Positions 1 to 64,000 of a stretch of DNA of 64,000 nucleotides are shown one piece after another (position 1 is the first letter of the stretch; every line of letters begins with the position of its first letter). The position numbers were made by a program, and so were the translations under genes. The notes under the pieces are model-generated. The model saw nothing but the letters and a program-made list of their open reading frames with translations. It was not told where the DNA came from and searched no databases. Location of the stretch: assembly GCA_030827315.1 (NCBI GenBank), contig JAURER010000001.1, positions 62,001 to 126,000 on the forward strand. The letters are read 5' to 3'. Source of the DNA: Gemmatimonadota bacterium (lineage in GTDB: Bacteria; Gemmatimonadota; Gemmatimonadetes; Longimicrobiales; Gaopeijiaceae).

Positions 1-1128
1 ATCGAGGGCGGTGAGATCACCGACGACCAGCGCATCCGCGCGTCTCTCCAAACGATCCAGACGCTCACCCAAGCGGGCGCGCGCGTCGTGCTCCTTTCGC
101 ACCTCGGCCGTCCGAAGGGAAAGCCGAGCCCGGACTTCTCGCTCGCGCCCGTCGCGCGGAGGCTCGACGAGCTGCTGGATTGCCCGGTGCGGTTTGTGCC
201 TCACCCGGACGGACCTGAGGCCGCCGCGGCCGTGGGGGGGCTGTCTGACGGCTCCGTGGCGCTTCTCGAGAACACGCGATTCCTCCCCGGGGACACCGAC
301 AACGACCCGGGGCTGGCCGCGTCCTGGGCCGCCCTCGGGGACCTCTTCGTGAACGACGCGTTCGGGGCGGCGCACCGAGCCCACGCCTCCACGGCCGGGC
401 TCGCCGAAGCCATGGTTGCGCGTGGCGGCGAGGCCGTCGCCGGGCATCTCATGGCCCGCGAGCTCCGCTTCCTGGAAGAGGCGCTGCGCGACCCCGAGCG
501 CCCGTTCGTCGCCATCGTGGGGGGAGCCAAGATCTCTTCGAAGATCGGGGTCATCTCCGCGCTCCTCCCCCGGGTCGACCGGCTCCTGATCGGCGGCGCC
601 ATGGCCAATACCTTCTTTCGCGCGCTCGGGCTCGACACCGGGGCGTCGCTCGTGGAGGAGGACAGCATCGAGCTCGCACGGCGGCTGATCGAGCAGGGGG
701 GTGAGCGTCTCGTTCTTCCCGTGGACTGCATCGTGGCCGCGGAACTCGACGCGAACGCCGTCACGCGCGCGGTTGCGCGCGAGGACGTGGGCCCTGGCGA
801 TCGCATCCTTGACATCGGTCCCGTGACTCGGGAGCGCTTCTCCGACACGGTCCGGGGCGCCCGTTCCATCGTTTGGAACGGCCCGATGGGGGTGTTCGAG
901 GTGGCTCCCTTCGCCGAAGGTACGGTGCAGGTCGCACGCGCGGTGGCGTCGGCGTGCGACGACGGAGCCATCGGGGTGCTGGGGGGCGGCGACTCGGCCG
1001 CGGCCGCGGAGCGTGCAGGGGTCGTCGACCGACTCACGCACGTATCGACCGGGGGCGGTGCGTCGCTGGAACTTCTGGCCGGCGACGTGCTGCCCGGCGT
1101 GGAATCCCTGACCGACCGGAGCGCGTGA
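1..1128 (+). CDS. pgk: Phosphoglycerate kinase, 5' end cut by the window
   Basis: Glycolytic enzyme that makes ATP from 1,3-bisphosphoglycerate in the cytoplasm. The frame is open from base 1 and already reads GGEITDDQRIRASLQTI, then the family motif SHLGRPKG, so the ORF-track start at 88 is only an internal ATG. About 20 N-terminal residues lie upstream of the window (375 codons seen against a usual 390-395 residues). The C-terminal nucleotide-binding part is intact (VWNGPMGVFE, GGGDSAAA, HVSTGGGASLE). Its stop overlaps the tpiA start by one base (TGATG), so the two are co-translated. A gap gene is the usual upstream neighbour but cannot be seen here. Confidence 0.97.
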   Translation: MEGGEITDDQRIRASLQTIQTLTQAGARVVLLSHLGRPKGKPSPDFSLAPVARRLDELLDCPVRFVPHPDGPEAAAAVGGLSDGSVALLENTRFLPGDTDNDPGLAASWAALGDLFVNDAFGAAHRAHASTAGLAEAMVARGGEAVAGHLMARELRFLEEALRDPERPFVAIVGGAKISSKIGVISALLPRVDRLLIGGAMANTFFRALGLDTGASLVEEDSIELARRLIEQGGERLVLPVDCIVAAELDANAVTRAVAREDVGPGDRILDIGPVTRERFSDTVRGARSIVWNGPMGVFEVAPFAEGTVQVARAVASACDDGAIGVLGGGDSAAAAERAGVVDRLTHVSTGGGASLELLAGDVLPGVESLTDRSA

Positions 1129-1874
1129 TGGCCGTCATCGCGGGAAACTGGAAAATGCACATGGGTCCGGCGCGCGCGCGCGCGTTCTTCGACGCGCTGG
1201 ACCTGAGCGGCGTCGGTGACGGGCATGACCTCGTCGTCTTTCCGCCCGCCGTGGCCATCGAGGCTGCCGTGGGCGCCGCGAAGCGGGCCGGCGGCCGCGT
1301 CGGCGTGGGTGTCCAGAACCTGTACTGGATGGACGAGGGGGCCTTCACGGGTGAGACGTCGGCACCCATGGCGGTCGAAGCGGGAGCGGGATTCGCGCTC
1401 GTGGGGCACTCGGAGCGCCGGCACCTCTTCGGCGAGTCCGAGGGGGACACCGCGCTGAAGGTGGGCGCCGCGCGGCGACACGGGCTCGTCCCCGTGCTGT
1501 GTGTCGGTGAGACGCTGGACGAACGTAAGGCGGGGCGGGTCGACGAGGTGGTCCTGCGCCAGCTGAACGCGGCGCTTCCGGCCCTGACCTCCGCGGACCG
1601 CCGCTTCTTCGTCGCGTACGAGCCGGTCTGGGCCATCGGTACCGGTGAGACGGCCACGCCCGCCGACGCCTCCGAGGCCCACGCAACCATCCGGGCGCGC
1701 CTCGTCGACGCGCTGGGGCCAGCGGCGGCCGACGTGCCATTGCTCTACGGCGGCTCGGTGAAGCCCGGGAATGCCGCGGAACTGCTGTCGGCCGACGAGG
1801 TCGACGGAGTGCTCGTCGGAGGAGCGAGTCTCGATCCCGCGTCCTTCGCCGCCATCGCGCGGGCAGCGGGATGA
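1128..1874 (+). CDS. tpiA: Triose-phosphate isomerase
   Basis: Interconverts dihydroxyacetone phosphate and glyceraldehyde 3-phosphate. The 248-residue product has the usual family length. It shows the N-terminal GNWKMH with the catalytic Lys, GHSERR with the catalytic His, AYEPVWAIGTG with the catalytic Glu, and the phosphate-binding YGGSVKPGNA near the C-terminus. The start was placed at the ATG overlapping the pgk stop, because MAVIAGNWKM matches the family start exactly; the longer ORF-track entry begins inside pgk in another frame. It forms an operon with pgk and probably secG 71 bases downstream. Confidence 0.97.
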   Translation: MAVIAGNWKMHMGPARARAFFDALDLSGVGDGHDLVVFPPAVAIEAAVGAAKRAGGRVGVGVQNLYWMDEGAFTGETSAPMAVEAGAGFALVGHSERRHLFGESEGDTALKVGAARRHGLVPVLCVGETLDERKAGRVDEVVLRQLNAALPALTSADRRFFVAYEPVWAIGTGETATPADASEAHATIRARLVDALGPAAADVPLLYGGSVKPGNAAELLSADEVDGVLVGGASLDPASFAAIARAAG

Positions 1875-1945
1875 GGGCCGCCGGGCGCCCCGTTGACACC
1901 CCCTCGTGCCCCGTTGACGTTTAACGCCTTACTCAGACGGAAGAC

Positions 1946-2329
1946 GTGACCACGATGTACGGTTTTCTACTCGCCCTCCTCGTCCTGGACGGCATCTTTC
2001 TCTCGGTCGTGATCCTTCTGCAGTCCGGCAAGGGCGGCGGTCTCGCCGCGGTCGGCGGCAGCGGGGGCACGATGGCGGACGGCGTGCTCGGTGGACGGCA
2101 GGCCGCCACGGTGCTCACGCGTTCGACGTGGACTGCGGGCACCATCTTCATGGTCCTCGCGCTCGTGCTGTCCATCATGTCGTCGCGTGCCCGCGCCCCG
2201 GAGTCGGTGATCCAGGTGAATGCACCGGCCGCGCAGACCGCGCCCGAACCCGTCCTTCCCGGCCTCGGCGACCCGCCGGCCGGGGGTGACGCCAACGAGA
2301 GCGGAAATCCGGGCAACGACGGTAACTGA
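1946..2329 (+). CDS. secG: SecG preprotein translocase subunit
   Basis: Small membrane subunit of the SecYEG channel. The 127-residue product starts with a hydrophobic helix (YGFLLALLVLDGIFLSVVILL), then the SecG signature QSGKGGGLA and GGSGGTMADGVLGGRQAATVLTR, then a second helix (TIFMVLALVLSIMSS). The acidic and Pro-rich tail after residue 80 is poorly conserved in this family. The start is GTG, with an in-frame ATG three codons later as an alternative. It follows tpiA as in many bacteria and is closed by a strong hairpin at 2374-2399. Confidence 0.93.
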   Translation: MTTMYGFLLALLVLDGIFLSVVILLQSGKGGGLAAVGGSGGTMADGVLGGRQAATVLTRSTWTAGTIFMVLALVLSIMSSRARAPESVIQVNAPAAQTAPEPVLPGLGDPPAGGDANESGNPGNDGN

Positions 2330-2373
2330 CCCCGTGCGCCCGGACCGCGAAGAGGTGTCCCTGGCAGCCCGAG

Positions 2374-2404
2374 ACGGCGGACCTTCCGGGGTCCGCCGTT
2401 CCCG
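2374..2404 (+). terminator. Hairpin terminator after secG
   Basis: A perfect 10-bp stem, ACGGCGGACC with GGTCCGCCGT, closes a 6-base loop (TTCCGG). It is followed by a mixed T-rich stretch (TCCCGTTTT). It sits between the secG stop and the next operon start at 2419, where a terminator is expected. The T-run is not perfect, so termination strength is uncertain. Confidence 0.65.
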
Positions 2405-2418
2405 TTTTCCCTCCACCC

Positions 2419-3423
2419 ATGGCTGAGCACGACGCGCACGGTCTCGGTCGCGCGGAACTCCACCAGCTCTACCGAGCCCTGGTCCTGGCGAAGAGCGCCG
2501 ACGCGAGCCTCGATTCCCTGCACCGAACCGGGAGCCTCGAGACCTCCGTCGCCTCCCGCCCCGGGCGGAGCGAGGTCGCGGCCGCCGCCGCGTTCGCGCT
2601 TCGCCGGGCCGACGACGGGACCGGGGATCTCATGGTGCTCTCCGGGTCCTCCGCAGGGGCCGTCTTCCTCTTCGGCCTGGACCTCGTCGACTTCTTCCGG
2701 CAGCACCTCGGCCGCGCGACTGGCCCGACCCGTGGGCGCGACGCAGGTGGGAGCTGGCTGGACTTCTCCCGGGGCTTCGTCGGACCCCTGGCTTCGCACG
2801 GTACGATGATCGAGGTCATGGCCGGGGTGACCCTGGCCATGCGGCTCAGGGGCGAGGACCGCGTGGGCGTCGTCCTCTACGGCGCCGAGGCCTCGGCGGC
2901 CGGAGCATGGCACGAAGGTGTGAACTTCGCGGCTGCGCAGTCATGTCCGCTGGTGCTCGTGGTCGAGAACGACGAGTGGGGATCGAACCGCGGCGTTCCG
3001 AGGAGCTCCCGCCTGTCGACGTTCCAAGCCAAGGGTCCCGGATACGGGATCGGCTCGGAGTCCGTCGACGCAGCAGACGCGCTCGCGGTGTTCGACTCGA
3101 TTCGCCGCGCCACGGGCCTCGCGCGCGCCGGAGACGGCACGCGGCTCGTGGAGGTGCGGTATCCGGTCGACGGGAGCGCCGCGGACCCGACCTGGGTGCT
3201 CCGGACCCGGATGCTCGAGAGCGGGTGGGCGACGACCCAGGAGCTCGATGCCCTCGAGTCCGAGGTCGCCGGGGCGTGCACCGCCGCGTCCGAGCAGGCA
3301 CGCGCCGAGCCCGTGCCCGAAGGCCGCGATGCCGTGCCCGGCGTCTATACCGACGTGGAGCTTCCCGCCCCGTGGACCCGCGCCCTCCATCCCGGCGCCG
3401 CACTCGCCGAGGGAGCATTATGA
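2419..3423 (+). CDS. 2-oxoacid dehydrogenase E1 alpha subunit, altered ThDP motif
   Basis: Alpha subunit of the thiamine-diphosphate E1 component of a pyruvate or branched-chain 2-oxoacid dehydrogenase; it pairs with the E1 beta encoded next. The order of family blocks is recognisable across 334 residues: helix RALVLAKSADASLDSL, HGTMIEVMAGVTLAMRLRG, then WHEGVNFAAAQSCPLVLVVEND. The ThDP/Mg signature normally reads GDG followed about 27 residues later by N. Here it reads YGAEA at about 154-158, while N184 in VEND is kept. The conserved PHS/HD segment near residue 240 reads RYPVDGSAADP and lacks the His. The stop overlaps pdhB by ATGA. The gene may encode a functional variant or a structural partner with weak catalysis. 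Confidence 0.85.
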   Translation: MAEHDAHGLGRAELHQLYRALVLAKSADASLDSLHRTGSLETSVASRPGRSEVAAAAAFALRRADDGTGDLMVLSGSSAGAVFLFGLDLVDFFRQHLGRATGPTRGRDAGGSWLDFSRGFVGPLASHGTMIEVMAGVTLAMRLRGEDRVGVVLYGAEASAAGAWHEGVNFAAAQSCPLVLVVENDEWGSNRGVPRSSRLSTFQAKGPGYGIGSESVDAADALAVFDSIRRATGLARAGDGTRLVEVRYPVDGSAADPTWVLRTRMLESGWATTQELDALESEVAGACTAASEQARAEPVPEGRDAVPGVYTDVELPAPWTRALHPGAALAEGAL

Positions 3424-4448
3424 CCCGGCTCGCGATCCCGGAGCACCTGCTCAAGACGAGGCGGGGCGAGCCCGTCACCTTCCTCGAGGCGATCAGCGAA
3501 GCCCTGTTCGAAGAGATGGTGCGAGACGAGTCCGTCTTCCTGCTCGGTGAAGACATTGGCGTCTACGGCGGCGCCTTCAAGGTGACGCGCGACTTTCTCG
3601 GCTACTTCGGAGCCAACCGGGTCATCGACACCCCGATCGCCGAGGGCGGCTTCACCGGCGCTGCTGCGGGTGCGGCACACATGGGGCTCCGCCCGGTCGT
3701 CGAGATCCAGTTCATGGACTTCATCTCCCCGGCCTACGACGTCATCACGAACTACATCGCGACGTCGCTGTACCGGGGTGCCGGCCCCATGCCCCTGGTT
3801 ATCCGGGGCCCCGTGGGCGGAGGCAACCGGGGAGGGCCATTCCACTCGCAGAACGTCGAGATGGCGTTCTTCCATACGCCCGGTCTCAAGATCGTCTATC
3901 CCAGCAACCCCCGTGACGCGAAGGGTCTCCTCAAGGCGGCGATCCGGGACGACAATCCGGTCATCTTCGAGGAACACAAGGCGCTCTACCGGGCTCCGGC
4001 GCTCCGTGAGGTCCTTCCCGACGAAGACTACGTCGTTCCGCTCGGCGAGGCCCGTACCGTGCGCGAAGGCAGGGACCTGACCATCGTCACCTACGGCGCC
4101 ATGGTGCACCGTAGCGTCGAGGCTGCCGAGCGTCTGGATCGGGACGACGGCCTGTCGGTGGAGGTGATCGACCTGCGCACGCTCCTGCCTCTGGACGACG
4201 ACGCGATCGTCCGCAGCGTCCGGCGGACGGGGCGCCTCCTCGTGGTGCACGAGGACACCCGCACGGGCGGCATTGCGGGCGAGATCGCGATGCGGGTCAA
4301 CGAAAAGGCGTTCGAGTGGCTGGACGGTCCGATCCTGCGCGTGACCGCGATCGATGCGCCGGTGCCTTACTCAGGCTCGCTGGAGGATTACTTTCTACCG
4401 CAGACCGAAGACGTCGTGAAGGCGTCCCGGTATCTTGCGGCCTACTAA
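3420..4448 (+). CDS. 2-oxoacid dehydrogenase E1 beta subunit
   Basis: Beta subunit of the E1 decarboxylase, 342 residues, the family length. Visible motifs include LGEDIGVYGGAFKVT, IAEGGF with the Glu that activates the ThDP ring, GGPFHSQN with the active-site His, and the C-terminal transketolase block LLVVHEDTRTGG. The start is the ATG overlapping the E1 alpha stop (ATGA); the longer ORF-track entry begins inside E1 alpha. Unlike its partner, this subunit keeps its recognisable catalytic residues. Substrate choice between pyruvate and branched-chain 2-oxoacids cannot be decided from sequence alone. Confidence 0.94.
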   Translation: MTRLAIPEHLLKTRRGEPVTFLEAISEALFEEMVRDESVFLLGEDIGVYGGAFKVTRDFLGYFGANRVIDTPIAEGGFTGAAAGAAHMGLRPVVEIQFMDFISPAYDVITNYIATSLYRGAGPMPLVIRGPVGGGNRGGPFHSQNVEMAFFHTPGLKIVYPSNPRDAKGLLKAAIRDDNPVIFEEHKALYRAPALREVLPDEDYVVPLGEARTVREGRDLTIVTYGAMVHRSVEAAERLDRDDGLSVEVIDLRTLLPLDDDAIVRSVRRTGRLLVVHEDTRTGGIAGEIAMRVNEKAFEWLDGPILRVTAIDAPVPYSGSLEDYFLPQTEDVVKASRYLAAY

Positions 4449-4469
4449 ACCAACGCGGAGTGATCGAGC

Positions 4470-5831
4470 GTGGCTCGGATTGAAGTTCCCATGCCCCAGA
4501 TGGGTGAATCCATCGCCGAGGGCACCGTCTCGCAGTGGCTCAAGCAGGTCGGCGATGCGGTCGAGCGCGACGAGCCGATCCTGGAAATTTCCACGGACAA
4601 GGTCGACGCCGAGATTCCCGCCCCGTCGTCCGGGACCCTGGTCGAGATCGTCGTGCAGGAAGGGGAGACGGTCGAGGTCGGAACGGTCGTAGCGTACATC
4701 GACACCGAGGCCGGGGCCGCGGTGGCCGCTGCGCCTGCGGCGCCGTCCGCGCCCGTGCAGAGCGAGGCACCGCCCGCACCCGCCGCACCCGCCGCTCCGG
4801 CTGCACCGGCGGCACCGGTCGCCGGTGGCGACGAGAGCGCCGAAGATCGACTGCGCACGCGATCGACGCCGGTCGTCCGCAAGATCGCGGAAGAGCACGG
4901 TGTGGACATCGCCGCCGTCGCCGGGACCGGGCATGCGGGCCGCGTCACGAAGCAGGACATCCTCGGGTTCATCGAGACCGGTGGCGCCGCGGCTCAGGCC
5001 CCGGTGGCTGCCGCGGCTCCCGCGCCGCAGGCGTCCGCGCCGGCGCCCGCGGTGAGCCGGGGGGCGCCCACGGACCTCTGGGCGTCGTTCTACCGCGAGG
5101 TCCAGCATCCGGAGTACCCGGTACGAGCGGCGGACCGCGTCGAGCCGATGGACAAGATTCGTCGTCTCACGGCGGAGCACATGGTGCTCGCCAAGCGCGT
5201 GGCTCCCCACGTGCACTCGTTCATCGAGATCGACTTCTCCTCCATCGACCGGGTGCGCTCGGACATGAAGGCCAAGTGGGCTCAGCAGGGTGCGAAGGTC
5301 AGCTACACGGCCTTCGTCGCCTGGGCGATCTCGCGGGTGCTCACGGAGTTCCCCATGGTCAACGCCGCGGTCTCGGGGAACAACGTGATCTACCGGGGCA
5401 ACGTGAACCTCGGGATGGCGGTCGACCTCAACCCCGGCCTCATCGTACCTGTGGTGCGCGACGCGAACCACTTGAGCCTCGTGGGGATCGGCAACAAGAT
5501 CGTCGACCTCGCGACCCGGGCCCGCGACCGGAAGCTCAGCCCGGACGAGATCCAGGGAGCGACCTTCTCGGTCACCAACCCCGGCGTGCTGGGCACGATG
5601 GTCGGGCTTCCGGTGATCCCGAAGGGTACCTCCGCGATTCTCGGCACCGGTTCGATCGAGAAGCGGGTCGTCGTGGTCACCGACCCGGAGACCGGCGCCG
5701 ATTCGATGGCGATCCGGAAGCGCTCGCTGTTCTCGCTCGGGTACGACCACCGCATCGTGGACGGCGCGGATGCAGCGCGCTTCCTGTCCCGCCTCAAGGA
5801 GATGCTCGAGAGCTTCCCCGAGGACGCGTGA
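4470..5831 (+). CDS. Dihydrolipoamide acyltransferase (E2)
   Basis: E2 core of the 2-oxoacid dehydrogenase complex, 453 residues. Domains in order: one lipoyl domain at 1-80 with the lipoylated Lys44 in STDKVDAE; an Ala/Pro linker; a peripheral subunit-binding domain at about 130-168 (RTRSTPVVRKIAEEHG ... GRVTKQDIL); a second Ala/Pro linker; and the catalytic domain from about 225 with the DHRIVDG active-site motif (His427, Asp431). The start is GTG with a GGAG ribosome site. No E3 gene follows; lipB lies downstream, consistent with lipoylation of this protein. The lone lipoyl domain and EISTDKVDAE style suit a branched-chain or generic type. Confidence 0.94.
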   Translation: MARIEVPMPQMGESIAEGTVSQWLKQVGDAVERDEPILEISTDKVDAEIPAPSSGTLVEIVVQEGETVEVGTVVAYIDTEAGAAVAAAPAAPSAPVQSEAPPAPAAPAAPAAPAAPVAGGDESAEDRLRTRSTPVVRKIAEEHGVDIAAVAGTGHAGRVTKQDILGFIETGGAAAQAPVAAAAPAPQASAPAPAVSRGAPTDLWASFYREVQHPEYPVRAADRVEPMDKIRRLTAEHMVLAKRVAPHVHSFIEIDFSSIDRVRSDMKAKWAQQGAKVSYTAFVAWAISRVLTEFPMVNAAVSGNNVIYRGNVNLGMAVDLNPGLIVPVVRDANHLSLVGIGNKIVDLATRARDRKLSPDEIQGATFSVTNPGVLGTMVGLPVIPKGTSAILGTGSIEKRVVVVTDPETGADSMAIRKRSLFSLGYDHRIVDGADAARFLSRLKEMLESFPEDA

Positions 5832-5854
5832 CCGTCTGCGCGCCGCCCGCCAGC

Positions 5855-5889
5855 GACGCCCCCGGAGCCGTCCGGCTTGCGGGGGCGTC
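5855..5889 (+). terminator. Hairpin after the E2 gene, no T-run
   Basis: A perfect 9-bp stem GACGCCCCC with GGGGGCGTC encloses a second pairing, AGCC with GGCT. It lies 24 bases past the E2 stop and before lipB. There is no T-run, so it may be an RNA-stability hairpin or a partial terminator rather than a full stop signal. Confidence 0.4.
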
Positions 5890-5982
5890 TCCGCATGCGC
5901 GCGCGACGCACCCGAGACGGCGGCGGAGGGTGTCCCGGCGGTGGCGACCGGGCTGGTGCGGGTGGCCTCGCCGAGCGTGACG

Positions 5983-6660
5983 ATGCGGCGCCCCCTCTCC
6001 GTTCTCGACCTCGGCACCGTTCCGTACGGCGAGGCGCTCGAAGCCCAGCGCGACCTGGTCGGCCGTCGCCGCGCCGGGGAGGTGTCCGACACACTCATGC
6101 TGCTCGAGCATCCGCATGTGATCACCCTCGGATCCAGCGCGGACGCGGCGCACATCCTCGTGGACGAGGTGGAGCGCGCCCGTCGCGGGATCGAGCTCTT
6201 CGACGTGGGGCGGGGAGGGGACGTGACCTACCATGGGCCCGGTCAACTCGTCGCGTATCCGATCCTCGACCTCAAGCCGGATCGGAAGGATCTCCACCGG
6301 TACCTCCGGGATCTCGAGGACGTCCTCGCCGGGGTCGCGCGCGACTTCGGAGTGGCGGCGACCCGCAGCGAGTCGGGCACCGGCGTCTGGACGGAGCTCG
6401 GGAAGCTCGCCGCCATCGGGGTGCGCGTTTCGTCGGGGTGGATCACCTCGCACGGCGTCGCGCTGAACGTGACGTCGGACCTGAGCTACTTCCAAACCAT
6501 CGTACCGTGCGGGATCCGGGACCGCACAGTGACGTCGCTCGCACGTGAACTCGGTTCGGCCCCCGAGGCCGCGCTGGTTCGGACCGCCTTCGTCCGAAAC
6601 TTCGCTCGTGTGTTCGGACACGATATTCCTGTTGGATGGACAACAGTAAAAACCGGCTGA
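5983..6660 (+). CDS. lipB: Octanoyl-[acyl-carrier-protein]:protein N-octanoyltransferase
   Basis: Transfers octanoate from acyl carrier protein to the lipoyl domains of 2-oxoacid dehydrogenases, the first step of de novo lipoylation. From the chosen ATG the product is 225 residues (MRRPLSVLDLGTVPYGEALEAQ). It contains RGGDVTYHGPGQLVAYP, the catalytic Lys in GKLAAIGVRV, HGVALNV, and the catalytic Cys in IVPCGIRDRTVTSL. A GTG six bases upstream is also possible. It follows the E2 gene that needs this modification. No lipA is present in the window. Confidence 0.95.
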   Translation: MRRPLSVLDLGTVPYGEALEAQRDLVGRRRAGEVSDTLMLLEHPHVITLGSSADAAHILVDEVERARRGIELFDVGRGGDVTYHGPGQLVAYPILDLKPDRKDLHRYLRDLEDVLAGVARDFGVAATRSESGTGVWTELGKLAAIGVRVSSGWITSHGVALNVTSDLSYFQTIVPCGIRDRTVTSLARELGSAPEAALVRTAFVRNFARVFGHDIPVGWTTVKTG

Positions 6661-6784
6661 CACCGGGGGGACCCGGGGGGGCGCGTCGGGATTTCCTCAA
6701 GTTCTCGATGGTACGATCCCCGAAATCCGGAACGGGGCCGCCGGTGGATTCATATGTTTGTGCGTTCCCCGAACACGTTACGAA

Positions 6785-6859
6785 GAAACGGATGACGGCT
6801 ATCGCAAAGCGTTGAAAAACAACGATTTGCGCCGTGTGTTCACCATCGACATCCGTTTC
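6785..6859 (+). ncRNA. Compound stem-loop, candidate structured RNA
   Basis: Nested complementary arms can be read directly: GAAACGGATG (6785-6794) with CATCCGTTTC (6850-6859), ACGGC with GCCGT, GCAAA with TTTGC, and CGTTG with CAACG around an AAAAA loop. The inner helices are separated by a one-base mismatch, a 4-base bulge and a 14-base internal loop. Twenty-five paired positions in 75 bases is more than expected by chance. The segment is less GC-rich than its surroundings. It could be an RNA element or a DNA hairpin; the strand shown is arbitrary. Confidence 0.4.
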
Positions 6860-7249
6860 CGCCGCGTGGGGTTGCCTTTCGCGGCCGCGGACTGCATCTA
6901 TCGATCACGGTTCGGATGCGGCTCTTCGAGTTCGATGGCGTTGGTCATCCCTCACGAGGAATCCGAAACGTGAGTTGCCGGGCGCGACGGCGCAGCGGTG
7001 ACACGGTGATCCGGAGCTTGGGATATCCGGTGAGCCCGACGGGGGAGGTCGCTGGCCCCCGACGAACAGCCCCACGGAACGAGCTCGGGGCACCTCCGGT
7101 CGCGGACCGCGCGACGGCAACGGAGGCAAGGGAGACAGGTCCAGCCGCCTTCACGAAGGCGGGCCCAGGCAACGGACTCGATCCCGCCAGCGCAGCAGGG
7201 TGACTGGACGAAGGACGTGACCTTCGCCTCAGACCCTCGAGACAGAGGC

Positions 7250-7281
7250 GGCCCGGGTTGCAGCTCGCTGCGACTCGGGCC
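7250..7281. terminator. 14-bp hairpin downstream of rnhA
   Basis: GGCCCGGGTTGCAG pairs with CTGCGACTCGGGCC (two G-U wobbles) across a CTCG loop. It lies 27 bases past the rnhA stop, so it can act as the rnhA terminator. Read on the plus strand it is followed by GTTTCG and could also end a transcript from the intergenic region. Neither side has a long T-run. Confidence 0.5.
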
Positions 7282-7307
7282 GTTTCGCGTGCTGGCACGG
7301 GCCCGAC

Positions 7308-7880
7308 TCAGCCGGGAAAGCGCTCCTCGGGCGGGGCGAATTCCGTGTAGTCGACCAGGTGCCCCTTTCGGCGCCGGCCTTCGAGCCACGCCTCGAAACC
7401 CGAGGGCACGAACCCGTCCGAGTCGGTCTGGTCGGCCGCGGCCCGCGTCGCGAGAAAGTCCGCGTACTCGTTCTCGGGGTGTCCCTCGTGGCCACGTACC
7501 CACTTCGCCACGAAGTCGTGACGACCCAGGAGCTCGTCGAGCCGCTGCCAGAGCTCGACGTTCGCGATGGTCCCGGTCTTCCGTTTCCAGCCGGCCCGCC
7601 TCCAGCCGTGCCGCCACTCGTTGATCCCCTTCACCAGGTACTGACTGTCGGAGGTGAAGACGACGCGGCACGGGCGGCGCAGGCGCCTCAGAACTTCGAT
7701 CGCGCTGCGCAGCGCCATGATGTTGTTCGTGGTGTCGGCCTCGGAAATCCAGTAGTCCCGGCGTTCCCACGCGCCGTCACGCCAGATCTCGAGGATGCCC
7801 GCGGCGCCGCCCGGACTCGCGCGCCCCTTGTTCTGGTTGCCCAGGCACGACTCGTCGGCATGGATGTAGAGGATGTCCAT
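7308..7880 (-). CDS. rnhA: Ribonuclease HI family protein, catalytic Glu replaced
   Basis: RNase HI cleaves the RNA strand of RNA-DNA hybrids. The 190-residue product aligns by eye with the E. coli enzyme: IHADESCLGN (first Asp), TTNNIMAL, TSDSQYLVKGINEW (third acidic residue), VELWQRLDELLGRH, and VRGHEGHPENEYAD (His and last Asp). The second catalytic position, Glu in the usual TTNNRMEL, is Ala here (codon GCG). There is a 35-residue C-terminal extension. The start ATG gives MDILYIHADESCLGN. The gene is divergent from carA. Whether it still cuts is open, because the Glu is essential in E. coli. Confidence 0.88.
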   Translation of the reverse strand: MDILYIHADESCLGNQNKGRASPGGAAGILEIWRDGAWERRDYWISEADTTNNIMALRSAIEVLRRLRRPCRVVFTSDSQYLVKGINEWRHGWRRAGWKRKTGTIANVELWQRLDELLGRHDFVAKWVRGHEGHPENEYADFLATRAAADQTDSDGFVPSGFEAWLEGRRRKGHLVDYTEFAPPEERFPG

Positions 7881-7922
7881 GGAAGAGCAACCTAACCCTG
7901 CGGCGGCACGCCGGAAGACGGC

Positions 7923-7950
7923 TTGACCCGGTCTCCGACACCGGTAGCTT
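7923..7950 (+). promoter_or_regulatory. Sigma-70-type promoter for carA
   Basis: TTGACC, a 16-base spacer and TAGCTT resemble -35 and -10 elements. Transcription would begin near 7957, about 50 bases before the carA start at 8009. The sites lie between two divergent genes where a promoter is needed. Matched by eye only. Confidence 0.5.
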
Positions 7951-8008
7951 TGCCCGATCGAGTGCGACGCTGCCGCGTCCCACCTCCGGATCTCACCGAG
8001 GAGCCGCT

Positions 8009-9121
<1,113 letters not shown>

Positions 9122-9275
9122 CCCGCGGTCGGGTCTCTGCGGACGCGTGGGTCGATCGATCGCCGCAAGTCGCTCTCCCCCAACGACTCCAGCAGGCTTG
9201 CGGCCTCCGTGCACGCTTGTTACCGTCTCACCCCTTCCGGCGGAGAGCGCGCCGGGCAACGGTCTTGGAGGGAGA

Positions 9276-9575
9276 ATGACGAAGGCAGACTTGGTCGAGC
9301 AGGTAGCCGAAGCCATCGGTCCTGGGGTCACCAAGAAGGACTGCGCGCTCGTCGTCGACGGATTTCTGAACGCCATCAAGCGTGCCCTCGCCACCGGCGA
9401 GAACATCGAGATCCGTGGCTTCGGCACGTTCAAGGTCCGCAAGCGCAAGACGCGCATGGCCCGGAATCCGCGCACGGGTGATTCCGTAGAAGTGCCCTCC
9501 CGATCCGTGCCGGTCTTCAAGCCCTCCAAGCACCTCCGGGCCCGGGTCGAACGCCTGGACAAGGCCGGCTACTGA
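9276..9575 (+). CDS. HU/IHF-family DNA-binding protein
   Basis: Small nucleoid protein that binds and bends DNA as a dimer. From the ATG preceded by GGAGGGAGA it is 99 residues: MTKADLVEQVAEAIG at the start and the family signature GFGTFKVRKRKTRMARNPRTG around residues 49-69, with the intercalating Pro in RNPRTG. The ORF-track start at 9147 is too far upstream. A weak promoter-like pair (TTGCGG, 17 bases, TACCGT) lies at 9198-9226. HU and IHF subunits cannot be separated reliably here. A hairpin follows directly. Confidence 0.93.
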   Translation: MTKADLVEQVAEAIGPGVTKKDCALVVDGFLNAIKRALATGENIEIRGFGTFKVRKRKTRMARNPRTGDSVEVPSRSVPVFKPSKHLRARVERLDKAGY

Positions 9576-9581
9576 GACTCC

Positions 9582-9608
9582 GCCCGGCGGTGCCGCGCCG
9601 GGCCCTTT
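9582..9608 (+). terminator. Hairpin terminator after the HU gene
   Basis: A perfect 8-bp stem, GCCCGGCG with CGCCGGGC, closes a 6-base loop 6 bases after the stop codon and is followed by CCTTTA. The short T-run makes it a moderate terminator. It ends just where the candidate ECF promoter for the next gene begins. Confidence 0.55.
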
Positions 9609-9634
9609 AACGTTTCCACGCCGCGCCCGTCTAA
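9609..9634 (+). promoter_or_regulatory. ECF-sigma-type promoter ahead of its own sigma gene
   Basis: AAC at 9609-9611 and CGTC at 9628-9631 (reading on as CGTCTAA) are separated by 16 bases, the AAC-N16/17-CGTC layout of many autoregulated ECF promoters. The expected transcript start falls at about 9640, next to the GTG at 9641. Assigned by pattern only. Confidence 0.4.
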
Positions 9635-9640
9635 TCACTG

Positions 9641-10198
9641 GTGAGTGAGGAACGGCGGACCGGGGCGGAGATGTCCGATGCGGAGCTCGTTCGAAACGCA
9701 CGAACCGGCGATGCCGCCGCTCAGGACGAACTCGTGCGTCGGCACATCGATGCCGCCTACCGGGTCGCCCTGTCTCTTACCAGGGATCCGGACGTTGCCG
9801 CGGACGTGGTTCAGGACGCCTTCGTGAAGGCCTTCGGCTCCCTGGACGGTTTTCGTGGAGACGCATCGTTGAGGACGTGGATCGTCGCAATCACGGCCAA
9901 CGAGGCCCGGGGGTTCTTCCGCAGGAGTCAACGCCGGAAGGAGGCGTCGCTGGACGCCGCCACCGAGGTCGCGTCGGTCCAGCCAGATCCCGCCGAGCGG
10001 GCCGTGACGGAGTCGGAGGCCGCACGGGCGAGGGCGGAGCTGGAAAAGCTGCCGGAGAAGCAGCGACTCTCCGTGACACTCAGGATCGAAGAGGGAATGA
10101 GCTTCAGGGAAATCGGATCCGTGGTCGGGTCCAGCGAGGGTGCGGCCCGGGTGAATTACTTCCACGGCATCCGCCGACTCAGGGAGTTGATGGAATGA
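9641..10198 (+). CDS. ECF-family RNA polymerase sigma factor (RpoE-like)
   Basis: Alternative sigma factor of about 185 residues. Region 2 spans roughly 20-90 (DELVRRHIDAAYRVALSLTRD, the DVVQDAFVKAFGSLDGFRG block, LRTWIVAITANEAR) and region 4 roughly 125-180 (LPEKQRLSVTLRIEEGMSFREIGSVVGSSEGAARVNYFHGIRRLR), a helix-turn-helix for the -35 element. The GTG at 9641 is used as start; ATG at 9671 is the alternative and would still keep region 2. It overlaps the anti-sigma gene by ATGA, so the two are translationally coupled. The signal sensed is not evident. Confidence 0.94.
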   Translation: MSEERRTGAEMSDAELVRNARTGDAAAQDELVRRHIDAAYRVALSLTRDPDVAADVVQDAFVKAFGSLDGFRGDASLRTWIVAITANEARGFFRRSQRRKEASLDAATEVASVQPDPAERAVTESEAARARAELEKLPEKQRLSVTLRIEEGMSFREIGSVVGSSEGAARVNYFHGIRRLRELME

Positions 10199-10680
10199 CC
10201 CAGATTCGATGTGCGGAAGTCCGGCAGATGATGCCGGATCGCGTGACGGGGCGTGTGCCGGCCGACGGGAGCCGGGACTTCGAGGACCACGTTGCGCGCT
10301 GTGCTGACTGTGCGGAGGAGCTCGACCTCGTGCGAATCCTCTTCTCCGGGCGAGTGACCGCGCCGGCGGGGCTGGCGGATCGCGTCGTTGTGGCGGTCCG
10401 GCCGCGATCTTCCCGTGCGACACGGCCCTGGTGGGGCCTGTCGGCGGCGGCGGTTGCGGCCCTCGCCGTGGGCATCGGGGTCGCTTCGGAGCCCGGGCCC
10501 CTCGGGGTCGCGGCGGGACTCGGCCTGGCGTCCGAGTTCGAGGAAGGTGAGCTCTGGCTGAGCGACGACGGGCTGCTGGCGGGTGTGCCCGAGTTCGAAG
10601 CGCTCTCGGACGAGGCGCTCGTGGAGCTTCTGGAGGATCTTACGTCGGAAATCGGTGGTGGATCAGGAGGTGCGGCATGA
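10195..10680 (+). CDS. Membrane anti-sigma factor with zinc-binding motif
   Basis: Probable inhibitor of the ECF sigma factor encoded just upstream. The 161-residue product has the HxxxCxxC zinc anti-sigma signature (HVARCADC) at about residues 32-39, inside an N-terminal cytoplasmic domain. A single membrane helix follows near residues 80-100 (GLSAAAVAALAVGIGVA), then an acidic extracytoplasmic tail (FEEGELWLSDDG). ATGA overlaps at both ends tie it to the sigma gene and to the following LTXXQ protein. The longer ORF-track start lies inside the sigma gene. Confidence 0.88.
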   Translation: MTQIRCAEVRQMMPDRVTGRVPADGSRDFEDHVARCADCAEELDLVRILFSGRVTAPAGLADRVVVAVRPRSSRATRPWWGLSAAAVAALAVGIGVASEPGPLGVAAGLGLASEFEEGELWLSDDGLLAGVPEFEALSDEALVELLEDLTSEIGGGSGGAA

Positions 10681-11267
10681 GGATACGTTGGGAAGGTTCA
10701 TTTGCGCGCCTGCGTCGCGGGGCGTCGCTGGCACTGGTGCTCGCCGCGATCGCAGCGAGCGTGGCGGCTCCCCTGGCCGCCCAGAATCCGCCGGGCCGGC
10801 GAGGGCCGCCCCAGGGCCGTCAGGAGATGGAGCGCAGAGTGCGCGCCCAGATGGCGCGCCTCGCGCAGGAGCGTCTCGAGCTCTCCGGGGAGGAGTCCGC
10901 GCGGCTCGGCGAGGTGATGCGGCGGTTCGAGGAGCGTCGTGCAGATATCCGGCGGTCGGAGATGGCCACTCGGCGCCGGGTGGAGGCCGTCATGATCGAG
11001 GGCGGGGCGGACGACGAGGCCGCGGCGGCGCTACTCAGGCGGCTCTCCGAGCTGAGACAGGAGGAGAGCGCGCTCTTCGAGGAAGAGCAGGCGGCTCTCC
11101 TGGAGGTGCTCACGCCGACGCAGGTTCTCAGGCTTCAGGCGCTGCGCGAAGAGATGGGCAGGCGCATACGCGCGCTGCGCGGCGGCGACCCGAGTGACCG
11201 CCCGCGCCGTCCCGGTGGCCCGCGGGGGAACGTTGACGGGCCGCTCGGGGTGCCCCTATCTAGGTAG
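10677..11267 (+). CDS. Periplasmic LTXXQ (Spy/CpxP-like) protein
   Basis: A secreted helical protein of 196 residues. It has an N-terminal signal peptide ending near PLAAQ (ASLALVLAAIAASVAAPLAAQ). Long charged helices follow, rich in Arg and Glu (REMERRVRAQMARLAQERLELS and so on), and the motif LTPTQVLRLQALREEM, the LTxxQ signature of Spy/CpxP proteins. These act as periplasmic chaperones or stress sensors. It is the third gene of the sigma/anti-sigma operon, a place where such proteins modulate envelope stress signalling. That role is inferred from context. Confidence 0.8.
   Translation: MRIRWEGSFARLRRGASLALVLAAIAASVAAPLAAQNPPGRRGPPQGRQEMERRVRAQMARLAQERLELSGEESARLGEVMRRFEERRADIRRSEMATRRRVEAVMIEGGADDEAAAALLRRLSELRQEESALFEEEQAALLEVLTPTQVLRLQALREEMGRRIRALRGGDPSDRPRRPGGPRGNVDGPLGVPLSR
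11233..11262 (+). promoter_or_regulatory. Sigma-70-type promoter for the moa operon
   Basis: TTGACG, an 18-base spacer and TATCTA form a good promoter match. It overlaps the last codons of the LTXXQ gene and lies 36 bases before the moaD start, giving the moa genes their own transcript start near 11269. Confidence 0.5.
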
Positions 11268-11297
11268 TCCTCGCAACCCACATCCCTTCGCGCTCCC

Positions 11298-11549
11298 GTG
11301 CCGATCTCGGTCAACGCACTCTTCTTCGCGGCCTACCGCGACCTCGTGGGTCACAGTGGCCTCGCGGTGGAGCTGAGGGAGGGCGCAACCGTGGGGGACC
11401 TCGTCTCGGAACTTCGTGAGCGAGGCGCGCCCTTCGATCGGCTTCCGGCCGAGCCGGCGGTTGCCGTGAATCGTACCTACGCCTTCCTCGACGAGCCCCT
11501 CTCGGCCGACGACGAAGTGGCGTTCATTCCGCCCGTCGCGGGCGGCTGA
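11298..11549 (+). CDS. moaD: Molybdopterin synthase sulfur carrier subunit
   Basis: Ubiquitin-fold small subunit of molybdopterin synthase; its C-terminal thiocarboxylate donates sulfur to precursor Z. The 83-residue product ends in the diagnostic Gly-Gly (FIPPVAGG) and keeps VNALFFAAYRDLVG at the start and the AVAVNRTYAFLDEPLSADDEVAF block typical of MoaD. GTG is the only start that fits. moaE follows after 16 bases and moaA after that, so all three would be made together. Confidence 0.93.
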   Translation: MPISVNALFFAAYRDLVGHSGLAVELREGATVGDLVSELRERGAPFDRLPAEPAVAVNRTYAFLDEPLSADDEVAFIPPVAGG

Positions 11550-11565
11550 CCGGGATGGGACGCCG

Positions 11566-12078
11566 TTGATCCATGCCGCGGTCGGGCCCGAGCCCATCGA
11601 TCCGGCCCAGGTCCTGTCGCGGGTCGGGTCCGCGGAGGACGGTGCCGCGGTGCTGTTCGTGGGCGTCGTGCGCGATCACGCCGACGGCCGGTCGGTGAGC
11701 GGGATGCGCTATGACACCTACCACGAGATGGCCGAGGACGTTCTCCGCGAGATCGCGCATGAGGCGGCCGCCCGTCTCGGGACCGACCGACTCGCCGTGG
11801 TGCACCGCACCGGCGAGCTCGACATCGGCGAGGTCTCGGTTGCGATCGCGGTCTCGAGCCCGCACCGGGCGGAGTCGTTCGACGCCTCCCGCTACGTGAT
11901 CGAGGAGATCAAGAAGCGGCTGCCCGTGTGGAAGCAGGAGCACTATGCGGACGGCCGGGTCGAGTGGGTTCCGGGCACGGTGCCGCCCGGCACGGGCGCC
12001 CCGATGGACCCCTCCGCGAGGGAGCGCCCCGTCGCCGGACGTGGATCGCACACCGCGGGCGGGGGGCAAGTGGCATGA
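11566..12078 (+). CDS. moaE: Molybdopterin synthase catalytic subunit
   Basis: Large subunit that inserts two sulfurs into cyclic pyranopterin monophosphate to make molybdopterin. Family blocks are visible: GAAVLFVGVVRDHADGRSV, LTYHEM-like YDTYHEMAEDVL, VVHRTGELDIGEVSVAIAVSSPHR, the catalytic RYVIEEIKKRLPVWKQEHY, and DGRVEWVPG. The start is TTG, with GGGATGGGA upstream as ribosome site. A 25-residue tail after the conserved WVPG is extra. The stop overlaps moaA by ATGA. Confidence 0.94.
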   Translation: MIHAAVGPEPIDPAQVLSRVGSAEDGAAVLFVGVVRDHADGRSVSGMRYDTYHEMAEDVLREIAHEAAARLGTDRLAVVHRTGELDIGEVSVAIAVSSPHRAESFDASRYVIEEIKKRLPVWKQEHYADGRVEWVPGTVPPGTGAPMDPSARERPVAGRGSHTAGGGQVA

Positions 12079-13055
12079 TCGACCAGTTCGGCCGCCGGGT
12101 CGAGTACCTCCGCGTCTCCGTCACGGACAAGTGCAACCTCCGGTGCGTGTACTGCATGCCGATGGAGGGACTCACCTGGCTGAAGCGTGACGAGCTCCTG
12201 ACCTACGAGGAGATCGAGCAGATCGTCCGGGCAATGGCGGGCATGGGACTCCGCCGGATCCGGATTACGGGGGGCGAGCCGCTCGTGCGCCGCGACCTGC
12301 CCGACCTGGTGCGCATGATCGCGGCCGTGCCCGAGATCGAGGACCTCTCCCTCTCCACGAACGCTGTGCTCCTGGCCGAACACGCGGACGCCCTGCGAAG
12401 CGCGGGGGTCCAACGGCTGAACGTCTCCCTGGACTCGCTGCGTGCCGACCGTGTCGACGCCATCGCGCGCCGCCCCGGCTCGTACCCGAAGATCATGGAG
12501 GGGCTCGAAGCCGCCGAGCGGGTCGGATTCTCGCCCATCAAGATCAACGTGGTGCTCATCCGTGGTCAGAACGACGACGAGATCGAGGACTTCGCGGAGA
12601 TCACCCGCGAGCGTCCGTGGCACGTGCGCTTCATCGAGATGATGCCCACAGGCGCGAATCTCGATCTGAGCGCCAACCAGTTCATCTCCTGCACCGAAGC
12701 GCTGCGCCGCATCGAACGCATCGACGCTCTCGAGCCGGTCAAGGGGCCGTTCGGCAATGGCCCGGCGCTGTATCACCGCTTCCCGGGCGCGCCCGGAACC
12801 ATCGGCGTCATCACGCCGATGAGCCACAACTACTGTGACCGGTGCAACCGGATGAGGCTCACGGCGGACGGACACCTGCGGCCGTGTCTGTTCGGTGCGC
12901 TCCAGACGAATCTCCGCGACCCGCTGAGGGCCGGCGAAGACCTGGTGCCGCATATCGTCGAGACGCTGCGTACGAAGCCCGAACGGCACTACCTGATCCA
13001 GGGGAGCGCTGCCGGCTCGGGCGGCCTCGTCGCCCTGTCGCAGACCGGCGGGTAG
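12075..13055 (+). CDS. moaA: GTP 3',8-cyclase
   Basis: Radical SAM enzyme that performs the first step of molybdenum cofactor synthesis from GTP. The 326-residue product has the N-terminal cluster motif CNLRCVYC with a preceding RVSVTDK, GGEPLVRRDLPDLV for SAM, and the C-terminal second cluster CDRCNRMRLTADGHLRPCLF. It ends in the functional Gly-Gly (ALSQTGG). The chosen ATG overlaps the moaE stop; the ORF-track entry extends into moaE. moaC and mog/moe genes are not in the window. MsrP, encoded at 59.8-60.7 kb, is a likely user of the cofactor. Confidence 0.96.
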   Translation: MIDQFGRRVEYLRVSVTDKCNLRCVYCMPMEGLTWLKRDELLTYEEIEQIVRAMAGMGLRRIRITGGEPLVRRDLPDLVRMIAAVPEIEDLSLSTNAVLLAEHADALRSAGVQRLNVSLDSLRADRVDAIARRPGSYPKIMEGLEAAERVGFSPIKINVVLIRGQNDDEIEDFAEITRERPWHVRFIEMMPTGANLDLSANQFISCTEALRRIERIDALEPVKGPFGNGPALYHRFPGAPGTIGVITPMSHNYCDRCNRMRLTADGHLRPCLFGALQTNLRDPLRAGEDLVPHIVETLRTKPERHYLIQGSAAGSGGLVALSQTGG

Positions 13056-13080
13056 ACCTCTCTCCCAGCGTCGTTATACT
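13053..13080 (+). promoter_or_regulatory. Candidate promoter for mdh
   Basis: TAGACC, 16 bases and TATACT. The -10 is near-consensus and the -35 matches 4 of 6. It would give a leader of about 95 bases before the mdh ATG at 13182. The -35 overlaps the moaA stop codon. Confidence 0.45.
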
Positions 13081-13181
13081 CCTGCGGGCACACGACCGAG
13101 CGTGCCCGGCTCGTCCGCCTCGACCGAGCGCGGATCGGCCCGGAATCCACAGGACACCCTGCCGCGGAGCAGACGTTTTTC

Positions 13182-14129
13182 ATGAGCGCGAAGAAGATCA
13201 CCGTCGTCGGTGCTGGGCACGTGGGCGCCACGTGCTCGCAGCTCCTCTCTCAGAAGGAGCTGGCCAAGGAAGTCATCCTCGTCGACATCGCCGAGGGCAT
13301 CCCGCAGGGCAAGGGTCTCGACCAGTGGGAGAGCGCGCCCATCGAGGGATTCGACTCCCGCGTCTACGGCGCCAACGACTACGAGCAGTGTGTCGGATCG
13401 GAGATCTTCATCGTCACGGCCGGCATCGCCCGCAAGCCGGGGATGAGCCGCGACGACCTGCTGAAGACGAACGCGCACGTGATCCGCTCGGTGAGTGAGG
13501 AGATCAAGCGGGTCGCTCCCGAATCGATCGTCATCATAGTCACGAACCCCCTCGACGTGATGGCGCAGGTCGCACTCGAAACGACCGGCTTCCCGCGCGA
13601 GCGGGTGATCGGGATGGCGGGTGTCCTCGACACCGCCCGGTACCGGTCCTTCATCGCGCTCGAGCTGGACGTCTCGATCGAGGACATCCAGGCGCTCGTG
13701 CTCGGTGGGCATGGCGACACGATGGTGCCCCTCGCGAGCTACACTTCGGTCAGCGGGATTCCGCTCACGCAGCTCATGGCGCAGGACCGCATCGACGCTC
13801 TCGTCGACCGCACGCGAAAGGGCGGCGGCGAGATCGTGGCCTACCTCAAGACGGGCAGCGCGTACTACGCGCCGGCGGCGGCGGCGGTCCAGATGGCCGA
13901 GGCCATCGTCAAGGACAAGCGCCGCATCCTCCCCTGCGCCGCGTGGCTCCAGGGCGAGTACGGAATGAGCGGTCTCTTCCTCGGCGTGCCGTGCCTGCTG
14001 GGCGCCAACGGTCTGGAGCGGATCGTCGAAGTGCAGCTCGATGACGCGGAGCAGGCTGCGCTGAAGACCAGCGCGGAACACGTCACGTCGACCGTGCAGG
14101 CGCTCAAGGCGATCGAGGCCGCGGGCTGA
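13182..14129 (+). CDS. mdh: Malate dehydrogenase, LDH-like type
   Basis: NAD-dependent oxidation of malate to oxaloacetate in the citric acid cycle. The 315-residue product has the Rossmann motif GAGHVGATCSQ and an Asp after strand two (VILVDIAEG), which selects NAD over NADP. Substrate-binding arginines lie in GIARKPGMSRDDLL and the catalytic Asp/His pair in VLDTARYRSF and LGGHGDTMVP. Length and motifs match the LDH-like MDH group found in many non-proteobacterial phyla. It stands alone with its own promoter and no co-directional close neighbour. Confidence 0.95.
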   Translation: MSAKKITVVGAGHVGATCSQLLSQKELAKEVILVDIAEGIPQGKGLDQWESAPIEGFDSRVYGANDYEQCVGSEIFIVTAGIARKPGMSRDDLLKTNAHVIRSVSEEIKRVAPESIVIIVTNPLDVMAQVALETTGFPRERVIGMAGVLDTARYRSFIALELDVSIEDIQALVLGGHGDTMVPLASYTSVSGIPLTQLMAQDRIDALVDRTRKGGGEIVAYLKTGSAYYAPAAAAVQMAEAIVKDKRRILPCAAWLQGEYGMSGLFLGVPCLLGANGLERIVEVQLDDAEQAALKTSAEHVTSTVQALKAIEAAG

Positions 14130-14282
14130 ACCCTCCGGGGGGCTCGATCGGGTGAAACGGTCGGCGAAAGACGGGACCTTGCCGCTGGCGATCCGACGAA
14201 AATTCCGGACGCCCGTGTCGTCGCGACGGTGAAGTCGATGCGCGCGTCGCGTTCGAGCAGCCGGAGACATGGGAGGGCGGTC

Positions 14283-14765
14283 GTGAGCAAGGGGGGGGTG
14301 GTGATTGCCGTGGTGCTGACCTCCGTGGCGAGTGCGTGCGGCGGCGGCCCGCGCGGCGACACCGGCCCGCTCCCATCGTCCGACCCGGAAGATCTCGTGT
14401 TCGCTCCCGAAGTCTCCGTGGACCTGTCCGCCATGGAGAAGACGGCCTCGGGTCTCTACCTGCAGGACATCGTCGTCGGGGACGGACCTGCGGCGCGGCG
14501 CACCAGCCGGGTCTGGGTGAAGTACGTGGGGCGCCTTCCCGACGGTTCGGTGTTCGACGCCAACCTTGGGGGCGAGCCGTACCATACCCGTCTGGGCGGC
14601 AGCGAGGTCATCCGGGGGTGGAACGAGGGGATCGTCGGCATGCGTCGGGGGGGCATTCGGCGGCTCGTGGTGCCGCCGCATCTCGCGTACGGCGCGCGCG
14701 GCACCGGCGACGTGCCCCCGGGCGCCACACTCATCTTCGATCTCGAGCTGGTGGACCTCCAGTAG
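14283..14765 (+). CDS. FKBP-type peptidyl-prolyl isomerase, lipoprotein
   Basis: Prolyl isomerase, probably anchored in the cell envelope. The GTG at 14283, six bases after GGGAGGGCGG, gives a 160-residue protein beginning with a lipoprotein signal (GGVVIAVVLTSVASAC, lipobox VASAC). The C-terminal FKBP domain is complete: RVWVKYVGRLPDGSVFDAN, VIRGWNEGIVGMRRGGIRRLVVPPHLAYGARG and VPPGATLIFDLELVDL. The ORF-track start at 14229 would put charged residues ahead of the signal peptide. The gene converges on the threonine deaminase-like gene with a 9-base gap. Confidence 0.9.
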   Translation: MSKGGVVIAVVLTSVASACGGGPRGDTGPLPSSDPEDLVFAPEVSVDLSAMEKTASGLYLQDIVVGDGPAARRTSRVWVKYVGRLPDGSVFDANLGGEPYHTRLGGSEVIRGWNEGIVGMRRGGIRRLVVPPHLAYGARGTGDVPPGATLIFDLELVDLQ

Positions 14766-14774
14766 CGGCGCGAC

Positions 14775-15752
14775 CTACCCGAAACGTCCGATAAGTTCGA
14801 GGTTCGCGGTCGTCTCGGCGTTACCTCCGCTGATCACCACGACCACGGGACCACCCCGTCCGACTCCGAGGTGGGGGATCTTCCCGGCGAGGAGCGCGGC
14901 CACGCCGGCCGCCCCCGAGGGTTCGATCGGCTCGCCCGAGGAAACGAGGTGCGCCAGTCCCTGCACGATTTCCGCGTCGGTGAGCACCGCGATACCTCGC
15001 GCCCGCTCCGCGAGCAGCGCGTGATTCAGGACCCCTGCCATCGGTGGCGCCAACCCGTCGGCGACGGTCCTGACGGAATCCAGCTGCACGGCGTGCCCCG
15101 CTCGCAGACTGGCGTGCATGGCCGAAGCTCCCTCGGGCTCCACGCCCCAGAGCGCTGCATTCGACCCGGCGGCTGAGAGCGAAGCGGCGATGCCCGATGC
15201 CAGGCCGCCTCCGCCGACCGGAACTACGACGGTCCCCACGTCCGGCAGATCCTCGAGGATCTCGAGGCCGCACGACGCGTGCCCTGCGACGACCTCTGCG
15301 TCGTCGAACGGGTGCAGGAACGTCAGATCTCGCTGCTCGCAGATCTCACGCACCCGGACGAAGGCGGCTGCAGCGTCGCCGTGCAGGATGACCTCCGCGC
15401 CGTAGCTTCGGCTCCGCTCCACCTTGAGGGGTGACGCGTGCTCCGGCATGACGACAACACTCGGTACACCCGCCGCTGTCGCGGCCCAGGCTACCGCCTG
15501 AGCGTGGTTCCCGGCGGAGATCGTTGCGACCCCGCGCGCTCGAGCTTCGCGCGACAGCGTAAGAAGGCGGTTGAGGGCCCCCCGTGCCTTGAAGGCCCCG
15601 GTTGTCTGCAGGTTTTCGTGCTTGAGGAAGACCTCGACGCCCATGGCGTCGGAAAGTGCCGGGCTCCGCGTGACGGGCGTTCGAACCACGTGATCACGGA
15701 TCCGAGCGCGAGCCTCGGTGAGGCGAGGACGGGTGAAGTCTTCGGGAATCAT
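14775..15752 (-). CDS. PLP-dependent threonine ammonia-lyase-like enzyme
   Basis: Fold type II PLP enzyme, probably deaminating L-threonine to 2-oxobutanoate. The 325-residue product begins MIPEDFTRPRLTEARARI. It contains the PLP Lys in LQTTGAFKARGALN, SAGNHAQAVAWAA, the phosphate loop VPVGGGGLASG and ISGGNAE. It lacks the C-terminal ACT domain of biosynthetic IlvA, so it resembles catabolic TdcB or serine racemase. The ORF-track start at 16358 reads through the divergent receptor gene and is not used. The exact substrate (threonine, serine or racemisation) is undecided. Confidence 0.88.
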   Translation of the reverse strand: MIPEDFTRPRLTEARARIRDHVVRTPVTRSPALSDAMGVEVFLKHENLQTTGAFKARGALNRLLTLSREARARGVATISAGNHAQAVAWAATAAGVPSVVVMPEHASPLKVERSRSYGAEVILHGDAAAAFVRVREICEQRDLTFLHPFDDAEVVAGHASCGLEILEDLPDVGTVVVPVGGGGLASGIAASLSAAGSNAALWGVEPEGASAMHASLRAGHAVQLDSVRTVADGLAPPMAGVLNHALLAERARGIAVLTDAEIVQGLAHLVSSGEPIEPSGAAGVAALLAGKIPHLGVGRGGPVVVVISGGNAETTANLELIGRFG

Positions 15753-15800
15753 CCGGTAAGCTTGAAGGAATGTGGGAGCTTCGCCAGGGTAACGTAAAGA

Positions 15801-15830
15801 TTGCCGGGAGGTTAGGCGTGCTGGTAGAAT
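15801..15830 (+). promoter_or_regulatory. Promoter for the TonB-dependent receptor
   Basis: TTGCCG, 18 bases and TAGAAT. Transcription would start near 15837, 33 bases before the receptor ATG. The site lies in the 117-base divergent gap next to the threonine deaminase-like gene. Confidence 0.5.
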
Positions 15831-15869
15831 TCCGCGACGTTCGATGCCCTCTCTCACCCACGGGATGCT

Positions 15870-18599
15870 ATGAACAAGCTGGCAAGTCGCGCCCTGTTCG
15901 GCGCCTTGGTCCTCTCCCTCCTCGCTGTCTCCGCCGGTGCGGCTCAGGACGGCACTATTCGCGGAACGGTCCGGGATGCGGCCACCAACAGGCCCCTCGT
16001 CTCGGCCGAGCTTTCCTTCGCGGGTGAGAGCCGTGGGCTCTCGGACGCGCAGGGTGCATTTTCGATCCGTGCGCCGGCCGGGCGCCTCACACTTGCGGTC
16101 ACGCTGATCGGCTATGCGTCTCAGCGGCTCACCGTGGACGTACCCGCGGGAGGGACGGCGGAAGTCGACGTTCTGCTGGTCACCACGGAGATTGCCCTGG
16201 AGGGCGTCACGGTCACCGCGGGACGCCAGCGTTCCGAACGAAGCCTTCAGTCGCTTCCCACCGCCGCAGACGTTCGCACGGCGGACGAGATCGAGGTGCG
16301 CGCTGCGCCGACCGTGGTCGACTATGTCAAGGACATGCCGGGCGTGGATGTCGTGCAAACCGGGGTGAACCAGAGCAACACCGTGACCCGGGGATTCAAC
16401 AACGTCTTCTCAGGCGCCCTTCTGGTCATGACGGACAATCGCTGGGCCAGAGTACCTTCGCTCCGCCTGAACGCCTACAACATGATTCCCGCGCCGACGC
16501 TGGACGTCGAGCGTGTGGAGGTCTTCCTCGGACCCGCGTCAGCGCTCTACGGTCCGAACGCGACCAGCGGCGTCATGCACATCATCACTTCGTCTCCGAT
16601 CGACAAGCCCGGCACGACCGTCAGCGTGTCGGCGGGTGACCAGGGCATCTTCACCGGCGCCTTCCGTCAGAACTTCCGCTTCAATGACAAGCTCGGACTG
16701 AAGGTGACCGGTCAGTACTTCACGGGTACGGACTTCCGTTACATCGATCCGGTGGAGAAAGCGGCGCGCGCGACGGCGCTCGCTGCGGGAGCTCGGTCGG
16801 ACACGCTCAAGATCGGCGCCCGGGACTTCGACTCCGAGCGCTGGGGCGGTGAGATGAGGCTGGACTACCGGCCCTGGGCTGGTTCCACCGACGGTCTCAA
16901 GGTCACCCTGGGCACCAATTCGCTCGGAAACTCCATCGACCTCACGGGCCTCGGGGCGGGGCAGGCGCAGGACTGGACCTATCGTTTCGGTCAGGTCCAG
17001 TTCGAACGGGGGGGGCTCTTCGCCCAGGCGTTCATGAACCAGTCGAATGCCGGAGGCACCTATCTGCTCCGGACGGGAGCGCCGATCGTCGATGAATCCT
17101 CGGTGCTCGCGGCTCAGGCGCAGTACAGCTTCTCTCTCGGAAGCGCTGTCGACCTGGTAGCGGGGGTGGACTATAGCCAGACGACGCCCCAGACCCTCGG
17201 GACGATCAACGGGGCCAATGAGGACACCGACGAGACCCTGGAAGTTGGAGGCTATGTCAGCGCAACGCTCCACCTGGGCTCGAAATTCGATCTGATCGGC
17301 GCGCTCCGGATGGACGATCACGAGCACCTGGAGGATCCGGTCATGTCGCCGCGGGCAGGGCTGGTGTATCGCCCGGCTCCGGGCCAGGCGTTCCGTGGCA
17401 CCTTCAACCGGTCCTTCAGCACGCCGACTTCCAACAATCTCTTCCTGGATCTCACGGCCGGGATCATTCCCATCATCCCCGGGGTCGGATATCGCGTGCA
17501 GGCAGTGGGTGTGCCGTCGACCGGATACACGTGGAACGACACCTGCGCCGGGGGCGTGAACAACTATTGCATGTACTCGCCCTTCAATGGCAATCAGGCG
17601 CAACTGCCGGCGACTGGGACCGTTTTCTGGAACACCGTCGTGATTGGGGGTGCGCTTCAGAGCGCGAGCCTGCAGGCCACCCTCGGGCTGCTTGGACTCA
17701 CCCCGCAGCAGTTCGCGACGATCGTCGGGTCGCCCTCGGCCTCGGACATCGGCTCCTATCTCCTGAGATTCAACTCGGAAGATCCGTCGGTCCCCTTCGT
17801 GCCGGATCCGGGCGTCAGCAACGTCAGCAGGATGCTTCCGACCATTCACAACACGCTGGAAGTGGGCTATCAGGGCATCTTCGCAAAGCGGTTCAAGTTC
17901 GACGTGTCGCTCTACCAGACGCGGATCGAGGATTTCGTCGGGCCTCTGCGGGTCGAGACCCCGACGGTGTTCTTGAGTGGCCCGGACGCCGCCCGGTTCG
18001 TCACCACCCGTCTCGTCGGCGCGGGTGTGCCCCTGCAGTATGCGCAGGCCATCGCTGGGAGCATCGCAACCACGGCGGCCCGAATCCCGTTCGGGACGGT
18101 CGCGCCGGATCAGCGTCAGAACTCGGACCTCATTCTGACCTATCGAAACTTCGGTGAGGTGGAGTTCAGTGGAGCCGACTTCGGCTTCGAGGCGTTCCTG
18201 ACTGAAGAGGTCACCATGTCAGGGGCGTACTCGTACGTGAGTGACGAATGCTTCGACGTGGATGGTGACGGCGCCTGCACCAGCGCGGCTGACGTGGCTC
18301 TGAACGCGCCGAGGAACAAGGGCTCGCTCGGGCTGCGGTATGCGGATGCTCAATCCGGGTTCGAAATCGGCGCCCGTGGACGCTACACCGACGGTTTCAT
18401 CATGAACTCCGGCGTTTACGTCGGGGACGTCGACTCTTATCTCGTGTTCGATTCGAACCTCGCGTATCGGATTCCGAGGTATGACGGACTGATCTTCTCG
18501 ATGACGGTCAACAACATGTTTGGAAACCGTCACCGCGAGTTCGTCGGAGCGCCGGAAATCGGACGGCTGGCCCTTTTCAAGCTCCAGTACTCGTTCTAG
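15870..18599 (+). CDS. TonB-dependent outer-membrane receptor with N-terminal CarboxypepD_reg domain
   Basis: Outer-membrane transporter of 909 residues, substrate unknown. After a signal peptide (ALFGALVLSLLAVSAGAAQ) there is a carboxypeptidase-regulatory-like domain at about 28-110 (TIRGTVRDAATNRPLVSAELSF), then a plug domain (VVDYVKDMPGVDVVQ ... DVERVEVFLGPASALYGPNATSGVMHI) and a 22-strand barrel ending in the Phe required for outer-membrane insertion (LFKLQYSF). The leading domain is common in Bacteroidota and Gemmatimonadota. No SusD-like lipoprotein is adjacent. It has its own promoter, and a 15-bp hairpin follows. Confidence 0.92.
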   Translation: MNKLASRALFGALVLSLLAVSAGAAQDGTIRGTVRDAATNRPLVSAELSFAGESRGLSDAQGAFSIRAPAGRLTLAVTLIGYASQRLTVDVPAGGTAEVDVLLVTTEIALEGVTVTAGRQRSERSLQSLPTAADVRTADEIEVRAAPTVVDYVKDMPGVDVVQTGVNQSNTVTRGFNNVFSGALLVMTDNRWARVPSLRLNAYNMIPAPTLDVERVEVFLGPASALYGPNATSGVMHIITSSPIDKPGTTVSVSAGDQGIFTGAFRQNFRFNDKLGLKVTGQYFTGTDFRYIDPVEKAARATALAAGARSDTLKIGARDFDSERWGGEMRLDYRPWAGSTDGLKVTLGTNSLGNSIDLTGLGAGQAQDWTYRFGQVQFERGGLFAQAFMNQSNAGGTYLLRTGAPIVDESSVLAAQAQYSFSLGSAVDLVAGVDYSQTTPQTLGTINGANEDTDETLEVGGYVSATLHLGSKFDLIGALRMDDHEHLEDPVMSPRAGLVYRPAPGQAFRGTFNRSFSTPTSNNLFLDLTAGIIPIIPGVGYRVQAVGVPSTGYTWNDTCAGGVNNYCMYSPFNGNQAQLPATGTVFWNTVVIGGALQSASLQATLGLLGLTPQQFATIVGSPSASDIGSYLLRFNSEDPSVPFVPDPGVSNVSRMLPTIHNTLEVGYQGIFAKRFKFDVSLYQTRIEDFVGPLRVETPTVFLSGPDAARFVTTRLVGAGVPLQYAQAIAGSIATTAARIPFGTVAPDQRQNSDLILTYRNFGEVEFSGADFGFEAFLTEEVTMSGAYSYVSDECFDVDGDGACTSAADVALNAPRNKGSLGLRYADAQSGFEIGARGRYTDGFIMNSGVYVGDVDSYLVFDSNLAYRIPRYDGLIFSMTVNNMFGNRHREFVGAPEIGRLALFKLQYSF

Positions 18600-18654
18600 T
18601 CGGTCGGCGATTTAGTAATCCGCGTTCTGTTCGACATTCGATCATGCTGGACGA

Positions 18655-18690
18655 CCGGCCCGGGGAGCAGTCTATTGCTCCCCGGGCCGG
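18655..18690 (+). terminator. Very strong 15-bp hairpin after the receptor gene
   Basis: CCGGCCCGGGGAGCA pairs perfectly with TGCTCCCCGGGCCGG across a 6-base loop (GTCTAT). It is 56 bases past the receptor stop and 40 before the trx start. There is no T-run on either side. It probably ends the receptor transcript or protects its 3' end. Confidence 0.55.
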
Positions 18691-18730
18691 AACGCAGTCG
18701 GAGGTAACCCCTGCAGGGGGAGGGAAGGTC

Positions 18731-19183
18731 GTGACCAAGAGTTCGCCGTCCGCTCACGGCGTCACGCTGCGGTGTGGCTTCTGTGGCCAGCTCAACAGCG
18801 TGGACCTGAGCCGTGCGGCGCAACGTCCGACGTGCGGGGACTGCTCCAGGCCGATGCTGCTCGACCGTCCCGTGAAGGTCACCCAGGAGGACTTCGACCG
18901 GACCGTCCTCGCATCGGCGGCTCCCGTCCTCGTCGACTTCTACGCGGACTGGTGCGCGCCGTGCAAGATGGTGGCGCCGCTCCTCGACGAGATCGCGTAC
19001 CAGAAGATCGGGCGCATGCTCGTGGTGAAGGTCGACACCGACCACGCCCCGGACGTCTCCGTGCGGTACGGGATTCGCAGCATCCCCACGCTGATCCTGT
19101 TCAACGACGGGCAGGAGGTTGAGCGTAGCCTCGGCTTCGAGCCGGAACGCGTGCGCGGCCTCGTCGAACGCGTGCTCGCATGA
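18731..19183 (+). CDS. Thioredoxin 2-type protein with N-terminal zinc ribbon
   Basis: Cytoplasmic disulfide reductase of the TrxC type. From the GTG preceded by GGGAGGGAAGG the product is 150 residues. The first 45 hold two CxxC pairs (CGFCGQ and CGDC) that bind zinc in TrxC. The thioredoxin domain follows with the active site WCAPCK, cis-Pro in IRSIPTLILF and a typical C-terminal helix. The ORF-track start at 18644 would run through the upstream hairpin and is unlikely. It overlaps argR by ATGA, an unusual pairing. Confidence 0.9.
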   Translation: MTKSSPSAHGVTLRCGFCGQLNSVDLSRAAQRPTCGDCSRPMLLDRPVKVTQEDFDRTVLASAAPVLVDFYADWCAPCKMVAPLLDEIAYQKIGRMLVVKVDTDHAPDVSVRYGIRSIPTLILFNDGQEVERSLGFEPERVRGLVERVLA

Positions 19184-19635
19184 GCAAGCGCGATCGCCAC
19201 AAGCACATCGTCGAGGTGATCCGCAGCCACCGGGTCACGAGCCAGGAACTGCTGCGGGAGTTCCTTCTGGAGCGGGGCATCGAGGTCGCCCAGGCCACGC
19301 TGTCACGCGATATGCGCGAACTCCGGCTCGTGAAGGTCCCCGGCGCGGACGGGGTCGGCTTCTATTCGTCTCCGGAGGAATGGGACAGCACGCCTTCGCT
19401 CGAATCGCTGCTCCCGACGCTCTTCCACAGTGCGGAAGGGGTAGATCACCTTCTGGTCGTTCGCACGATGAAGGGCGGTGCGCAGACGGTGGCCGCCGGC
19501 ATCGACTGGGAAGAGTGGCCCGAAGTGCTCGGGACGCTCGCCGGGGACGATACGATCCTGATCATCCTGCGTGATCCGGTCTTCCTGCCTGAGGTCCAGG
19601 CACGTCTCGAATCGATGGCCGGGCATGACGGTTGA
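19180..19635 (+). CDS. argR: Arginine repressor
   Basis: Arginine-sensing transcriptional regulator, 151 residues. The N-terminal winged helix has the family block HIVEVIRSHRVTSQELLREFL and ATLSRDMRELRLVKV. The C-terminal hexamerisation and arginine-binding domain has GTLAGDDTILIILRDP, matching the usual GTIAGDDTI. It starts inside the trx stop (ATGA). An operator-like sequence lies 17 bases past its stop, ahead of argH, so it probably controls argH directly. Confidence 0.95.
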   Translation: MSKRDRHKHIVEVIRSHRVTSQELLREFLLERGIEVAQATLSRDMRELRLVKVPGADGVGFYSSPEEWDSTPSLESLLPTLFHSAEGVDHLLVVRTMKGGAQTVAAGIDWEEWPEVLGTLAGDDTILIILRDPVFLPEVQARLESMAGHDG

Positions 19636-19651
19636 CTGGATGCACTCTTAG

Positions 19652-19671
19652 TGAATATTTATGCTCATTCA
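19652..19671 (+). promoter_or_regulatory. Candidate ArgR operator (ARG box)
   Basis: TGAATATTTATGCT at 19652-19665 keeps the left half TGAAT and the AT-rich centre of the ARG-box consensus, and ATTCA at 19667-19671 supplies a right half in an overlapping register. It is one of the most AT-rich spots in the region and lies between argR and argH. The spacing is one or two bases from the E. coli palindrome, so the fit is imperfect. Confidence 0.4.
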
Positions 19672-19685
19672 TCGAATCAAATGAT

Positions 19686-19794
19686 CCGGTCCCGGCATCG
19701 AAAGGGAACCGGGGGCAGGATTTCGGGGCATTCGGCCCCCCGGCGCTTTGGCGGGAAGCTGTCGGTCTCCTGACCCCCGGTTCTCTTCTTTTTT
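19686..19794 (+). promoter_or_regulatory. Attenuator-like leader of argH with competing hairpins
   Basis: Two structures share the same bases. One is CCGGTCCC (19686-19693) with GGGAACCGG (19704-19712). The other is AACCGGGGGCAGG (19707-19719) with CCTGACCCCCGGTT (19769-19782), 13 pairs with one bulged A, followed by TCTTCTTTTTT ending at 19794. The second is a strong intrinsic terminator and encloses a small GGGGC/GCCCC hairpin. Only 50 bases separate the T-run from the argH ATG, so argH transcripts must either pass this terminator or start in that gap. It may simply terminate argR. Confidence 0.6.
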
Positions 19795-19844
19795 AGCCAC
19801 GACGCGGGCGCCGCAGCCCGGACGACCCTCCACGCTCCGTACGC

Positions 19845-21296
19845 ATGACTTCCGACACGACCAAGGACGCAGCCTCCCTGTGGGGAGGACGCTTCGAGGA
19901 GGGCATGGCATCGGAGATGGTGCCCCTCAATCTGAGCCTCGGCGTCGATCAGCGCCTGTGGCGTGAAGACGTGCGGGGGAGCGTCGCGTGGGCAAGGGCG
20001 ATCGGGGCGGCGGGCGTGCTTGCGGACGACGAGGTCGAGGCGATCCTGACTGGTCTGGGGAGGGTCGCGGACCGCATCGAGCGCGAGGGGCTCGCCTCCG
20101 CCACGGAAGAGGACATCCACTCGGTCGTCGAGCGGATGCTCCGGGAGGAAGCCGGCGACGTGGCGGGGAAACTCCATACGGGTCGCTCGCGCAACGACCA
20201 GTCCGCCACGGGGGTCAGACTCTACGGCATGGGTGCGGTCGACCGAGTCACCTCGCTCGTGCTCGACCTGTGCGACGCGCTGCACGGGCTTGCCCAGCGG
20301 GGCGCCGACGTGATGATGCCCGGATACACCCACATGCAGCAGGCCCAGCCGATACGGGCGGGGCAGTGGGCCCTGAGCCATCTCTTCCCCCTCCTGCGCG
20401 ACGTCGAGCGCCTTCGCGCGGCCCGGGCCGCGGCCGCGGTGCTTCCGCTCGGATCCGGCGCCATCGCGGGGTGCCCTTTCCCCATCGATCGCGAGGCGCT
20501 GCGGGCCGAGCTCGGCTTCGATCGCGTGAGCGAAAATTCGGTCGACTCGGTCTCGGACCGTGACTGGATCTGCGACGTCGCCTTCGCCGGTTCGATGATC
20601 GGCGTGCACCTCTCCCGGCTGGCCGAGGATCTCGTCCTCTTCTCGAGCGTCGAGTTCGGCTTCGTGCGTCTTTCCGACGGGTTCAGCACCGGGTCGAGCC
20701 TGATGCCGCAGAAGCGGAACCCCGACGTGGCCGAGCTGGCCCGCGGCAAGTCGGGGCGCCTGGTCGGAAACTTGATGTCGCTCCTCACCCTGTTGAAGGG
20801 GCTGCCGACGAGCTACAACCGGGATCTCCAGGAAGACAAGGAGCCGCTGTTCGACACGGTCGACACGCTCCAGCTGACGTTGCCCGCGATGCGCGGCGCG
20901 ATCGCGACCGCCCGTTTCCGTCCCGAGCGGATGTCTGCGGTCATGGATGCGCAGCTCCTCGCCACGGATCTCGCCGACTATCTCGTTCGGCGCGGCGTGC
21001 CGTTCCGGACGACGCACGAAGTGGTCGGGCGTCTCGTCCGTCGGGCGGAGCAGCGCGGCGTGCGCCTGTCCGAACTCACGCTCGACGACTTCAGGGCCGA
21101 GGACCCGAACTTCGCGAGCGACGTCTTTGAGGTCTTCGACTGGGAGGCCTCCGCCGACGCCCGTGACGCCGCGGGGGGGACGTCGGCACGCGCCGTGCGG
21201 ACCCAGCTCGCCGACGCGCACGCTCGCGTCGCGGAGGCCCGTGCTGGAACGCATTCCCCCTCCTCCGTACATTCGGGCACGGAATGGACTGTATGA
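19845..21296 (+). CDS. argH: Argininosuccinate lyase
   Basis: Last step of arginine synthesis, splitting argininosuccinate into arginine and fumarate. The 483-residue product shows SLWGGRFEEGM at the N-terminus, HTGRSRNDQ, the catalytic-loop signature GSSLMPQKRNPD, and the C-terminal helices of the fumarase/aspartase superfamily. It is about 20 residues longer than usual at the C-terminus. rpiA follows after 34 bases in the same direction. argG and other arg genes are not near. Expression is probably set by ArgR and the leader structure upstream. Confidence 0.96.
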   Translation: MTSDTTKDAASLWGGRFEEGMASEMVPLNLSLGVDQRLWREDVRGSVAWARAIGAAGVLADDEVEAILTGLGRVADRIEREGLASATEEDIHSVVERMLREEAGDVAGKLHTGRSRNDQSATGVRLYGMGAVDRVTSLVLDLCDALHGLAQRGADVMMPGYTHMQQAQPIRAGQWALSHLFPLLRDVERLRAARAAAAVLPLGSGAIAGCPFPIDREALRAELGFDRVSENSVDSVSDRDWICDVAFAGSMIGVHLSRLAEDLVLFSSVEFGFVRLSDGFSTGSSLMPQKRNPDVAELARGKSGRLVGNLMSLLTLLKGLPTSYNRDLQEDKEPLFDTVDTLQLTLPAMRGAIATARFRPERMSAVMDAQLLATDLADYLVRRGVPFRTTHEVVGRLVRRAEQRGVRLSELTLDDFRAEDPNFASDVFEVFDWEASADARDAAGGTSARAVRTQLADAHARVAEARAGTHSPSSVHSGTEWTV

Positions 21297-21330
21297 TGGA
21301 ATCCGCCTCGTCACCTTCGTCGAGCGTCCC

Positions 21331-22041
21331 GTGCCGGAACCGCGCGTGAACCTGGAAGAGCTGAAGCGAAACGCCGCCCGTTCGGCCCTCTCCGAGGTGC
21401 GCGACGGCATGATTCTCGGCCTGGGTACGGGCAGCACCGTGCGGCATCTGGTGGAGCTCCTGGCGGAGGCCCTTTCCGAGGGAAGCCTGACCGATGTGGT
21501 CGGCGTGCCGACCTCGCTCCGTACCGAACGTCAGGCGCGCGACCTGGGCATCCCGCTGGTCGAACTCTCCAATCACCCGCGCCTGGACCTGACCATCGAC
21601 GGCGCCGACGAGATCTCGCCTGGTCTCGACCTCATCAAGGGGCTCGGTGGCGCGCTGCTTCGGGAGAAGATGGTCGCCCAGGCCTCGACGCGGCTGATCA
21701 TCATCTCCGACGACACGAAGCTGGTCACGCGCCTTGGCACTCGGTCGCCCCTGCCGGTCGAGGTCGTCGAGTGGTCGTGGGAAGCGCACGTCGAATTTCT
21801 CGAGAGGCTCGGCGCTTCGGTCGCGCTGCGGACGGGTTTGGACGGCGAGCCCGTCTGGAGCGACAACGGGAACCTCTTCCTCGACTGCGCCTTCTCCGGC
21901 GGCATCGAGGACGCGGAGGCGCTGGAACGGACGCTCGCGGCACGGGCGGGAGTCGTCGACACGGGTCTCTTTCTCGGAATGGCGGACCAGGCGGTGATCG
22001 CGGCCGCGGACGGGGTACGTCTCATGCGGCGAGACCGATGA
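21331..22041 (+). CDS. rpiA: Ribose-5-phosphate isomerase A
   Basis: Interconverts ribose 5-phosphate and ribulose 5-phosphate. The 236-residue product has LGLGTGSTVRHLVELLAEAL, VPTSLRTERQARDLGIPL, the substrate loop DLTIDGADEIS with catalytic acids, and KGLGGALLREKMVAQAS. No ATG is available; GTG at 21331 is chosen (VPEPRVNLEELKRNAAR) and GTG at 21346 is equally possible. The ORF-track start lies inside argH. It overlaps rpe by ATGA, placing two successive pentose-phosphate enzymes together. Confidence 0.94.
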   Translation: MPEPRVNLEELKRNAARSALSEVRDGMILGLGTGSTVRHLVELLAEALSEGSLTDVVGVPTSLRTERQARDLGIPLVELSNHPRLDLTIDGADEISPGLDLIKGLGGALLREKMVAQASTRLIIISDDTKLVTRLGTRSPLPVEVVEWSWEAHVEFLERLGASVALRTGLDGEPVWSDNGNLFLDCAFSGGIEDAEALERTLAARAGVVDTGLFLGMADQAVIAAADGVRLMRRDR

Positions 22042-22694
22042 AGATCGCGCCGTCGATCCTCTCGGCCGACTTCTCGCGACTCGGCGAAGAGATCCGGGCC
22101 GTCGAGGCGGGGGGGGCCGACTGGATTCACGTCGACGTGATGGACGGGCACTTCGTTCCGAACATTACCATCGGGCCGGTCGTCGTGCGCGGCGCACGCA
22201 GCGCGACCGGCCTTCCGCTCGACGTTCACCTGATGATCGAGGATCCCGACCGCTATCTCGAGGACTTCGCGCGCGCCGGTGCCGCGGTGATCACGGTCCA
22301 TCAGGAGGCGTGCCGTCATCTGCACCGGACGATCCACCGGATCCGGGAGCTCGGTGTGAGCGCCGGCGTCGCGCTGAATCCCGCGACCCCGCTCGAGGCG
22401 GTCCAGGACATTCTCGCGGATGTCGACATGCTCCTCGTGATGTCGGTGAATCCGGGGTTCGGCGGGCAGTCCTACATCCCGGCCAGTACCGGCAAGGTCC
22501 GTCGCGCCCGGGCCATGCTCGACGAGATCGGATCTCACGCGCTGATCGAAGTGGATGGAGGAGTCGACGTCTCGAACGCCGCCGCGCTCGCGGCGGCCGG
22601 GGCCAGCGTACTCGTGGCGGGCTCGGCGGTGTACGGCCACGCGCAGGGACCGGCGGCCGGCGTGCGTGCGATCCGCGGTGCGCTCGGCGCTTAA
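22038..22694 (+). CDS. rpe: Ribulose-phosphate 3-epimerase
   Basis: Interconverts ribulose 5-phosphate and xylulose 5-phosphate. The 218-residue barrel protein reads MKIAPSILSADFSRLGEE, HVDVMDGHFVPNITIGP with the metal-binding His/Asp, DVHLMIEDPDRY, MSVNPGFGGQSYIP and EVDGGVDVSNAAAL with the catalytic Asp. Its length is normal for the family. It starts in the rpiA stop. A small hairpin and an AT-rich dyad follow before the next operon. Confidence 0.96.
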   Translation: MKIAPSILSADFSRLGEEIRAVEAGGADWIHVDVMDGHFVPNITIGPVVVRGARSATGLPLDVHLMIEDPDRYLEDFARAGAAVITVHQEACRHLHRTIHRIRELGVSAGVALNPATPLEAVQDILADVDMLLVMSVNPGFGGQSYIPASTGKVRRARAMLDEIGSHALIEVDGGVDVSNAAALAAAGASVLVAGSAVYGHAQGPAAGVRAIRGALGA

Positions 22695-22704
22695 AAGAAT
22701 GGCA

Positions 22705-22732
22705 CCCCGTTAACCGGGGACTTAAACTAAGT
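22705..22732. promoter_or_regulatory. Hairpin and short dyad between rpe and the HPt gene
   Basis: CCCCG and CGGGG enclose TTAAC, and directly after them ACTTA-AAC-TAAGT is a perfect 5-bp-arm dyad in an AT-rich patch. The first could be a weak rpe terminator and the second an operator or part of the promoter for the signalling genes at 22765. Confidence 0.3.
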
Positions 22733-22764
22733 TGTCGAGCCGTGACTCCCCCCTTCCACCCGAC

Positions 22765-23142
22765 ATGACCGAACCGTGTGTGATCGACGTTCGGGCTCTC
22801 GAACGTCTCGAGGAGTGGGGTGGCGACAAGCGCGCCTCTCAGATGGTGCGGCTGTTCCTCAAGAACTCCGGAATGAGGATGGATCAGATCCGTGCGGGGG
22901 TGGCGAACAGCGATTCCGGCCAAACCGAGCGGGGTGCGCACTCACTGAAGTCCAGCGCCGCCTACATAGGCGCCGAGCATCTTCGGACGCTCGCCACGGA
23001 CGTCGAGGGTGCCGCGCTCGATGGACAGCATGAACGGCTCCGCGCGCTGTTGCCGCAGATGGAAGTGGCCTACGCGGCGGTGATCGGTGAACTGGAGTCG
23101 ATCGAAAAGACGCGGCCCTTGGAAGTGATAGACGAGTCCTGA
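22765..23142 (+). CDS. Histidine phosphotransfer (HPt) domain protein
   Basis: Single-domain phosphorelay carrier of 125 residues. The phospho-accepting His is in AHSLKSSAAYIGA at about residue 58, the standard HPt signature (H-x-L-K-G/S-S/A). Helices before and after match a four-helix bundle. It sits immediately before a lone receiver and a hybrid kinase that carries receiver domains but no HPt of its own, so it is the natural intermediate of a multistep relay. Confidence 0.88.
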   Translation: MTEPCVIDVRALERLEEWGGDKRASQMVRLFLKNSGMRMDQIRAGVANSDSGQTERGAHSLKSSAAYIGAEHLRTLATDVEGAALDGQHERLRALLPQMEVAYAAVIGELESIEKTRPLEVIDES

Positions 23143-23150
23143 AAGGTGCC

Positions 23151-23525
23151 ATGAATCCGAAAGTCGCGGTCGTAGAAGACAATCCGGACAATCGAATGCT
23201 CGTGCAGGCCCTCCTCGAGGACCGCTACGACCTCACCGAGTACGAGACCGGTGTGGAGGCGATCGCCGGATTGCCCGGCAACGTTCCGGATGTCGTTCTT
23301 CTCGACATCTCCCTTCCGGAGATGGACGGCACTCAAGTGCTGGCCTGGATGCGCGAGCAGGACGCTCTGCGTGGCCTGCCGGTGATCGCGCTCACCGCCC
23401 ACGCCATGGCGAGTGACCGCGAGAAATACCTGTCCATCGGCTTCGATGACTACGTCACGAAGCCCATCATCGATGAGAACATCCTCATCGAGGCAATCGA
23501 ACGTTGCCTGAACCCGACGGGCTGA
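23151..23525 (+). CDS. Single-domain response regulator (CheY-like)
   Basis: A 124-residue receiver with all key residues: acidic pair in VAVVEDNPDNR, phospho-Asp in VVLLDISLPEMDG, Thr in VIALTAHAM, and Lys in DDYVTKPI. It has no output domain, so it works by protein interaction or as a relay sink. It lies 8 bases after the HPt gene. The next gene starts within its last 22 bases, indicating a single operon. Confidence 0.93.
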   Translation: MNPKVAVVEDNPDNRMLVQALLEDRYDLTEYETGVEAIAGLPGNVPDVVLLDISLPEMDGTQVLAWMREQDALRGLPVIALTAHAMASDREKYLSIGFDDYVTKPIIDENILIEAIERCLNPTG

Positions 23526-26500
23526 GAGCGGGCACGGGAACCCTCCGCGGCCAGGCGGCTGTCGACCTTGTCGCACTCGCGGGCGGCTCCACGGAAGACG
23601 ACGTACTGGGTCCGGAACGGGCCCTCGAGCACTCGGGCCTCTACGCAGCCGTCTTTCTGATTCTCGTGGGCGGCTCGCTGCTGCTGCAGGGCAGGCCCGG
23701 CGTGGTCCACTCCGATGGGGGGGGCACCATCCACACGGTGATCGAGGCGCTGGGCACCATCCTGGCGTTCATCGTGGGAGCCCTGTCGCTGGTGCGTTAC
23801 TACAGCCGCAAGCAGGCGACCTTCCTGCTCATCGGGTGCGGCTTCCTCGGTGCGGCGATCCTGGATCTGAACCACGTGATCGGGACGACGCCGTGGATCG
23901 TGTGGCGACGGACGTGGGGTGACGTCGAGGCGGAGGCCGCCCTGTACGCCTGGACCTGGACGGCGGGGCGCGTCTTTCTTTCGGTGTTCCTCTTCATGAG
24001 CCTCCTCGCGTGGCGCCAGGAGGTCCGCGAGTCTCGCGAGGAGGTCATGTCCGAAATTCCGGTCTACCTGACCGCGCTCGCGCTGACCATCGCCAATCTC
24101 CTCTTCTTCGACCTGGCCGAGCTGCCGCTCCTGGCGCGCCTCGGGTCCGTGTGGCGCCCGGGGGAAGCCGTTCCGGCGATCTTCTTCCTGCTCGCCCTCG
24201 TGGGCTTCTACCGCAAGGGCCGTTGGCGCAGGGACGAGTTCGAGCACTGGCTCCTCGTGTCGCTGATCGTTGCGATGATGGTCGACGGGGCCTACATGGC
24301 GTTTTCCCGGCAACTGTCGGACGCCATGTTCCTCGCGGCACATCTTCTGAAGGTCGTCAGCTATCTGGCGATTCTGGTCGGGCTCCTCACGAGCGTGCAC
24401 GCCACCTTCACGCGCGAGGCGCTCGTTCTCGGTGCCCTGACCAAGTCGAACGACGCGCTCGCCCGGGAGGTGGACTTCCGCGCGAAGACCGAGCGCGCGG
24501 TCAAGGAGACGAGCGAGCGACTCCAGCGCTTCCTCGACAATGCCAACGACCTGATTCAGAGCGTCGCGCCGGACGGACGCTTTCTGTACGTCAACACGGC
24601 CTGGAAGAGGTCGCTCGGGTACTCCGACGACGACCTCGACCGCATGACGCTCTTTCAGGTCGTGCACCCCGCACACCGGCCGGCGCTCGAGGCCGAGCTG
24701 CGACGCGTGCTGGACGGCGGCGAGCCGCGCCGCTTCAACACGGAGTATGTGGCCGCCGACGGGCGCCTCGTGATCCTCTCCGGCAGCACCCAGGCGCAGA
24801 TCGTGGGTGACCGGGCCGTCGCGACGCAAAGCATTCTGCGCGACGTCACCGAGCAGCGCCTCGCGGAACGCAGGCTCGACGAGTCTCAGCGGAACCTGGA
24901 AGCGCTCGTCGAAAACACCGGCGACTCGATCTGGTCCGTCGATCGCGACCACCGCCTCATCACGCTCAACTCGGCGTTCTCGCTGGCGGTCGAGGCCCGA
25001 ACCAACCGCGAGCCCCGTGCGGGATTGCTTCCATCGGAAGTCTTCCCCGACGCCGCGGACGCCCAGTGGTACCGTGAACTCTACGACCGCACGCTGGCCG
25101 GGGAGCGTCACGTCGCGGTGCGTTCGGACTACGTCGACGGACGGCTCAGGTACTTCGAACTCTACGCCAACCCGATCCACTCCATGGAAGGCGTGTCGGG
25201 TGCGGTCTTCTTCGGCAAGGACGTCACGCAGCGGGTCCGCGCCGAGGAGGCTCTCCAGATGGCGAAGGACGAAGCCGAGGCGGCGAACAAGGCGAAGAGC
25301 GACTTTCTCGCCAGCATGAGTCACGAGTTGCGGACGCCGCTCAATTCGGTCATCGGATTCACGAATGTCCTTCGCAAGAACAAGGACGGGCGGCTCGACG
25401 AGAAGGACCTCGGATTCCTGAACCGCGTCCTGTCCAATGGCAAGCATCTCCTCGCTCTGATCAACGAGGTCCTCGACCTCGCAAAGGTCGAGGCGGGCCG
25501 GATGGAGCTCATCATCGAAGAGGTCGACCTCGCGCATCTGTGCGTGGAAACGGTCCAGCAGCTCGAGGGGCAGGCCAGGGCGAAGGATGGGGCCGTGCGG
25601 CTCCAGGCGGACATGCCGGACGACGTCGCGCCGGTGGCGACCGACTCGGCCAAGCTCAAGCAGGTGATCATCAACCTCGTGGGCAACGCGCTCAAATTCA
25701 CCCACGAGGGTTCGGTCACGGTGCGCCTCGAGGTCGCGTCCGACGGGCGAACGCCGACGGCGATCGCCGTCGAGGATACCGGCATCGGCATTCCGGCGGA
25801 TCGGCTCGGGGCGATCTTCGAGGCGTTCCAGCAGGCGGAGGCCGGCACGTCGCGGAAGTACGGGGGAACCGGACTCGGACTCGCGCTTTCGCGGTCGATC
25901 TGTCTGCTGATGGGTTACGATCTCATCGTGGAGTCGCGGGAGGGGAAGGGGTCCACGTTCCGTATCGTCATGGGACAGCGCGTCGAGCGCGCCGTTCGCC
26001 CCGCCGAATCGGACGCAGGCCATGTCCCCAAGGCGGTCGGCCAGGCTGAGGCGCCCCCACCGGTGGCCTCCGGCGCCGGAGTGCCCAAGGTTGGCGAGCC
26101 CGCCCGAAAGAAGCGGACCGACGACCAGCGGCACCCCCCGGCACCGCGCCCCACCTGGGCGGATTTCAAGGTTCTGGTCGTCGACGATGACGCGGATTCC
26201 CGAGTGCTGATCTCGCACTTCCTCGAGGACTTCGGTTGCCAGGTGTTCACGGCCGCGAGCGGCGAAGAGGGATTGCGCCTGGCTCGGGAGCACAGTCCGG
26301 ACCTCATGACGCTCGACCTCATCATGCCGGGCGTGACGGGCTGGGAGTTGCTCAAGCACATGAAGTCGGATCCGGCACTCCGGGCGATTCCGGTGGTCGT
26401 GATCAGCGTCGTGGCCAACGAGGGGCGAGGGAAGCTGCTCGGCGCCGTCGACCTGATCACCAAGCCGTTCGAGCGGGAGGACCTGCTCCGGGTGCTCTGG

Positions 26501-26905
26501 CGCAATCTGGGCCGGCAGCGCGGCGGTCGCGTCATGATCATGATGGCCGATGAGGCGTCCCGGAACGCGATGGAGGCGGTCGTCCGGGCGTGCGGGCTGG
26601 AGCCCTCGGTCTGCGAGGGCGGCGATCTGATGGCGCGGATCCGCCAACTGGGGCCGGACGCGGTGGTGATGGATCTCGAGGTCGACGGCCTGCCGGGCCT
26701 GCCTTCCCTGCTCGAGCTCCGGGCGGACCGCCTTCACACGGGTCTCCCTGCGCTGGTGGTCACGCACGGCGCCCTGAACGAGAAGGAGCGTCAGATCATC
26801 GCGGACCTCGCGACGCTTCACAGCGACCTGGCCGGGGCTCCCGAGGCGCTCCGGAAGCTGCTGGTCGCCTCGTTTCCGCTGGCTGCCTCGGGAAAGGAGG
26901 CGTAG
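23504..26905 (+). CDS. Membrane hybrid histidine kinase, MASE3-like sensor, PAS, two receivers
   Basis: A 1133-residue sensor. Residues about 40-310 hold seven or eight membrane helices with an RKQATFLLIGCGFLGAAILD stretch reminiscent of MASE3 sensors. Two PAS domains follow at about 335-460 and 465-580 (RFLDNANDLIQSVAPDGRFLYVN; EALVENTGDSIWSVDRDH). The kinase core has the phospho-His in MSHELRTPLNSVIGF and ATP-binding NLVGNALKFTHEG, DTGIGIP and GGTGLGLALS. A receiver spans about 885-1005 (VLVVDDDADS, LMTLDLIMPGVTG, LITKPF). A degenerate second receiver ends the protein. The start is TTG, overlapping the upstream receiver gene. Confidence 0.9.
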   Translation: MPEPDGLRAGTGTLRGQAAVDLVALAGGSTEDDVLGPERALEHSGLYAAVFLILVGGSLLLQGRPGVVHSDGGGTIHTVIEALGTILAFIVGALSLVRYYSRKQATFLLIGCGFLGAAILDLNHVIGTTPWIVWRRTWGDVEAEAALYAWTWTAGRVFLSVFLFMSLLAWRQEVRESREEVMSEIPVYLTALALTIANLLFFDLAELPLLARLGSVWRPGEAVPAIFFLLALVGFYRKGRWRRDEFEHWLLVSLIVAMMVDGAYMAFSRQLSDAMFLAAHLLKVVSYLAILVGLLTSVHATFTREALVLGALTKSNDALAREVDFRAKTERAVKETSERLQRFLDNANDLIQSVAPDGRFLYVNTAWKRSLGYSDDDLDRMTLFQVVHPAHRPALEAELRRVLDGGEPRRFNTEYVAADGRLVILSGSTQAQIVGDRAVATQSILRDVTEQRLAERRLDESQRNLEALVENTGDSIWSVDRDHRLITLNSAFSLAVEARTNREPRAGLLPSEVFPDAADAQWYRELYDRTLAGERHVAVRSDYVDGRLRYFELYANPIHSMEGVSGAVFFGKDVTQRVRAEEALQMAKDEAEAANKAKSDFLASMSHELRTPLNSVIGFTNVLRKNKDGRLDEKDLGFLNRVLSNGKHLLALINEVLDLAKVEAGRMELIIEEVDLAHLCVETVQQLEGQARAKDGAVRLQADMPDDVAPVATDSAKLKQVIINLVGNALKFTHEGSVTVRLEVASDGRTPTAIAVEDTGIGIPADRLGAIFEAFQQAEAGTSRKYGGTGLGLALSRSICLLMGYDLIVESREGKGSTFRIVMGQRVERAVRPAESDAGHVPKAVGQAEAPPPVASGAGVPKVGEPARKKRTDDQRHPPAPRPTWADFKVLVVDDDADSRVLISHFLEDFGCQVFTAASGEEGLRLAREHSPDLMTLDLIMPGVTGWELLKHMKSDPALRAIPVVVISVVANEGRGKLLGAVDLITKPFEREDLLRVLWRNLGRQRGGRVMIMMADEASRNAMEAVVRACGLEPSVCEGGDLMARIRQLGPDAVVMDLEVDGLPGLPSLLELRADRLHTGLPALVVTHGALNEKERQIIADLATLHSDLAGAPEALRKLLVASFPLAASGKEA

Positions 26906-26978
26906 TGATCGACCAGGCCGGAAATCCCCCGCCCATGACGGGTCGCGGATTCGACGTAGAGACACAGGGCCGGGTCCG

Positions 26979-27692
26979 GTGACCGACCTCCTCCGGGCGA
27001 TGCTCCCGTCTCCCGTGACCATCGCCGTCGTCGGCGCGGCGGCACTGGCGCTCGGGGGGGGCGCGGCATGGGTCGTTGCGCGGCTTCGGGTCCGGGGTGT
27101 CCGGGTCGCCTACACGCGAAAGGTGTTCCACTTCACGATCTTCACCGCGGCCGCCGTCGTGCACGCCACGTGGGACCTCGCCGGTACCGTCGTCTTCGGT
27201 ATGGTGATCGCCGCACTCGTCCTGGCAGCCGTCCGAAGGGGGGAGGGAGACGGCTTCTACGAGGCGCTCGCGCGGGACTCCGACCGGCCACATCGCTCCC
27301 TCTTCATCCTCGTCCCGCTCGTCACGACGGCCGTGGGAGGACTCGCCTCCGCCCTCCTCGCCGGGCCCCATGCCGCGGTGGGGTACCTCGCGGCCGGGTG
27401 GGGTGATGCGGTCGGTGAGCCCGTGGGGGCGCGCTGGGGCCGCCACCCGTACCGGGTGCCTTCGCTCGCCGGCGTGCCGGCCACGCGCACCCTGGAGGGG
27501 TCCTTCGCGGTATTCCTCATGGCGAGCGCCGGCTCCGCGGCGGCCCTCGGCTCGCTTGGGGACGCCCCGTGGTGGGGGTGGTTGGCCTGCGGGCTGGTCG
27601 CGGCCACCACGGAGGCCATAAGCACCCACGGACTCGACAATCTCACCGTCCAGATCGTCCCGTCACTCTTCGCCGCATGGCTCCTCGCCTGA
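26979..27692 (+). CDS. Polyprenol/phytol kinase-like membrane protein
   Basis: A 237-residue membrane protein with six or seven helices. The motif RKVFHFTIFTAAAVVH near residue 47 and GWGDAVGEPVGARWGRHPY near residue 145 are typical of the dolichol kinase / phytol kinase (SEC59/VTE5) family, related to CDP-diglyceride synthases. A kinase acting on a long isoprenoid alcohol is likely; the substrate is unknown. It is preceded by the hybrid kinase gene (73-base gap) and lies near the carotenoid operon, which also uses isoprenoids, though on the other strand. The start is GTG. Confidence 0.75.
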   Translation: MTDLLRAMLPSPVTIAVVGAAALALGGGAAWVVARLRVRGVRVAYTRKVFHFTIFTAAAVVHATWDLAGTVVFGMVIAALVLAAVRRGEGDGFYEALARDSDRPHRSLFILVPLVTTAVGGLASALLAGPHAAVGYLAAGWGDAVGEPVGARWGRHPYRVPSLAGVPATRTLEGSFAVFLMASAGSAAALGSLGDAPWWGWLACGLVAATTEAISTHGLDNLTVQIVPSLFAAWLLA

Positions 27693-27786
27693 TGGCTCGC
27701 ATGAGGCCGTGCGACGCGGTAAACTCCCTCTATGCTCACGGGTAGTCGGACCCGGACAAGCCCCTGAACACGGCCTGCGGCCATCC

Positions 27787-29166
27787 ATGCGCTTCACCTT
27801 CCGCACCGAGCTCCCGCACCACACGCCGGAGCAGGTCTTCGACTGGCACGAGCGGCCCGGCGCACTCGAGCGCCTCACCCCACCGTGGGGGGACGTCCAG
27901 GTGCTGCACCGCTCGGGGGGGATCGAGGACGGCGGCAAGGTGAGCCTCCGGCTCAGGCGGGGCCCCACGAGCTTCCGCTGGGACCTGCGGCACCGCGACT
28001 ACGTCTACGGAAGGCAGTTCCGGGACGAGCAGGTGAGCGGGCCGATGAAGAGCTGGGTCCACACGCACTCCTTCCTCCCCCGCGACGGGGGAGGGACGGT
28101 CGCCCAGGACGAGATCGACGTCGAGCCCCCCCTTGGCGCCGCCGGCGCCGCGTTCGCTCCGTCGCTCATCCGTGGTGAGCTCGAGCGGTTGTTCCGTTTT
28201 CGGTACCAGCGTCTCTTTACCGACCTCTCCCGGCACGCCGCATTCGCCGAGCGCAAGCGACTCAAGGTGGCGATCACGGGCGCGTCCGGGCTCGTCGGGG
28301 CCAGCCTCCGGGACTTCCTCACGACCGGCGGGCATCGCGTGGTCTCCCTCGTTCGCGACAGCCGCAAGCTTGAAGAGGGGACGATCTTCTGGAATCCCGC
28401 TGCGGGCGTGCTCGACCCCGCGGACCTGGAGGGCGTGGACGCCGTCGTTCACCTCGCGGGCACGTCCATCGCCGACGGGCGCTGGACGGACGAGCGCCGA
28501 CGGGCCATCAAGCAGAGCCGCGCGCGTGGCACGGAGCTCCTCGCGCGCACCTTGGCCACGATGCGTGACGGGCCGCGGACGCTCATTTCGGCTTCCGCCG
28601 TGGGATACTACGGTGACCGCGGGGATCGGGTGGTGGACGAGAGCGAGCCCTCGGGCAAGGGCTTCCTCGCCGAGGTCTGCCGGGCCTGGGAGGGGGCGGT
28701 GCAGCCGGCCGAGCGAGCCGGCCTTCGGGTGGTCCGCCTGAGAATCGGGGTCGTGCTCTCGCCCAGGGGTGGCGCACTCGGCCAGATGCTCCTCCCCTTC
28801 AAGCTCGGCGCCGGTGGGCGGCTCGGGTCGGGCAAGCAGTACCTGAGCTGGATCGACCTGGACGACCTGGTCGGGCTCATGCACCATGCGCTGTATGACG
28901 GCACCCTCCGTGGACCGGTCAACGCCACGGCGCCCAACCCCGTCACCAACGCCGTCTTCACGTCCGCTCTGGGCCGCGCGCTCGGCCGTCCCACCGTGCT
29001 CCCCGTTCCGGCGCTGGCCGTGAAGGCGCTGTTCGGCGACCTCGGGACCGAGGCGCTCCTCTGGGGGCAGCGCGTGATGCCGGAGAAGGCTGCGCGCGCC
29101 GGCTTCGACTTCTTCTACGAGGGTGTCGAGGAGTCGCTACGATTCCAGCTCGGCCGCATGGAGTGA
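27787..29166 (+). CDS. TIGR01777-family epimerase with N-terminal SRPBCC domain
   Basis: A two-domain protein of 459 residues. Residues 1-150 look like a START/SRPBCC ligand-binding fold (MRFTFRTELPHHTPEQVFDWH ... LERLTPPW). Residues from about 160 are an NAD(P)-binding extended SDR: VAITGASGLVGASLRDFL, HLAGTSIADGRW, SASAVGYYGDRG, and the C-terminal DUF1731 region (LPVPALAVKALFGDLGTEALLWGQRVMPEKA). The same fusion exists in other bacteria as an uncharacterised family (YfcH-like). The ATG at 27787 is used; the ORF-track start adds a non-conserved stretch. It converges on crtI with a 30-base overlap. Confidence 0.88.
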   Translation: MRFTFRTELPHHTPEQVFDWHERPGALERLTPPWGDVQVLHRSGGIEDGGKVSLRLRRGPTSFRWDLRHRDYVYGRQFRDEQVSGPMKSWVHTHSFLPRDGGGTVAQDEIDVEPPLGAAGAAFAPSLIRGELERLFRFRYQRLFTDLSRHAAFAERKRLKVAITGASGLVGASLRDFLTTGGHRVVSLVRDSRKLEEGTIFWNPAAGVLDPADLEGVDAVVHLAGTSIADGRWTDERRRAIKQSRARGTELLARTLATMRDGPRTLISASAVGYYGDRGDRVVDESEPSGKGFLAEVCRAWEGAVQPAERAGLRVVRLRIGVVLSPRGGALGQMLLPFKLGAGGRLGSGKQYLSWIDLDDLVGLMHHALYDGTLRGPVNATAPNPVTNAVFTSALGRALGRPTVLPVPALAVKALFGDLGTEALLWGQRVMPEKAARAGFDFFYEGVEESLRFQLGRME

Positions 29167-30774
29167 CCCGGTGGAACGGGGCTCGTCGAGCGATGCGACG
29201 GTCCGCACCCGCAACGACGGGTCGAGCGCCACGGTCGCGGGCTCGGCCCAGTCCCACTGAGGAGGCAGCCCGAGGTCGTCGGCGATGCACCCGTAGGTCG
29301 TCTCGGCGCTGAGCATCACGCCCGGCACGCCCGCCCCGGGGTGGGTGCCCGCACCGACCAGGTACAGGCCCTCGACGTCCTCGCTGCGGTTCCGGGGCCG
29401 GAACCAAGCGGTCTGGAACAGCTTCGGCTCGATGGCGAAGGCATTGCCCAGTGTGGCATTGAGATCGGACGCGAAGTCATCAGGTGTAAAGATATGCAGG
29501 ACTTCGGTTTGTGCTCTCAAGTCATCGAGCCCCCACGCCTCCAGGTAGTCGATGATCCGGTCCGCGAACGCCGGTCCCTCGGTCGACCAGTCGATCCCGG
29601 AACGGTTGTTCGCGACGGGTACCAGTACGTACATGCTCTCGCAGCCAGGAGGCGCCATTTCGGGGTCGGTGCGCGTCGGTGCGTGCAGGTACATCGAGAA
29701 GTCGTCGGGAAGAATCTTCCGGTCGAAGATGTCCGTCAGCAGGCCCTCGTAGCGCTCGGTCAGGATGAGGGTGTGGTGCTCGAGCTGAGGGTACTGACGC
29801 TTCGTGCCGATGTAGAGCAGGACGCAGCTCATGGCCCAGTCCTGGCGATCGAGCTTGCGATCGTTCCAGTGCCGACGGTGCTTCGCGTCGACGAGATGCC
29901 GGTAGGTGTGACCAGGGTCCGCGTTGCTCACGACGAGGTCCGCCCGATACTCGGTTCCACCGGCGCGCACGCCGACGGCCTTTCCGCCCTCCACGAGGAC
30001 GCGCTCGACTTCGGCCGCCGTCTCGATCACGCCACCGAGCTCCTCGAAGAGTCGACCCATCGCCCTGACCACGGAGTACATCCCGCCCCGGGTGAACCAC
30101 ACGCCGCCCTCTCGCTCGAGGTACGGGATCATGAGGTAGATCGACGGGGTGCGGAACGGGTTTCCACCGACGAACAGCGGGTGAAACGAGAAGATGAACC
30201 TGTGACGGAAGTCCCTGAAGAACCGGTTCACGAACATCGTCACCGGCAGGAACGCCTTCAAGCGAAAGATGGTGGGCATGAAGCGCAGCATCGACGCGAG
30301 CGTGTCGAAGGGCTTCGACCCGAGGCGATCCGCGATGATGGCGTCGTAGATGGGACGGGTCCTGTCGAGAAAGCTGTCGAGGTTGTCTGCGTCCTTCTCG
30401 TCGAATCGAGCCATCTGGGCCCGCATGCGCTCGAGGTCACCGACGTAGTCGATGTGGGTCCCGTCGTGGAAGTAGATCCGGTAGAACGGGTCCAGCGGCA
30501 CGAGATCGACGTAGTCGGTGAGGCGACGGCCTCCGGCGCGAAAGATCGAATCGATGATCTCGGGCGCCGTGATCAGACTCGGACCCATGTCGAAGGTGTA
30601 ACCCGAGTCCTCGAGCTGGTACGCCCGGCCTCCGATGCGGTCGCGCTTCTCGAGCAGCGTCACACGCAGGCCTGCGGCCTGGAGGCGGATGGCGATCGCG
30701 AGCCCGCCGAAGCCGCTCCCGATCACAACCGCGCGCCGGCTGTCCGCACCGGGGGTCTGCTTCGTCTCGCTCAT
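29137..30774 (-). CDS. crtI: Phytoene desaturase
   Basis: FAD-dependent enzyme that converts phytoene to more conjugated carotenes such as lycopene. The 545-residue product has an N-terminal dinucleotide fold VVIGSGFGGLAIAIRLQ, RDRIGGRAY, TFDMGPSLITAPE, and the C-terminal bacterial-type desaturase signature with GLYLVGAGTHPGAGVPGVMLSAE. The ATG at 30774 is used (MSETKQTPGADS); the ORF-track start lies inside the upstream gene. It is the last gene of the carH-cruF-crtEB-crtI operon, 16 bases after crtEB. The number of desaturation steps cannot be read from sequence. Confidence 0.95.
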   Translation of the reverse strand: MSETKQTPGADSRRAVVIGSGFGGLAIAIRLQAAGLRVTLLEKRDRIGGRAYQLEDSGYTFDMGPSLITAPEIIDSIFRAGGRRLTDYVDLVPLDPFYRIYFHDGTHIDYVGDLERMRAQMARFDEKDADNLDSFLDRTRPIYDAIIADRLGSKPFDTLASMLRFMPTIFRLKAFLPVTMFVNRFFRDFRHRFIFSFHPLFVGGNPFRTPSIYLMIPYLEREGGVWFTRGGMYSVVRAMGRLFEELGGVIETAAEVERVLVEGGKAVGVRAGGTEYRADLVVSNADPGHTYRHLVDAKHRRHWNDRKLDRQDWAMSCVLLYIGTKRQYPQLEHHTLILTERYEGLLTDIFDRKILPDDFSMYLHAPTRTDPEMAPPGCESMYVLVPVANNRSGIDWSTEGPAFADRIIDYLEAWGLDDLRAQTEVLHIFTPDDFASDLNATLGNAFAIEPKLFQTAWFRPRNRSEDVEGLYLVGAGTHPGAGVPGVMLSAETTYGCIADDLGLPPQWDWAEPATVALDPSLRVRTVASLDEPRSTGSLHAAELES

Positions 30775-30790
30775 CGGCGGAGTGCTCTCC

Positions 30791-32734
30791 TCAGGAGGGG
30801 CGTCGGGCGTCGAGCAGACCGAAGCCAGCCAGCAAAACCTTTCGCGCCGTCGACGTGTGCGCGCGTCGGGTGAGATTGTCGAAGTCGTTCCTTCGGATCT
30901 CGCGGTGGATGCCCCGGTAGGCGGCGGCAGCAGCGGCGACCGGACGGCGGAAGAAGGGGGGGAGGGCACGGATGCCGGGCCATGCCACCTCGTAGTGCGC
31001 GTCCGCCCGTGCCAGAAGCTCCCCGAGGGCCGACCGGTATGCCTCCGAGACGGGATGCTCCTGCCGAACCATCTCCCCGATCTGCCGCGGCGTGAGCCCG
31101 TGTCCGGCCAGCAGCTCCTCCGGAAGGTATAGCCGGCCGCGCTGCCAGTCCTCGCCGACGTCCCGCGCGATGTTGGTGAGCTGCATCCCGTGCCCGAGTG
31201 CGTGCGCGCGTTCGAGCAGATCAGGGTCGTGGAGACCGAAGAGCTGGGTCATCCAGCCACCTACGGCCCCGGCGACCCCGAAGGTGTAGCGTTCCAGCTC
31301 GTTCCAGCTGACATAGCGCCGGGGCTCGAGGTCCATCGCGATTCCGTCCAGAAGTGCCCGCGGGTACAGCTCGGACACCCCCCTGGCACGGGCTTCGGGC
31401 ATGACGGAATCGAGCAACGGGATGCCGGTCTCCGCGCCGCCGTACGCCGCGAGGCTGAGCGTTCTCCACGCCTGCAGCCGCAGCGCGAGCATGTCGGGTT
31501 CCGGGTGACCCTCCGGGTCGTCCACCAGGTCGTCGCTGAAGCGGCAGTAGGCGTAGAGCCCGGCCACCAGGCCCGCTTCCCTCGGCGGAAAGAGCCGAGC
31601 GGCAAGGTGAAAGGTGCGGGCGTGCTCGCCGAAGTATGCCGCCCACTCGCGCGGACCACCGAGGGCCTCCGCCTGCCGGCGGACGTCAGCCTCCGCCAGT
31701 GACAGCTCTCCGTGACCGCCCCCGACCGCCCGGAGATGCGGCATCGACCCGGCACCCGGAGTCGGCCCGGCGAATCCCAGCGCGACCTCCTCCGCGGTGA
31801 CGGCGCGGGCGGCCGCGTCGACGCACTGGGTCAGCAGTGCCCCGAGCGTGCGTTCGTCCGCGCCGGCGCGCACGGAGTGCACCAGCAGCTCGCGCTGGCG
31901 GTCTCCGAGGATCTCCAGCGCCGTGCGAGCTGCCGAGGGCCGGTCCCGCCGAGGGCCGAAGATCGCCTGGGTCAACTCGCCGGATTCGAGCCCGAAGGAC
32001 TCCACGCCGGCGAGCTCGAGCACCCAGCTCCACTTGCCCTGCCGATAGTCCTGGAGCGGGGGCTTGCCCGTGTCGGCCCGCGTGCAGTAGTCCAGGAGGT
32101 CGTCGATGCGCTGATACAGGCTGCCGAAGCTGCACCCGAGGCAGTGCCGGAGCTCCGTTTCGCCCAGACCGGCGACCGTGCCACCGAGGATCGCCGCGGC
32201 GCCGAACAGCTCGCCGGACTTCCCGAGGATGGCGGCTTCGTATTCGGGAAGCGTGAGGACGGTGCCCGCGGCCGCACCCTGGGCGATCTCGCCTGCGACG
32301 GTGCGTTCCACCGCTTCGGCGAAGAGCGTCAGGAACTCGAACGACCCCGTGGCCGCCGCGGCCCGGTACGAGGCCGTTAGGTAGTGATCACCGAGGACCA
32401 GCGCCTTGCCCAGGCCTTGTTCCGCGGCGACCGTCGGCCGACCGCGCCGCTCGGTGGCGGCGTCGAGCACGTCGTCGTGGAGCAGGGATGCCTCGTGGAC
32501 CATCTGGATGGCGAGCGCCCCCGTCCAGAATCTCTCGTCGAGATCGGCCCAGCGATCGGCCGGCACCATGGCGAGCGCAAAGAGGGGCCTCAGCAGCTTG
32601 CCTTCGGGGTGCGGTGTCGGAAGCCCGAGGGCGGCCATACGTTCCGCGGCCTGCGCGAGTCCCTCGCGCAGCAGTTTCTCGGCGGACGAGTCACGAGCGG
32701 GGAGGGCGGGACGCGTACGGCGCTCCGCGACCAT
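30791..32734 (-). CDS. Fused polyprenyl diphosphate synthase and phytoene synthase (CrtE-CrtB)
   Basis: One uninterrupted 647-residue frame holds two enzymes. Residues about 10-320 are a trans-prenyltransferase: GKLLRPL, first Asp-rich motif DDVLD at 87-91 followed by RRGRPTV, and second motif DDLLD at 211-215. Residues about 345-645 are a squalene/phytoene synthase: YAYCRFSDDLVDD at 395-406 and NIARDVGED at 521-529, then GRLYLP. Together they could take IPP and an allylic diphosphate to phytoene. A Gly/His/Arg-rich linker (about 324-350) joins them. The start ATG follows the cruF stop by 11 bases; the ORF-track extension to 33817 is a shadow of cruF. Confidence 0.92.
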   Translation of the reverse strand: MVAERRTRPALPARDSSAEKLLREGLAQAAERMAALGLPTPHPEGKLLRPLFALAMVPADRWADLDERFWTGALAIQMVHEASLLHDDVLDAATERRGRPTVAAEQGLGKALVLGDHYLTASYRAAAATGSFEFLTLFAEAVERTVAGEIAQGAAAGTVLTLPEYEAAILGKSGELFGAAAILGGTVAGLGETELRHCLGCSFGSLYQRIDDLLDYCTRADTGKPPLQDYRQGKWSWVLELAGVESFGLESGELTQAIFGPRRDRPSAARTALEILGDRQRELLVHSVRAGADERTLGALLTQCVDAAARAVTAEEVALGFAGPTPGAGSMPHLRAVGGGHGELSLAEADVRRQAEALGGPREWAAYFGEHARTFHLAARLFPPREAGLVAGLYAYCRFSDDLVDDPEGHPEPDMLALRLQAWRTLSLAAYGGAETGIPLLDSVMPEARARGVSELYPRALLDGIAMDLEPRRYVSWNELERYTFGVAGAVGGWMTQLFGLHDPDLLERAHALGHGMQLTNIARDVGEDWQRGRLYLPEELLAGHGLTPRQIGEMVRQEHPVSEAYRSALGELLARADAHYEVAWPGIRALPPFFRRPVAAAAAAYRGIHREIRRNDFDNLTRRAHTSTARKVLLAGFGLLDARRPS

Positions 32735-32745
32735 GCCACCCGGGA

Positions 32746-33654
32746 TCACACGCGCACCGTTACGGCCTCGGGCGAACCCTCGGCCGCCGCGGCGTGGAGC
32801 CTGTCTGGCAACGAAGCCGGGGTGGCGACAACGGACCCGACGCCCGCCGCCCGGAGCTGCAGCACCAGACCGGTCGTCGCGCCCACCGCGACGAGCGTGG
32901 TGACGACTCCCATCCACGACCCCGCGGCGGCTAGCATGCCGATCGGCATCAGCAGGACGACCCCCCAGTACGTCAGCATCCACCTCACGGGAAGCCCGTC
33001 CAGCGCGCCTTCGCGCGCCAGGAACTCGATGGCGCCCATGAGCGCGAGGCCGGTGACGTACCAGCCGACGAGGTTCATCCAGGGCATGCCGTAGTACGGG
33101 CCCGTCTCTTCCCACCGCCAGTAGGACGTCAGTGAGCTCATGGCGGGGTCGAGGGCCAGGTCCCAGAGAACCAGACCGAAGGCCGCGAGCCCGATCCGGG
33201 CGATGCGGCTTCCTGGGAATGCGGCCCGCGCGATCACCCAGGACGGAAGGGCCATCAGGAACCAGCTCAGGGGAATGAGCGCGGGCACGCGCGGCCCGAC
33301 ACGGATGCCGAGCAGCGTCGTGTACGAGTAGCCGCCGAACGGGATCCCGTAGCCGGTGCCCAGGTGCTCGGAGGTGAAGCTGAGGGCGTACACGGCCACG
33401 AGCGCCGGAAGCCAGCGCAGGCCCGTCCGTGACACGAGCACGATGGCCAGCGCGGCGAAACACAGCAGGATGTGGAGCTGCGCGAAAAACCGGAACGAGA
33501 TCGCGAAGAACTCCGCAGCGTACGGGACTCCGACCAGATTCTGGGGCCTGAGGGCGAAGACCCCGTACCCGAGTAGCGCGATCACGGTGAAGGCCACGAG
33601 CACGACGAGGCCGGACGTTTCCAGGCGGGAGCCGGAAGAGGGACGGGGGGTCAT
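32746..33654 (-). CDS. cruF: Carotenoid 1,2-hydratase, CruF type (DUF422)
   Basis: Membrane enzyme that adds water to the end double bond of acyclic carotenoids, giving hydroxylated ends. The 302-residue product has eight or so helices and the DUF422/CruF blocks: YALSFTSEHLGTGYGIPFGGYSYT, LPSWVIARAAF, WDLALDPAMSS, WRWEETGPYYGMPWMNLVGWYVTG. Its position between carH and the phytoene genes fixes the pathway. No cruG-like glycosyltransferase is in the window. The start overlaps the carH stop by ATGA. Confidence 0.9.
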   Translation of the reverse strand: MTPRPSSGSRLETSGLVVLVAFTVIALLGYGVFALRPQNLVGVPYAAEFFAISFRFFAQLHILLCFAALAIVLVSRTGLRWLPALVAVYALSFTSEHLGTGYGIPFGGYSYTTLLGIRVGPRVPALIPLSWFLMALPSWVIARAAFPGSRIARIGLAAFGLVLWDLALDPAMSSLTSYWRWEETGPYYGMPWMNLVGWYVTGLALMGAIEFLAREGALDGLPVRWMLTYWGVVLLMPIGMLAAAGSWMGVVTTLVAVGATTGLVLQLRAAGVGSVVATPASLPDRLHAAAAEGSPEAVTVRV

Positions 33655-34682
33655 GGTGTTCCCTGAAGGGTTTCGAGGTCCCGCTCGAGGGCCTCGCGAA
33701 GACTCGCGCAGTCGTGATGGAACGTAACCGAGCGGAACGGCCGCTCCTCGATCCTGCCCTCGAGCGCGAGGGTGGTCGACCCGCCGAATGCGACGGAGAA
33801 CGGGCGGGCGTGATCATATCGAGCCGCCAGGGTCGATAGGCAGCGGGCGACGTCGCCGAGTGAGCCGCCGGGTGGGAGGGAGATGCAAACGAGGTCGGCC
33901 TCCCGGCTCATCTGAATGACCCCGAAATCTCCAATCGGCACGTCGGCGCCCGGGTAGAAGACCCGCCAACCCATGCGCTCGAGGAGCAGGCGGATGCACA
34001 GGGCGCCGACGGCGTGGTGGTTCCCCTCCGGGGTTCCGACCACGGCCACGGGCTGCCTCGGGCGCGAGGCCTCGGCGCCATACCTTGCGCGGGTGGCGGC
34101 CCGCTCCTGCTGCCACTCGCGGCGCAGCACCTGGAGGACCGCGGTGATCGCCTGCGTCACCATGTGCTCGTCGCCGACGCGCATGCGCCCCTTCTCCCAC
34201 TCCTCGCCGACTTCGGCGAGCAGGCCCCGGACCGCGTGGTCGCAGAAGTCGCAGAAGGAGATGAAGTCGGCACGGCCCAGGGCGAGATAGAGCTGTTCGA
34301 GCCGCTCGAAATCACCGCGGCGGGCCCACTGCAGGGCCAGGGCATGGAGCGGCCCGTAGGAGCTCCCGGTCGCGATGGCGTGGAAGGCGCTCCAGACGTG
34401 CGATTCGAAGGGATGAAACGGTGTGAGCACCGTGAGAATGCCGCGGTCTCGCGCGAAACCGGCGGCGTCGTCGACCCGGATCCGGCGGTGCCCGCCCGGG
34501 GTGAGCTCCGAGGGAAGGTCCCCCTCGTTGCACCATCGCTTCACCGTCGATGGGTGTACGGCGAAGAGGCTGGCGGCTTCGGTGCTCGTCAGTGTCGCCC
34601 GGGGCACGCGTCGCTCCGTGCGGTCTGGGTGCACGGGTCGCGTGGCCCGTTCGCGTCGGGTCGAGGTTCGATATGCGCTCAT
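33651..34682 (-). CDS. MerR-type B12-dependent photoreceptor repressor (CarH/LitR-like)
   Basis: Predicted light-sensing regulator of 343 residues. A MerR-like winged helix spans about 30-80 (TSTEAASLFAVHPSTVKRWCNEGDLPS, GGHRRIRVDDA). The B12-binding-2 helical domain spans about 95-190 and holds W162 EKGRMRVGD E172 H173, the exact Wx9EH signature of adenosylcobalamin photoreceptors. The cobalamin-binding domain follows from about 210, with His223 in NHHAVG as candidate lower ligand and GWRVFYPGADVP. It is the first gene of the carotenoid operon. The ATG at 34682 is preferred; upstream frame is open but unlike the family. Confidence 0.9.
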   Translation of the reverse strand: MSAYRTSTRRERATRPVHPDRTERRVPRATLTSTEAASLFAVHPSTVKRWCNEGDLPSELTPGGHRRIRVDDAAGFARDRGILTVLTPFHPFESHVWSAFHAIATGSSYGPLHALALQWARRGDFERLEQLYLALGRADFISFCDFCDHAVRGLLAEVGEEWEKGRMRVGDEHMVTQAITAVLQVLRREWQQERAATRARYGAEASRPRQPVAVVGTPEGNHHAVGALCIRLLLERMGWRVFYPGADVPIGDFGVIQMSREADLVCISLPPGGSLGDVARCLSTLAARYDHARPFSVAFGGSTTLALEGRIEERPFRSVTFHHDCASLREALERDLETLQGTP

Positions 34683-34685
34683 GGC

Positions 34686-34698
34686 GCTCACAGTGAGC
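34686..34698. promoter_or_regulatory. Perfect palindrome at the carH start, candidate operator
   Basis: GCTCAC-A-GTGAGC is a perfect 6+1+6 palindrome 3 bases upstream of the carH start codon on the minus strand. Its place at the head of a repressor-led operon makes it a candidate autoregulatory operator. CarH proteins usually bind repeats over the promoter, so this single site would be only part of the target. Confidence 0.35.
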
Positions 34699-35157
34699 GG
34701 TTCCGGATTCTGGCGCAACGCGGTACCCACCATGAATCGATCATTGGGTATCTCTTGAGCGGAATCCTTCGTCCGGGATGCGTGCCCCCTTGGCGGTCGA
34801 AGGCGGTCAAGGGCCGTTCTCCTACCGGCGGGCAGACGGCTCAGTTCGTACATGCATTCATGCGGCCTGGCGCGGGCGTACGGCCTCAAAGGGCAGACGA
34901 TACGTGGCGACCGGACTCAATGCTCCCGGGTGTGCGAAGCAGACGCGGCGCACGCCGACCGCGCGGGAACACCAGCCTCTGCGAGTGGCCAAGGATGGCG
35001 GACATCGGTACCGAGCCGGCTGATCGACGCGACCTCGCCGTGCATCCTTCCGTTCCGCCGCGCGCCGGCCCGGGTCGCGTCCGGGAGTCGGCGAGTTCGG
35101 CTCTCGTCGCGCGACCGGTGTGTGAACGGTTGCCGGAGCCGTATCATGTAGGCCTGC
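34699..35157. other. Intergenic region between carH and tRNA-Leu
   Basis: This 459-base stretch contains no convincing gene; the ORFs listed are tails of the carH frame or shadows. The minus-strand carH promoter must lie at its left end; I saw only weak -10-like matches (CAGAAT) there. On the right, TATCAT at 35142-35147 is a plausible -10 for the tRNA. The rest shows nothing I can name. Confidence 0.5.
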
Positions 35158-35241
35158 GCCGGGGTGGTGAAATCGGTAAACACAGGGGACTTAAAATCCC
35201 CCGCCTGAAAAGGCTTGCGGGTTCGAGCCCCGCCCCCGGCA
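35158..35241 (+). tRNA. tRNA-Leu (anticodon TAA)
   Basis: The cloverleaf reads directly: acceptor GCCGGGG with CCCCGGC and discriminator A; D-arm GGTGGTGAAATCGGTAAAC; anticodon stem GGGGA/TCCCC with loop CTTAAAA giving anticodon TAA; a long variable arm (CGCCTGAAAAGGCTT), as in class II leucine tRNAs; T-arm GCGGGTTCGAGCCCCGC. The 84-base length fits. CCA is not encoded. It would read UUA codons, which should be rare in so GC-rich a genome. Confidence 0.95.
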
Positions 35242-35691
35242 CTGCAGTGGGACAACGAGTTACGGTGTTGAATTCGACGGGAGAGACTGCCTTCCATCGG
35301 CAGATTGTGCCGTAATTGTGCCGGGAAGCCCCGAAATCAACCGGTTCGGGGAAGTGGGGTCGTCGTTCCTGGCTTCGGACTTCGTGCATGTCATGCAGTC
35401 TCGCGAGCTTCTCGATCCGCCCCGCATCGCCGCTCCATCCGCCACCGCCCGGTCCCACCCTCCCCGCCCACCCGAGCATCGCGCGGGCCCTTGACCCCAT
35501 CCTGGCGTTACTGTCGCGTCGCGACGGCGTTTGGATTTCCGCTTCCACAGGCGTGGAAGCCGCGACTACATAGGCTCTGGTGCCGGACCGACATGCGACG
35601 CTGGTCAGCCACGGCGCTCTCATAAGCGAGGAGAGGCGGCAGGTCGGTCTCTGGTACCGCGTCCATTAAACCTGTACGTTCGGTGACAGGT
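35242..35691. other. Intergenic region after tRNA-Leu
   Basis: About 450 bases without a supported gene. It contains a tandem direct repeat ATTGTGCCG at 35304-35312 and 35315-35323 (11-base period) and a 7-bp hairpin CCCCGAA/TTCGGGG at 35329-35351 that may end the tRNA transcript. Minus-strand ORFs here that read GAGLEPASLF are translations of the tRNA. I found no integrase and no second copy of the tRNA 3' end. Confidence 0.5.
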
Positions 35692-38343
35692 ATGGCCTTT
35701 GCCCCGTCCCGTCGCCTGCCACCAATGAGCAACGTTCCACGAAACTCCGCGAGGCCGTCCGGTCGGTCTGTGAAGCATTGGCTGATCACGCTGGTGATGG
35801 CACTCGTTTGTCCGCTGATCATCATTGAAGCGTGGTGGGGCGTGCGTGGCTTACAGGACGCGCGGAACGACGCGGCCTCCGTGGCTCTGCACATGGCGGA
35901 GGCGACCTCTGCTGGAATTGAGCGAGAGCTGGAACGGATCGAACAGTTGCTGGTGGCCATGGCGGGCGTGGTCTCGAGGGACGTCTTCTCCGAAGGCGTG
36001 GACCCTGCAGGATCCGGCTGGTGCCAACGCCGGGTCGCCCGAATCGTCGAGGTCTATCCACTCTTCGACAACGTGGTGTTGACAGGACCGGACGCATCGG
36101 TCCTCTGCGCCTACCTCGAGCTCGCCGACTCGCTGCCTCACGCGGCCCCACACTGGTGGGACGAGTTTCGGGTGCGGCCGAGGTTTCGTGTCGGCGACCC
36201 CCTTCAAAGCCCCTCGACCAACACGTGGGTCCTGCCCTTTGCTGTCCCTCTGACGTCGGCTTCGGGCGACTTTGGGGGAGCGCTCGTGGCGGAGATCGAA
36301 CTGATCGGGTTGTTCGGTGGCCTCGTCCAGCCGGAAGGATTCCTCGTGACCGTCGCTTCGTCCGATCGTGTAGTGATCGCACGATCCGACGACGCGAAAC
36401 GTCATATCGGGCGAAGGCTTCCTGCAATGACCGGCTCGGACGAGCCGCTGGGTGAGGGCCGGGCCTTCGCTTCTGGCCCCGACATAGGTGGTGTCGACCG
36501 CACCTGGGGTCAGGTGGAGCTACCCTCCGGATGGACGGTGTACGTGGGTCTCCCGGAGGCGGCCGTGCTTGTTCCGGCTTGGCGTGAATGGCTGGCGAAC
36601 CTCTCGATTACCCTCGGCGTCCTGGTGCCCGCCTTGCTCATCGCAGGGTACTTGATACGCCGTATCGACGGGTGGCGCGACGAAGCCGTCCAGGGCATCC
36701 GCCAGGCGTCGGCGGGGAAGACGATCCAGATTCCTTCGGGTGTTCCTTCGGAGCTGGTTGCGGTGTTCGATCAGTTGAACGAATCGGTCGAGGCACGGAA
36801 AAGCGAAGTCCGCGCACTGACGCTACGAGCGAATTTGTTCGATAGTGCGTCCGTCGGCATCTACACGTCGACCCCTGACGGGCGTTTCCTCGAGGTGAAT
36901 GCCGCGTTCGTGTCGATGATGGGGTATGACACTCCCCAGAATTTGATCGAAGCCGGCCCCGCGGCGCTCTATGGGGATTCCCGCGGGCGCGGCGAGGTCG
37001 TGGAGGAAGTCATGGCGTCGGGGGCCAAATCACCCGATCAGTTGAAAGGGGTGGAGGGCGAATATATGAGTTGGGTTCGGGCCGACGGGAGCTCCCTTAC
37101 GGTCCGCCTTTCTGGAGGGCCGGTGCGTGTGGCCGGCGACGATGGCGACGAGGTAGTTTTTCAAATGTTCGCGCAGGACGTCACGCAGGAGCGTGACAGG
37201 CAAGACGCGCTTCGTCGGAGTCAGAAGTTGGAGGCGATCGGTCGGTTGGCGGGCGGCATAGCCCACGACTTCAACAACCTGCTTACGGTAATCCGCGGGT
37301 ACCTGGAATTACTGGAAGATGAGGTCGGTGGCGATGGACCGCTCCCCAAGAGCCTCTCGGAGATCTCTAAAGCCACAGAGCGCGCGGCTTCGTTGACGCG
37401 TCGACTTCTGGTGTTCGGCGGGAGGTCAGGATCAGGCGCTGAAATAAGCGACTGTAACGAGGTCGTCATCGGACTGCAGGAACTTGCGGTCCCCTTGCTT
37501 CCAGCAAACGTGACGGTGAAGACCGAAATTGGCGAAGGTCCGTATCCCGTCGCAGTCGCTGCCGGCGACGTCGAACAGCTGCTCCTCAACCTGATGCTCA
37601 ACGCTCGAGACGCGATGCCCTTGGGGGGCACCATCTGGATCTCCACCAAGGCGGCACCAGGCAGAAGTGAGAACGAAGATGCGGTGTCCGGCGTGAAGTT
37701 GACGGTTACGGACAATGGGTCGGGGATGGAGCCGGCGATCGCCGGCCGGATCTTCGAGCCATTCTTCACGACGAAACCGATGGGGGTTGGCACCGGTCTT
37801 GGCTTGTCCACGGCGTACGGGCTCGTGAGCCGTGCCGGCGGCTCCATGCACGTTCAGTCCGCTGCCGGAAAGGGTACCACGATGGAAATCTGGCTGCCGC
37901 TGGCGGATTTGCCAGTTACGGTTGACGAGCCCACGCCTGAGGTCCCGATGGCAGGTGATGAGACGGTTCTCGTGGTGGAAGACGACGAACAGTTGAGAGA
38001 TTTTGTTGTTCGCGCTCTGTCAGGGTCGGGCTACCGCGTCCTGGCCGCTGCGAACGGACTGGCGGCGCTGGAACAGGTCCGCTCGGAGGCAGAGACCATC
38101 CATCTCGTCCTCTCAGACGTGGTGATGCCCGAGATGGGTGGAGTGGAGCTCGCGGAGCAACTCAAGAAGATCACTCCGCACACTCCCGTGTTGTTCATGA
38201 CAGGGTACGTCGAGGACCCGTTGGTCGTCGCCGAGCTCGAGCGGCGCGCGGATCGCGTTCTGTTCAAACCGTTTTCCGGGTCCGAGGTGTGCCGGTGGGT
38301 CCGTGGGGTGCTCGATCCGGAGGTGCGGAGGAGAGCCCGCTGA
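35692..38343 (+). CDS. Membrane hybrid histidine kinase with periplasmic sensor, PAS and receiver
   Basis: A roughly 880-residue sensor kinase. Two membrane helices (HWLITLVMALVCPLIIIEAWWGV and LSITLGVLVPALLIAGYLI) flank an extracytoplasmic domain of about 260 residues, probably Cache-like. A PAS domain follows (ANLFDSASVGIYTSTPDGRFLEVN), then the phospho-His in IGRLAGGIAHDFNNLLTVIRGY, ATP-binding NLMLNARDAM, DNGSGM and GTGLGLSTAYGLV, and a C-terminal receiver (VLVVEDDEQ, LVLSDVVMPEMGG, VLFKPF). No partner regulator is adjacent. Starts at GTG 35683, ATG 35692 or ATG 35725 are all possible. It looks somewhat less GC-rich than its neighbours by eye. Confidence 0.88.
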   Translation: MAFAPSRRLPPMSNVPRNSARPSGRSVKHWLITLVMALVCPLIIIEAWWGVRGLQDARNDAASVALHMAEATSAGIERELERIEQLLVAMAGVVSRDVFSEGVDPAGSGWCQRRVARIVEVYPLFDNVVLTGPDASVLCAYLELADSLPHAAPHWWDEFRVRPRFRVGDPLQSPSTNTWVLPFAVPLTSASGDFGGALVAEIELIGLFGGLVQPEGFLVTVASSDRVVIARSDDAKRHIGRRLPAMTGSDEPLGEGRAFASGPDIGGVDRTWGQVELPSGWTVYVGLPEAAVLVPAWREWLANLSITLGVLVPALLIAGYLIRRIDGWRDEAVQGIRQASAGKTIQIPSGVPSELVAVFDQLNESVEARKSEVRALTLRANLFDSASVGIYTSTPDGRFLEVNAAFVSMMGYDTPQNLIEAGPAALYGDSRGRGEVVEEVMASGAKSPDQLKGVEGEYMSWVRADGSSLTVRLSGGPVRVAGDDGDEVVFQMFAQDVTQERDRQDALRRSQKLEAIGRLAGGIAHDFNNLLTVIRGYLELLEDEVGGDGPLPKSLSEISKATERAASLTRRLLVFGGRSGSGAEISDCNEVVIGLQELAVPLLPANVTVKTEIGEGPYPVAVAAGDVEQLLLNLMLNARDAMPLGGTIWISTKAAPGRSENEDAVSGVKLTVTDNGSGMEPAIAGRIFEPFFTTKPMGVGTGLGLSTAYGLVSRAGGSMHVQSAAGKGTTMEIWLPLADLPVTVDEPTPEVPMAGDETVLVVEDDEQLRDFVVRALSGSGYRVLAAANGLAALEQVRSEAETIHLVLSDVVMPEMGGVELAEQLKKITPHTPVLFMTGYVEDPLVVAELERRADRVLFKPFSGSEVCRWVRGVLDPEVRRRAR

Positions 38344-38530
38344 GATCGGGTCTTCCCCAAGCGTCGGGCGCGTCCCAACCCACGCAGGGCTCGGCCCCGA
38401 CGCGAGATGCGGGGTCGTGCCCGAGGCAAAGCGGCCCGTCCGCGGAAGGTCGGTGGGCACCTGTGATCCTTCGATTGCGCCAGCGCTACTTGTTGCCTCC
38501 CCTTGTCGTGGGTCCGCGGGCGATGTGGCC

Positions 38531-38787
38531 GGCTGCACGAGCCAGCCGCGTCCGTAGGACTCGTAGATGCCACCGGAGAGGAGGCCGGGTCGCGCCACCT
38601 CGGCCGGCCATCCACGGATGACGACGCCGTCGACTGTGGACCAGAAGCAGACGCCACGGTTGCCGTCCGCTTCCTGCTGAAGCTCGAACGTTAGCTCGAA
38701 TTCGCGGTACGTCGCGTCCGTGCGCAGATAGCCGTAGGTCGAGTCGGATCCACAATCGCACACGAGTGCACCGTCCTGCACGTATCA
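38531..38787 (-). pseudogene. Remnant of a DUF1080 (3-keto-disaccharide hydrolase-like) gene
   Basis: The minus strand encodes about 85 residues that match the middle of DUF1080 proteins: VQDGALVCDCGSDSTYGYL, YREFELTFELQQEADGNRG, VCFWSTVDGVVIRGWPAEV and GGIYESYGRGWLVQP. The usual upstream LFDGKSLDGW block and the downstream half are missing, and frames on both sides are unrelated. Some motif positions differ from the family pattern (GNSGVFFRS reads GNRGVCFWS). This is a decayed fragment, not a working gene. Family assignment is from memory of the motif. Confidence 0.7.
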
Positions 38788-38912
38788 GGGCTTCGTCCAC
38801 CACGACGGTTGAAGATCGGGCCAGGGGCCCGACTGGGCGGCCCGCCGGGAGACATTGCCCCTACCGCCCCCACCCGGGGCTCGGGGCTGGCGTCGATCAT
38901 GGCAGAACGAAC

Positions 38913-38940
38913 GAGGGCCCCGGCGGATGCCGGGGCCCTC
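38913..38940 (-). terminator. Strong hairpin terminator of the PEP-CTERM gene
   Basis: GAGGGCCCCGGC and GCCGGGGCCCTC form a perfect 12-bp stem with a GGAT loop. On the minus strand it is followed by GTTCGTTCTG. It lies 49 bases past the stop codon of the PEP-CTERM gene. Confidence 0.75.
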
Positions 38941-38988
38941 TCGGAGTGTGCGGGGGGGGAAGCCTCCCGTCAGGTCATGCTTCGCCGG

Positions 38989-39525
38989 TCAGGCGACGTC
39001 CTCGCGGCGGCGAATGAAGGCCATGCCGAGGAGGCCGGTGCCGAAGAGAAGCAGGGTGCCGGGCTCGGGGACGGCCGTGCCGCCGTAGAGATCCCAGTGA
39101 GACAGCCCATTGGGGGAGCTGCAGCCCTCCGAGCACCCCGAGCCGACCGTGGAGAAGTTGATCGAGGAGTGCGTGCCGGCGAAGTAATAAAGGCTGAAGG
39201 AGTTCCCGGCCTTCAACGCGAGCACGAAGTCGGAGAGGGGAGAGGTGAACGTGATCGTTCCCGTCGTCCCTCCCGACGGAGTCTCCGTCTTGGAGACCCA
39301 GTACGGGCTCGCGAGCCATTGTCGGTCAGCGATCTCCGCAAGGATGAGAGCCTGCTGGGTCGTGGTGTTCCCCGAGAACGCGCCAGCGCAGTCCGTCCAG
39401 AGTCCGGTCGCCTTGTCCCATGACTGACAATTCGGAGGAGTTGAAACGAGCTGCGCAGCGGCTCCTGCCGACCCCAGCACGCTCACGGCTATCGCGATCG
39501 TGGCCCCTCTCATCAGCGTCTTCAT
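38989..39525 (-). CDS. PEP-CTERM sorting-domain protein
   Basis: A secreted protein of 178 residues that should be processed by an exosortase. It has an N-terminal signal peptide (MRGATIAIAVSVLGSAGAAAQ) and the tripartite C-terminal sorting signal: VPEPG, a hydrophobic helix TLLLFGTGLLGMAFI and RRRE. The middle (Asn/Ser/Thr-rich, four Cys) has no family I recognise. The ATG at 39525 follows GGGGAAGGTGGG; the ORF-track start is further upstream. A sigma-54-like promoter lies 86 bases upstream and a strong terminator downstream, so it is a single-gene unit. No exosortase gene is in the window. Confidence 0.9.
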   Translation of the reverse strand: MKTLMRGATIAIAVSVLGSAGAAAQLVSTPPNCQSWDKATGLWTDCAGAFSGNTTTQQALILAEIADRQWLASPYWVSKTETPSGGTTGTITFTSPLSDFVLALKAGNSFSLYYFAGTHSSINFSTVGSGCSEGCSSPNGLSHWDLYGGTAVPEPGTLLLFGTGLLGMAFIRRREDVA

Positions 39526-39610
39526 GCCCACCTTCCCCTGCGATGATGCTCTTCGTGGTCCGGGGCCATGAGGTCCCGGACGGACTATGCTAGATCCAGC
39601 TCCTTTAAGC

Positions 39611-39627
39611 TGCAAGGACTGGGCCAG
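39611..39627 (-). promoter_or_regulatory. Sigma-54-type promoter for the PEP-CTERM gene
   Basis: On the minus strand the sequence reads CTGGCCCAGTCCTTGCA, which fits the sigma-54 consensus YTGGCACGrNNNTTGCW at the -24 GG, the -12 GC and their 10-base spacing, with two mismatches in less-conserved places. Transcription would start near 39600, giving a leader of about 75 bases. PEP-CTERM genes in Proteobacteria are known to be controlled by RpoN with PrsK/PrsR. Confidence 0.6.
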
Positions 39628-39785
39628 GTTGGCACAGGGTTTGACTGAAGTCATAAATTGTTGCAGGGCAGCGACTTGGCGCGATCGACGAGGTTTTGGG
39701 CTGGTCGGCGATCACCATGGTCTGTGGCGTCGATGCAACGAAATTCGCTGGGTGGGTGCATCGTCCGGCGCGGAACGCGGCTGCA

Positions 39786-40949
39786 TCAGTTCGCGACGGC
39801 GGTCAGGTCCACCCAGCTCCGCTGCTGGAGCGGACGAGCCCTGGACAGCGAAGCGTTGTTTAGGATCGCGCGCTGAATGGTGCAACGCGAATACGTGATC
39901 TGCGAGCCGCCGGTGATCGACTGATCGTCGAGCAGGCCGTTGGAGGCCATGACCGCGCCGATGATGCGGTTTCCGTTGCCCTGGGTCTCGAAGTCGCCCT
40001 GGACGATGATGATGCCGTAGAAGAGGAAGTTGCCGCGCAGATCCAGCGTGCCGTCGACCAGCAGGATGCCCTGGCCCATGCCGCCCGACTGGATTCGCAG
40101 CACCGGGCCACCGTGGTAGATCAGCGGGAAGTACGACCCACACGGCGCGGTCGGGATCGTGTCGCCCCAGTTCGTGAGCTCCGCCTCGTTACACCGCCCG
40201 CTGGCCGTCAGCGCCGGCATGGTCTGGTTGATGGTCGATCCGACGGCGGTGACGTCCTTGCCTTCGGCCCGTGCCAGTGTCGTGAGCTCGGCCCAGTCCA
40301 TGTTGCCGAAGTTGGTGAACGTCGAGTCCACGATGCCGGCGTCCTGCTCGTAGGCCGGACTTCCGCTGATCGATCCCTTGCCGCTGGTCGAGATGATGGA
40401 CGTGTCGTTGGTGAGGACGCCGGTCGTGTCGTTCGTGGTGAACGATCCGCAGTACGGCTCCCAGGACGGGGGCGTCGTGTTCGTGCCGTCGACGAGCGCG
40501 TTGCCCTTGACCACGGTCTGGCCTCGGGTCGTCAGCGCTGCCGGAGGATCGATGTTGGCGAAGATCATCTTGGTCACCATGCCGATCGTACGGCTGGCTC
40601 CGGCCCACCGCGCGCCTCCTTCCGTGACGGTCCCCCTGGACGTCAGGAAGTAGACGAAGTTGTTGGCGTTGCGGATCGAGACTTCCCAGACGCCCGTGGC
40701 AACGGTGTCCGTGATCGTCGTGTCGGCTCCGACGGCGATGTTGCCCAGCTGGTATCCGTTCCAGTTACCCATGACCTCGTTCGCGCCGGCCTGCGCGATG
40801 TTCACGGCCATGTTGGCGTGATGGCTCGCCACACCGATGCGGAGCTCCTGCTGCGACATGAAGAAGCCGGCGGTGATCAGGACCCCGATGATCACGAGCG
40901 CCCCGATGGCGGTGGGGAGAGCGAAGCCTCTCTGGTCGTTGGATGTCAT
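39786..40949 (-). CDS. PilX-like minor pilin / pilus assembly protein
   Basis: Type IV pilus-associated protein of 387 residues. The N-terminus has a short basic leader and a hydrophobic helix (GFALPTAIGALVIIGVLITAGFFM) followed by QQELRIGVASHHANMAVNIAQAGAN, the PilX N-terminal pattern. The C-terminal part has repeated beta-like stretches (ILLVDGTLDLRGNFLFYGIIIVQGDF) seen in long PilX-like proteins. It is the fourth gene of the fimT-pilV-pilW-pilX order, 38 bases after pilW. PilY1, often the next gene, is absent. The ORF-track start at 41357 is inside pilW. Confidence 0.8.
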   Translation of the reverse strand: MTSNDQRGFALPTAIGALVIIGVLITAGFFMSQQELRIGVASHHANMAVNIAQAGANEVMGNWNGYQLGNIAVGADTTITDTVATGVWEVSIRNANNFVYFLTSRGTVTEGGARWAGASRTIGMVTKMIFANIDPPAALTTRGQTVVKGNALVDGTNTTPPSWEPYCGSFTTNDTTGVLTNDTSIISTSGKGSISGSPAYEQDAGIVDSTFTNFGNMDWAELTTLARAEGKDVTAVGSTINQTMPALTASGRCNEAELTNWGDTIPTAPCGSYFPLIYHGGPVLRIQSGGMGQGILLVDGTLDLRGNFLFYGIIIVQGDFETQGNGNRIIGAVMASNGLLDDQSITGGSQITYSRCTIQRAILNNASLSRARPLQQRSWVDLTAVAN

Positions 40950-40987
40950 GGAACCGTCACCCGGAGTGGGACGCAGCGTCCGACTCG

Positions 40988-41839
40988 CTAGTTGCGTGTG
41001 AAGATCGAGACCCGGACCGAGTCCGAGACCATTCGGCCCAGGGAGTTCAGCACCTCCGAGCCCGTGCGGATGACCACCTCGATCTGCGCGACCTGCTCGT
41101 CGTCGCTCGTCGTGTTGCCGAAGCGGTCGAGATACCTGAACTCGAGCCCATCCGTGTCGGCCAGCGGTCCGGTGACCGGGATGTAGTCGCCGGCGTCGCG
41201 ACGGGCGAGGTACACGTCCCCGTTCATCGTCGTGGTGCCGAAGGTGTAGGCGGAGAAGCTCCGCACGGGGGCGCCGATGCCCACCGAGTCGGCCTCGAAG
41301 AGGGCCCCCTGTCCCTGGAAGGTCAGCTGGATGGCCGGGATGCTGTCGATGGGGCACACGACGTCCGACGAGTCCATGGCGGTGATGCTGGCCGAGATCC
41401 AGGCATCGTCGGAATCGATGTCTTCGTCGTTGTCCGCGAAGACGAACACGGAGTCGCCCGGGGCGAAGCGGTTGGTCCCCCCCATGATCATCAGCGTGTC
41501 CCCGCCCGCGAGGGCGACGTTCTTCACTACCGTGACCTTCGGCTCGCCAGACCAGTCGGTGTCGCAGATGAACGAGAACTTCCTCATCAGGCGCACGCGG
41601 ATGGAGTCGTCGTCCATGGCCAGGATGTCTCCGCCCGATGGGCTGACCTCACGCAGCTCGGCGAAGAGGACCTCCACGGCCATGCGCGTCGCCTGCTGCC
41701 CCGCGATCACCGCGGACTGGGCGGTATACGTGCGCCGGTTGGTGATGAGTATCTGCATCGAGGCCAGCACGACGAGCGATCCGAGCAACGTGACCATGAG
41801 GAGCTCGACGAGGGTGAAGCCGTTGCGTCCGCCGGTCAT
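40988..41839 (-). CDS. PilW-like minor pilin
   Basis: A 283-residue prepilin. The class III signal is clear: GGRNGFTLVELLMVTLLGSLVVLASMQILIT, with cleavage expected after Gly and Phe at +1, Glu at +5. The globular part is Asp/Ser-rich and ends with a region (VAQIEVVIRTGSEVLNSLGRMVSDSVRVSIFTRN) typical of PilW-like proteins. The start ATG overlaps the pilV stop. Minor pilins of this set prime pilus assembly at the inner membrane. Confidence 0.82.
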   Translation of the reverse strand: MTGGRNGFTLVELLMVTLLGSLVVLASMQILITNRRTYTAQSAVIAGQQATRMAVEVLFAELREVSPSGGDILAMDDDSIRVRLMRKFSFICDTDWSGEPKVTVVKNVALAGGDTLMIMGGTNRFAPGDSVFVFADNDEDIDSDDAWISASITAMDSSDVVCPIDSIPAIQLTFQGQGALFEADSVGIGAPVRSFSAYTFGTTTMNGDVYLARRDAGDYIPVTGPLADTDGLEFRYLDRFGNTTSDDEQVAQIEVVIRTGSEVLNSLGRMVSDSVRVSIFTRN

Positions 41840-42267
41840 CGTCGCAGCACCCTGAAGTCGAAGGAGTCGACCCTGACCGGGTCGTTGGTCGGGAAGGTCT
41901 GACCCCCGACCCCGGGTCCGCGCGTCCATATGCGCACGATCTTCGACTGCGGGCCGTCCGGAATCGAGGTCCACCGGAGGTCGAAGGCGCCGATGACGTC
42001 GGTGCCGGACCCGACGTCGTCGTAGGGCAACGCCTGCAGGCGGTCGATGACGGTCTGGAACGCGACGGACCGTTCGGTCATGAGGTCGCCCAGGGTGATC
42101 TGCCGGACGATGTGCGCCGTCGTCGTCGCGAGGCCGAGCACGCCGATGGTGAGGATCAGCATCGCGATGATCACCTCGACGAGCGAGAAGCCCGCTCGGG
42201 GGGACACCACTCGCTCGGGCACGCCCGGAGCGGGATCGAGGCGCGGGGCGCCAGCCCTCGTCGTCAT
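41836..42267 (-). CDS. PilV-like minor pilin
   Basis: A 143-residue prepilin with an unusually long leader of about 25 residues before the cleavage motif RAGFSLVEVIIAMLILTIGVLGLATTTAHIVRQ. The long leader and the helix pattern ending in GLA resemble PilV/PilI proteins. ATGA overlaps join it to the gene before and after. The ORF-track start at 42384 lies inside the upstream gene. Confidence 0.82.
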   Translation of the reverse strand: MTTRAGAPRLDPAPGVPERVVSPRAGFSLVEVIIAMLILTIGVLGLATTTAHIVRQITLGDLMTERSVAFQTVIDRLQALPYDDVGSGTDVIGAFDLRWTSIPDGPQSKIVRIWTRGPGVGGQTFPTNDPVRVDSFDFRVLRR

Positions 42268-42761
42268 CCTACCAGTTGCCCCATGGGAAGCACGAGGACG
42301 CTCGCGGAGTCCGCGCTCAGCCAGAACTGGACGCGAAAGGTGTCGGCGAAGGTTGCCTGACTGGCGGCATTGATCGCGCCCCACGAGCCACAGTTGTAGT
42401 CGGCGTATCCTCGAGGTGTCATGCAGATGACATAGGTCACGTCACCCGGGGTCCGGACGTCGACGTCGAACTGGCGCCGGAAGTGGGTCTGGTCCGACCA
42501 TACCGAGTCGGCGCCGTCCCGCACGAGCAGCGCGACGGAGTCGCCGCTGGCCCAGTTCACCAGAATGACGGTCTCGCCAGACTCAACCGCCTTGGAGCGG
42601 GCCCGCTGGTGGAGCGTCATGTAGGCCTGCTTCGCCCCCTGCACGGCGAACCGGGTCTGGACGTTGCTGAAACTCGACAGCGCGACCCCGGTCAGGATGC
42701 TACCGATCAGGATTACGACGATCAGCTCGATCAGCGTGAATCCGTCTGCTCTGCGCCGCAT
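42264..42761 (-). CDS. GspH/FimT-type pseudopilin
   Basis: First gene of the minor pilin operon, 165 residues. The class III signal reads RRRADGFTLIELIVVILIGSILTGVALSSF, and a FimT/GspH-like region follows (QTRFAVQGAKQAYMTLHQRARSKAVESGETVIL). Cleavage and methylation would be done by PilD, not encoded here. The ATG at 42761 sits beside the basic leader; the ORF-track start 63 bases upstream is not needed. The promoter should lie in the 195-base divergent gap shared with the MFS/spermidine synthase gene. Confidence 0.85.
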   Translation of the reverse strand: MRRRADGFTLIELIVVILIGSILTGVALSSFSNVQTRFAVQGAKQAYMTLHQRARSKAVESGETVILVNWASGDSVALLVRDGADSVWSDQTHFRRQFDVDVRTPGDVTYVICMTPRGYADYNCGSWGAINAASQATFADTFRVQFWLSADSASVLVLPMGQLVG

Positions 42762-42790
42762 GAGTACCGCTCGTGGAAGGACTGAGGCTC

Positions 42791-42851
42791 GCGTCGGCGT
42801 TTCACCAGGCTCCGTGCCACGCACCCCTTCAATATTGATGTAAGCCGACGC
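42791..42851. promoter_or_regulatory. Inverted repeats in the pilin/MFS divergent region
   Basis: GCGTCGGC (42791-42798) is mirrored by GCCGACGC (42844-42851), and between them TCAATATTGA (42829-42838) is a perfect 10-base palindrome in an AT-rich patch. The layout suits regulator binding between two divergent transcription units. No promoter could be assigned with confidence; TGGCACG on the minus strand matches a -24 element but lacks the -12 GC. Confidence 0.35.
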
Positions 42852-42956
42852 GGCTGCAAAGGATTGTTCTCTGTACCGCCCGCCTTGGACGACCGAGACT
42901 TCGGCGCGATCATGGCTCGTCCGCTCGCGATCTCACCCCACGAGGGAAGCCCGGTG

Positions 42957-45900
42957 ACGCGACTTTTCGCCGTGCGATTGGCGTTCTTCCTGTCCGGCGT
43001 CGCCGGACTGGTCTACGAGGTGCTGTGGAGCCGGTACCTCGGACTCTTCGTCGGTCACGGCGCCTATGCGCAGGTGCTGGTGCTGGCCGTCTACCTGGGC
43101 GGCATGGCAGTCGGCGCCCTCGCCGTCGCCGACCTCTCCCGGCGGCTCGCCGAACCGCTGCGCTGGTACGCGGGCGCGGAAGGACTTCTCGCCCTGTCCG
43201 GCGTCGCCTTCCACGTCCTCTTCGTACAGGTTACCGCGCTGAGCTACGACGTGCTCTTCCCGGCCGTCGGAAGCGCGGCGTGGGTCGGCGCCCTCCGGTG
43301 GGGGCTCGCGGGGGCGCTCATCCTGCCGCAGTCGATCGTGCTGGGCGCGACGTTCCCGCTCATGGCCGCCGGACTCGTGCGCCGGGACGCCGGTCGCCCG
43401 GGGGGTGGGGTGGCGCTCGCCTACCTGCTCAACACCGTCGGTGGGGCCGCCGGCGTCCTGCTCGCGGGCTTCTGGCTGATCGGCTGGCTGGGTCTGCCCG
43501 GGACGTCCGCGGCCGCGGCCGTCCTGAACCTGGCCGCCGCCACGCTGGTCTTTGCGTCTCATGGACCCGCCGCGCGAAGCGGTGCCGGGGGCACGGGGGG
43601 GGAACACGCCGATCCGACCGCGCGGGCCGCAGCCGACGGCCGAGGGTCGGGCGGCTTCTCGGGGGCCACTCAACCCGGCCTGCCGGCCGTGCTCCTGACG
43701 GTGGCCCTTCTCACGGCGGTGGCGTCGTTCGCGTACGAGATCGGCTGGATCCGCATGCTGTCCCTGGTGCTGGGCAGCGCCACGCACGCGTTCGAGATCA
43801 TGCTTTCCGCCTTCATCCTCGGGATCGCGCTGGGCGCCTGGGCGATCCGGCGTCGGAGCGATGCGTCCCCGGATCCCGTGCGCCTGCTCGGGCGCGTCCA
43901 GCTGCTCATGGGGCTTGCCGCGCTTCTCTCCCTCCCCGTGTACCTGGCCTCCTTCGACGTGATGGCGTGGATGATCCAGACTCTTCCCGGACGGGAGGGT
44001 GGCTACGCCGCGTTCAACGTCGGGCGCTACGGGCTGAGCCTCGCGGTCATGCTCCCGGCCACGGCCCTGGCCGGCATGACGCTGCCGCTGATCGCGGGCA
44101 CCCTCATGCGGGCGGGGCACGGAGAGCGAACCATCGGGCGGGTCTATGCCTTCAGCACGTTCGGTTCCGTCCTCGGGGTCGGAGTGGCCGGGCTCTTCGC
44201 CCTGCCACTCCTGGGGCTCGAGGGGCTCGTCGCCGCGGGCGCCGCCCTCGACGTGGCGCTCGGGATCTGGCTCCTGGAGCGGTCCGGCCGGTGGAGCGGG
44301 GCGGGAGCGCGGGCGGCCGTGGCGTCGAGCGCGGCCGCGGTGGCCCTCTTCGTCGGGGTCACGGCCCTCGTCGACTTCAATCCCGCCGTCGTGACCCGCG
44401 GGGTGTTCCGGCGCGGCCAAGTCGGTGGAGACGAGGAATGGCTGAGTCTGTATTACCAGGACGGGCGGACGGCGACGGTATCGGCGCACGTCGGTACCTC
44501 GGACGGCGTGATCGTGCTGGCCACGAACGGGAAGCCCGATGCCTCCGTGGGACCCCGCTGGATCATGGACCGCCGCGACACCCTCCCGGTCCTTCCGATT
44601 CCGCAGGGCAGGGACTACACGACGCAGGTGCTCGCGCCGGCGATCACGCTGGCCCACCGACCGGCGGCCCGCTCCGTCGCCAATGTCGGTCACGGCTCGG
44701 GCATCACGACGACCTCGTTGCTTACGAGCCCGGCGGTCGAGCGACTCGTCACCATCGAGATCGAGCCGCTCATGGTGGAGGCGTCGCTCGTCTTCTGGCC
44801 GGCCAACCGGGCCGCCTTCGAGGACCCGCGGGTCTCGTATGCCTTCGACGACGCCCGGTCGTACTTCTCCTATCGCCGGGAGCGCTTCGACCTCCTCTTC
44901 GCCGAACCCAGCAATCCCTGGGTTCGGGGTACGGCCGGCCTCTTCACCCGGGAGTTCTATGAGCGCGTCGCCGATGCGATGGCCGAGGGGGGCGTGCTCG
45001 GCCAGTGGGTGCAGATCTACGAGCTCGACGACGACCTCTTCCTGTCCGTCCTCATGGCGATGGACGGAGTCTTTCCCGCCTGGCGCGCCTACCTCGTGGG
45101 GGACGCCGACGTCGTGATCGTCGCGACCACCGCCGACACGCTGCCCGAGCCGGACTGGTCCGTGGTTGCGACCGAGGGCTTCCGGGAGAGGACAACCGGG
45201 GCTCCGCCCTTCCTGCCGCAGCACATGGAGGCCCTGCTCCTGTTCGAAAGTCGGACGCTTCGCCCCGTGCTCGACCGCGGGGTGCGGGTCAACTCGGACT
45301 TCGATCCGGTGCTCGATCTCGGATCGGAGCGGACCCGGTTCGATCAGGACGCCGCCGCCGGCGCGTACTCCTTCGCGATCAGTCGCGTGGACCTCGGCCG
45401 CCACCTCGCGGGTCGCCGCCTGGACGGCCACGGGTACGCGATCCCCCCGGCCTACGGCCTGGCGTCGGCGCTCCTCTTCGAGCGAGGGAACTGGCTGCGC
45501 GGCGCGGTCGAGGCCGGCGGCGGCATCGCGCCAGAAGAGTTCCCCGAGTGGGAAGAGGAGCTGATCCACCTCCAGACCTTCTTCCTGCTCACGGCCAGCA
45601 GCGTCCAGCTCGGCCGCTGGGAAACCTGGGCGTCGGGCTTCGTCCGTGCGGAAAGTGCGCTGCACTGGGGCACCACCGGGTGGGTGGATCCGACGTTCTA
45701 CCGCAACGTCTACGACTTCCTCGACCGGGGCGAGGCGCCCGTCGAAGCCCGTGCGACCGTCGACCTCATGCACGGATACGCCCTGGGCGACTGGCCGCGC
45801 GTGGCCGCGGCGGCGGACGAGCTCGTCCGCCGCGTGGCGCTGGGGGGGCGCTGGGTGCCACCCGACCTTCTCATGGACGTCGCGGTGCTGGCCTACCTGG

Positions 45901-46028
45901 AAACCGGCCGGGGCGCCGACGCGGTGGACGCCATCGACCGGCTGTCCGAGCGGACGGGTCGCCGGGCCGAGCACCTGCGGACTCGGCTGCTTCGGGCGCT
46001 GGCCGAGGCGGCGGGGGCAGGCGCCTGA
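42957..46028 (+). CDS. Fused MFS-like membrane protein and spermidine synthase-like domain
   Basis: A protein of about 1023 residues. The first 470 hold some 12-14 helices of the kind found in fused MFS/spermidine synthase proteins (LAFFLSGVAGLVYEVLWSRYLGL, YLGGMAVGALAVADLSRR, LILPQSIVLGATFPLMAAG, YLLNTVGGAAGVLLAGF). Residues about 520-760 form a Rossmann methyltransferase-like domain: NGKPDAS, VGHGSGITTTSLL, VTIEIEPLMVEAS, DDARSYF, DLLFAEPSNPW. The last 250 residues are uncharacterised and Ala-rich, perhaps helical repeats. GTG at 42957, six bases after GAGGGA, is the best start; ATG 42912 is possible. Polyamine production is not proven. Confidence 0.85.
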   Translation, partial: TRLFAVRLAFFLSGVAGLVYEVLWSRYLGLFVGHGAYAQVLVLAVYLGGMAVGALAVADLSRRLAEPLRWYAGAEGLLALSGVAFHVLFVQVTALSYDVLFPAVGSAAWVGALRWGLAGALILPQSIVLGATFPLMAAGLVRRDAGRPGGGVALAYLLNTVGGAAGVLLAGFWLIGWLGLPGTSAAAAVLNLAAATLVFASHGPAARSGAGGTGGEHADPTARAAADGRGSGGFSGATQPGLPAVLLTVALLTAVASFAYEIGWIRMLSLVLGSATHAFEIMLSAFILGIALGAWAIRRRSDASPDPVRLLGRVQLLMGLAALLSLPVYLASFDVMAWMIQTLPGREGGYAAFNVGRYGLSLAVMLPATALAGMTLPLIAGTLMRAGHGERTIGRVYAFSTFGSVLGVGVAGLFALPLLGLEGLVAAGAALDVALGIWLLERSGRWSGAGARAAVASSAAAVALFVGVTALVDFNPAVVTRGVFRRGQVGGDEEWLSLYYQDGRTATVSAHVGTSDGVIVLATNGKPDASVGPRWIMDRRDTLPVLPIPQGRDYTTQVLAPAITLAHRPAARSVANVGHGSGITTTSLLTSPAVERLVTIEIEPLMVEASLVFWPANRAAFEDPRVSYAFDDARSYFSYRRERFDLLFAEPSNPWVRGTAGLFTREFYERVADAMAEGGVLGQWVQIYELDDDLFLSVLMAMDGVFPAWRAYLVGDADVVIVATTADTLPEPDWSVVATEGFRERTTGAPPFLPQHMEALLLFESRTLRPVLDRGVRVNSDFDPVLDLGSERTRFDQDAAAGAYSFAISRVDLGRHLAGRRLDGHGYAIPPAYGLASALLFERGNWLRGAVEAGGGIAPEEFPEWEEELIHLQTFFLLTASSVQLGRWETWASGFVRAESALHWGTTGWVDPTFYRNVYDFLDRGEAPVEARATVDLMHGYALGDWPRVAAAADELVRRVALGGRWVPPDLLMDVAVLAYLETGRGADAVDAIDRLSERTGRRAEHLRTRLLRALAEAAGAGA

Positions 46029-46044
46029 GCCGACGCGGGGGCTC

Positions 46045-46066
46045 GGGGTCCGCGAGGCCGGACCCC
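46045..46066. terminator. Bidirectional hairpin between convergent genes
   Basis: GGGGTCCG and CGGACCCC pair perfectly over a 6-base loop. The hairpin lies in the 94-base gap between two converging genes, 16 bases after the MFS fusion stop, and can serve either transcript. No T-run. Confidence 0.5.
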
Positions 46067-46122
46067 TTCGGCGCCGAGCGCCCCGGGTCGAGGAAGAAGG
46101 GGCGCCTCACGCTCGTGACCCC

Positions 46123-47187
46123 TCAGCGCCACGCCTCCACGATGTCCTGGGCGACGAGGCCCAGTGTTGCCTCGAGCTCGAAGAAGTCGCCCTGGTTCTG
46201 GTTCGTGAACACCGCGACGACGGTGGGGCCGCCCTCGTAGAACAGGATGCCGACGTCGTTGCCGGCGATGGGAGGCCAGTCCCCCGTCTTGTGGGCCACA
46301 CCGACCCCCTGCCATCGGACTCGCTGGGGCAGGCGACTGGAATAGAACTGCCCCGAGAGCATGTCGATCATCTCGGCGCTCGCTTCGGCCGAGGCGAGCG
46401 ATCCTCCGAGGATCTCCTCCAGCATCCGAGCCATCTCGCGGGCCGTCGTCCGTCCGAGCCAGCGGGTGGAGTCGCCCTCCAGAACGAAGGAGCGCGCCGA
46501 GGCTTCAGCGTCCGCGGGGAAGCCGCGCTCGAAGACGTCGCGATCGGTGAGCTCGGCGTGTGCGGGGTCCGCGCGGATCCAGACCTCACGGAAGAGATCA
46601 CCCGTGGTCATGCGAAGGCGGGTCTCCGCATATCCACGCCCGGAGAGCAGGGCGTTGACGCGGTCGAGGCCGACCGCGGAGATCATGATGTCGGTCGCCG
46701 TGTTGTCCGACGTGATGATCATCTGGCGCACGAGGTCACGCCGCGTGGGCTGGAGGCCCGGCGCGAAGGTCTGCACGAGTCCGCTGCCGCGTCTGAGCTC
46801 GTCACGCGTGACCGTGTGCCGCGCGTCGAGGTCCAGTCGGCCGGCCTCGTGATCGGCGAATGCCTGAACCATGACGGGAATCTTGATGACCGACAGCGTG
46901 TTCATGGGCAGGTCGGCACGCACGGCGACCTCCCGGCCCGTGGGCAGGTGCTTCGCGTAGAGCGTCGTGACGGCATCGAGCGCGTCGAGGCGCGTCGCGA
47001 GGCGCGACTGCAGCGCGCCGGCATCCGCGCTTCCGGGATCGCCCGACGACGGATTCGTCGCGAAAGCGCCATCGGAGGGAGGCGACCCGCAGCCGCCGAG
47101 CGCGAGGCCCGCGGCGAACAGGGCACACAGGGCGCCGGGGGCAAACCGCCTCCCCCGCGCGGGAGCCGGACGTCTTCGGCGTGGCAT
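46123..47187 (-). CDS. Class A beta-lactamase-like serine hydrolase, lipoprotein
   Basis: A 354-residue protein with a lipoprotein signal (FAAGLALGGC, lipidated Cys33). The penicillin-recognising fold is clear: SxxK at 99-102 (LSVIKIPVM), SDN at 160-162 (ITSDNTATDIMI) and KTG at 300-302 (AHKTGDW). The class A Glu166 block (ExxLN) is not visible at the expected distance after SDN; the stretch there reads MTTGDLFREVW. It may be a true lactamase variant, a PBP-like peptidase or an esterase. It is divergent from the subtilase gene. Antibiotic resistance should not be assumed. Confidence 0.8.
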   Translation of the reverse strand: MPRRRRPAPARGRRFAPGALCALFAAGLALGGCGSPPSDGAFATNPSSGDPGSADAGALQSRLATRLDALDAVTTLYAKHLPTGREVAVRADLPMNTLSVIKIPVMVQAFADHEAGRLDLDARHTVTRDELRRGSGLVQTFAPGLQPTRRDLVRQMIITSDNTATDIMISAVGLDRVNALLSGRGYAETRLRMTTGDLFREVWIRADPAHAELTDRDVFERGFPADAEASARSFVLEGDSTRWLGRTTAREMARMLEEILGGSLASAEASAEMIDMLSGQFYSSRLPQRVRWQGVGVAHKTGDWPPIAGNDVGILFYEGGPTVVAVFTNQNQGDFFELEATLGLVAQDIVEAWR

Positions 47188-47358
47188 CGAGCGATCTTCC
47201 CTGGTCGAGGGCGGGTACGAGGACCGGCAAGCTAGGGTCCGCGGCGGTCGTCCGCGACCGTGCCCCCGCCCGCGCGCGGCACACGGGCCGGCGCAGGTGT
47301 ATCTTCGGTGTCCTCTGGCCTTCGCGTCCTCCCCGATTTCTCCGTCCCTTCGCGTTCC

Positions 47359-49029
47359 ATGTCCCGTCGCGCCGCACTCTTTCCGCTCGCTCTCCTGCTC
47401 GCCGCCTGCGCGTCCGCTACGCCCGCCCCGACCGCGCCTGGCCCGTCGTCTTCCGGGCCTTCCACCGAGGGGGCCTCACCCGACGGGCGCTCCTCGTCCA
47501 GCGCCGCCGCGGTGGCGCCCGCTGCGGTCGAGACCCCCGCGCCGCTCGCCGCTGCCCCCGACGCGTGGCAGCTGCTCGACCTCGAAGGGGACGGCGTCCC
47601 CGGCGTGAGCGCGGCGCGTGCGTACGACGAGCTCCTGGCTGGTCGTGTTCCGGCGCGCACGGTGGTGGTCGCCGTCATCGACGGGGGCGTCGACACCGCG
47701 CACGTCGACCTCCGGGAGAACCTCTGGCGCAACCCTGGCGAGACACCGGGCAACGGACGCGACGACGACGGCAACGGATTCGTCGACGACGTCTACGGCT
47801 GGAACTTCATCGGTGGGGCCGACGGCAGGAACGTCGGTCCCGAGACGATGGAGATCACCCGGCTGTACGCGCGCTGTCGCGACGGCGGCGCACCGCCGGC
47901 GGGGCTGACCTGCGACGAGATCACCGACGCCTACCAGGCGGAGAAGGGCGAGGTCGATCAGACGCTCGAGGTGCTCGACCAGATCGACGCCGCGTACGCG
48001 TTCGCTCTTCCCCTGTTGCGCGGCGCGGGAGCGGGCGACGAGCCTACGGTGGCGAGCGTGGAGGCGCTCCCGGCAGTACGGCCGGATCTCGCCCAGGCCA
48101 AACAGATCTTCCTCCAGCTCGCGGCGGCCGGGATCACCCCCGCCGACATTCCGGAGGCCCGCGAGGCGTACGAGGGACTCCGTGCGTACGGGTTCGACCC
48201 CGACTTCAACCCGCGCACGGTGGTGGGAGACGATCCCGAAGACGGCTCCGACGCCGATTACGGCAACGGGGACGTGATGGGTCCCGACGCCCGCCACGGG
48301 ACGCACGTCTCGGGCATCATCGGCGCGGTGCGCGGCAACGGCATCGGCCTCGATGGGATCGCCTCCGGCGTGCGGATCATGACCGTCCGCGCGGTCCCCG
48401 ACGGGGACGAGCGCGACAAGGACGTGGCCAACGCCATCCGCTACGCGGTCGACAACGGCGCGCACGTCATCAACATGAGCTTCGGCAAGTCGTTCTCGCC
48501 CCAGAAGGAACTCGTCGACGCGGCGGTTCGCTACGCCGACGAGCGGGGTGTGCTCATGATCCACGCGGCCGGCAACGACGGGGAGGACATCGACGTCGAG
48601 GCGAACTTCCCTTCGCCCTTCTACGCCGACGGCGGCCGTGCGGAGCTCTGGATCGAGGTGGGCGCGGCGAACTGGAGCGAGGAGAGCCTCGCAGCGGCCT
48701 TCTCCAACTTCGGGCAGGCGTCGGTCGACGTCTTCGCGCCGGGCGTCGACATCCTGTCGACGGTGCCCGGCGGGGATGTTGAGCGCGAAGACGGAACCAG
48801 CATGGCGTCGCCCGTCGTGACCGGGGTCGCCGCGCTGCTCTTGGCTTACTTTCCGGAGCTCGATGCGGCGGAGGTGCGGCGCATCCTGCTGGAATCCGCC
48901 GTCGACCACGGAGACCAGACGGTGCCGCGGCCGGGTGTCGGTGATCCCGTGCCCTTCGGGACCCTCTCGGTGACGGGTGCGGTGATCAACGCGTACGAGG
49001 CCGTGCGCCGCGCGCTGGAGCGCATGTAA
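47359..49029 (+). CDS. Subtilisin-like (S8) serine protease, lipoprotein
   Basis: Secreted protease of 556 residues with a lipobox signal ([12 protein letters not shown]) followed by a Ala/Pro/Ser-rich spacer. The catalytic triad is complete: Asp in [12 protein letters not shown], His in [12 protein letters not shown] and Ser in [18 protein letters not shown], with the oxyanion Asn in AAGND. About 190 residues lie between Asp and His, an enlarged insertion. The ATG at 47359 is chosen over the longer ORF-track start. It ends 10 bases before arcA, so it may share a transcript with the arginine deiminase genes. Confidence 0.9.
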
Positions 49030-49039
49030 GGGTCGGGCG

Positions 49040-50290
49040 ATGAGCGGCTTTCACGTCGGTTCGGAGGTCGGGCATCTCCGGAAGGTGCTCGTGCACCGTC
49101 CGGGCCTGAGTCTGCAGCGACTGACGCCCTCGAACGCGAGCGAGCTGCTTTTCGACGACGTCCTGTGGGTGGGGAAGGCCGGGGAGGAGCACGATCAATT
49201 CGTGGCCTTGATGCGCGACCGAGGCATCGAGGTCCTCGAGCTTCAGGACCTGCTCGCGGAGACCCTCGAGCACTCGCTCCAGGCGCGCGAGGAGATCGTC
49301 GAGTCGGTGGTGCACGAGCTGACGGTGGGCGTGGGGCTGGCCGACGAGCTGCGTCACTACCTCATGGAGATGGCGTCCCGCCGGCTCGCGCGGCACCTCA
49401 TCGGCGGGCTGGCGGCGACCGAGATGCCGGACTTCGACATGTCGCGCTCCCTGACCGGGCAGATGTACACGAGCAAGGACTTCGTGCTTCCGCCGCTGCC
49501 CAACTCGCTCTTCACGCGCGACTCCTCGTGCTGGATCTACGGGGGTGTGTCGCTCAACCCTATGTATTCGAAGGTCCGGCAGCTCGAGGTGGTCAACGTC
49601 GGAGCGATCTACCGGCACCACCCCGCCTTTGTCGAGGCCCAGTTCGAGTGCTGGTTCCCTCCGGGAGGACGCCGCACGGGCTTCGATCTCGACGACTTCG
49701 GGTACTCGTCGCTCGAGGGCGGCGACGTCATGCCCATCGGCAACGGGACGGTCCTGGTCGGGTGCAGCGAACGCACCACGCCGGTCATGGCGGAGCAGCT
49801 CGCCAAGAGCCTCTTCGCGCAGGGCGCGGCCGACCGCGTGATCGCGTGCCAGATGACGAAGGACCGGGCGCACATGCACCTCGACACCGTCTTCACCTTC
49901 CTCGACCGCGACGCGGTCACGGTCTATCCGACCGTGGTCGACCGGATCGTGGCGTTCAGCCTCCGGCCCGGCGACCGCGAGGGAACGATCGAGGTCACCC
50001 GGGAGCCGGACTTCCTCGACGCGGTCAAGCACGCCCTGGGGATTCGCGAGCTGCGGGTGGTCACCACCGGCGGCGACGAGTACCAGGCGGAACGGGAGCA
50101 GTGGGACGACGGCAACAACGTCGTCGCCCTCGAGCCGGGCGTGGTCGTCGGATATTCCAGGAACGAGTACACGAACCGCAAGCTGCGCAACGCCGGCATC
50201 GAGGTGCTCGAGATCGACGGCGCGGAGCTTGGCCGGGGTCGCGGAGGAGGACATTGTATGACCTGCCCGCTCCTCCGGGATCCGATCTGA
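49040..50290 (+). CDS. arcA: Arginine deiminase
   Basis: Hydrolyses arginine to citrulline and ammonia, the first step of the ADI pathway. The 416-residue product starts with the family block [18 protein letters not shown] and contains the substrate loops [22 protein letters not shown] and [14 protein letters not shown] (catalytic His). It ends with the nucleophile Cys406 in [10 protein letters not shown]. It sits directly before arcB and arcC in one direction, so the whole ATP-yielding pathway is together. No arginine/ornithine antiporter (arcD) is present. Confidence 0.95.
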
Positions 50291-50324
50291 TCCCCTTCCA
50301 GAGACCCTTTCCGAGAACCGAAAC

Positions 50325-51323
50325 ATGAGTGTCGACCTGCGTGGTCGCAGCTTCCTCAAGCTCCTCGACTTCACGCCCGAGGAGGCGATCCACTTCATCG
50401 ATCTGGCGGACGAACTCAAGGCGGCCAAGCACGCCGGGACCGAGACGAAGCGCCTTTCGGGGAAGAACATCGCGCTGATCTTCGAAAAGGGGTCCACGCG
50501 CACGCGCTGCGCATTCGAGGTCGCCGCGTGGGACCAGGGCGCTCATGCGGTCTACCTTGGCCCGACGGGTACCCAGATCGGACAGAAGGAGACGATGAAG
50601 GACACGGCGCGCGTGCTCGGGCGGATGTTCGATGCGATCGAATACCGCGGCTTCGCCCAGGAGACCGTCGAGGATCTCGCGCGGTACTCGGGCGTGCCGG
50701 TCTGGAACGGTCTGACCGACGACTTCCACCCGACGCAGATCCTGGCCGACGTGATGACCATGCGCGAGCACTCGGCACGTCCGCTGGGGGAGACCGCGTT
50801 CTGCTACCTGGGCGACGCCCGCTTCAACATGGGGAACTCGCTCATGGTGGGGGGCGCCCTGTTCGGAATGGACTTCCGCGTGGTGGCGCCGAAGGAGCTG
50901 TGGCCCGGTGAGGCGCTGGTGGAGCGCTGTCGCGCGCTGGCCGAAAAGACGGGGGGGCGGATCTCGCTCACGGACCGCATCGACGAGGGCGTCGCCGGGG
51001 CGGATTTCGTGCACACCGACGTCTGGGTCTCGATGGGCGAACCGGATTCCGTGTGGGCCGAGCGCATCGAGCTGCTGCGCGACTACCAAGTGAACGCGGA
51101 GGTCATGCGCGCCACCGGAAAGGCCGACGCGAAGTTCATGCACTGCCTGCCGGCGTTCCACAACCGGGACACCAAGGTCGGAGAGGAGATCTTCCAGAAG
51201 TTCGGCCTCGACGGACTCGAGGTCACGGAAGAGGTCTTCGAGTCGGAGCACTCCATCGTCTTCGACCAGGCGGAGAACCGCCTCCACACCATCAAGGCCA
51301 TCATGGTGGCGACGCTCGGCTGA
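50325..51323 (+). CDS. arcB: Ornithine carbamoyltransferase, catabolic context
   Basis: Phosphorolyses citrulline to ornithine and carbamoyl phosphate in the ADI pathway, or works in reverse for synthesis. The 332-residue product carries the carbamoyl-phosphate loop [27 protein letters not shown], and the ornithine-binding MHCLPAFHN. Length and the [24 protein letters not shown] block fit the ArcB/ArgI type. Placement between arcA and arcC supports the catabolic role. It could also serve arginine synthesis, as no other OTC gene is seen. Confidence 0.93.
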
Positions 51324-51327
51324 GCCT

Positions 51328-52233
51328 GTGAGAGTCGTCGTCGCCCTCGGCGGCAACGCCCTTCTGCGGCGGGGCGAGCCCATGACGTCCGGCGCGCAGC
51401 GCAAGAACGTGCGGGCCGCCGCCCAGGCGCTCGCCCCGCTGGCGCTGGCGCACGAGCTGGTGGTCACGCACGGCAACGGGCCGCAGGTCGGACTGCTCGC
51501 CCTGCAGGCCGCGGCGCTGGACACCGGCGAGTCGACGCCGCTCGACATCCTCGGTGCCCAGAGCGAGGGCTGGATCGGGTACGTGATCGAACAGGAGATG
51601 GGCAACGTGCTCCCGTTCGAGAAGCCGCTCGCGACGGTCCTCACCATGATCGAGGTCGATGCCGACGACCCGGCATTCCACGAGCCGACCAAGCCCATCG
51701 GTCCCGTCTACACGGAAGCTCAGGCACGGGCGCTCGCGGAGCAGAGAGGATGGACGGTCGCCCCTGACGGGGAGCACTGGCGCCGCGTCGTCCCGTCGCC
51801 GCGTCCGAAACGCATCTTCGAGCGGCGGATCATCGAATGGCTGCTGGAGAAGGACACGGTCGTTATTTGCGCGGGTGGCGGGGGGATTCCCACCATGTAC
51901 CTTCCCGATGGTACCCTCGCGGGTGCGGAGGTCGTGGTCGACAAGGATCGTGCGAGCGCGCTGCTCGCTCGTGAGCTTCGGGCCGACTGCCTCGTGCTCG
52001 CGACGGACGTCGAGGGCGTATTCACGGACTGGGGCACGAGCGAGGAGCGCTTGATCGAGAGGACCACACCCGCCGCGCTGCGCGCGCTGCGATTTCCCGA
52101 GGGATCCATGGGTGCCAAGGTCGAGGCCGCATGCGACTTCACCGACGCGACCGGGCACCCCGCGGTGATCGGCTCGCTCGACCGCCTCGAGGATCTCGTG
52201 GCCGGTACCGCCGGTACCGTCGTGCTCGCCTGA
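51328..52233 (+). CDS. arcC: Carbamate kinase
   Basis: Makes ATP from carbamoyl phosphate, the energy-yielding last step of the ADI pathway. The 301-residue amino-acid-kinase fold protein shows [57 protein letters not shown] and [14 protein letters not shown]. It starts at GTG four bases after the arcB stop, with AGCCTG between, so it is closely coupled. Length is close to the usual 310. Confidence 0.95.
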
Positions 52234-52241
52234 GGCCCGCC

Positions 52242-52541
52242 GTGTTCGACTTCCTGGACGGCGACGACCTCGACGACGGCGATGACGGCGACGACGGCGA
52301 CGACGGCGATGACGGCGACGACGGCGACGACGGCGACGCCTTCGACGCCGAACTCGCCGAAGCGACGATCGTCTACTGCCCCTACTGCGGCGAGAGCGTG
52401 GAACTCCTCTTGGACGCTTCGGGCGGCGAGACGCAGGAGTACGTGGAGGACTGCGAGGTCTGCTGTCAGCCGTGGTCCGTGCGCGTGACGATCGACCACG
52501 ACGGCGGTGCGCACGTCGACGTGAACGCTCTCGACGAGTAG
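52242..52541 (+). CDS. CPXCG-motif cysteine-rich protein with DDG repeats
   Basis: A small protein of 99 residues. The C-terminal part matches the CPXCG family: YCPYCGESVELLLDASGG, QEYVEDCEVCCQPW, a probable zinc ribbon with four or five Cys. The N-terminal third is a very acidic tract with six perfect Asp-Asp-Gly units at residues 11-28. The start is GTG, nine bases after arcC. Family members are small and of unknown function. The DDG tract is not part of the family as I know it. Confidence 0.8.
   Translation: MFDFLDGDDLDDGDDGDDGDDGDDGDDGDDGDAFDAELAEATIVYCPYCGESVELLLDASGGETQEYVEDCEVCCQPWSVRVTIDHDGGAHVDVNALDE
52272..52325 (+). repeat. Tandem 9-base repeat encoding (Asp-Asp-Gly)6
   Basis: Six copies of GAYGACGGC in perfect 9-base register, differing only at the third base of the first codon (GAC or GAT). 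It lies in frame inside the CPXCG gene, so copy-number change would add or remove DDG units without a frameshift. Confidence 0.85.
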
Positions 52542-52886
52542 GCGCTCACTTCACGATGGCCGCGAAGTCCGGCTTCGTGGCGCGCAGGATCTCCCGGGTG
52601 GCGTTGCTCGTCGCCTCGTCGAGGTGCGAGAAGTCTCCGCTGCGGTCCCGCCCTGTGAGCACGGCGTCGATCCTGCGGTAGATGCGACCGTGTTGTCGAT
52701 CTGCACTACAGTGCTGGGCAGAAGCTCGCCTTCTGCGACCCGGAGCCCGGACGTGTTATCGACTCGGGTCGACGGTGGGCAGTCCGCCGGTCTCTGGAGG
52801 GTTCGCGCGGCAGCGCGCGGGCGCGCTTGAGAGCTCCAGCCGGCACGATCGTGCGGCCGCGCGTCCCCCCACAAGAGGGAATGTCC
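52542..52886. other. Gene-poor region after the arc operon with a possible gene remnant
   Basis: This 345-base gap lies between convergent genes. At its left end the minus strand carries a 145-base coding-like fragment (52546-52690, separate entry). A 7-bp hairpin GCAGAAG/CTTCTGC at 52718-52736 may terminate the arc operon. The rest shows no gene or known signal. Confidence 0.5.
52546..52690 (-). pseudogene. Possible C-terminal fragment of an unknown protein
   Basis: The minus-strand frame ending in TGA at 52546 reads GRIYRRIDAVLTGRDRSG, DFSHLDEATSNATREIL and RATKPDFAAIVK before the stop. This has natural amino-acid composition and helix-like periodicity, unlike shadow frames. No start codon precedes it, and the frame degrades into Arg-rich sequence upstream, then a stop. 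I do not recognise the family. It may be the tail of a deleted gene. Confidence 0.4.
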
Positions 52887-53912
52887 CTACACAGTCGCCG
52901 CGGGTCCGCGCTCTGCAGGACGGAAGCGGTAGTGGCCGACGAGCCATTCCTCGCCCTCGCGGTAACCGAAGAGCTCCTCGCACGCGAGGTAGAAGAGGCG
53001 CCAGCGGTGGTACCACCGCGCGGCGTCGGCCCCGTAGGTGCCTCGGAGCACGGGCATGATCTCGTCTCGCCGGGCCTCGAGGTTCTCCCGCCACGCCTTC
53101 GCCGTGCGTCCGTAGTGGACGCCATTCACCGCCCATTCCTCCTCGATCACGAGGTCGTCCTCGAAACGGCGGAAGAGATCGAAGGCCGGCATGATGCCGC
53201 CGGTGAAGAAGTAGCGCCCCATCCAGTTGTCGTCGCCTTCCGTTTCAAACGGGTACGCGAAGCGGCGATGGCAGAAGACGTGGACGAAGAGACGCGCGTC
53301 GTCCTTCATCCAGCCGCGCACGCGCTGGAGCAGCTCGCGGTAGTTTCGCATGTGCTCGAACATCTCGACGCTGACCACGCGGTCGAAGCGCTGGTCGAGC
53401 GCCAGGTCGTTCATGTCGGCGGTGATCACGGTCACGTTCCCCGGCGCCCGGGACTCGATGAAGCGACGCTGCGGCGCGGAGTTCGATACGGCGGTAATGC
53501 GCGCGTTCGGGTACGTGCGGGCCATGTGCAGGGTCAGCGAGCCCCAGCCGCAGCCGAGCTCGAGAATCTGCATGCCGTCCGCGATTTGCGCGCGAGCGCA
53601 CGTCAGGTCGAGCATCGCCCGTTCGGCCTCGTCGAGTGTCCGGATCCCCTCCGGCCAGAGCGCGCCGCTGTACTTGAGGTGCGAGCCGAGGCAGAGCTCG
53701 AAGAACTCCGGGGGCAGCTCGTAGTGCTGCTCGTTCGCCTTTTCCGGAACGAGGGCCACCGGGCCGCTCCGGAGCTGCGAGGAGAATTCGTCGACCGACG
53801 GGCCCGACCCCGCTTCGCGCAGGCGCTGCTGGAGCAGGCGGCGCACGCCGAGGCGAAGCACGGGGAGCGGGACGAGACCCCGTTCCGCGAGGTGGATCGC
53901 GAGCCCGCTCAT
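52887..53912 (-). CDS. CFA-synthase-family SAM methyltransferase (second copy)
   Basis: A 341-residue SAM-dependent methyltransferase. Its blocks follow the cyclopropane fatty acid synthase family: NEQHYELPPEFFELCLGSHLKYSGALW, LDLTCARAQIADGMQILELGCGWGSLTLHMA, VVSVEMFEHMRNYRELL and FVHVFCHRRFAYPF. It lacks the N-terminal extension of full CFA synthases. It is the last gene of the five-gene lipid operon and overlaps the previous gene by ATGA. It likely methylates unsaturated acyl chains or their products in phospholipids. The ORF-track entry to 54596 is a shadow extension. Confidence 0.88.
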   Translation of the reverse strand: MSGLAIHLAERGLVPLPVLRLGVRRLLQQRLREAGSGPSVDEFSSQLRSGPVALVPEKANEQHYELPPEFFELCLGSHLKYSGALWPEGIRTLDEAERAMLDLTCARAQIADGMQILELGCGWGSLTLHMARTYPNARITAVSNSAPQRRFIESRAPGNVTVITADMNDLALDQRFDRVVSVEMFEHMRNYRELLQRVRGWMKDDARLFVHVFCHRRFAYPFETEGDDNWMGRYFFTGGIMPAFDLFRRFEDDLVIEEEWAVNGVHYGRTAKAWRENLEARRDEIMPVLRGTYGADAARWYHRWRLFYLACEELFGYREGEEWLVGHYRFRPAERGPAATV

Positions 53913-55156
53913 GCGACCGCCATCGACGGGAGCGCGACCGGCTGGGGGAGGTCTGCCGGGGCCGGCACGCGAGCCCTCGGCTTGGCGAAGAGGAACTGGA
54001 CGCTGCCGAGCACCGCCTCGTCGAAACCGCCCTCGCAGTAGCAGAAGTAGAACTCCCACAGCCTCCGGAAGCGCTCGTCGAAGCCGAGCGCGGCGATCGA
54101 CTCCCACGCGTCGAGGAAGCGGTGGCGCCAGCGGCGCAGCGTCTCCCCGTAATGCGGCGTCATGTCGTCGAAGTGCACGAGCCGGAGGTCGGTGGGGGCG
54201 GCGGCCCCGGTAAGCGCCGACACGGACGGGATGCAGCTCCCTGGGAAGATGTAGCGCTTGATGAAGTCGACTTCCCTGCGGGCGCTCTCGTAAAACCGGT
54301 CCTGGATGGTGATGGCCTGAATGGCCGCGAGCCCGTGCGGGCGAAGCAGCTCCGCGCAGCGCCGGAAGTAGGTCCCGAAATACTGATGCCCGACAGCCTC
54401 GATCATCTCGATGGAAACGAGCTTGTCGTACGTCCCGTCGAGGTTGCGGTAGTCCCGCAGGAGCACCTCGACCCGCTCCTCGAGCCCGGCATCCCGGATG
54501 CGCTCGGTCGCCAGCGCGTGCTGTTCGCGCGAGATCGTCGTGGTCGTCACGCGGCAGCCGTAGGTGCCCGCCGCGTGCAGCGCGAAGCCTCCCCAACCGG
54601 TTCCGATCTCCACCACGTGGTCGTCAGGCCCGATGGCGAGCTTGCGGCACAGGCGGTCGTACTTCGCGATGGATGCGTCCTTCATGCTCGAGCCGGGTCG
54701 CTCGAACACGCCGGCCGAGTAGGTGAGCGTCTCGTCGAGGAAGAGCCGGAAGAAGTCGTTGCCCAGATCGTAGTGTGCCCGGATGTTGCGCTTCGAGCCT
54801 TCGGGCGTGTTGCGGTTCCACGCGTGGAGCGCCTTGCGCAGTGGCTGCGCGAGGCGGGCGGGTCCGGTCTCGAGGCCGTCGAGGATCTCTCGATTCCTGA
54901 CGAAGAGTCGAACGAGCTCGGTCAGGTCGGGGGTCGTCCAGTCGCCCGCGACCCAGGACTCTGCGGCGCCCAGGTGGCCGCCAAGCGCCACCGCACGCCA
55001 GAAGGCAGGGTCCCGAACCGTAACATGCGCGTGCAGCCCGTCGCCGGATCCGTACGCCCTCGAGGTGCCGTCGGCAGTCACCGTGAGGCGACCCTCGTGA
55101 AGTCCTGCGAGTCCGGAGCGCACCGCGCGCTCTGCGATTCCGTCGATCAAGCTCAT
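53909..55156 (-). CDS. Cyclopropane-fatty-acyl-phospholipid synthase-like methyltransferase
   Basis: Full-length member of the CFA synthase family, 415 residues. An N-terminal lipid-binding-like region ([38 protein letters not shown]) precedes the methyltransferase core: [63 protein letters not shown] and [14 protein letters not shown]. The substrate is a cis double bond in a membrane phospholipid acyl chain; the product may be cyclopropane or a methylated chain. It overlaps DUF1365 and the next methyltransferase by ATGA. Two such enzymes in one operon suggest distinct steps. Confidence 0.92.
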
Positions 55157-55953
55157 GAAGTTCGTCGTGCTGGATGTGGGAAGAACGGCGTGCGCTTGAG
55201 CCAGAGCCGCAACGCCTGCCAGTAGATGCCGAGCGCGATGCGCGCCGTGAGGAGGGGGTACGTCGCGAGGGCGGACGCGAGCGAGGCGCCCGAGATCTCG
55301 TGCCGCCGCAGCGAAAGCGAAGCGTCGAACACCTTCCCGGACGGGTCGCGGTTCTCCATGTGCACCCGAAGCGTCTCGCCCGGCGCCGTGAACTGCCAGC
55401 CGTACTCGTGGTCCATGTCCATGAACGGCGAGACGTGAAAGGCCTTCTCGAACCGATGATTCCGGTCGGTGGCGGCGTCGCCGGGGCGGGCGGGCGCACC
55501 GTCGGCGGAGACGGCGTAGGTGTGCCGCTCGCCCCACGGCGTGTTGGTGATCTCGGCCAGGATCGTCTCGACGCGCGCTCCGTCCGCGGAAAAGCAGTAG
55601 TAGAACGTGACGGGATTCTGGATGTAGCCGAAGTACCGGAGGTGCGTGAGCATCCGGACGGGCCCCGCCGGGCGTCGACCCGTGAGCTCCTCCGCCCGAT
55701 CGAGGACGGCGTCGGCGAGGGGCACGGTCGGGTCGCCCAGGTAGTCGGCCCGGCGGAAGCGGGCGAGCGCGGGGCGGCGCACGGACCAGAGCCATCGCCC
55801 GTCGAAGACACGGTCGAGCTCGTCGAGATCCAGGTACATCATGAAGACCCGGTAGGTGAAGACATGCGGACGTGGAGCGTGTCGCGCGTGCGTCACGGTG
55901 CCCCGGTACACGGCGCTTCTGAGGCGCGGGCCCTCGCCCGCCCGGGCGCTCAC
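55153..55953 (-). CDS. DUF1365 family protein
   Basis: A 266-residue protein of unknown biochemical function that is almost always encoded beside an FAD oxidoreductase and a CFA-like methyltransferase, as here. Typical blocks are [84 protein letters not shown]. The GTG start overlaps the upstream stop (GTGA). A role in acyl-chain modification is inferred from this association. The ORF-track extension to 56577 reads through the FAD gene. Confidence 0.9.
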
Positions 55954-57182
55954 AGCGTCGCCCCGAAGGACTCCGCCACGCGCACGCCGCTGCGGGTGCC
56001 GTCTTCGTGGAAGCCGTATCCCCAGTAGGCTCCGCAGAAGTGCGTTCGGCCGACGCCGCTGATCTCGGCATGGCGTTCCTGCGCGGAGAAGCCCTCCGTC
56101 GTGTAGGCCGGGTGGTGGTACGTGGTGCGGTACACGATCGACGACGGGTCGATGGCGTCGGTCGCGTTGAGGGTGACGCACCACGTGCGCGGGCCGGAGA
56201 GGGACTGGAGCACGTTCATATTGTACGTCACCGTCGCCGGCTCCGACGGCGCCCCCCGGAGCCAGTAATTCCAGGCACCCCAGGCGCGACGGCGGCGGGG
56301 CAGCACCGAGGTATCCGTGTGAAGCACGACGTCGTTGGCCTGGTACGGCATCGCCCCGAGCACGTCGCGCTCGAGCGGGCTCGGGTCGGCCAGCACGGCC
56401 AGGGCCTGGTCCGAGTGACAGGCGAGCACGACGTGGTCGAAGTGCTCCCCATCGACCGTGACGTGGTCTGCCGCGCGCGCGACGCGCCGGACGGGCGTGC
56501 CCACGCGGATGCGGTCGCGAAACGGTGCGACCAGACGCTCGACGTACCGGTTCGACCCGCCGGACACGACCCGCCACTGGGGCCGATCGTCCACGGTGAG
56601 CATCCCGTGGTTCTCGAAGAAGCGCACGAAGAAGGCCGCGGGCATCTCGAGCACCTGGTTCCTCGGGACGGACCAGAGGGCGGAGCCCATCGGGAGCAGG
56701 TAGTGCTCGGCCAGGCGACCTCCGTAGCCTGCGGACTCGATGTACGCGCCGAGCGTGGTGTCGGCCGGAGCCGAACGGAGCGCGTCCGCGGCGTCGCGGT
56801 TGAACCGCAGGATGTCCCTCAGCATGAGGAGGAAGGAGGGACTCAGCAGGTTGCGGCGCTGGACGAAGAGCTGGGCGGTGGTCGATCCGTTGTACTCGAG
56901 TCCGCTGGCGTCGCAGCGGACGCTGAAGCTCATGTTCGAGGGGTGCGTCTTCACCTCGAGTCGCTGCAGAAGCCGCGTAAAGAGCGGGTAGTTGCGCTCG
57001 TTGTAGACGATGAAGCCCGTGTCCACGGAATCGACGCCACCGCCGGGGCGCGGCACGTCGATCGTGTTCACGTGACCGCCGATGCGGTCCGCCCCTTCGA
57101 ACACGGTCACCTCGTGATCCCGGTGGAGGAGGTGTGCGACCACCAGGCCCGACACCCCCGATCCGACGATGGCGATCCTCAT
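55950..57182 (-). CDS. FAD/NAD(P)-binding oxidoreductase of the amine oxidase superfamily
   Basis: A 410-residue flavoprotein with the N-terminal fold [19 protein letters not shown] and [11 protein letters not shown], and a C-terminal FAD contact [17 protein letters not shown]. The middle reads [22 protein letters not shown], characteristic of the group paired with DUF1365 and CFA-like methyltransferases. In Rhodobacter, similar genes belong to the singlet-oxygen regulon and to furan fatty acid synthesis. It probably oxidises or desaturates a modified acyl chain; this is inference. It follows the desaturase after 13 bases. Confidence 0.88.
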
Positions 57183-57195
57183 CGGACGAGCGCGC

Positions 57196-58083
57196 TCAGG
57201 TCGCCTCGAAGGCGCGGCGTGGCGGCTGTCGCAGATCGGAGATGACGCCGACCCTCTGGAGCGCGAGCAGACCGTAGTACGTGAGATCGATCTCCCACCA
57301 GAAGAAGCCCTGACGAGCGGAGCCCGGGTACTTGTGGTGGTTGTTGTGCCACCCCTCGCCGAAGGTCACGAGCGCGAGCAGGAGCGAGTTGCGGCTGTCG
57401 TCTCCCGTGTCGTAGCGCTGCGTGCCGAGCTGGTGGGCGAGCGAGTTGATGAAGCAGGTGCAGTGGAAGAGGACCACCGTGCTGATGAAGAAGCCCCACA
57501 CCAGCATCTGCGCGCCGCCGAGCACGAAGAGCGCCGCGGCCAGCGCGAAGGGCACGAGCACGTCGAAGCGATCGAGGAAGCGGAGCTCCGGGAACTTCGC
57601 CAGGTCCCGCACCTCCTCGAGGGCGGTCGGGAAATTGCCCGGGGCGGTGATCCACCCCATGTGGGCCCACCAGAAGCCGTGGTGCCGCGGCGAGTGCACG
57701 TCGTGCTCCGTGTCGGAGTGACGGTGATGTCGCCGGTGGTGCGCCGCCCACCAGAGTGGGCCGCGCTGGGCCGACGACGCGCCGATGACGGCGAAGGCAA
57801 ACTGCGCCGCCCGGGAGGTACGATACGACCGGTGGGAGAAGTAGCGGTGGTAGAAGCCCGTGATGGCGAACATGCGCACGGCGTAGAGCGCGGCCGCGAC
57901 TCCGATGGCCGTCCAGCTCCACCCGACCCACACGACGCCCAGGCAGGCTGCGTGAACGGCGATGAAGGGGATGACGCGGTACCAGTCGACGACCGTCGTG
58001 TCGGTCATCGCCTCACGGTCGACGGCGGAGGTGTCGAACCAGAGGACGATCTTCTTCAGCAGTGCGGTGATGCCCTGTGCCAT
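57196..58083 (-). CDS. Acyl-CoA / acyl-lipid delta-9-type desaturase
   Basis: Membrane di-iron desaturase of 295 residues. The three histidine boxes are complete: HRYFSH, HHRRHH and EGWHNNHH, within four hydrophobic segments. It belongs to the stearoyl-CoA desaturase-like group. As first gene of the operon it would provide the cis-unsaturated chains used by the methyltransferases downstream. The promoter must lie in the 182-base gap shared with the DUF4159 gene; no clear minus-strand match was found. Confidence 0.93.
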   Translation of the reverse strand: MAQGITALLKKIVLWFDTSAVDREAMTDTTVVDWYRVIPFIAVHAACLGVVWVGWSWTAIGVAAALYAVRMFAITGFYHRYFSHRSYRTSRAAQFAFAVIGASSAQRGPLWWAAHHRRHHRHSDTEHDVHSPRHHGFWWAHMGWITAPGNFPTALEEVRDLAKFPELRFLDRFDVLVPFALAAALFVLGGAQMLVWGFFISTVVLFHCTCFINSLAHQLGTQRYDTGDDSRNSLLLALVTFGEGWHNNHHKYPGSARQGFFWWEIDLTYYGLLALQRVGVISDLRQPPRRAFEAT

Positions 58084-58206
58084 TCGGTCGAGTTGCTCCT
58101 CGAGCTGTCGTGGGGACGATTCCGGCCCGGCTTCGGGCGACCCGGGGCATTATGGGAAGTGTTGAGCGGAGATGATAGCGTGACGTGGTGAGGAAGTTCC
58201 GGTTCT

Positions 58207-58236
58207 TTGGCTGGTTACACCCTCGCGCGGTATGAT
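58207..58236 (+). promoter_or_regulatory. Candidate promoter for the DUF4159 gene
   Basis: TTGGCT, 18 bases and TATGAT. The transcript start would be near 58243 and the ATG follows at 58266. The -10 is good, the -35 weak. Confidence 0.45.
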
Positions 58237-58265
58237 GCCGAATCGATCTCCCGAGCCCGTCGAGG

Positions 58266-59141
58266 ATGCGTTTGCCCAAGGAGCGTTCGCTACGCCGCCA
58301 CGCCGCGCTCCGCCTCACCCTGCTCCCGCTTGTGCTCGTGGCGCTACTGACCGGCTTCCAGGAGCGACCGCGGAGGTTCTGGGGCGGGGGCGGATGGAGA
58401 TCCGCGCCGCACCGCGAAGGCCTGCCGTCGGCGGCCAACGGGGTCACGGACCGGCGCTTCACCTTCTGCCGGCTGCTCTACCAGAGCGTGCGGCGTGAAC
58501 CGATGGGCCACGGGTGGAACACCGACTACCCGGGGTCCGACTGGAATTTCATGGAGCGCCTCGCCGAGCTCACGACGGTACCCACCGCGGTGTGGGCCGA
58601 CGGCCAGCCCGGCTTCGCGGTCGTCCGGCCCGGGCAGGACGAGCTCTTCGAGTGCCCCTTCCTCTTCGCGTCCGACGTAGGCACCGCGCGGTTCGGCGAA
58701 GACGAGGTGGAGCGGCTGCGCACGTACTTCCGGAAGGGCGGCACCCTCTGGGTCGACGACTTTTGGGGCCCGTGGGCCTGGGAGTCCTGGGCCGCCGAGA
58801 TCGGGCGCGTCCTGCCCGGTCTCGCGATCGTGGACGTCGAGGAAGGGCACATGATCCTGGAGGCGCTCTACGAGGTGTCCGCGGTTCCGCAGGTCCCTTC
58901 GATCCAGTTCTGGCGCCGCAGCGGCGGACGCGAGACCTCCGAGCAGGGGCAGGCGAGCTCGGAGCCGCACCTGCGCGCCATCTTCGACGAGCGCGGCCGT
59001 CCGCTGGTGATCATGACCCACAACACGGACGTGGCCGACGGGTGGGAGCGTGAGGGAGAGGACGACGCGTTCTTCTTCGCGTTCTCACCCGATGCGTACG
59101 CGCTCGGCATCAACATCGTCCTCTTCACGCTGAGCCGCTGA
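58266..59141 (+). CDS. DUF4159 domain protein, exported
   Basis: A 291-residue protein with a basic N-terminus and signal or anchor helix (LTLLPLVLVALLTGF). The DUF4159 pattern is visible: FTFCRLLYQSVRREPMGHGWNTDYPGSDWNFMERLAELT, then CPFLFASDVGTARFGEDEVERLRTYFRKGGTLWVDDFWG, typical of this family with a glutamine-amidotransferase-like Rossmann core. Function is unknown; in other bacteria it accompanies MoxR/DUF58 genes, absent here. It converges with msrQ, whose last 57 bases overlap its 3' end on the other strand. Confidence 0.85.
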   Translation: MRLPKERSLRRHAALRLTLLPLVLVALLTGFQERPRRFWGGGGWRSAPHREGLPSAANGVTDRRFTFCRLLYQSVRREPMGHGWNTDYPGSDWNFMERLAELTTVPTAVWADGQPGFAVVRPGQDELFECPFLFASDVGTARFGEDEVERLRTYFRKGGTLWVDDFWGPWAWESWAAEIGRVLPGLAIVDVEEGHMILEALYEVSAVPQVPSIQFWRRSGGRETSEQGQASSEPHLRAIFDERGRPLVIMTHNTDVADGWEREGEDDAFFFAFSPDAYALGINIVLFTLSR

Positions 59142-59750
59142 CCGGCCGCCGCCGGGGGCGGGTCTCGGCGCCGCGAACCTCGGATGCCGCGCCACGAGCA
59201 GGACCGCGAGGCCCGCCGCGAAGGCGAGCGGCAGCCGCACGTCGGCCTTCACGAGCCAGTAGTAGTGCACGACGCCGAGCGTCGCGGCGACATAGACACC
59301 CCGGTGGAGCTTCCCCCAGCGCTTCCCGAGCCGACGGATCCAGCCGCGCGTCGATGTCACGGCGAGCGGCACGAGTACGAGCAGCGCGGCCATGCCCACG
59401 GTGATGAACCTCCGCTCGGCGATGTCGTCGAGCATCCAGCGGACATTGAATACCATGTCGAACACGAACCAGATGCCGAAGTGGGCGAGCGCGTAGAAGA
59501 ACGCGAAGAGCCCGACGGGACGCCGCAGCCGGATGATCGGGTTCCAGCCGGTGATACGGCGGAGCGGGGTGATCGAGAGGGTGATCATCAGCAGCACCAG
59601 GGCCGTCATCCCGGTCCAGTGCGTGAGCATCTCGATGGGGTTCGCTCCCAGACCGCCCGTGAGGACGCCGTGCACGAGCCTGATGCCGGGCGCGAGCGCT
59701 CCGACCCAGAGGGCGAGCTTGAGCGCGAGCACCGCGCGCTGGGCCGTCAT
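59085..59750 (-). CDS. msrQ: Heme-binding membrane subunit of methionine sulfoxide reductase
   Basis: Passes electrons through the inner membrane to periplasmic MsrP. The 221-residue product has six helices with the YedZ/MsrQ blocks: LTHWTGMTALVLLMITLSITPLRRI, RRPVGLFAFFYALAHFGIWF and GKRWGKLHRGVYVAATLGVVHYYWLVKAD, which hold the heme-ligand histidines. A Pro/Arg/Glu-rich tail of about 35 residues overlaps the DUF4159 gene end. msrP is 13 bases upstream in the same operon. Confidence 0.93.
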   Translation of the reverse strand: MTAQRAVLALKLALWVGALAPGIRLVHGVLTGGLGANPIEMLTHWTGMTALVLLMITLSITPLRRITGWNPIIRLRRPVGLFAFFYALAHFGIWFVFDMVFNVRWMLDDIAERRFITVGMAALLVLVPLAVTSTRGWIRRLGKRWGKLHRGVYVAATLGVVHYYWLVKADVRLPLAFAAGLAVLLVARHPRFAAPRPAPGGGRSAAQREEDDVDAERVRIG

Positions 59751-59763
59751 CGGCGTGGGGGTG

Positions 59764-60723
59764 CTACTTCCACCGCTCCAGGTCCATGCCCGCGTACATG
59801 TGCTGCACCTGGTCCGCGTACCCGTTGAACATCAGCGTCTCGTGGTTCTTGAACAGCCCGGGCAGCCTCGTCTCGCGGGCCTGGCTCCAGCGCGGGTGGC
59901 TCACGTTCGGGTTGACGTTCGCGTAGAAGCCGTACTCGAAGGAGTTCTGCTGCTTCCAGGTGTTGAGCGGCATCTCCTCCACGAAGTCGATGCTGACGAT
60001 CGACTTGATGCCCTTGAAGCCATACTTCCACGGCACGACGAGCCGAAGCGGGGCCCCGTTCTGGTTGGGGAGGTCCATCCCGTAGACGCCGGTGGCCAGG
60101 AGCGTGAGCGGGTGCATCGCCTCGTCCATGCGCAGCCCCTCGATGTAGGGCCACCGCAGGATCGGCGCCCGCTGGCCCGGCATCTCCTCGGGGCGTACGA
60201 CGGTCGTGAAGACCACGAACTTCGCGTTGCCGGTCGGCTCGACCCGGTCGATCAGCGTCGAGAGCTGGAAGCCGTACCAGGGAATGACCATCGACCAGGC
60301 CTCCACGCAGCGAAGCCGGTAGACCCGGTCCTCCAGGGTGACGCCCGCCAGGAGGTCGTCGAGATCGTACTCACCGGGTCTGTTGCACTCCCCGCCGATG
60401 CGCACCTTCCACGGCTTCGGGCGGAATGCGCCCGAGTTACGGGACGGGTCGGCCTTGCCGGTGCCGAACTCGTAGAAGTTGTTGTACGTCGTGACGTCCT
60501 CGTACGTGTTGAGCGGCTCGTCGAGCTCGGAGGTCATGCGGGCGAAGCGCGCCGGGATCTCTTGGCTCTGCGCGGCTTCTTCGCCCGCCAACGCGCGCGG
60601 GCCGAGTGCCATACCCACGGCACCCGCGGCCGTAGCCGCCCTGATGAACTGACGACGGTTCACGTACACGCTCTCAGGCGTGATCTCGGACGACCGGATG
60701 TCGGGGGCGCGGCGGATAATCAT
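59764..60723 (-). CDS. msrP: Periplasmic methionine sulfoxide reductase, molybdoenzyme
   Basis: Repairs oxidised methionine in periplasmic proteins using a molybdopterin cofactor. The 319-residue product has a Tat signal ([22 protein letters not shown]) and the Mo-coordinating Cys in [15 protein letters not shown]. Other family blocks are [38 protein letters not shown] and the C-terminal [19 protein letters not shown]. It needs cofactor from the Moa pathway, whose genes lie at 11.3-13.1 kb. It is the first gene of the msrPQ operon. Confidence 0.95.
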
Positions 60724-60890
60724 GGAGGGTCTCCCGCGGACTTGGGGGGCACGCGATGCAGCAATCTACGGCGCAGCACGGTCGTACCAACACCCGGGGA
60801 CCGCACGGGTTCCGGCCTACCGTACCGTTGGGCGGGGCTACTCTGCCGACCCGTGCGCCCGGGGGCGCGCGGGGGCGAGGTCACGAGGGG

Positions 60891-61550
60891 TCAGCGGCAG
60901 ACGACGTCGCCGGCCGCGGCGGCCTCCATGGCCTCCACGATCGCCTCGACGGTCCGGCGTCCGGCGTCCTCGGCGTACCACACCATCTTGCGCGCCACCA
61001 TCTCACCCGGGGCGATGCCGTCCGGGTTCTCCAGGATCCAGCTCTGGAGAGCATGCGGACGCTCGATGAAACATCCGGCCTCGTCCCACTCCGAGTCGAG
61101 GAGCACGACCGTCGGCGTGGCGGGGCGACCGTCCGGGGTCGGGTGCGCTTCCATCACGGTGCGGCCTGCCCGGCTGTCGACGATCCGCATATCGAGCCCG
61201 TCGACCAGCGCCGCCAGGCGTGCGAGGTACGGAATGGTGCTCACCGAGTCCGAGCACGAGGCGACCGCGACCGCCAGGAGGCGCCACGTGCCACCCACCG
61301 CCCGGGCCCGGCGCACGAGGTCGGCGTCGATGTCTTCGGACCTCGCCGTGTTGGCGTGCCACAGCTCCACCCGCTGGTCGGCGCTGGCGAGGAAGTCGTC
61401 ATACGAACGACCGCTCTGGTAGAGCGTCCGAAGGGCGTCGTCGGCTTCGAGCACCGGGCGTGGCTCGCGTACGTCCTCGACGCAGGGGTACGATCGGGGT
61501 CCGGGAGCGTGGAGGGTGAGCAGCGCGGCAAGGAGGAGCGGGGCGGTCAT
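60891..61550 (-). CDS. Thioredoxin-fold family protein, secreted
   Basis: A 219-residue protein with a short signal peptide (APLLLAALLTLHA). The body fits the atypical thioredoxin family: a helical lead (LYQSGRSYDDFLASADQRVELW), strand and CxxS-like site (AVAVASCSDSVSTIPYLARLA), and cis-Pro in RPATPTVVLLD. The usual CxxC is absent, replaced by SCSDS, so it may not be a disulfide reductase. Two further Cys lie near the C-terminus (GCFIERP, VVCR). It follows the S9 peptidase gene by 21 bases. Confidence 0.7.
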   Translation of the reverse strand: MTAPLLLAALLTLHAPGPRSYPCVEDVREPRPVLEADDALRTLYQSGRSYDDFLASADQRVELWHANTARSEDIDADLVRRARAVGGTWRLLAVAVASCSDSVSTIPYLARLAALVDGLDMRIVDSRAGRTVMEAHPTPDGRPATPTVVLLDSEWDEAGCFIERPHALQSWILENPDGIAPGEMVARKMVWYAEDAGRRTVEAIVEAMEAAAAGDVVCR

Positions 61551-61571
61551 CGTGGGTCCGGGTGCGCGTCG

Positions 61572-63785
61572 TCAGGGGGCCGAGAGGGGCCGTGCCGAAA
61601 GCCTGCGCTGAAAGAAGTCGAAGGAGGCCGCGAACGCCGAAACCCAGTTCCGGTGCAGGAGAAAGCCGTGCACCTCGTCCGGGAAGACGAGCTGCTCGTA
61701 TTCGACGCCGCGCTTCGCGAGCGACTCGGCGAGGTCGACGGATTCACTGAAGGGGACGTTTCGATCGTCGTCGCCGTGGATGATCAGGACCGGTGCGCGC
61801 CAGCCGTCGAGGAACGCCATGGGCGAGGACTCGAATGCCAGACGGCTGAACTCCGGGTAGTCCTCCGGCTCGTAGTCGGGGCGGAAGCCGTTCATGACCA
61901 CGTTCCAGTCGTGCACGCCGTGGATGTCCACGCCGGCCCGGAAGAGGTCGGACGCACGCGCGAGTCCGAGCGCGGTGAGGTATCCGCCGTAGGAGCCGCC
62001 CCACAATCCGATGCGGTCGGGGTCGACGTCCGGGCGCGACTGAAGGTAGAGGCCCGCGCCCATGACGTCGTTGAACTCGCTCGCCCCGGTTGCGCCGTAC
62101 TCGAGGGCCTCCCGGAACTCCATCCCGTAGCCGATGCCACTGCGGTAGTTGACTGAGAGCACCACGTATCCGGCGTTCGCCAGATACTGGTTCATCGCAT
62201 AGGTGTTGTGGTAGTAGCCGCGGTGGTGGAACCCGAGCAGCATCTGTCGGCGCGAACCCCCGTGGAAGAAGAGCACGGCCGGGTACCGCTCGCCGGGCCG
62301 CGCGTCCGGCGGCAGGAAGAGCTGGCCGTGGATCCGCATCCCGTCGGAGGCCCGGAAGATCACCTGCTCGGGTTTGACCATGCGGTCCGAGGGAAACGTG
62401 GCCGGGAGGTCCGGGCTGACGCGGCGCGCCGCCCCGTCGACGAGGACCCGGGTGTGTGCGGGCTCGGTGGCCGAAGAGGCGTGGAAGGCGACGGCCCCTC
62501 CAGACGTGGCAACGGCGCCCCACTCGAGGCCATCGCCGGGAGTGAGGATCTGTGCTCGCCCCCCCTCGACCGGAACGCGCCAGACGTGCTTTCGGTCGAT
62601 GTCCTCGTGGTTCGCGTCGTACAGGACGGTCCGCCGGTCCGGCGCGAGGGTCGCGAACTGCACCTCGCCGGGGCCCGGGGTGAGGGGTGTCGCCGCTCCG
62701 CCGGTCGCAGGGACGCTGTAGAGGTGCTTCCACCCGTCACCCTCCCAGGGGAAGACGATCCGGTCACCGGCGCCCCAGAACAGCTGGCTTCCAGCTTCGA
62801 TGCCGCTGAAGGCGCTGCCGACGCCCTCGTTCGCCTTCCACACCTCGGTGGCATGCCCCGTCTCGACATCGGCCACGCGGATGGAGAAGGGGAGGGCCTC
62901 GCGCTTCGGCGCGAACATGTGGACCACCCGCTCGTTGGGAATCCGGAGGAAGGCGATCCGCCGCCCGTCCGGGCTCCAGGCCGGAGAGCCGTCGTTCGCC
63001 ACGCTGGGGTCGAGGTATCTCACCTCGGGGGCTCCGGGCGTGACGACCCCCACGAAGGCGTGATCGCCCCGGCCGCTGACGAAGGCCAGGCGGGTCCCGT
63101 CGGGGGACCAGGTCAGGGAGCCCGCCGAGCCACGGATGCGGGCGATACGCTCGGGCCCGGCGTCGGTTGCCGGGGCGGCATCCGCGGTGCCCGGAGCCGG
63201 CGGGACGGCGTCGGTCGGAAGCGTGACGACGTGAATATCGCGGCCGCGCGCGTACGCGATCCTGGCCCCGTCCGGGGAGAGGGAGAAGCCCCCGGCGTCG
63301 ACCAACTGGCGGGGCTCGCCGCCGGCGACCGCGACGACCCAGACCGCGCGGCCTTCCTCGTCCACGGTGGAGAGGGGGTCGGGCACCTCACCCTGCCGGT
63401 TCGGCGCACCACCACGCACGTAGAGGAGACGGTTGCCGTCGGGTGTAAATTCTAGAGACGTAATCTCTTGACCGTCGTCACCTCGATACGATGTGAGGGG
63501 GCGTCCCTCCCACGCGGGACCGGCCGCGACCCAGATGTTTCGCTCGCCCTCGGCGTTCTCGACCCAGGCGATCCGGTCGCCCGAGGGCGATGCGACGAGG
63601 CCGGACGCGAAGGAGAACGACATCACGTCGTGTACCGTGAAGGTCGCCTGCGCGCGGAGCGCCGCCGGAGCGGCTGCCGACACGACCCCGAGGGCCACGA
63701 TGGCCGCGAGACCGACGCCCGTGCCGGACGCCCCCCGGGGGGGGCGGCGCGGGCGTCGCCGACGGTGGGTCCCTCGCGGGCTCAG
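61572..63785 (-). CDS. S9-family prolyl oligopeptidase-like peptidase, secreted
   Basis: Serine peptidase of about 737 residues. A signal-like segment (VGLAAIVALGVVSAAAPAALRAQ) precedes a seven-bladed beta-propeller built of TolB-like repeats (FTPDGNRLLYV, LSPDGARIAYA, WSPDGTRLAFV, WSPDGRRIAFL). The C-terminal alpha/beta hydrolase has Ser in GLWGGSYGGYLTAL, Asp in IHGDDDRNVPF and His in DEVHGFLLH. The start is uncertain: a CTG overlapping the upstream stop (CTGA) fits best and no ATG or GTG stands near the signal peptide. The ORF-track start at 63992 reads inside the aminotransferase gene. Confidence 0.85.
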   Translation of the reverse strand: MSPRGTHRRRRPRRPPRGASGTGVGLAAIVALGVVSAAAPAALRAQATFTVHDVMSFSFASGLVASPSGDRIAWVENAEGERNIWVAAGPAWEGRPLTSYRGDDGQEITSLEFTPDGNRLLYVRGGAPNRQGEVPDPLSTVDEEGRAVWVVAVAGGEPRQLVDAGGFSLSPDGARIAYARGRDIHVVTLPTDAVPPAPGTADAAPATDAGPERIARIRGSAGSLTWSPDGTRLAFVSGRGDHAFVGVVTPGAPEVRYLDPSVANDGSPAWSPDGRRIAFLRIPNERVVHMFAPKREALPFSIRVADVETGHATEVWKANEGVGSAFSGIEAGSQLFWGAGDRIVFPWEGDGWKHLYSVPATGGAATPLTPGPGEVQFATLAPDRRTVLYDANHEDIDRKHVWRVPVEGGRAQILTPGDGLEWGAVATSGGAVAFHASSATEPAHTRVLVDGAARRVSPDLPATFPSDRMVKPEQVIFRASDGMRIHGQLFLPPDARPGERYPAVLFFHGGSRRQMLLGFHHRGYYHNTYAMNQYLANAGYVVLSVNYRSGIGYGMEFREALEYGATGASEFNDVMGAGLYLQSRPDVDPDRIGLWGGSYGGYLTALGLARASDLFRAGVDIHGVHDWNVVMNGFRPDYEPEDYPEFSRLAFESSPMAFLDGWRAPVLIIHGDDDRNVPFSESVDLAESLAKRGVEYEQLVFPDEVHGFLLHRNWVSAFAASFDFFQRRLSARPLSAP

Positions 63786-64000
63786 GCGGGGATTCCCTTG
63801 CGGGCGACGTGGCTCATGACGTCGACGAAGCGGTCCAGCTCCGAAAGCGTCGTGTACACGCTGGGGCTGATGCGCAGGCCGCGGAACTCGTCGTGGTTGA
63901 TGCTCACAGTGATGATCCGGTGCCGGTCCCACAGGTAGTCGCGCACGGCGTTGGGCTCGAGGCCGACGATCTCCACGTTCGCGATGCCGCACGCGAGGCC
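63782..64000 (-). CDS. Class V aminotransferase-like protein, 3' end only
   Basis: The last 72 residues of a gene that begins beyond the window. It reads NVEIVGLEPNAVRDYLWDRHRIITV, NHDEFRGLRISPSVYTTLSELDRFVDVM, which matches the small C-terminal domain of class V PLP enzymes such as isopenicillin N epimerase-like or cysteine desulfurase-like proteins (conserved RISPSVYTT, comparable to RxSxHxYN). The PLP Lys lies outside. Its stop overlaps the proposed start of the S9 peptidase. Confidence 0.75.
   Translation of the reverse strand, partial: GLACGIANVEIVGLEPNAVRDYLWDRHRIITVSINHDEFRGLRISPSVYTTLSELDRFVDVMSHVARKGIPA

Follow-up and report, generated by a model that had tools for sequence, protein, structure and literature searches.

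A structured leader RNA ahead of argG and argH in one Gemmatimonadota family, with a candidate role in arginine control

Described systems and the argH leader

Purine riboswitches are three-way-junction transcription OFF switches, and PyrR-type attenuators are controlled by a protein. The RNA described here, which precedes the argininosuccinate lyase gene argH in a member of the Gemmatimonadota, resembles the former in having a P1–P2–P3 three-way junction beside a terminator decision; unlike them, it has no conserved junction core, its P1 is itself the terminator and, because the P2 loop is variable, kissing loops are absent. It shares with PyrR-type attenuators a conserved-loop hairpin in the leader of a biosynthetic operon, but no PyrR-type sequence was noticed, there is no conserved antiterminator, and the genes are those for arginine, not pyrimidine. 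Like T-box and leader-peptide attenuators, it is a leader terminator of amino-acid genes, and unlike them it has neither a T-box match nor a conserved leader peptide.

The HMP-PP riboswitch was discovered partly through the unusual conservation of a loop within a terminator (PMC6478431). As in that riboswitch (the thiS motif; PMC6478431), the stem of the terminator here encloses an abnormally conserved inner sequence, a single biosynthetic pathway is involved and there is no separate upstream aptamer; the sequence, the three-way-junction fold, the pathway and the phylum are all different, and no conserved alternative P1 or pseudoknot was found in the present element. The carA motif of the beta-proteobacteria, an extended imperfect hairpin before carA (PMC8632094), likewise precedes a gene of arginine/pyrimidine synthesis and is a candidate structured RNA; its described shape and its phylum are different. 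A 2022 review judged the claim of a fungal arginine riboswitch unsupported (PMC10043782), and the literature surveyed holds no established natural arginine riboswitch. Scanning the element against Rfam 15, T-box and HMP-PP included, gave no match at the gathering threshold, nor up to E = 5, and no description of this RNA was found in the open-access literature (subscription papers and supplements lay outside the search).

Fold and covariation of the element

The window, i.e., the whole stretch of 64,000 nucleotides that was analysed, reads CCGGTCCC at 19686–19693, GGGAACCGG at 19704–19712, AACCGGGGGCAGG at 19707–19719 and CCTGACCCCCGGTT at 19769–19782, with all features given here on the forward strand. 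The initial annotation had paired the first two as an antiterminator stem and the last two as a terminator; all four sequences are present, and the two hairpins, which share 19707–19712, are indeed mutually exclusive. A terminator between promoter and argH was correctly recognised (fold z = −4.3, tail at 19783–19794, strong covariation in relatives), but it is not a simple hairpin: its interior folds into two further hairpins instead of a plain loop, and the terminator forms the outer stem of a more extensive conserved RNA. The folding energy of the 99 nt that begin at 19703 is −55.4 kcal/mol (z = −4.3), with 0 of 200 shuffles equally good, and the fold of 19702–19800 is a three-way junction of P1, P2, and P3. 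This conserved unit, which is the extent of our covariance model R1, is slightly displaced from the 19686–19794 first proposed. R1 scores 103 bits (E 1.9e-23) on its own genome, the window sequence being among its training sequences.

P1, the terminator stem (19703–19786, supported by fold and covariation), pairs arms 19703–19720 and 19768–19786 and is followed by the U-rich tail CUCUUCUUUUUU (19783–19794), the first bases of which are paired within P1. P2 (19725–19739, arms 19725–19729 and 19735–19739, from fold and alignment) is a plain hairpin with a variable loop, while P3 (19740–19765, arms 19740–19749 and 19755–19765, from covariation) carries the apical loop GGCGG (19750–19754), invariant in 50 of 50 members. 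The pair closing this loop is U-G, C-G or U-A, giving the consensus (U/C)GGCGG(G/A), found in all 50 while the surrounding stems vary. As a possible aptamer core there is thus a single invariant 5-nt loop, the junction strands being variable. A GC-rich stem with a U-run directly after it occurs in the window and in the complete members outside genera g41 and g11, where the T-rich tail is missing; judged by sequence, P1 is an intrinsic-terminator-like stem in most genera. A simple terminator scan, with its loop limit of 8, missed the element. P1 is largely rewritten in L035 and L216, both of which keep P3. The g41 form has neither P2 nor the U-run and retains P1 and P3, which for this reason are the core of the element.

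All three stems covary strongly. In the main alignment of 33 sequences, which was fitted to the model and therefore leans towards it, 94.6% of the pair cells are standard and 25 of 31 pairs show two-sided changes, where shuffles give 12.8 such pairs and slid controls no more than 10; P1 contributes 13 of 16 pairs and P3 7 of 10. A structure-free MAFFT alignment of the first eight sequences already has two-sided changes in 11 of 31 pairs. As a control for relatedness, changes were placed on a phylogeny built from the adjacent ArgR proteins of 27 members: coordinated standard-to-standard pair changes numbered 28, whereas 500 partner permutations averaged 1.8 and never exceeded 10. The secondary structure is thus backed by compensatory changes. 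A check of relatives for covariation in both overlapping hairpins had been suggested at the outset; covariation is strong in the terminator stem, and the first stem is not conserved.

Compensatory change in the stems also speaks against attenuation by a leader peptide at arginine codons, a reading prompted by the window ORF MIRSRHRKGTGGRISGHSAPRRFGGKLSVS, which runs through the element with 6 Arg codons in 30. That ORF has no Shine-Dalgarno sequence; its frame, start and peptide are not conserved, indels in the P2 loop shift the frame and stops occur in relatives. No leader ORF with both ATG and Shine-Dalgarno was found in any of 49 members, and we regard this mechanism as highly improbable. 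The initial view that the leader shows neither T-box nor leader peptide agrees with both the Rfam scan and this survey of leader ORFs.

Genomic setting and distribution

Upstream of the element lies argR, encoding the arginine repressor (19180–19635; Pfam Arg_repressor 2.1e-19, Arg_repressor_C 7.8e-20), whose stop codon is overlapped by a promoter-like TTGACT-16-AATATT (19632–19659; one found, 0.2 expected), from which a transcript would be expected to start near 19666. Over its −10 region lies the palindrome TGAATATTTATGCTCATTCA (19652–19671), which resembles ARG boxes and which, from its pattern, we take to be a putative ArgR site. Relatives carry TGCATATTTATGC or TGCATAATTATGC in its place, the ARG-box-like TGCATATTTATGC covering the −10 region in most members, so that on sequence pattern the promoter would belong to the ArgR regulon. 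A TTGACN promoter precedes the element in 49 of 49 members with enough upstream sequence, at a median distance of 45 nt.

Downstream, argH (19845–21296, ATG at 19845; Pfam Lyase_1 5e-64, ASL_C2 2.3e-26) is the predicted controlled gene. From the end of P1 to the start codon there are 21–113 nt (median 42) in the members where this can be read. Since the promoter is upstream and this gap is usually too short for another, transcription of argGH must in most members pass through the element. The next gene is argG in 38 members, argH in 8 and neither in 1 (genome G018), while three run off the contig; argG or argH is therefore downstream in 46 of 47 members with readable sequence, and the element has a consistent position 5′ of functionally related genes. 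In the G018 member (L223), the downstream ORFs have no Pfam matches and are accompanied by a ZnuA-like gene.

The usual partner gene, argG, is absent from the window's locus. Seven genomes in the window's genus have lost it from the argR-argGH locus, and the element now precedes argH there; another argG, about 50% identical, is found on contig C22 of the window's genome, with no element there. In the window, the locus without argG is at 19795–21296; a C-terminal remnant of argG persists in L022 (1226–1492), and L195 is listed in the same connection. The invariant P3 loop, the three-way junction, the ARG-box promoter and argG as usual partner had all been overlooked at first, and the original interpretation as a whole is partly supported, the case being stronger than first supposed for the terminator and weaker for the antiterminator: covariation, placement before argG or argH and the lack of an Rfam match bear out its proposal of an uncatalogued arginine-linked RNA element.

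Its position downstream of argR, its very strong fold and the commonness of terminator-like stems would also suit a terminator that is leaky and unregulated, or an insulator: in either case a strong stem without a sensor, lowering argGH expression or stopping readthrough from argR. The ARG-box promoter, however, lies between argR and the element, g41 retains the structure without the U-run, and the loop does not vary across 14 genera, even with P1 rewritten in L035 and L216, whereas an ordinary terminator loop is free to vary. We consider such an insulator improbable.

The four genomes of genus g4 (L037, L038, L041, and L167) contain no ArgR above the cut-off, an absence that is weak from any one genome, at 73–90% completeness, and credible from all four. 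The element precedes argG in three of them; the contig of the fourth starts at argG. No obvious ARG box was seen at the g4 argG promoters. The RNA is kept here without ArgR and is therefore not merely an ArgR accessory; on gene content, ArgR is excluded as its general partner. ArgR/ARG-box regulation would act on the same operon through the ARG-box promoter, with the RNA as a separate layer that is retained in ArgR-less g4. Loss of ArgR with retention of the RNA in one genus is a natural experiment on protein versus RNA control of one operon.

A DNA search of 58 related genomes matched the leader in seven others sharing the element, each with argR upstream. The resulting eight-sequence alignment gives a single three-way junction, which each of the eight sequences also adopts when folded singly, with P2 shortened in L003. 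At E ≤ 0.001, R1 detected one copy of the element in each of 32 genomes out of the 121 of the family, including all 14 from the window's genus; among 298 genomes sampled evenly across the phylum, it gave no credible match outside the family. The broader model R3 added genus g41 and one genome each from g11 and g44. In its final form the set comprises 50 members from 14 genera, with a single copy per genome and all within one Gemmatimonadota family, and L168 (genus g10), recognised by eye, is a further likely member. A GTDB pattern scan returned at least 119 stretches; among the 80 listed, only Gemmatimonadota contigs exceed 25 bits with model R2.

Model matches L043, L198, L199, L200, and L217 were rejected, the structure being broken or no arg gene lying downstream. 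The lookalike at L200 659–747 (G016, contig C1) has a TTGGCGGGA hairpin and a terminator-like tail and scores 33 bits with R3; it lies near a tRNA 3′ end fragment, there is no arg gene in the stretch and the resemblance is probably due to chance. In genus g57, the argG leaders L169 and L194 have an ARG-box promoter and a different GC-rich leader in which the element is absent.

A signal at P3 and its possible outputs

Our best reading is of a new cis-regulatory RNA family, narrowly distributed and tied to argGH. We put at roughly one in two the chance that 19702–19800 belongs to a new family of structured leader RNAs that controls argG-argH by a terminator answering to a signal at P3. By analogy, an invariant loop within a terminator suggests a sensing role, and hence a regulated terminator, because the P3 loop is invariant although terminator loops need not be. 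The RNA is probably a terminator-embedded sensor of an arginine-pathway signal, a reading favoured by the element having stayed before argH where argG has left.

In the proposed mechanism, the transcript would begin near 19666, at the promoter controlled by ArgR, and the element would present RNA polymerase with a second decision. P3, with its GGCGG loop, would fold first and serve as recognition site, with P1 as output. The signal that recognises P3 would be linked to the final steps of the arginine pathway; a small molecule (arginine, citrulline or argininosuccinate) is the most likely candidate, and a protein is less likely. Binding would decide whether the flanking P1 strands close: a closed P1 with its U-run would lead to termination, an open P1 to reading of argH. 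Plentiful arginine would probably switch the operon OFF, the RNA acting as a second brake, at the RNA level, in addition to ArgR. The small size and clear definition of the RNA, and its link to two enzymes, make candidate ligands directly testable. In its most ambitious form, which we advance tentatively, the RNA may be the first natural class of riboswitch in bacteria that responds to arginine or to its direct precursors citrulline and argininosuccinate, with a terminator-embedded aptamer acting beside ArgR in most genera and alone in the ArgR-less genus.

For an aptamer, a loop of five nucleotides is small, and g41 does without P2, so that a protein-binding hairpin fits as well. P3 with GGCGG might bind an RNA-binding protein other than ArgR, perhaps ArgH itself in autoregulation, and the bound protein would either stabilise or block the terminator. 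Short hairpins whose 5-nt loop is invariant within a variable stem are typical protein sites, confinement to one bacterial family could reflect a lineage-specific one, and argH is the next gene after the element, or the one after argG, wherever the contig extends far enough, one genome excepted. Against this stand the persistence of the RNA in g4 without ArgR, which removes that candidate, and the departure of argG from some loci, where autoregulation by ArgG is unlikely. A P3-binding protein is a serious alternative, even if we judge the full account somewhat unlikely. Pairing of the GGCGG loop in trans with complements in the flanks occurs in 9 members against 8.8 expected. Where further copies of the P3 loop sequence were sought elsewhere in the genome, counts of the short pattern are about those of the reversed-pattern control.

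For the sensor reading, too, termination would not be universal, as the U-run is absent in g41 and in one g11 genome. There, in g41, the same recognition hairpin may act on translation or mRNA stability, and this form hints that a single hairpin of this kind can be switched from termination to a different output or back. The form without P2 and U-run comprises L170, L172, L173, and L202–L214 (g41) and L215 (g11).

Pairings upstream of the terminator stem

The first hairpin of the window (19686–19712, 19686–19693 with 19704–19712) is a possible anti-P1 in this genome by sequence and fold, and is not conserved. It had been taken for an antiterminator that competes with the terminator. The overlap of the two hairpins is real, the upstream one is predicted before the 3′ arm of P1 emerges (while that arm is missing, a longer variant starts near 19684), and there is a weak enrichment in g41, where upstream anti-P1 pairing reaches p < 0.05 in 5 of 17 members. 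Pairing of CCGGTCCC with GGGAACCGG is, however, near chance in the window (p = 0.06 and 0.08 against shuffles in two tests) and absent from most relatives: upstream pairing is significant in 8 of 50 members, a weak enrichment overall, and in 3 of the 33 outside g41, with no common sequence or position. No conserved antiterminator or alternative fold was found across the members, and a conserved role for this hairpin seems quite unlikely.

A 4-bp pairing of CGGG in the loop with CCCG in P1 could form in most members; it shows no covariation and is lost in L035 and L216, and we do not claim a loop–P1 pseudoknot.

Separately, some members of the g41/g11 form have an upstream hairpin that competes with P1 (GACCCG/CGGGTC, CCGGGC/GCCCGG), with hints of covariation.
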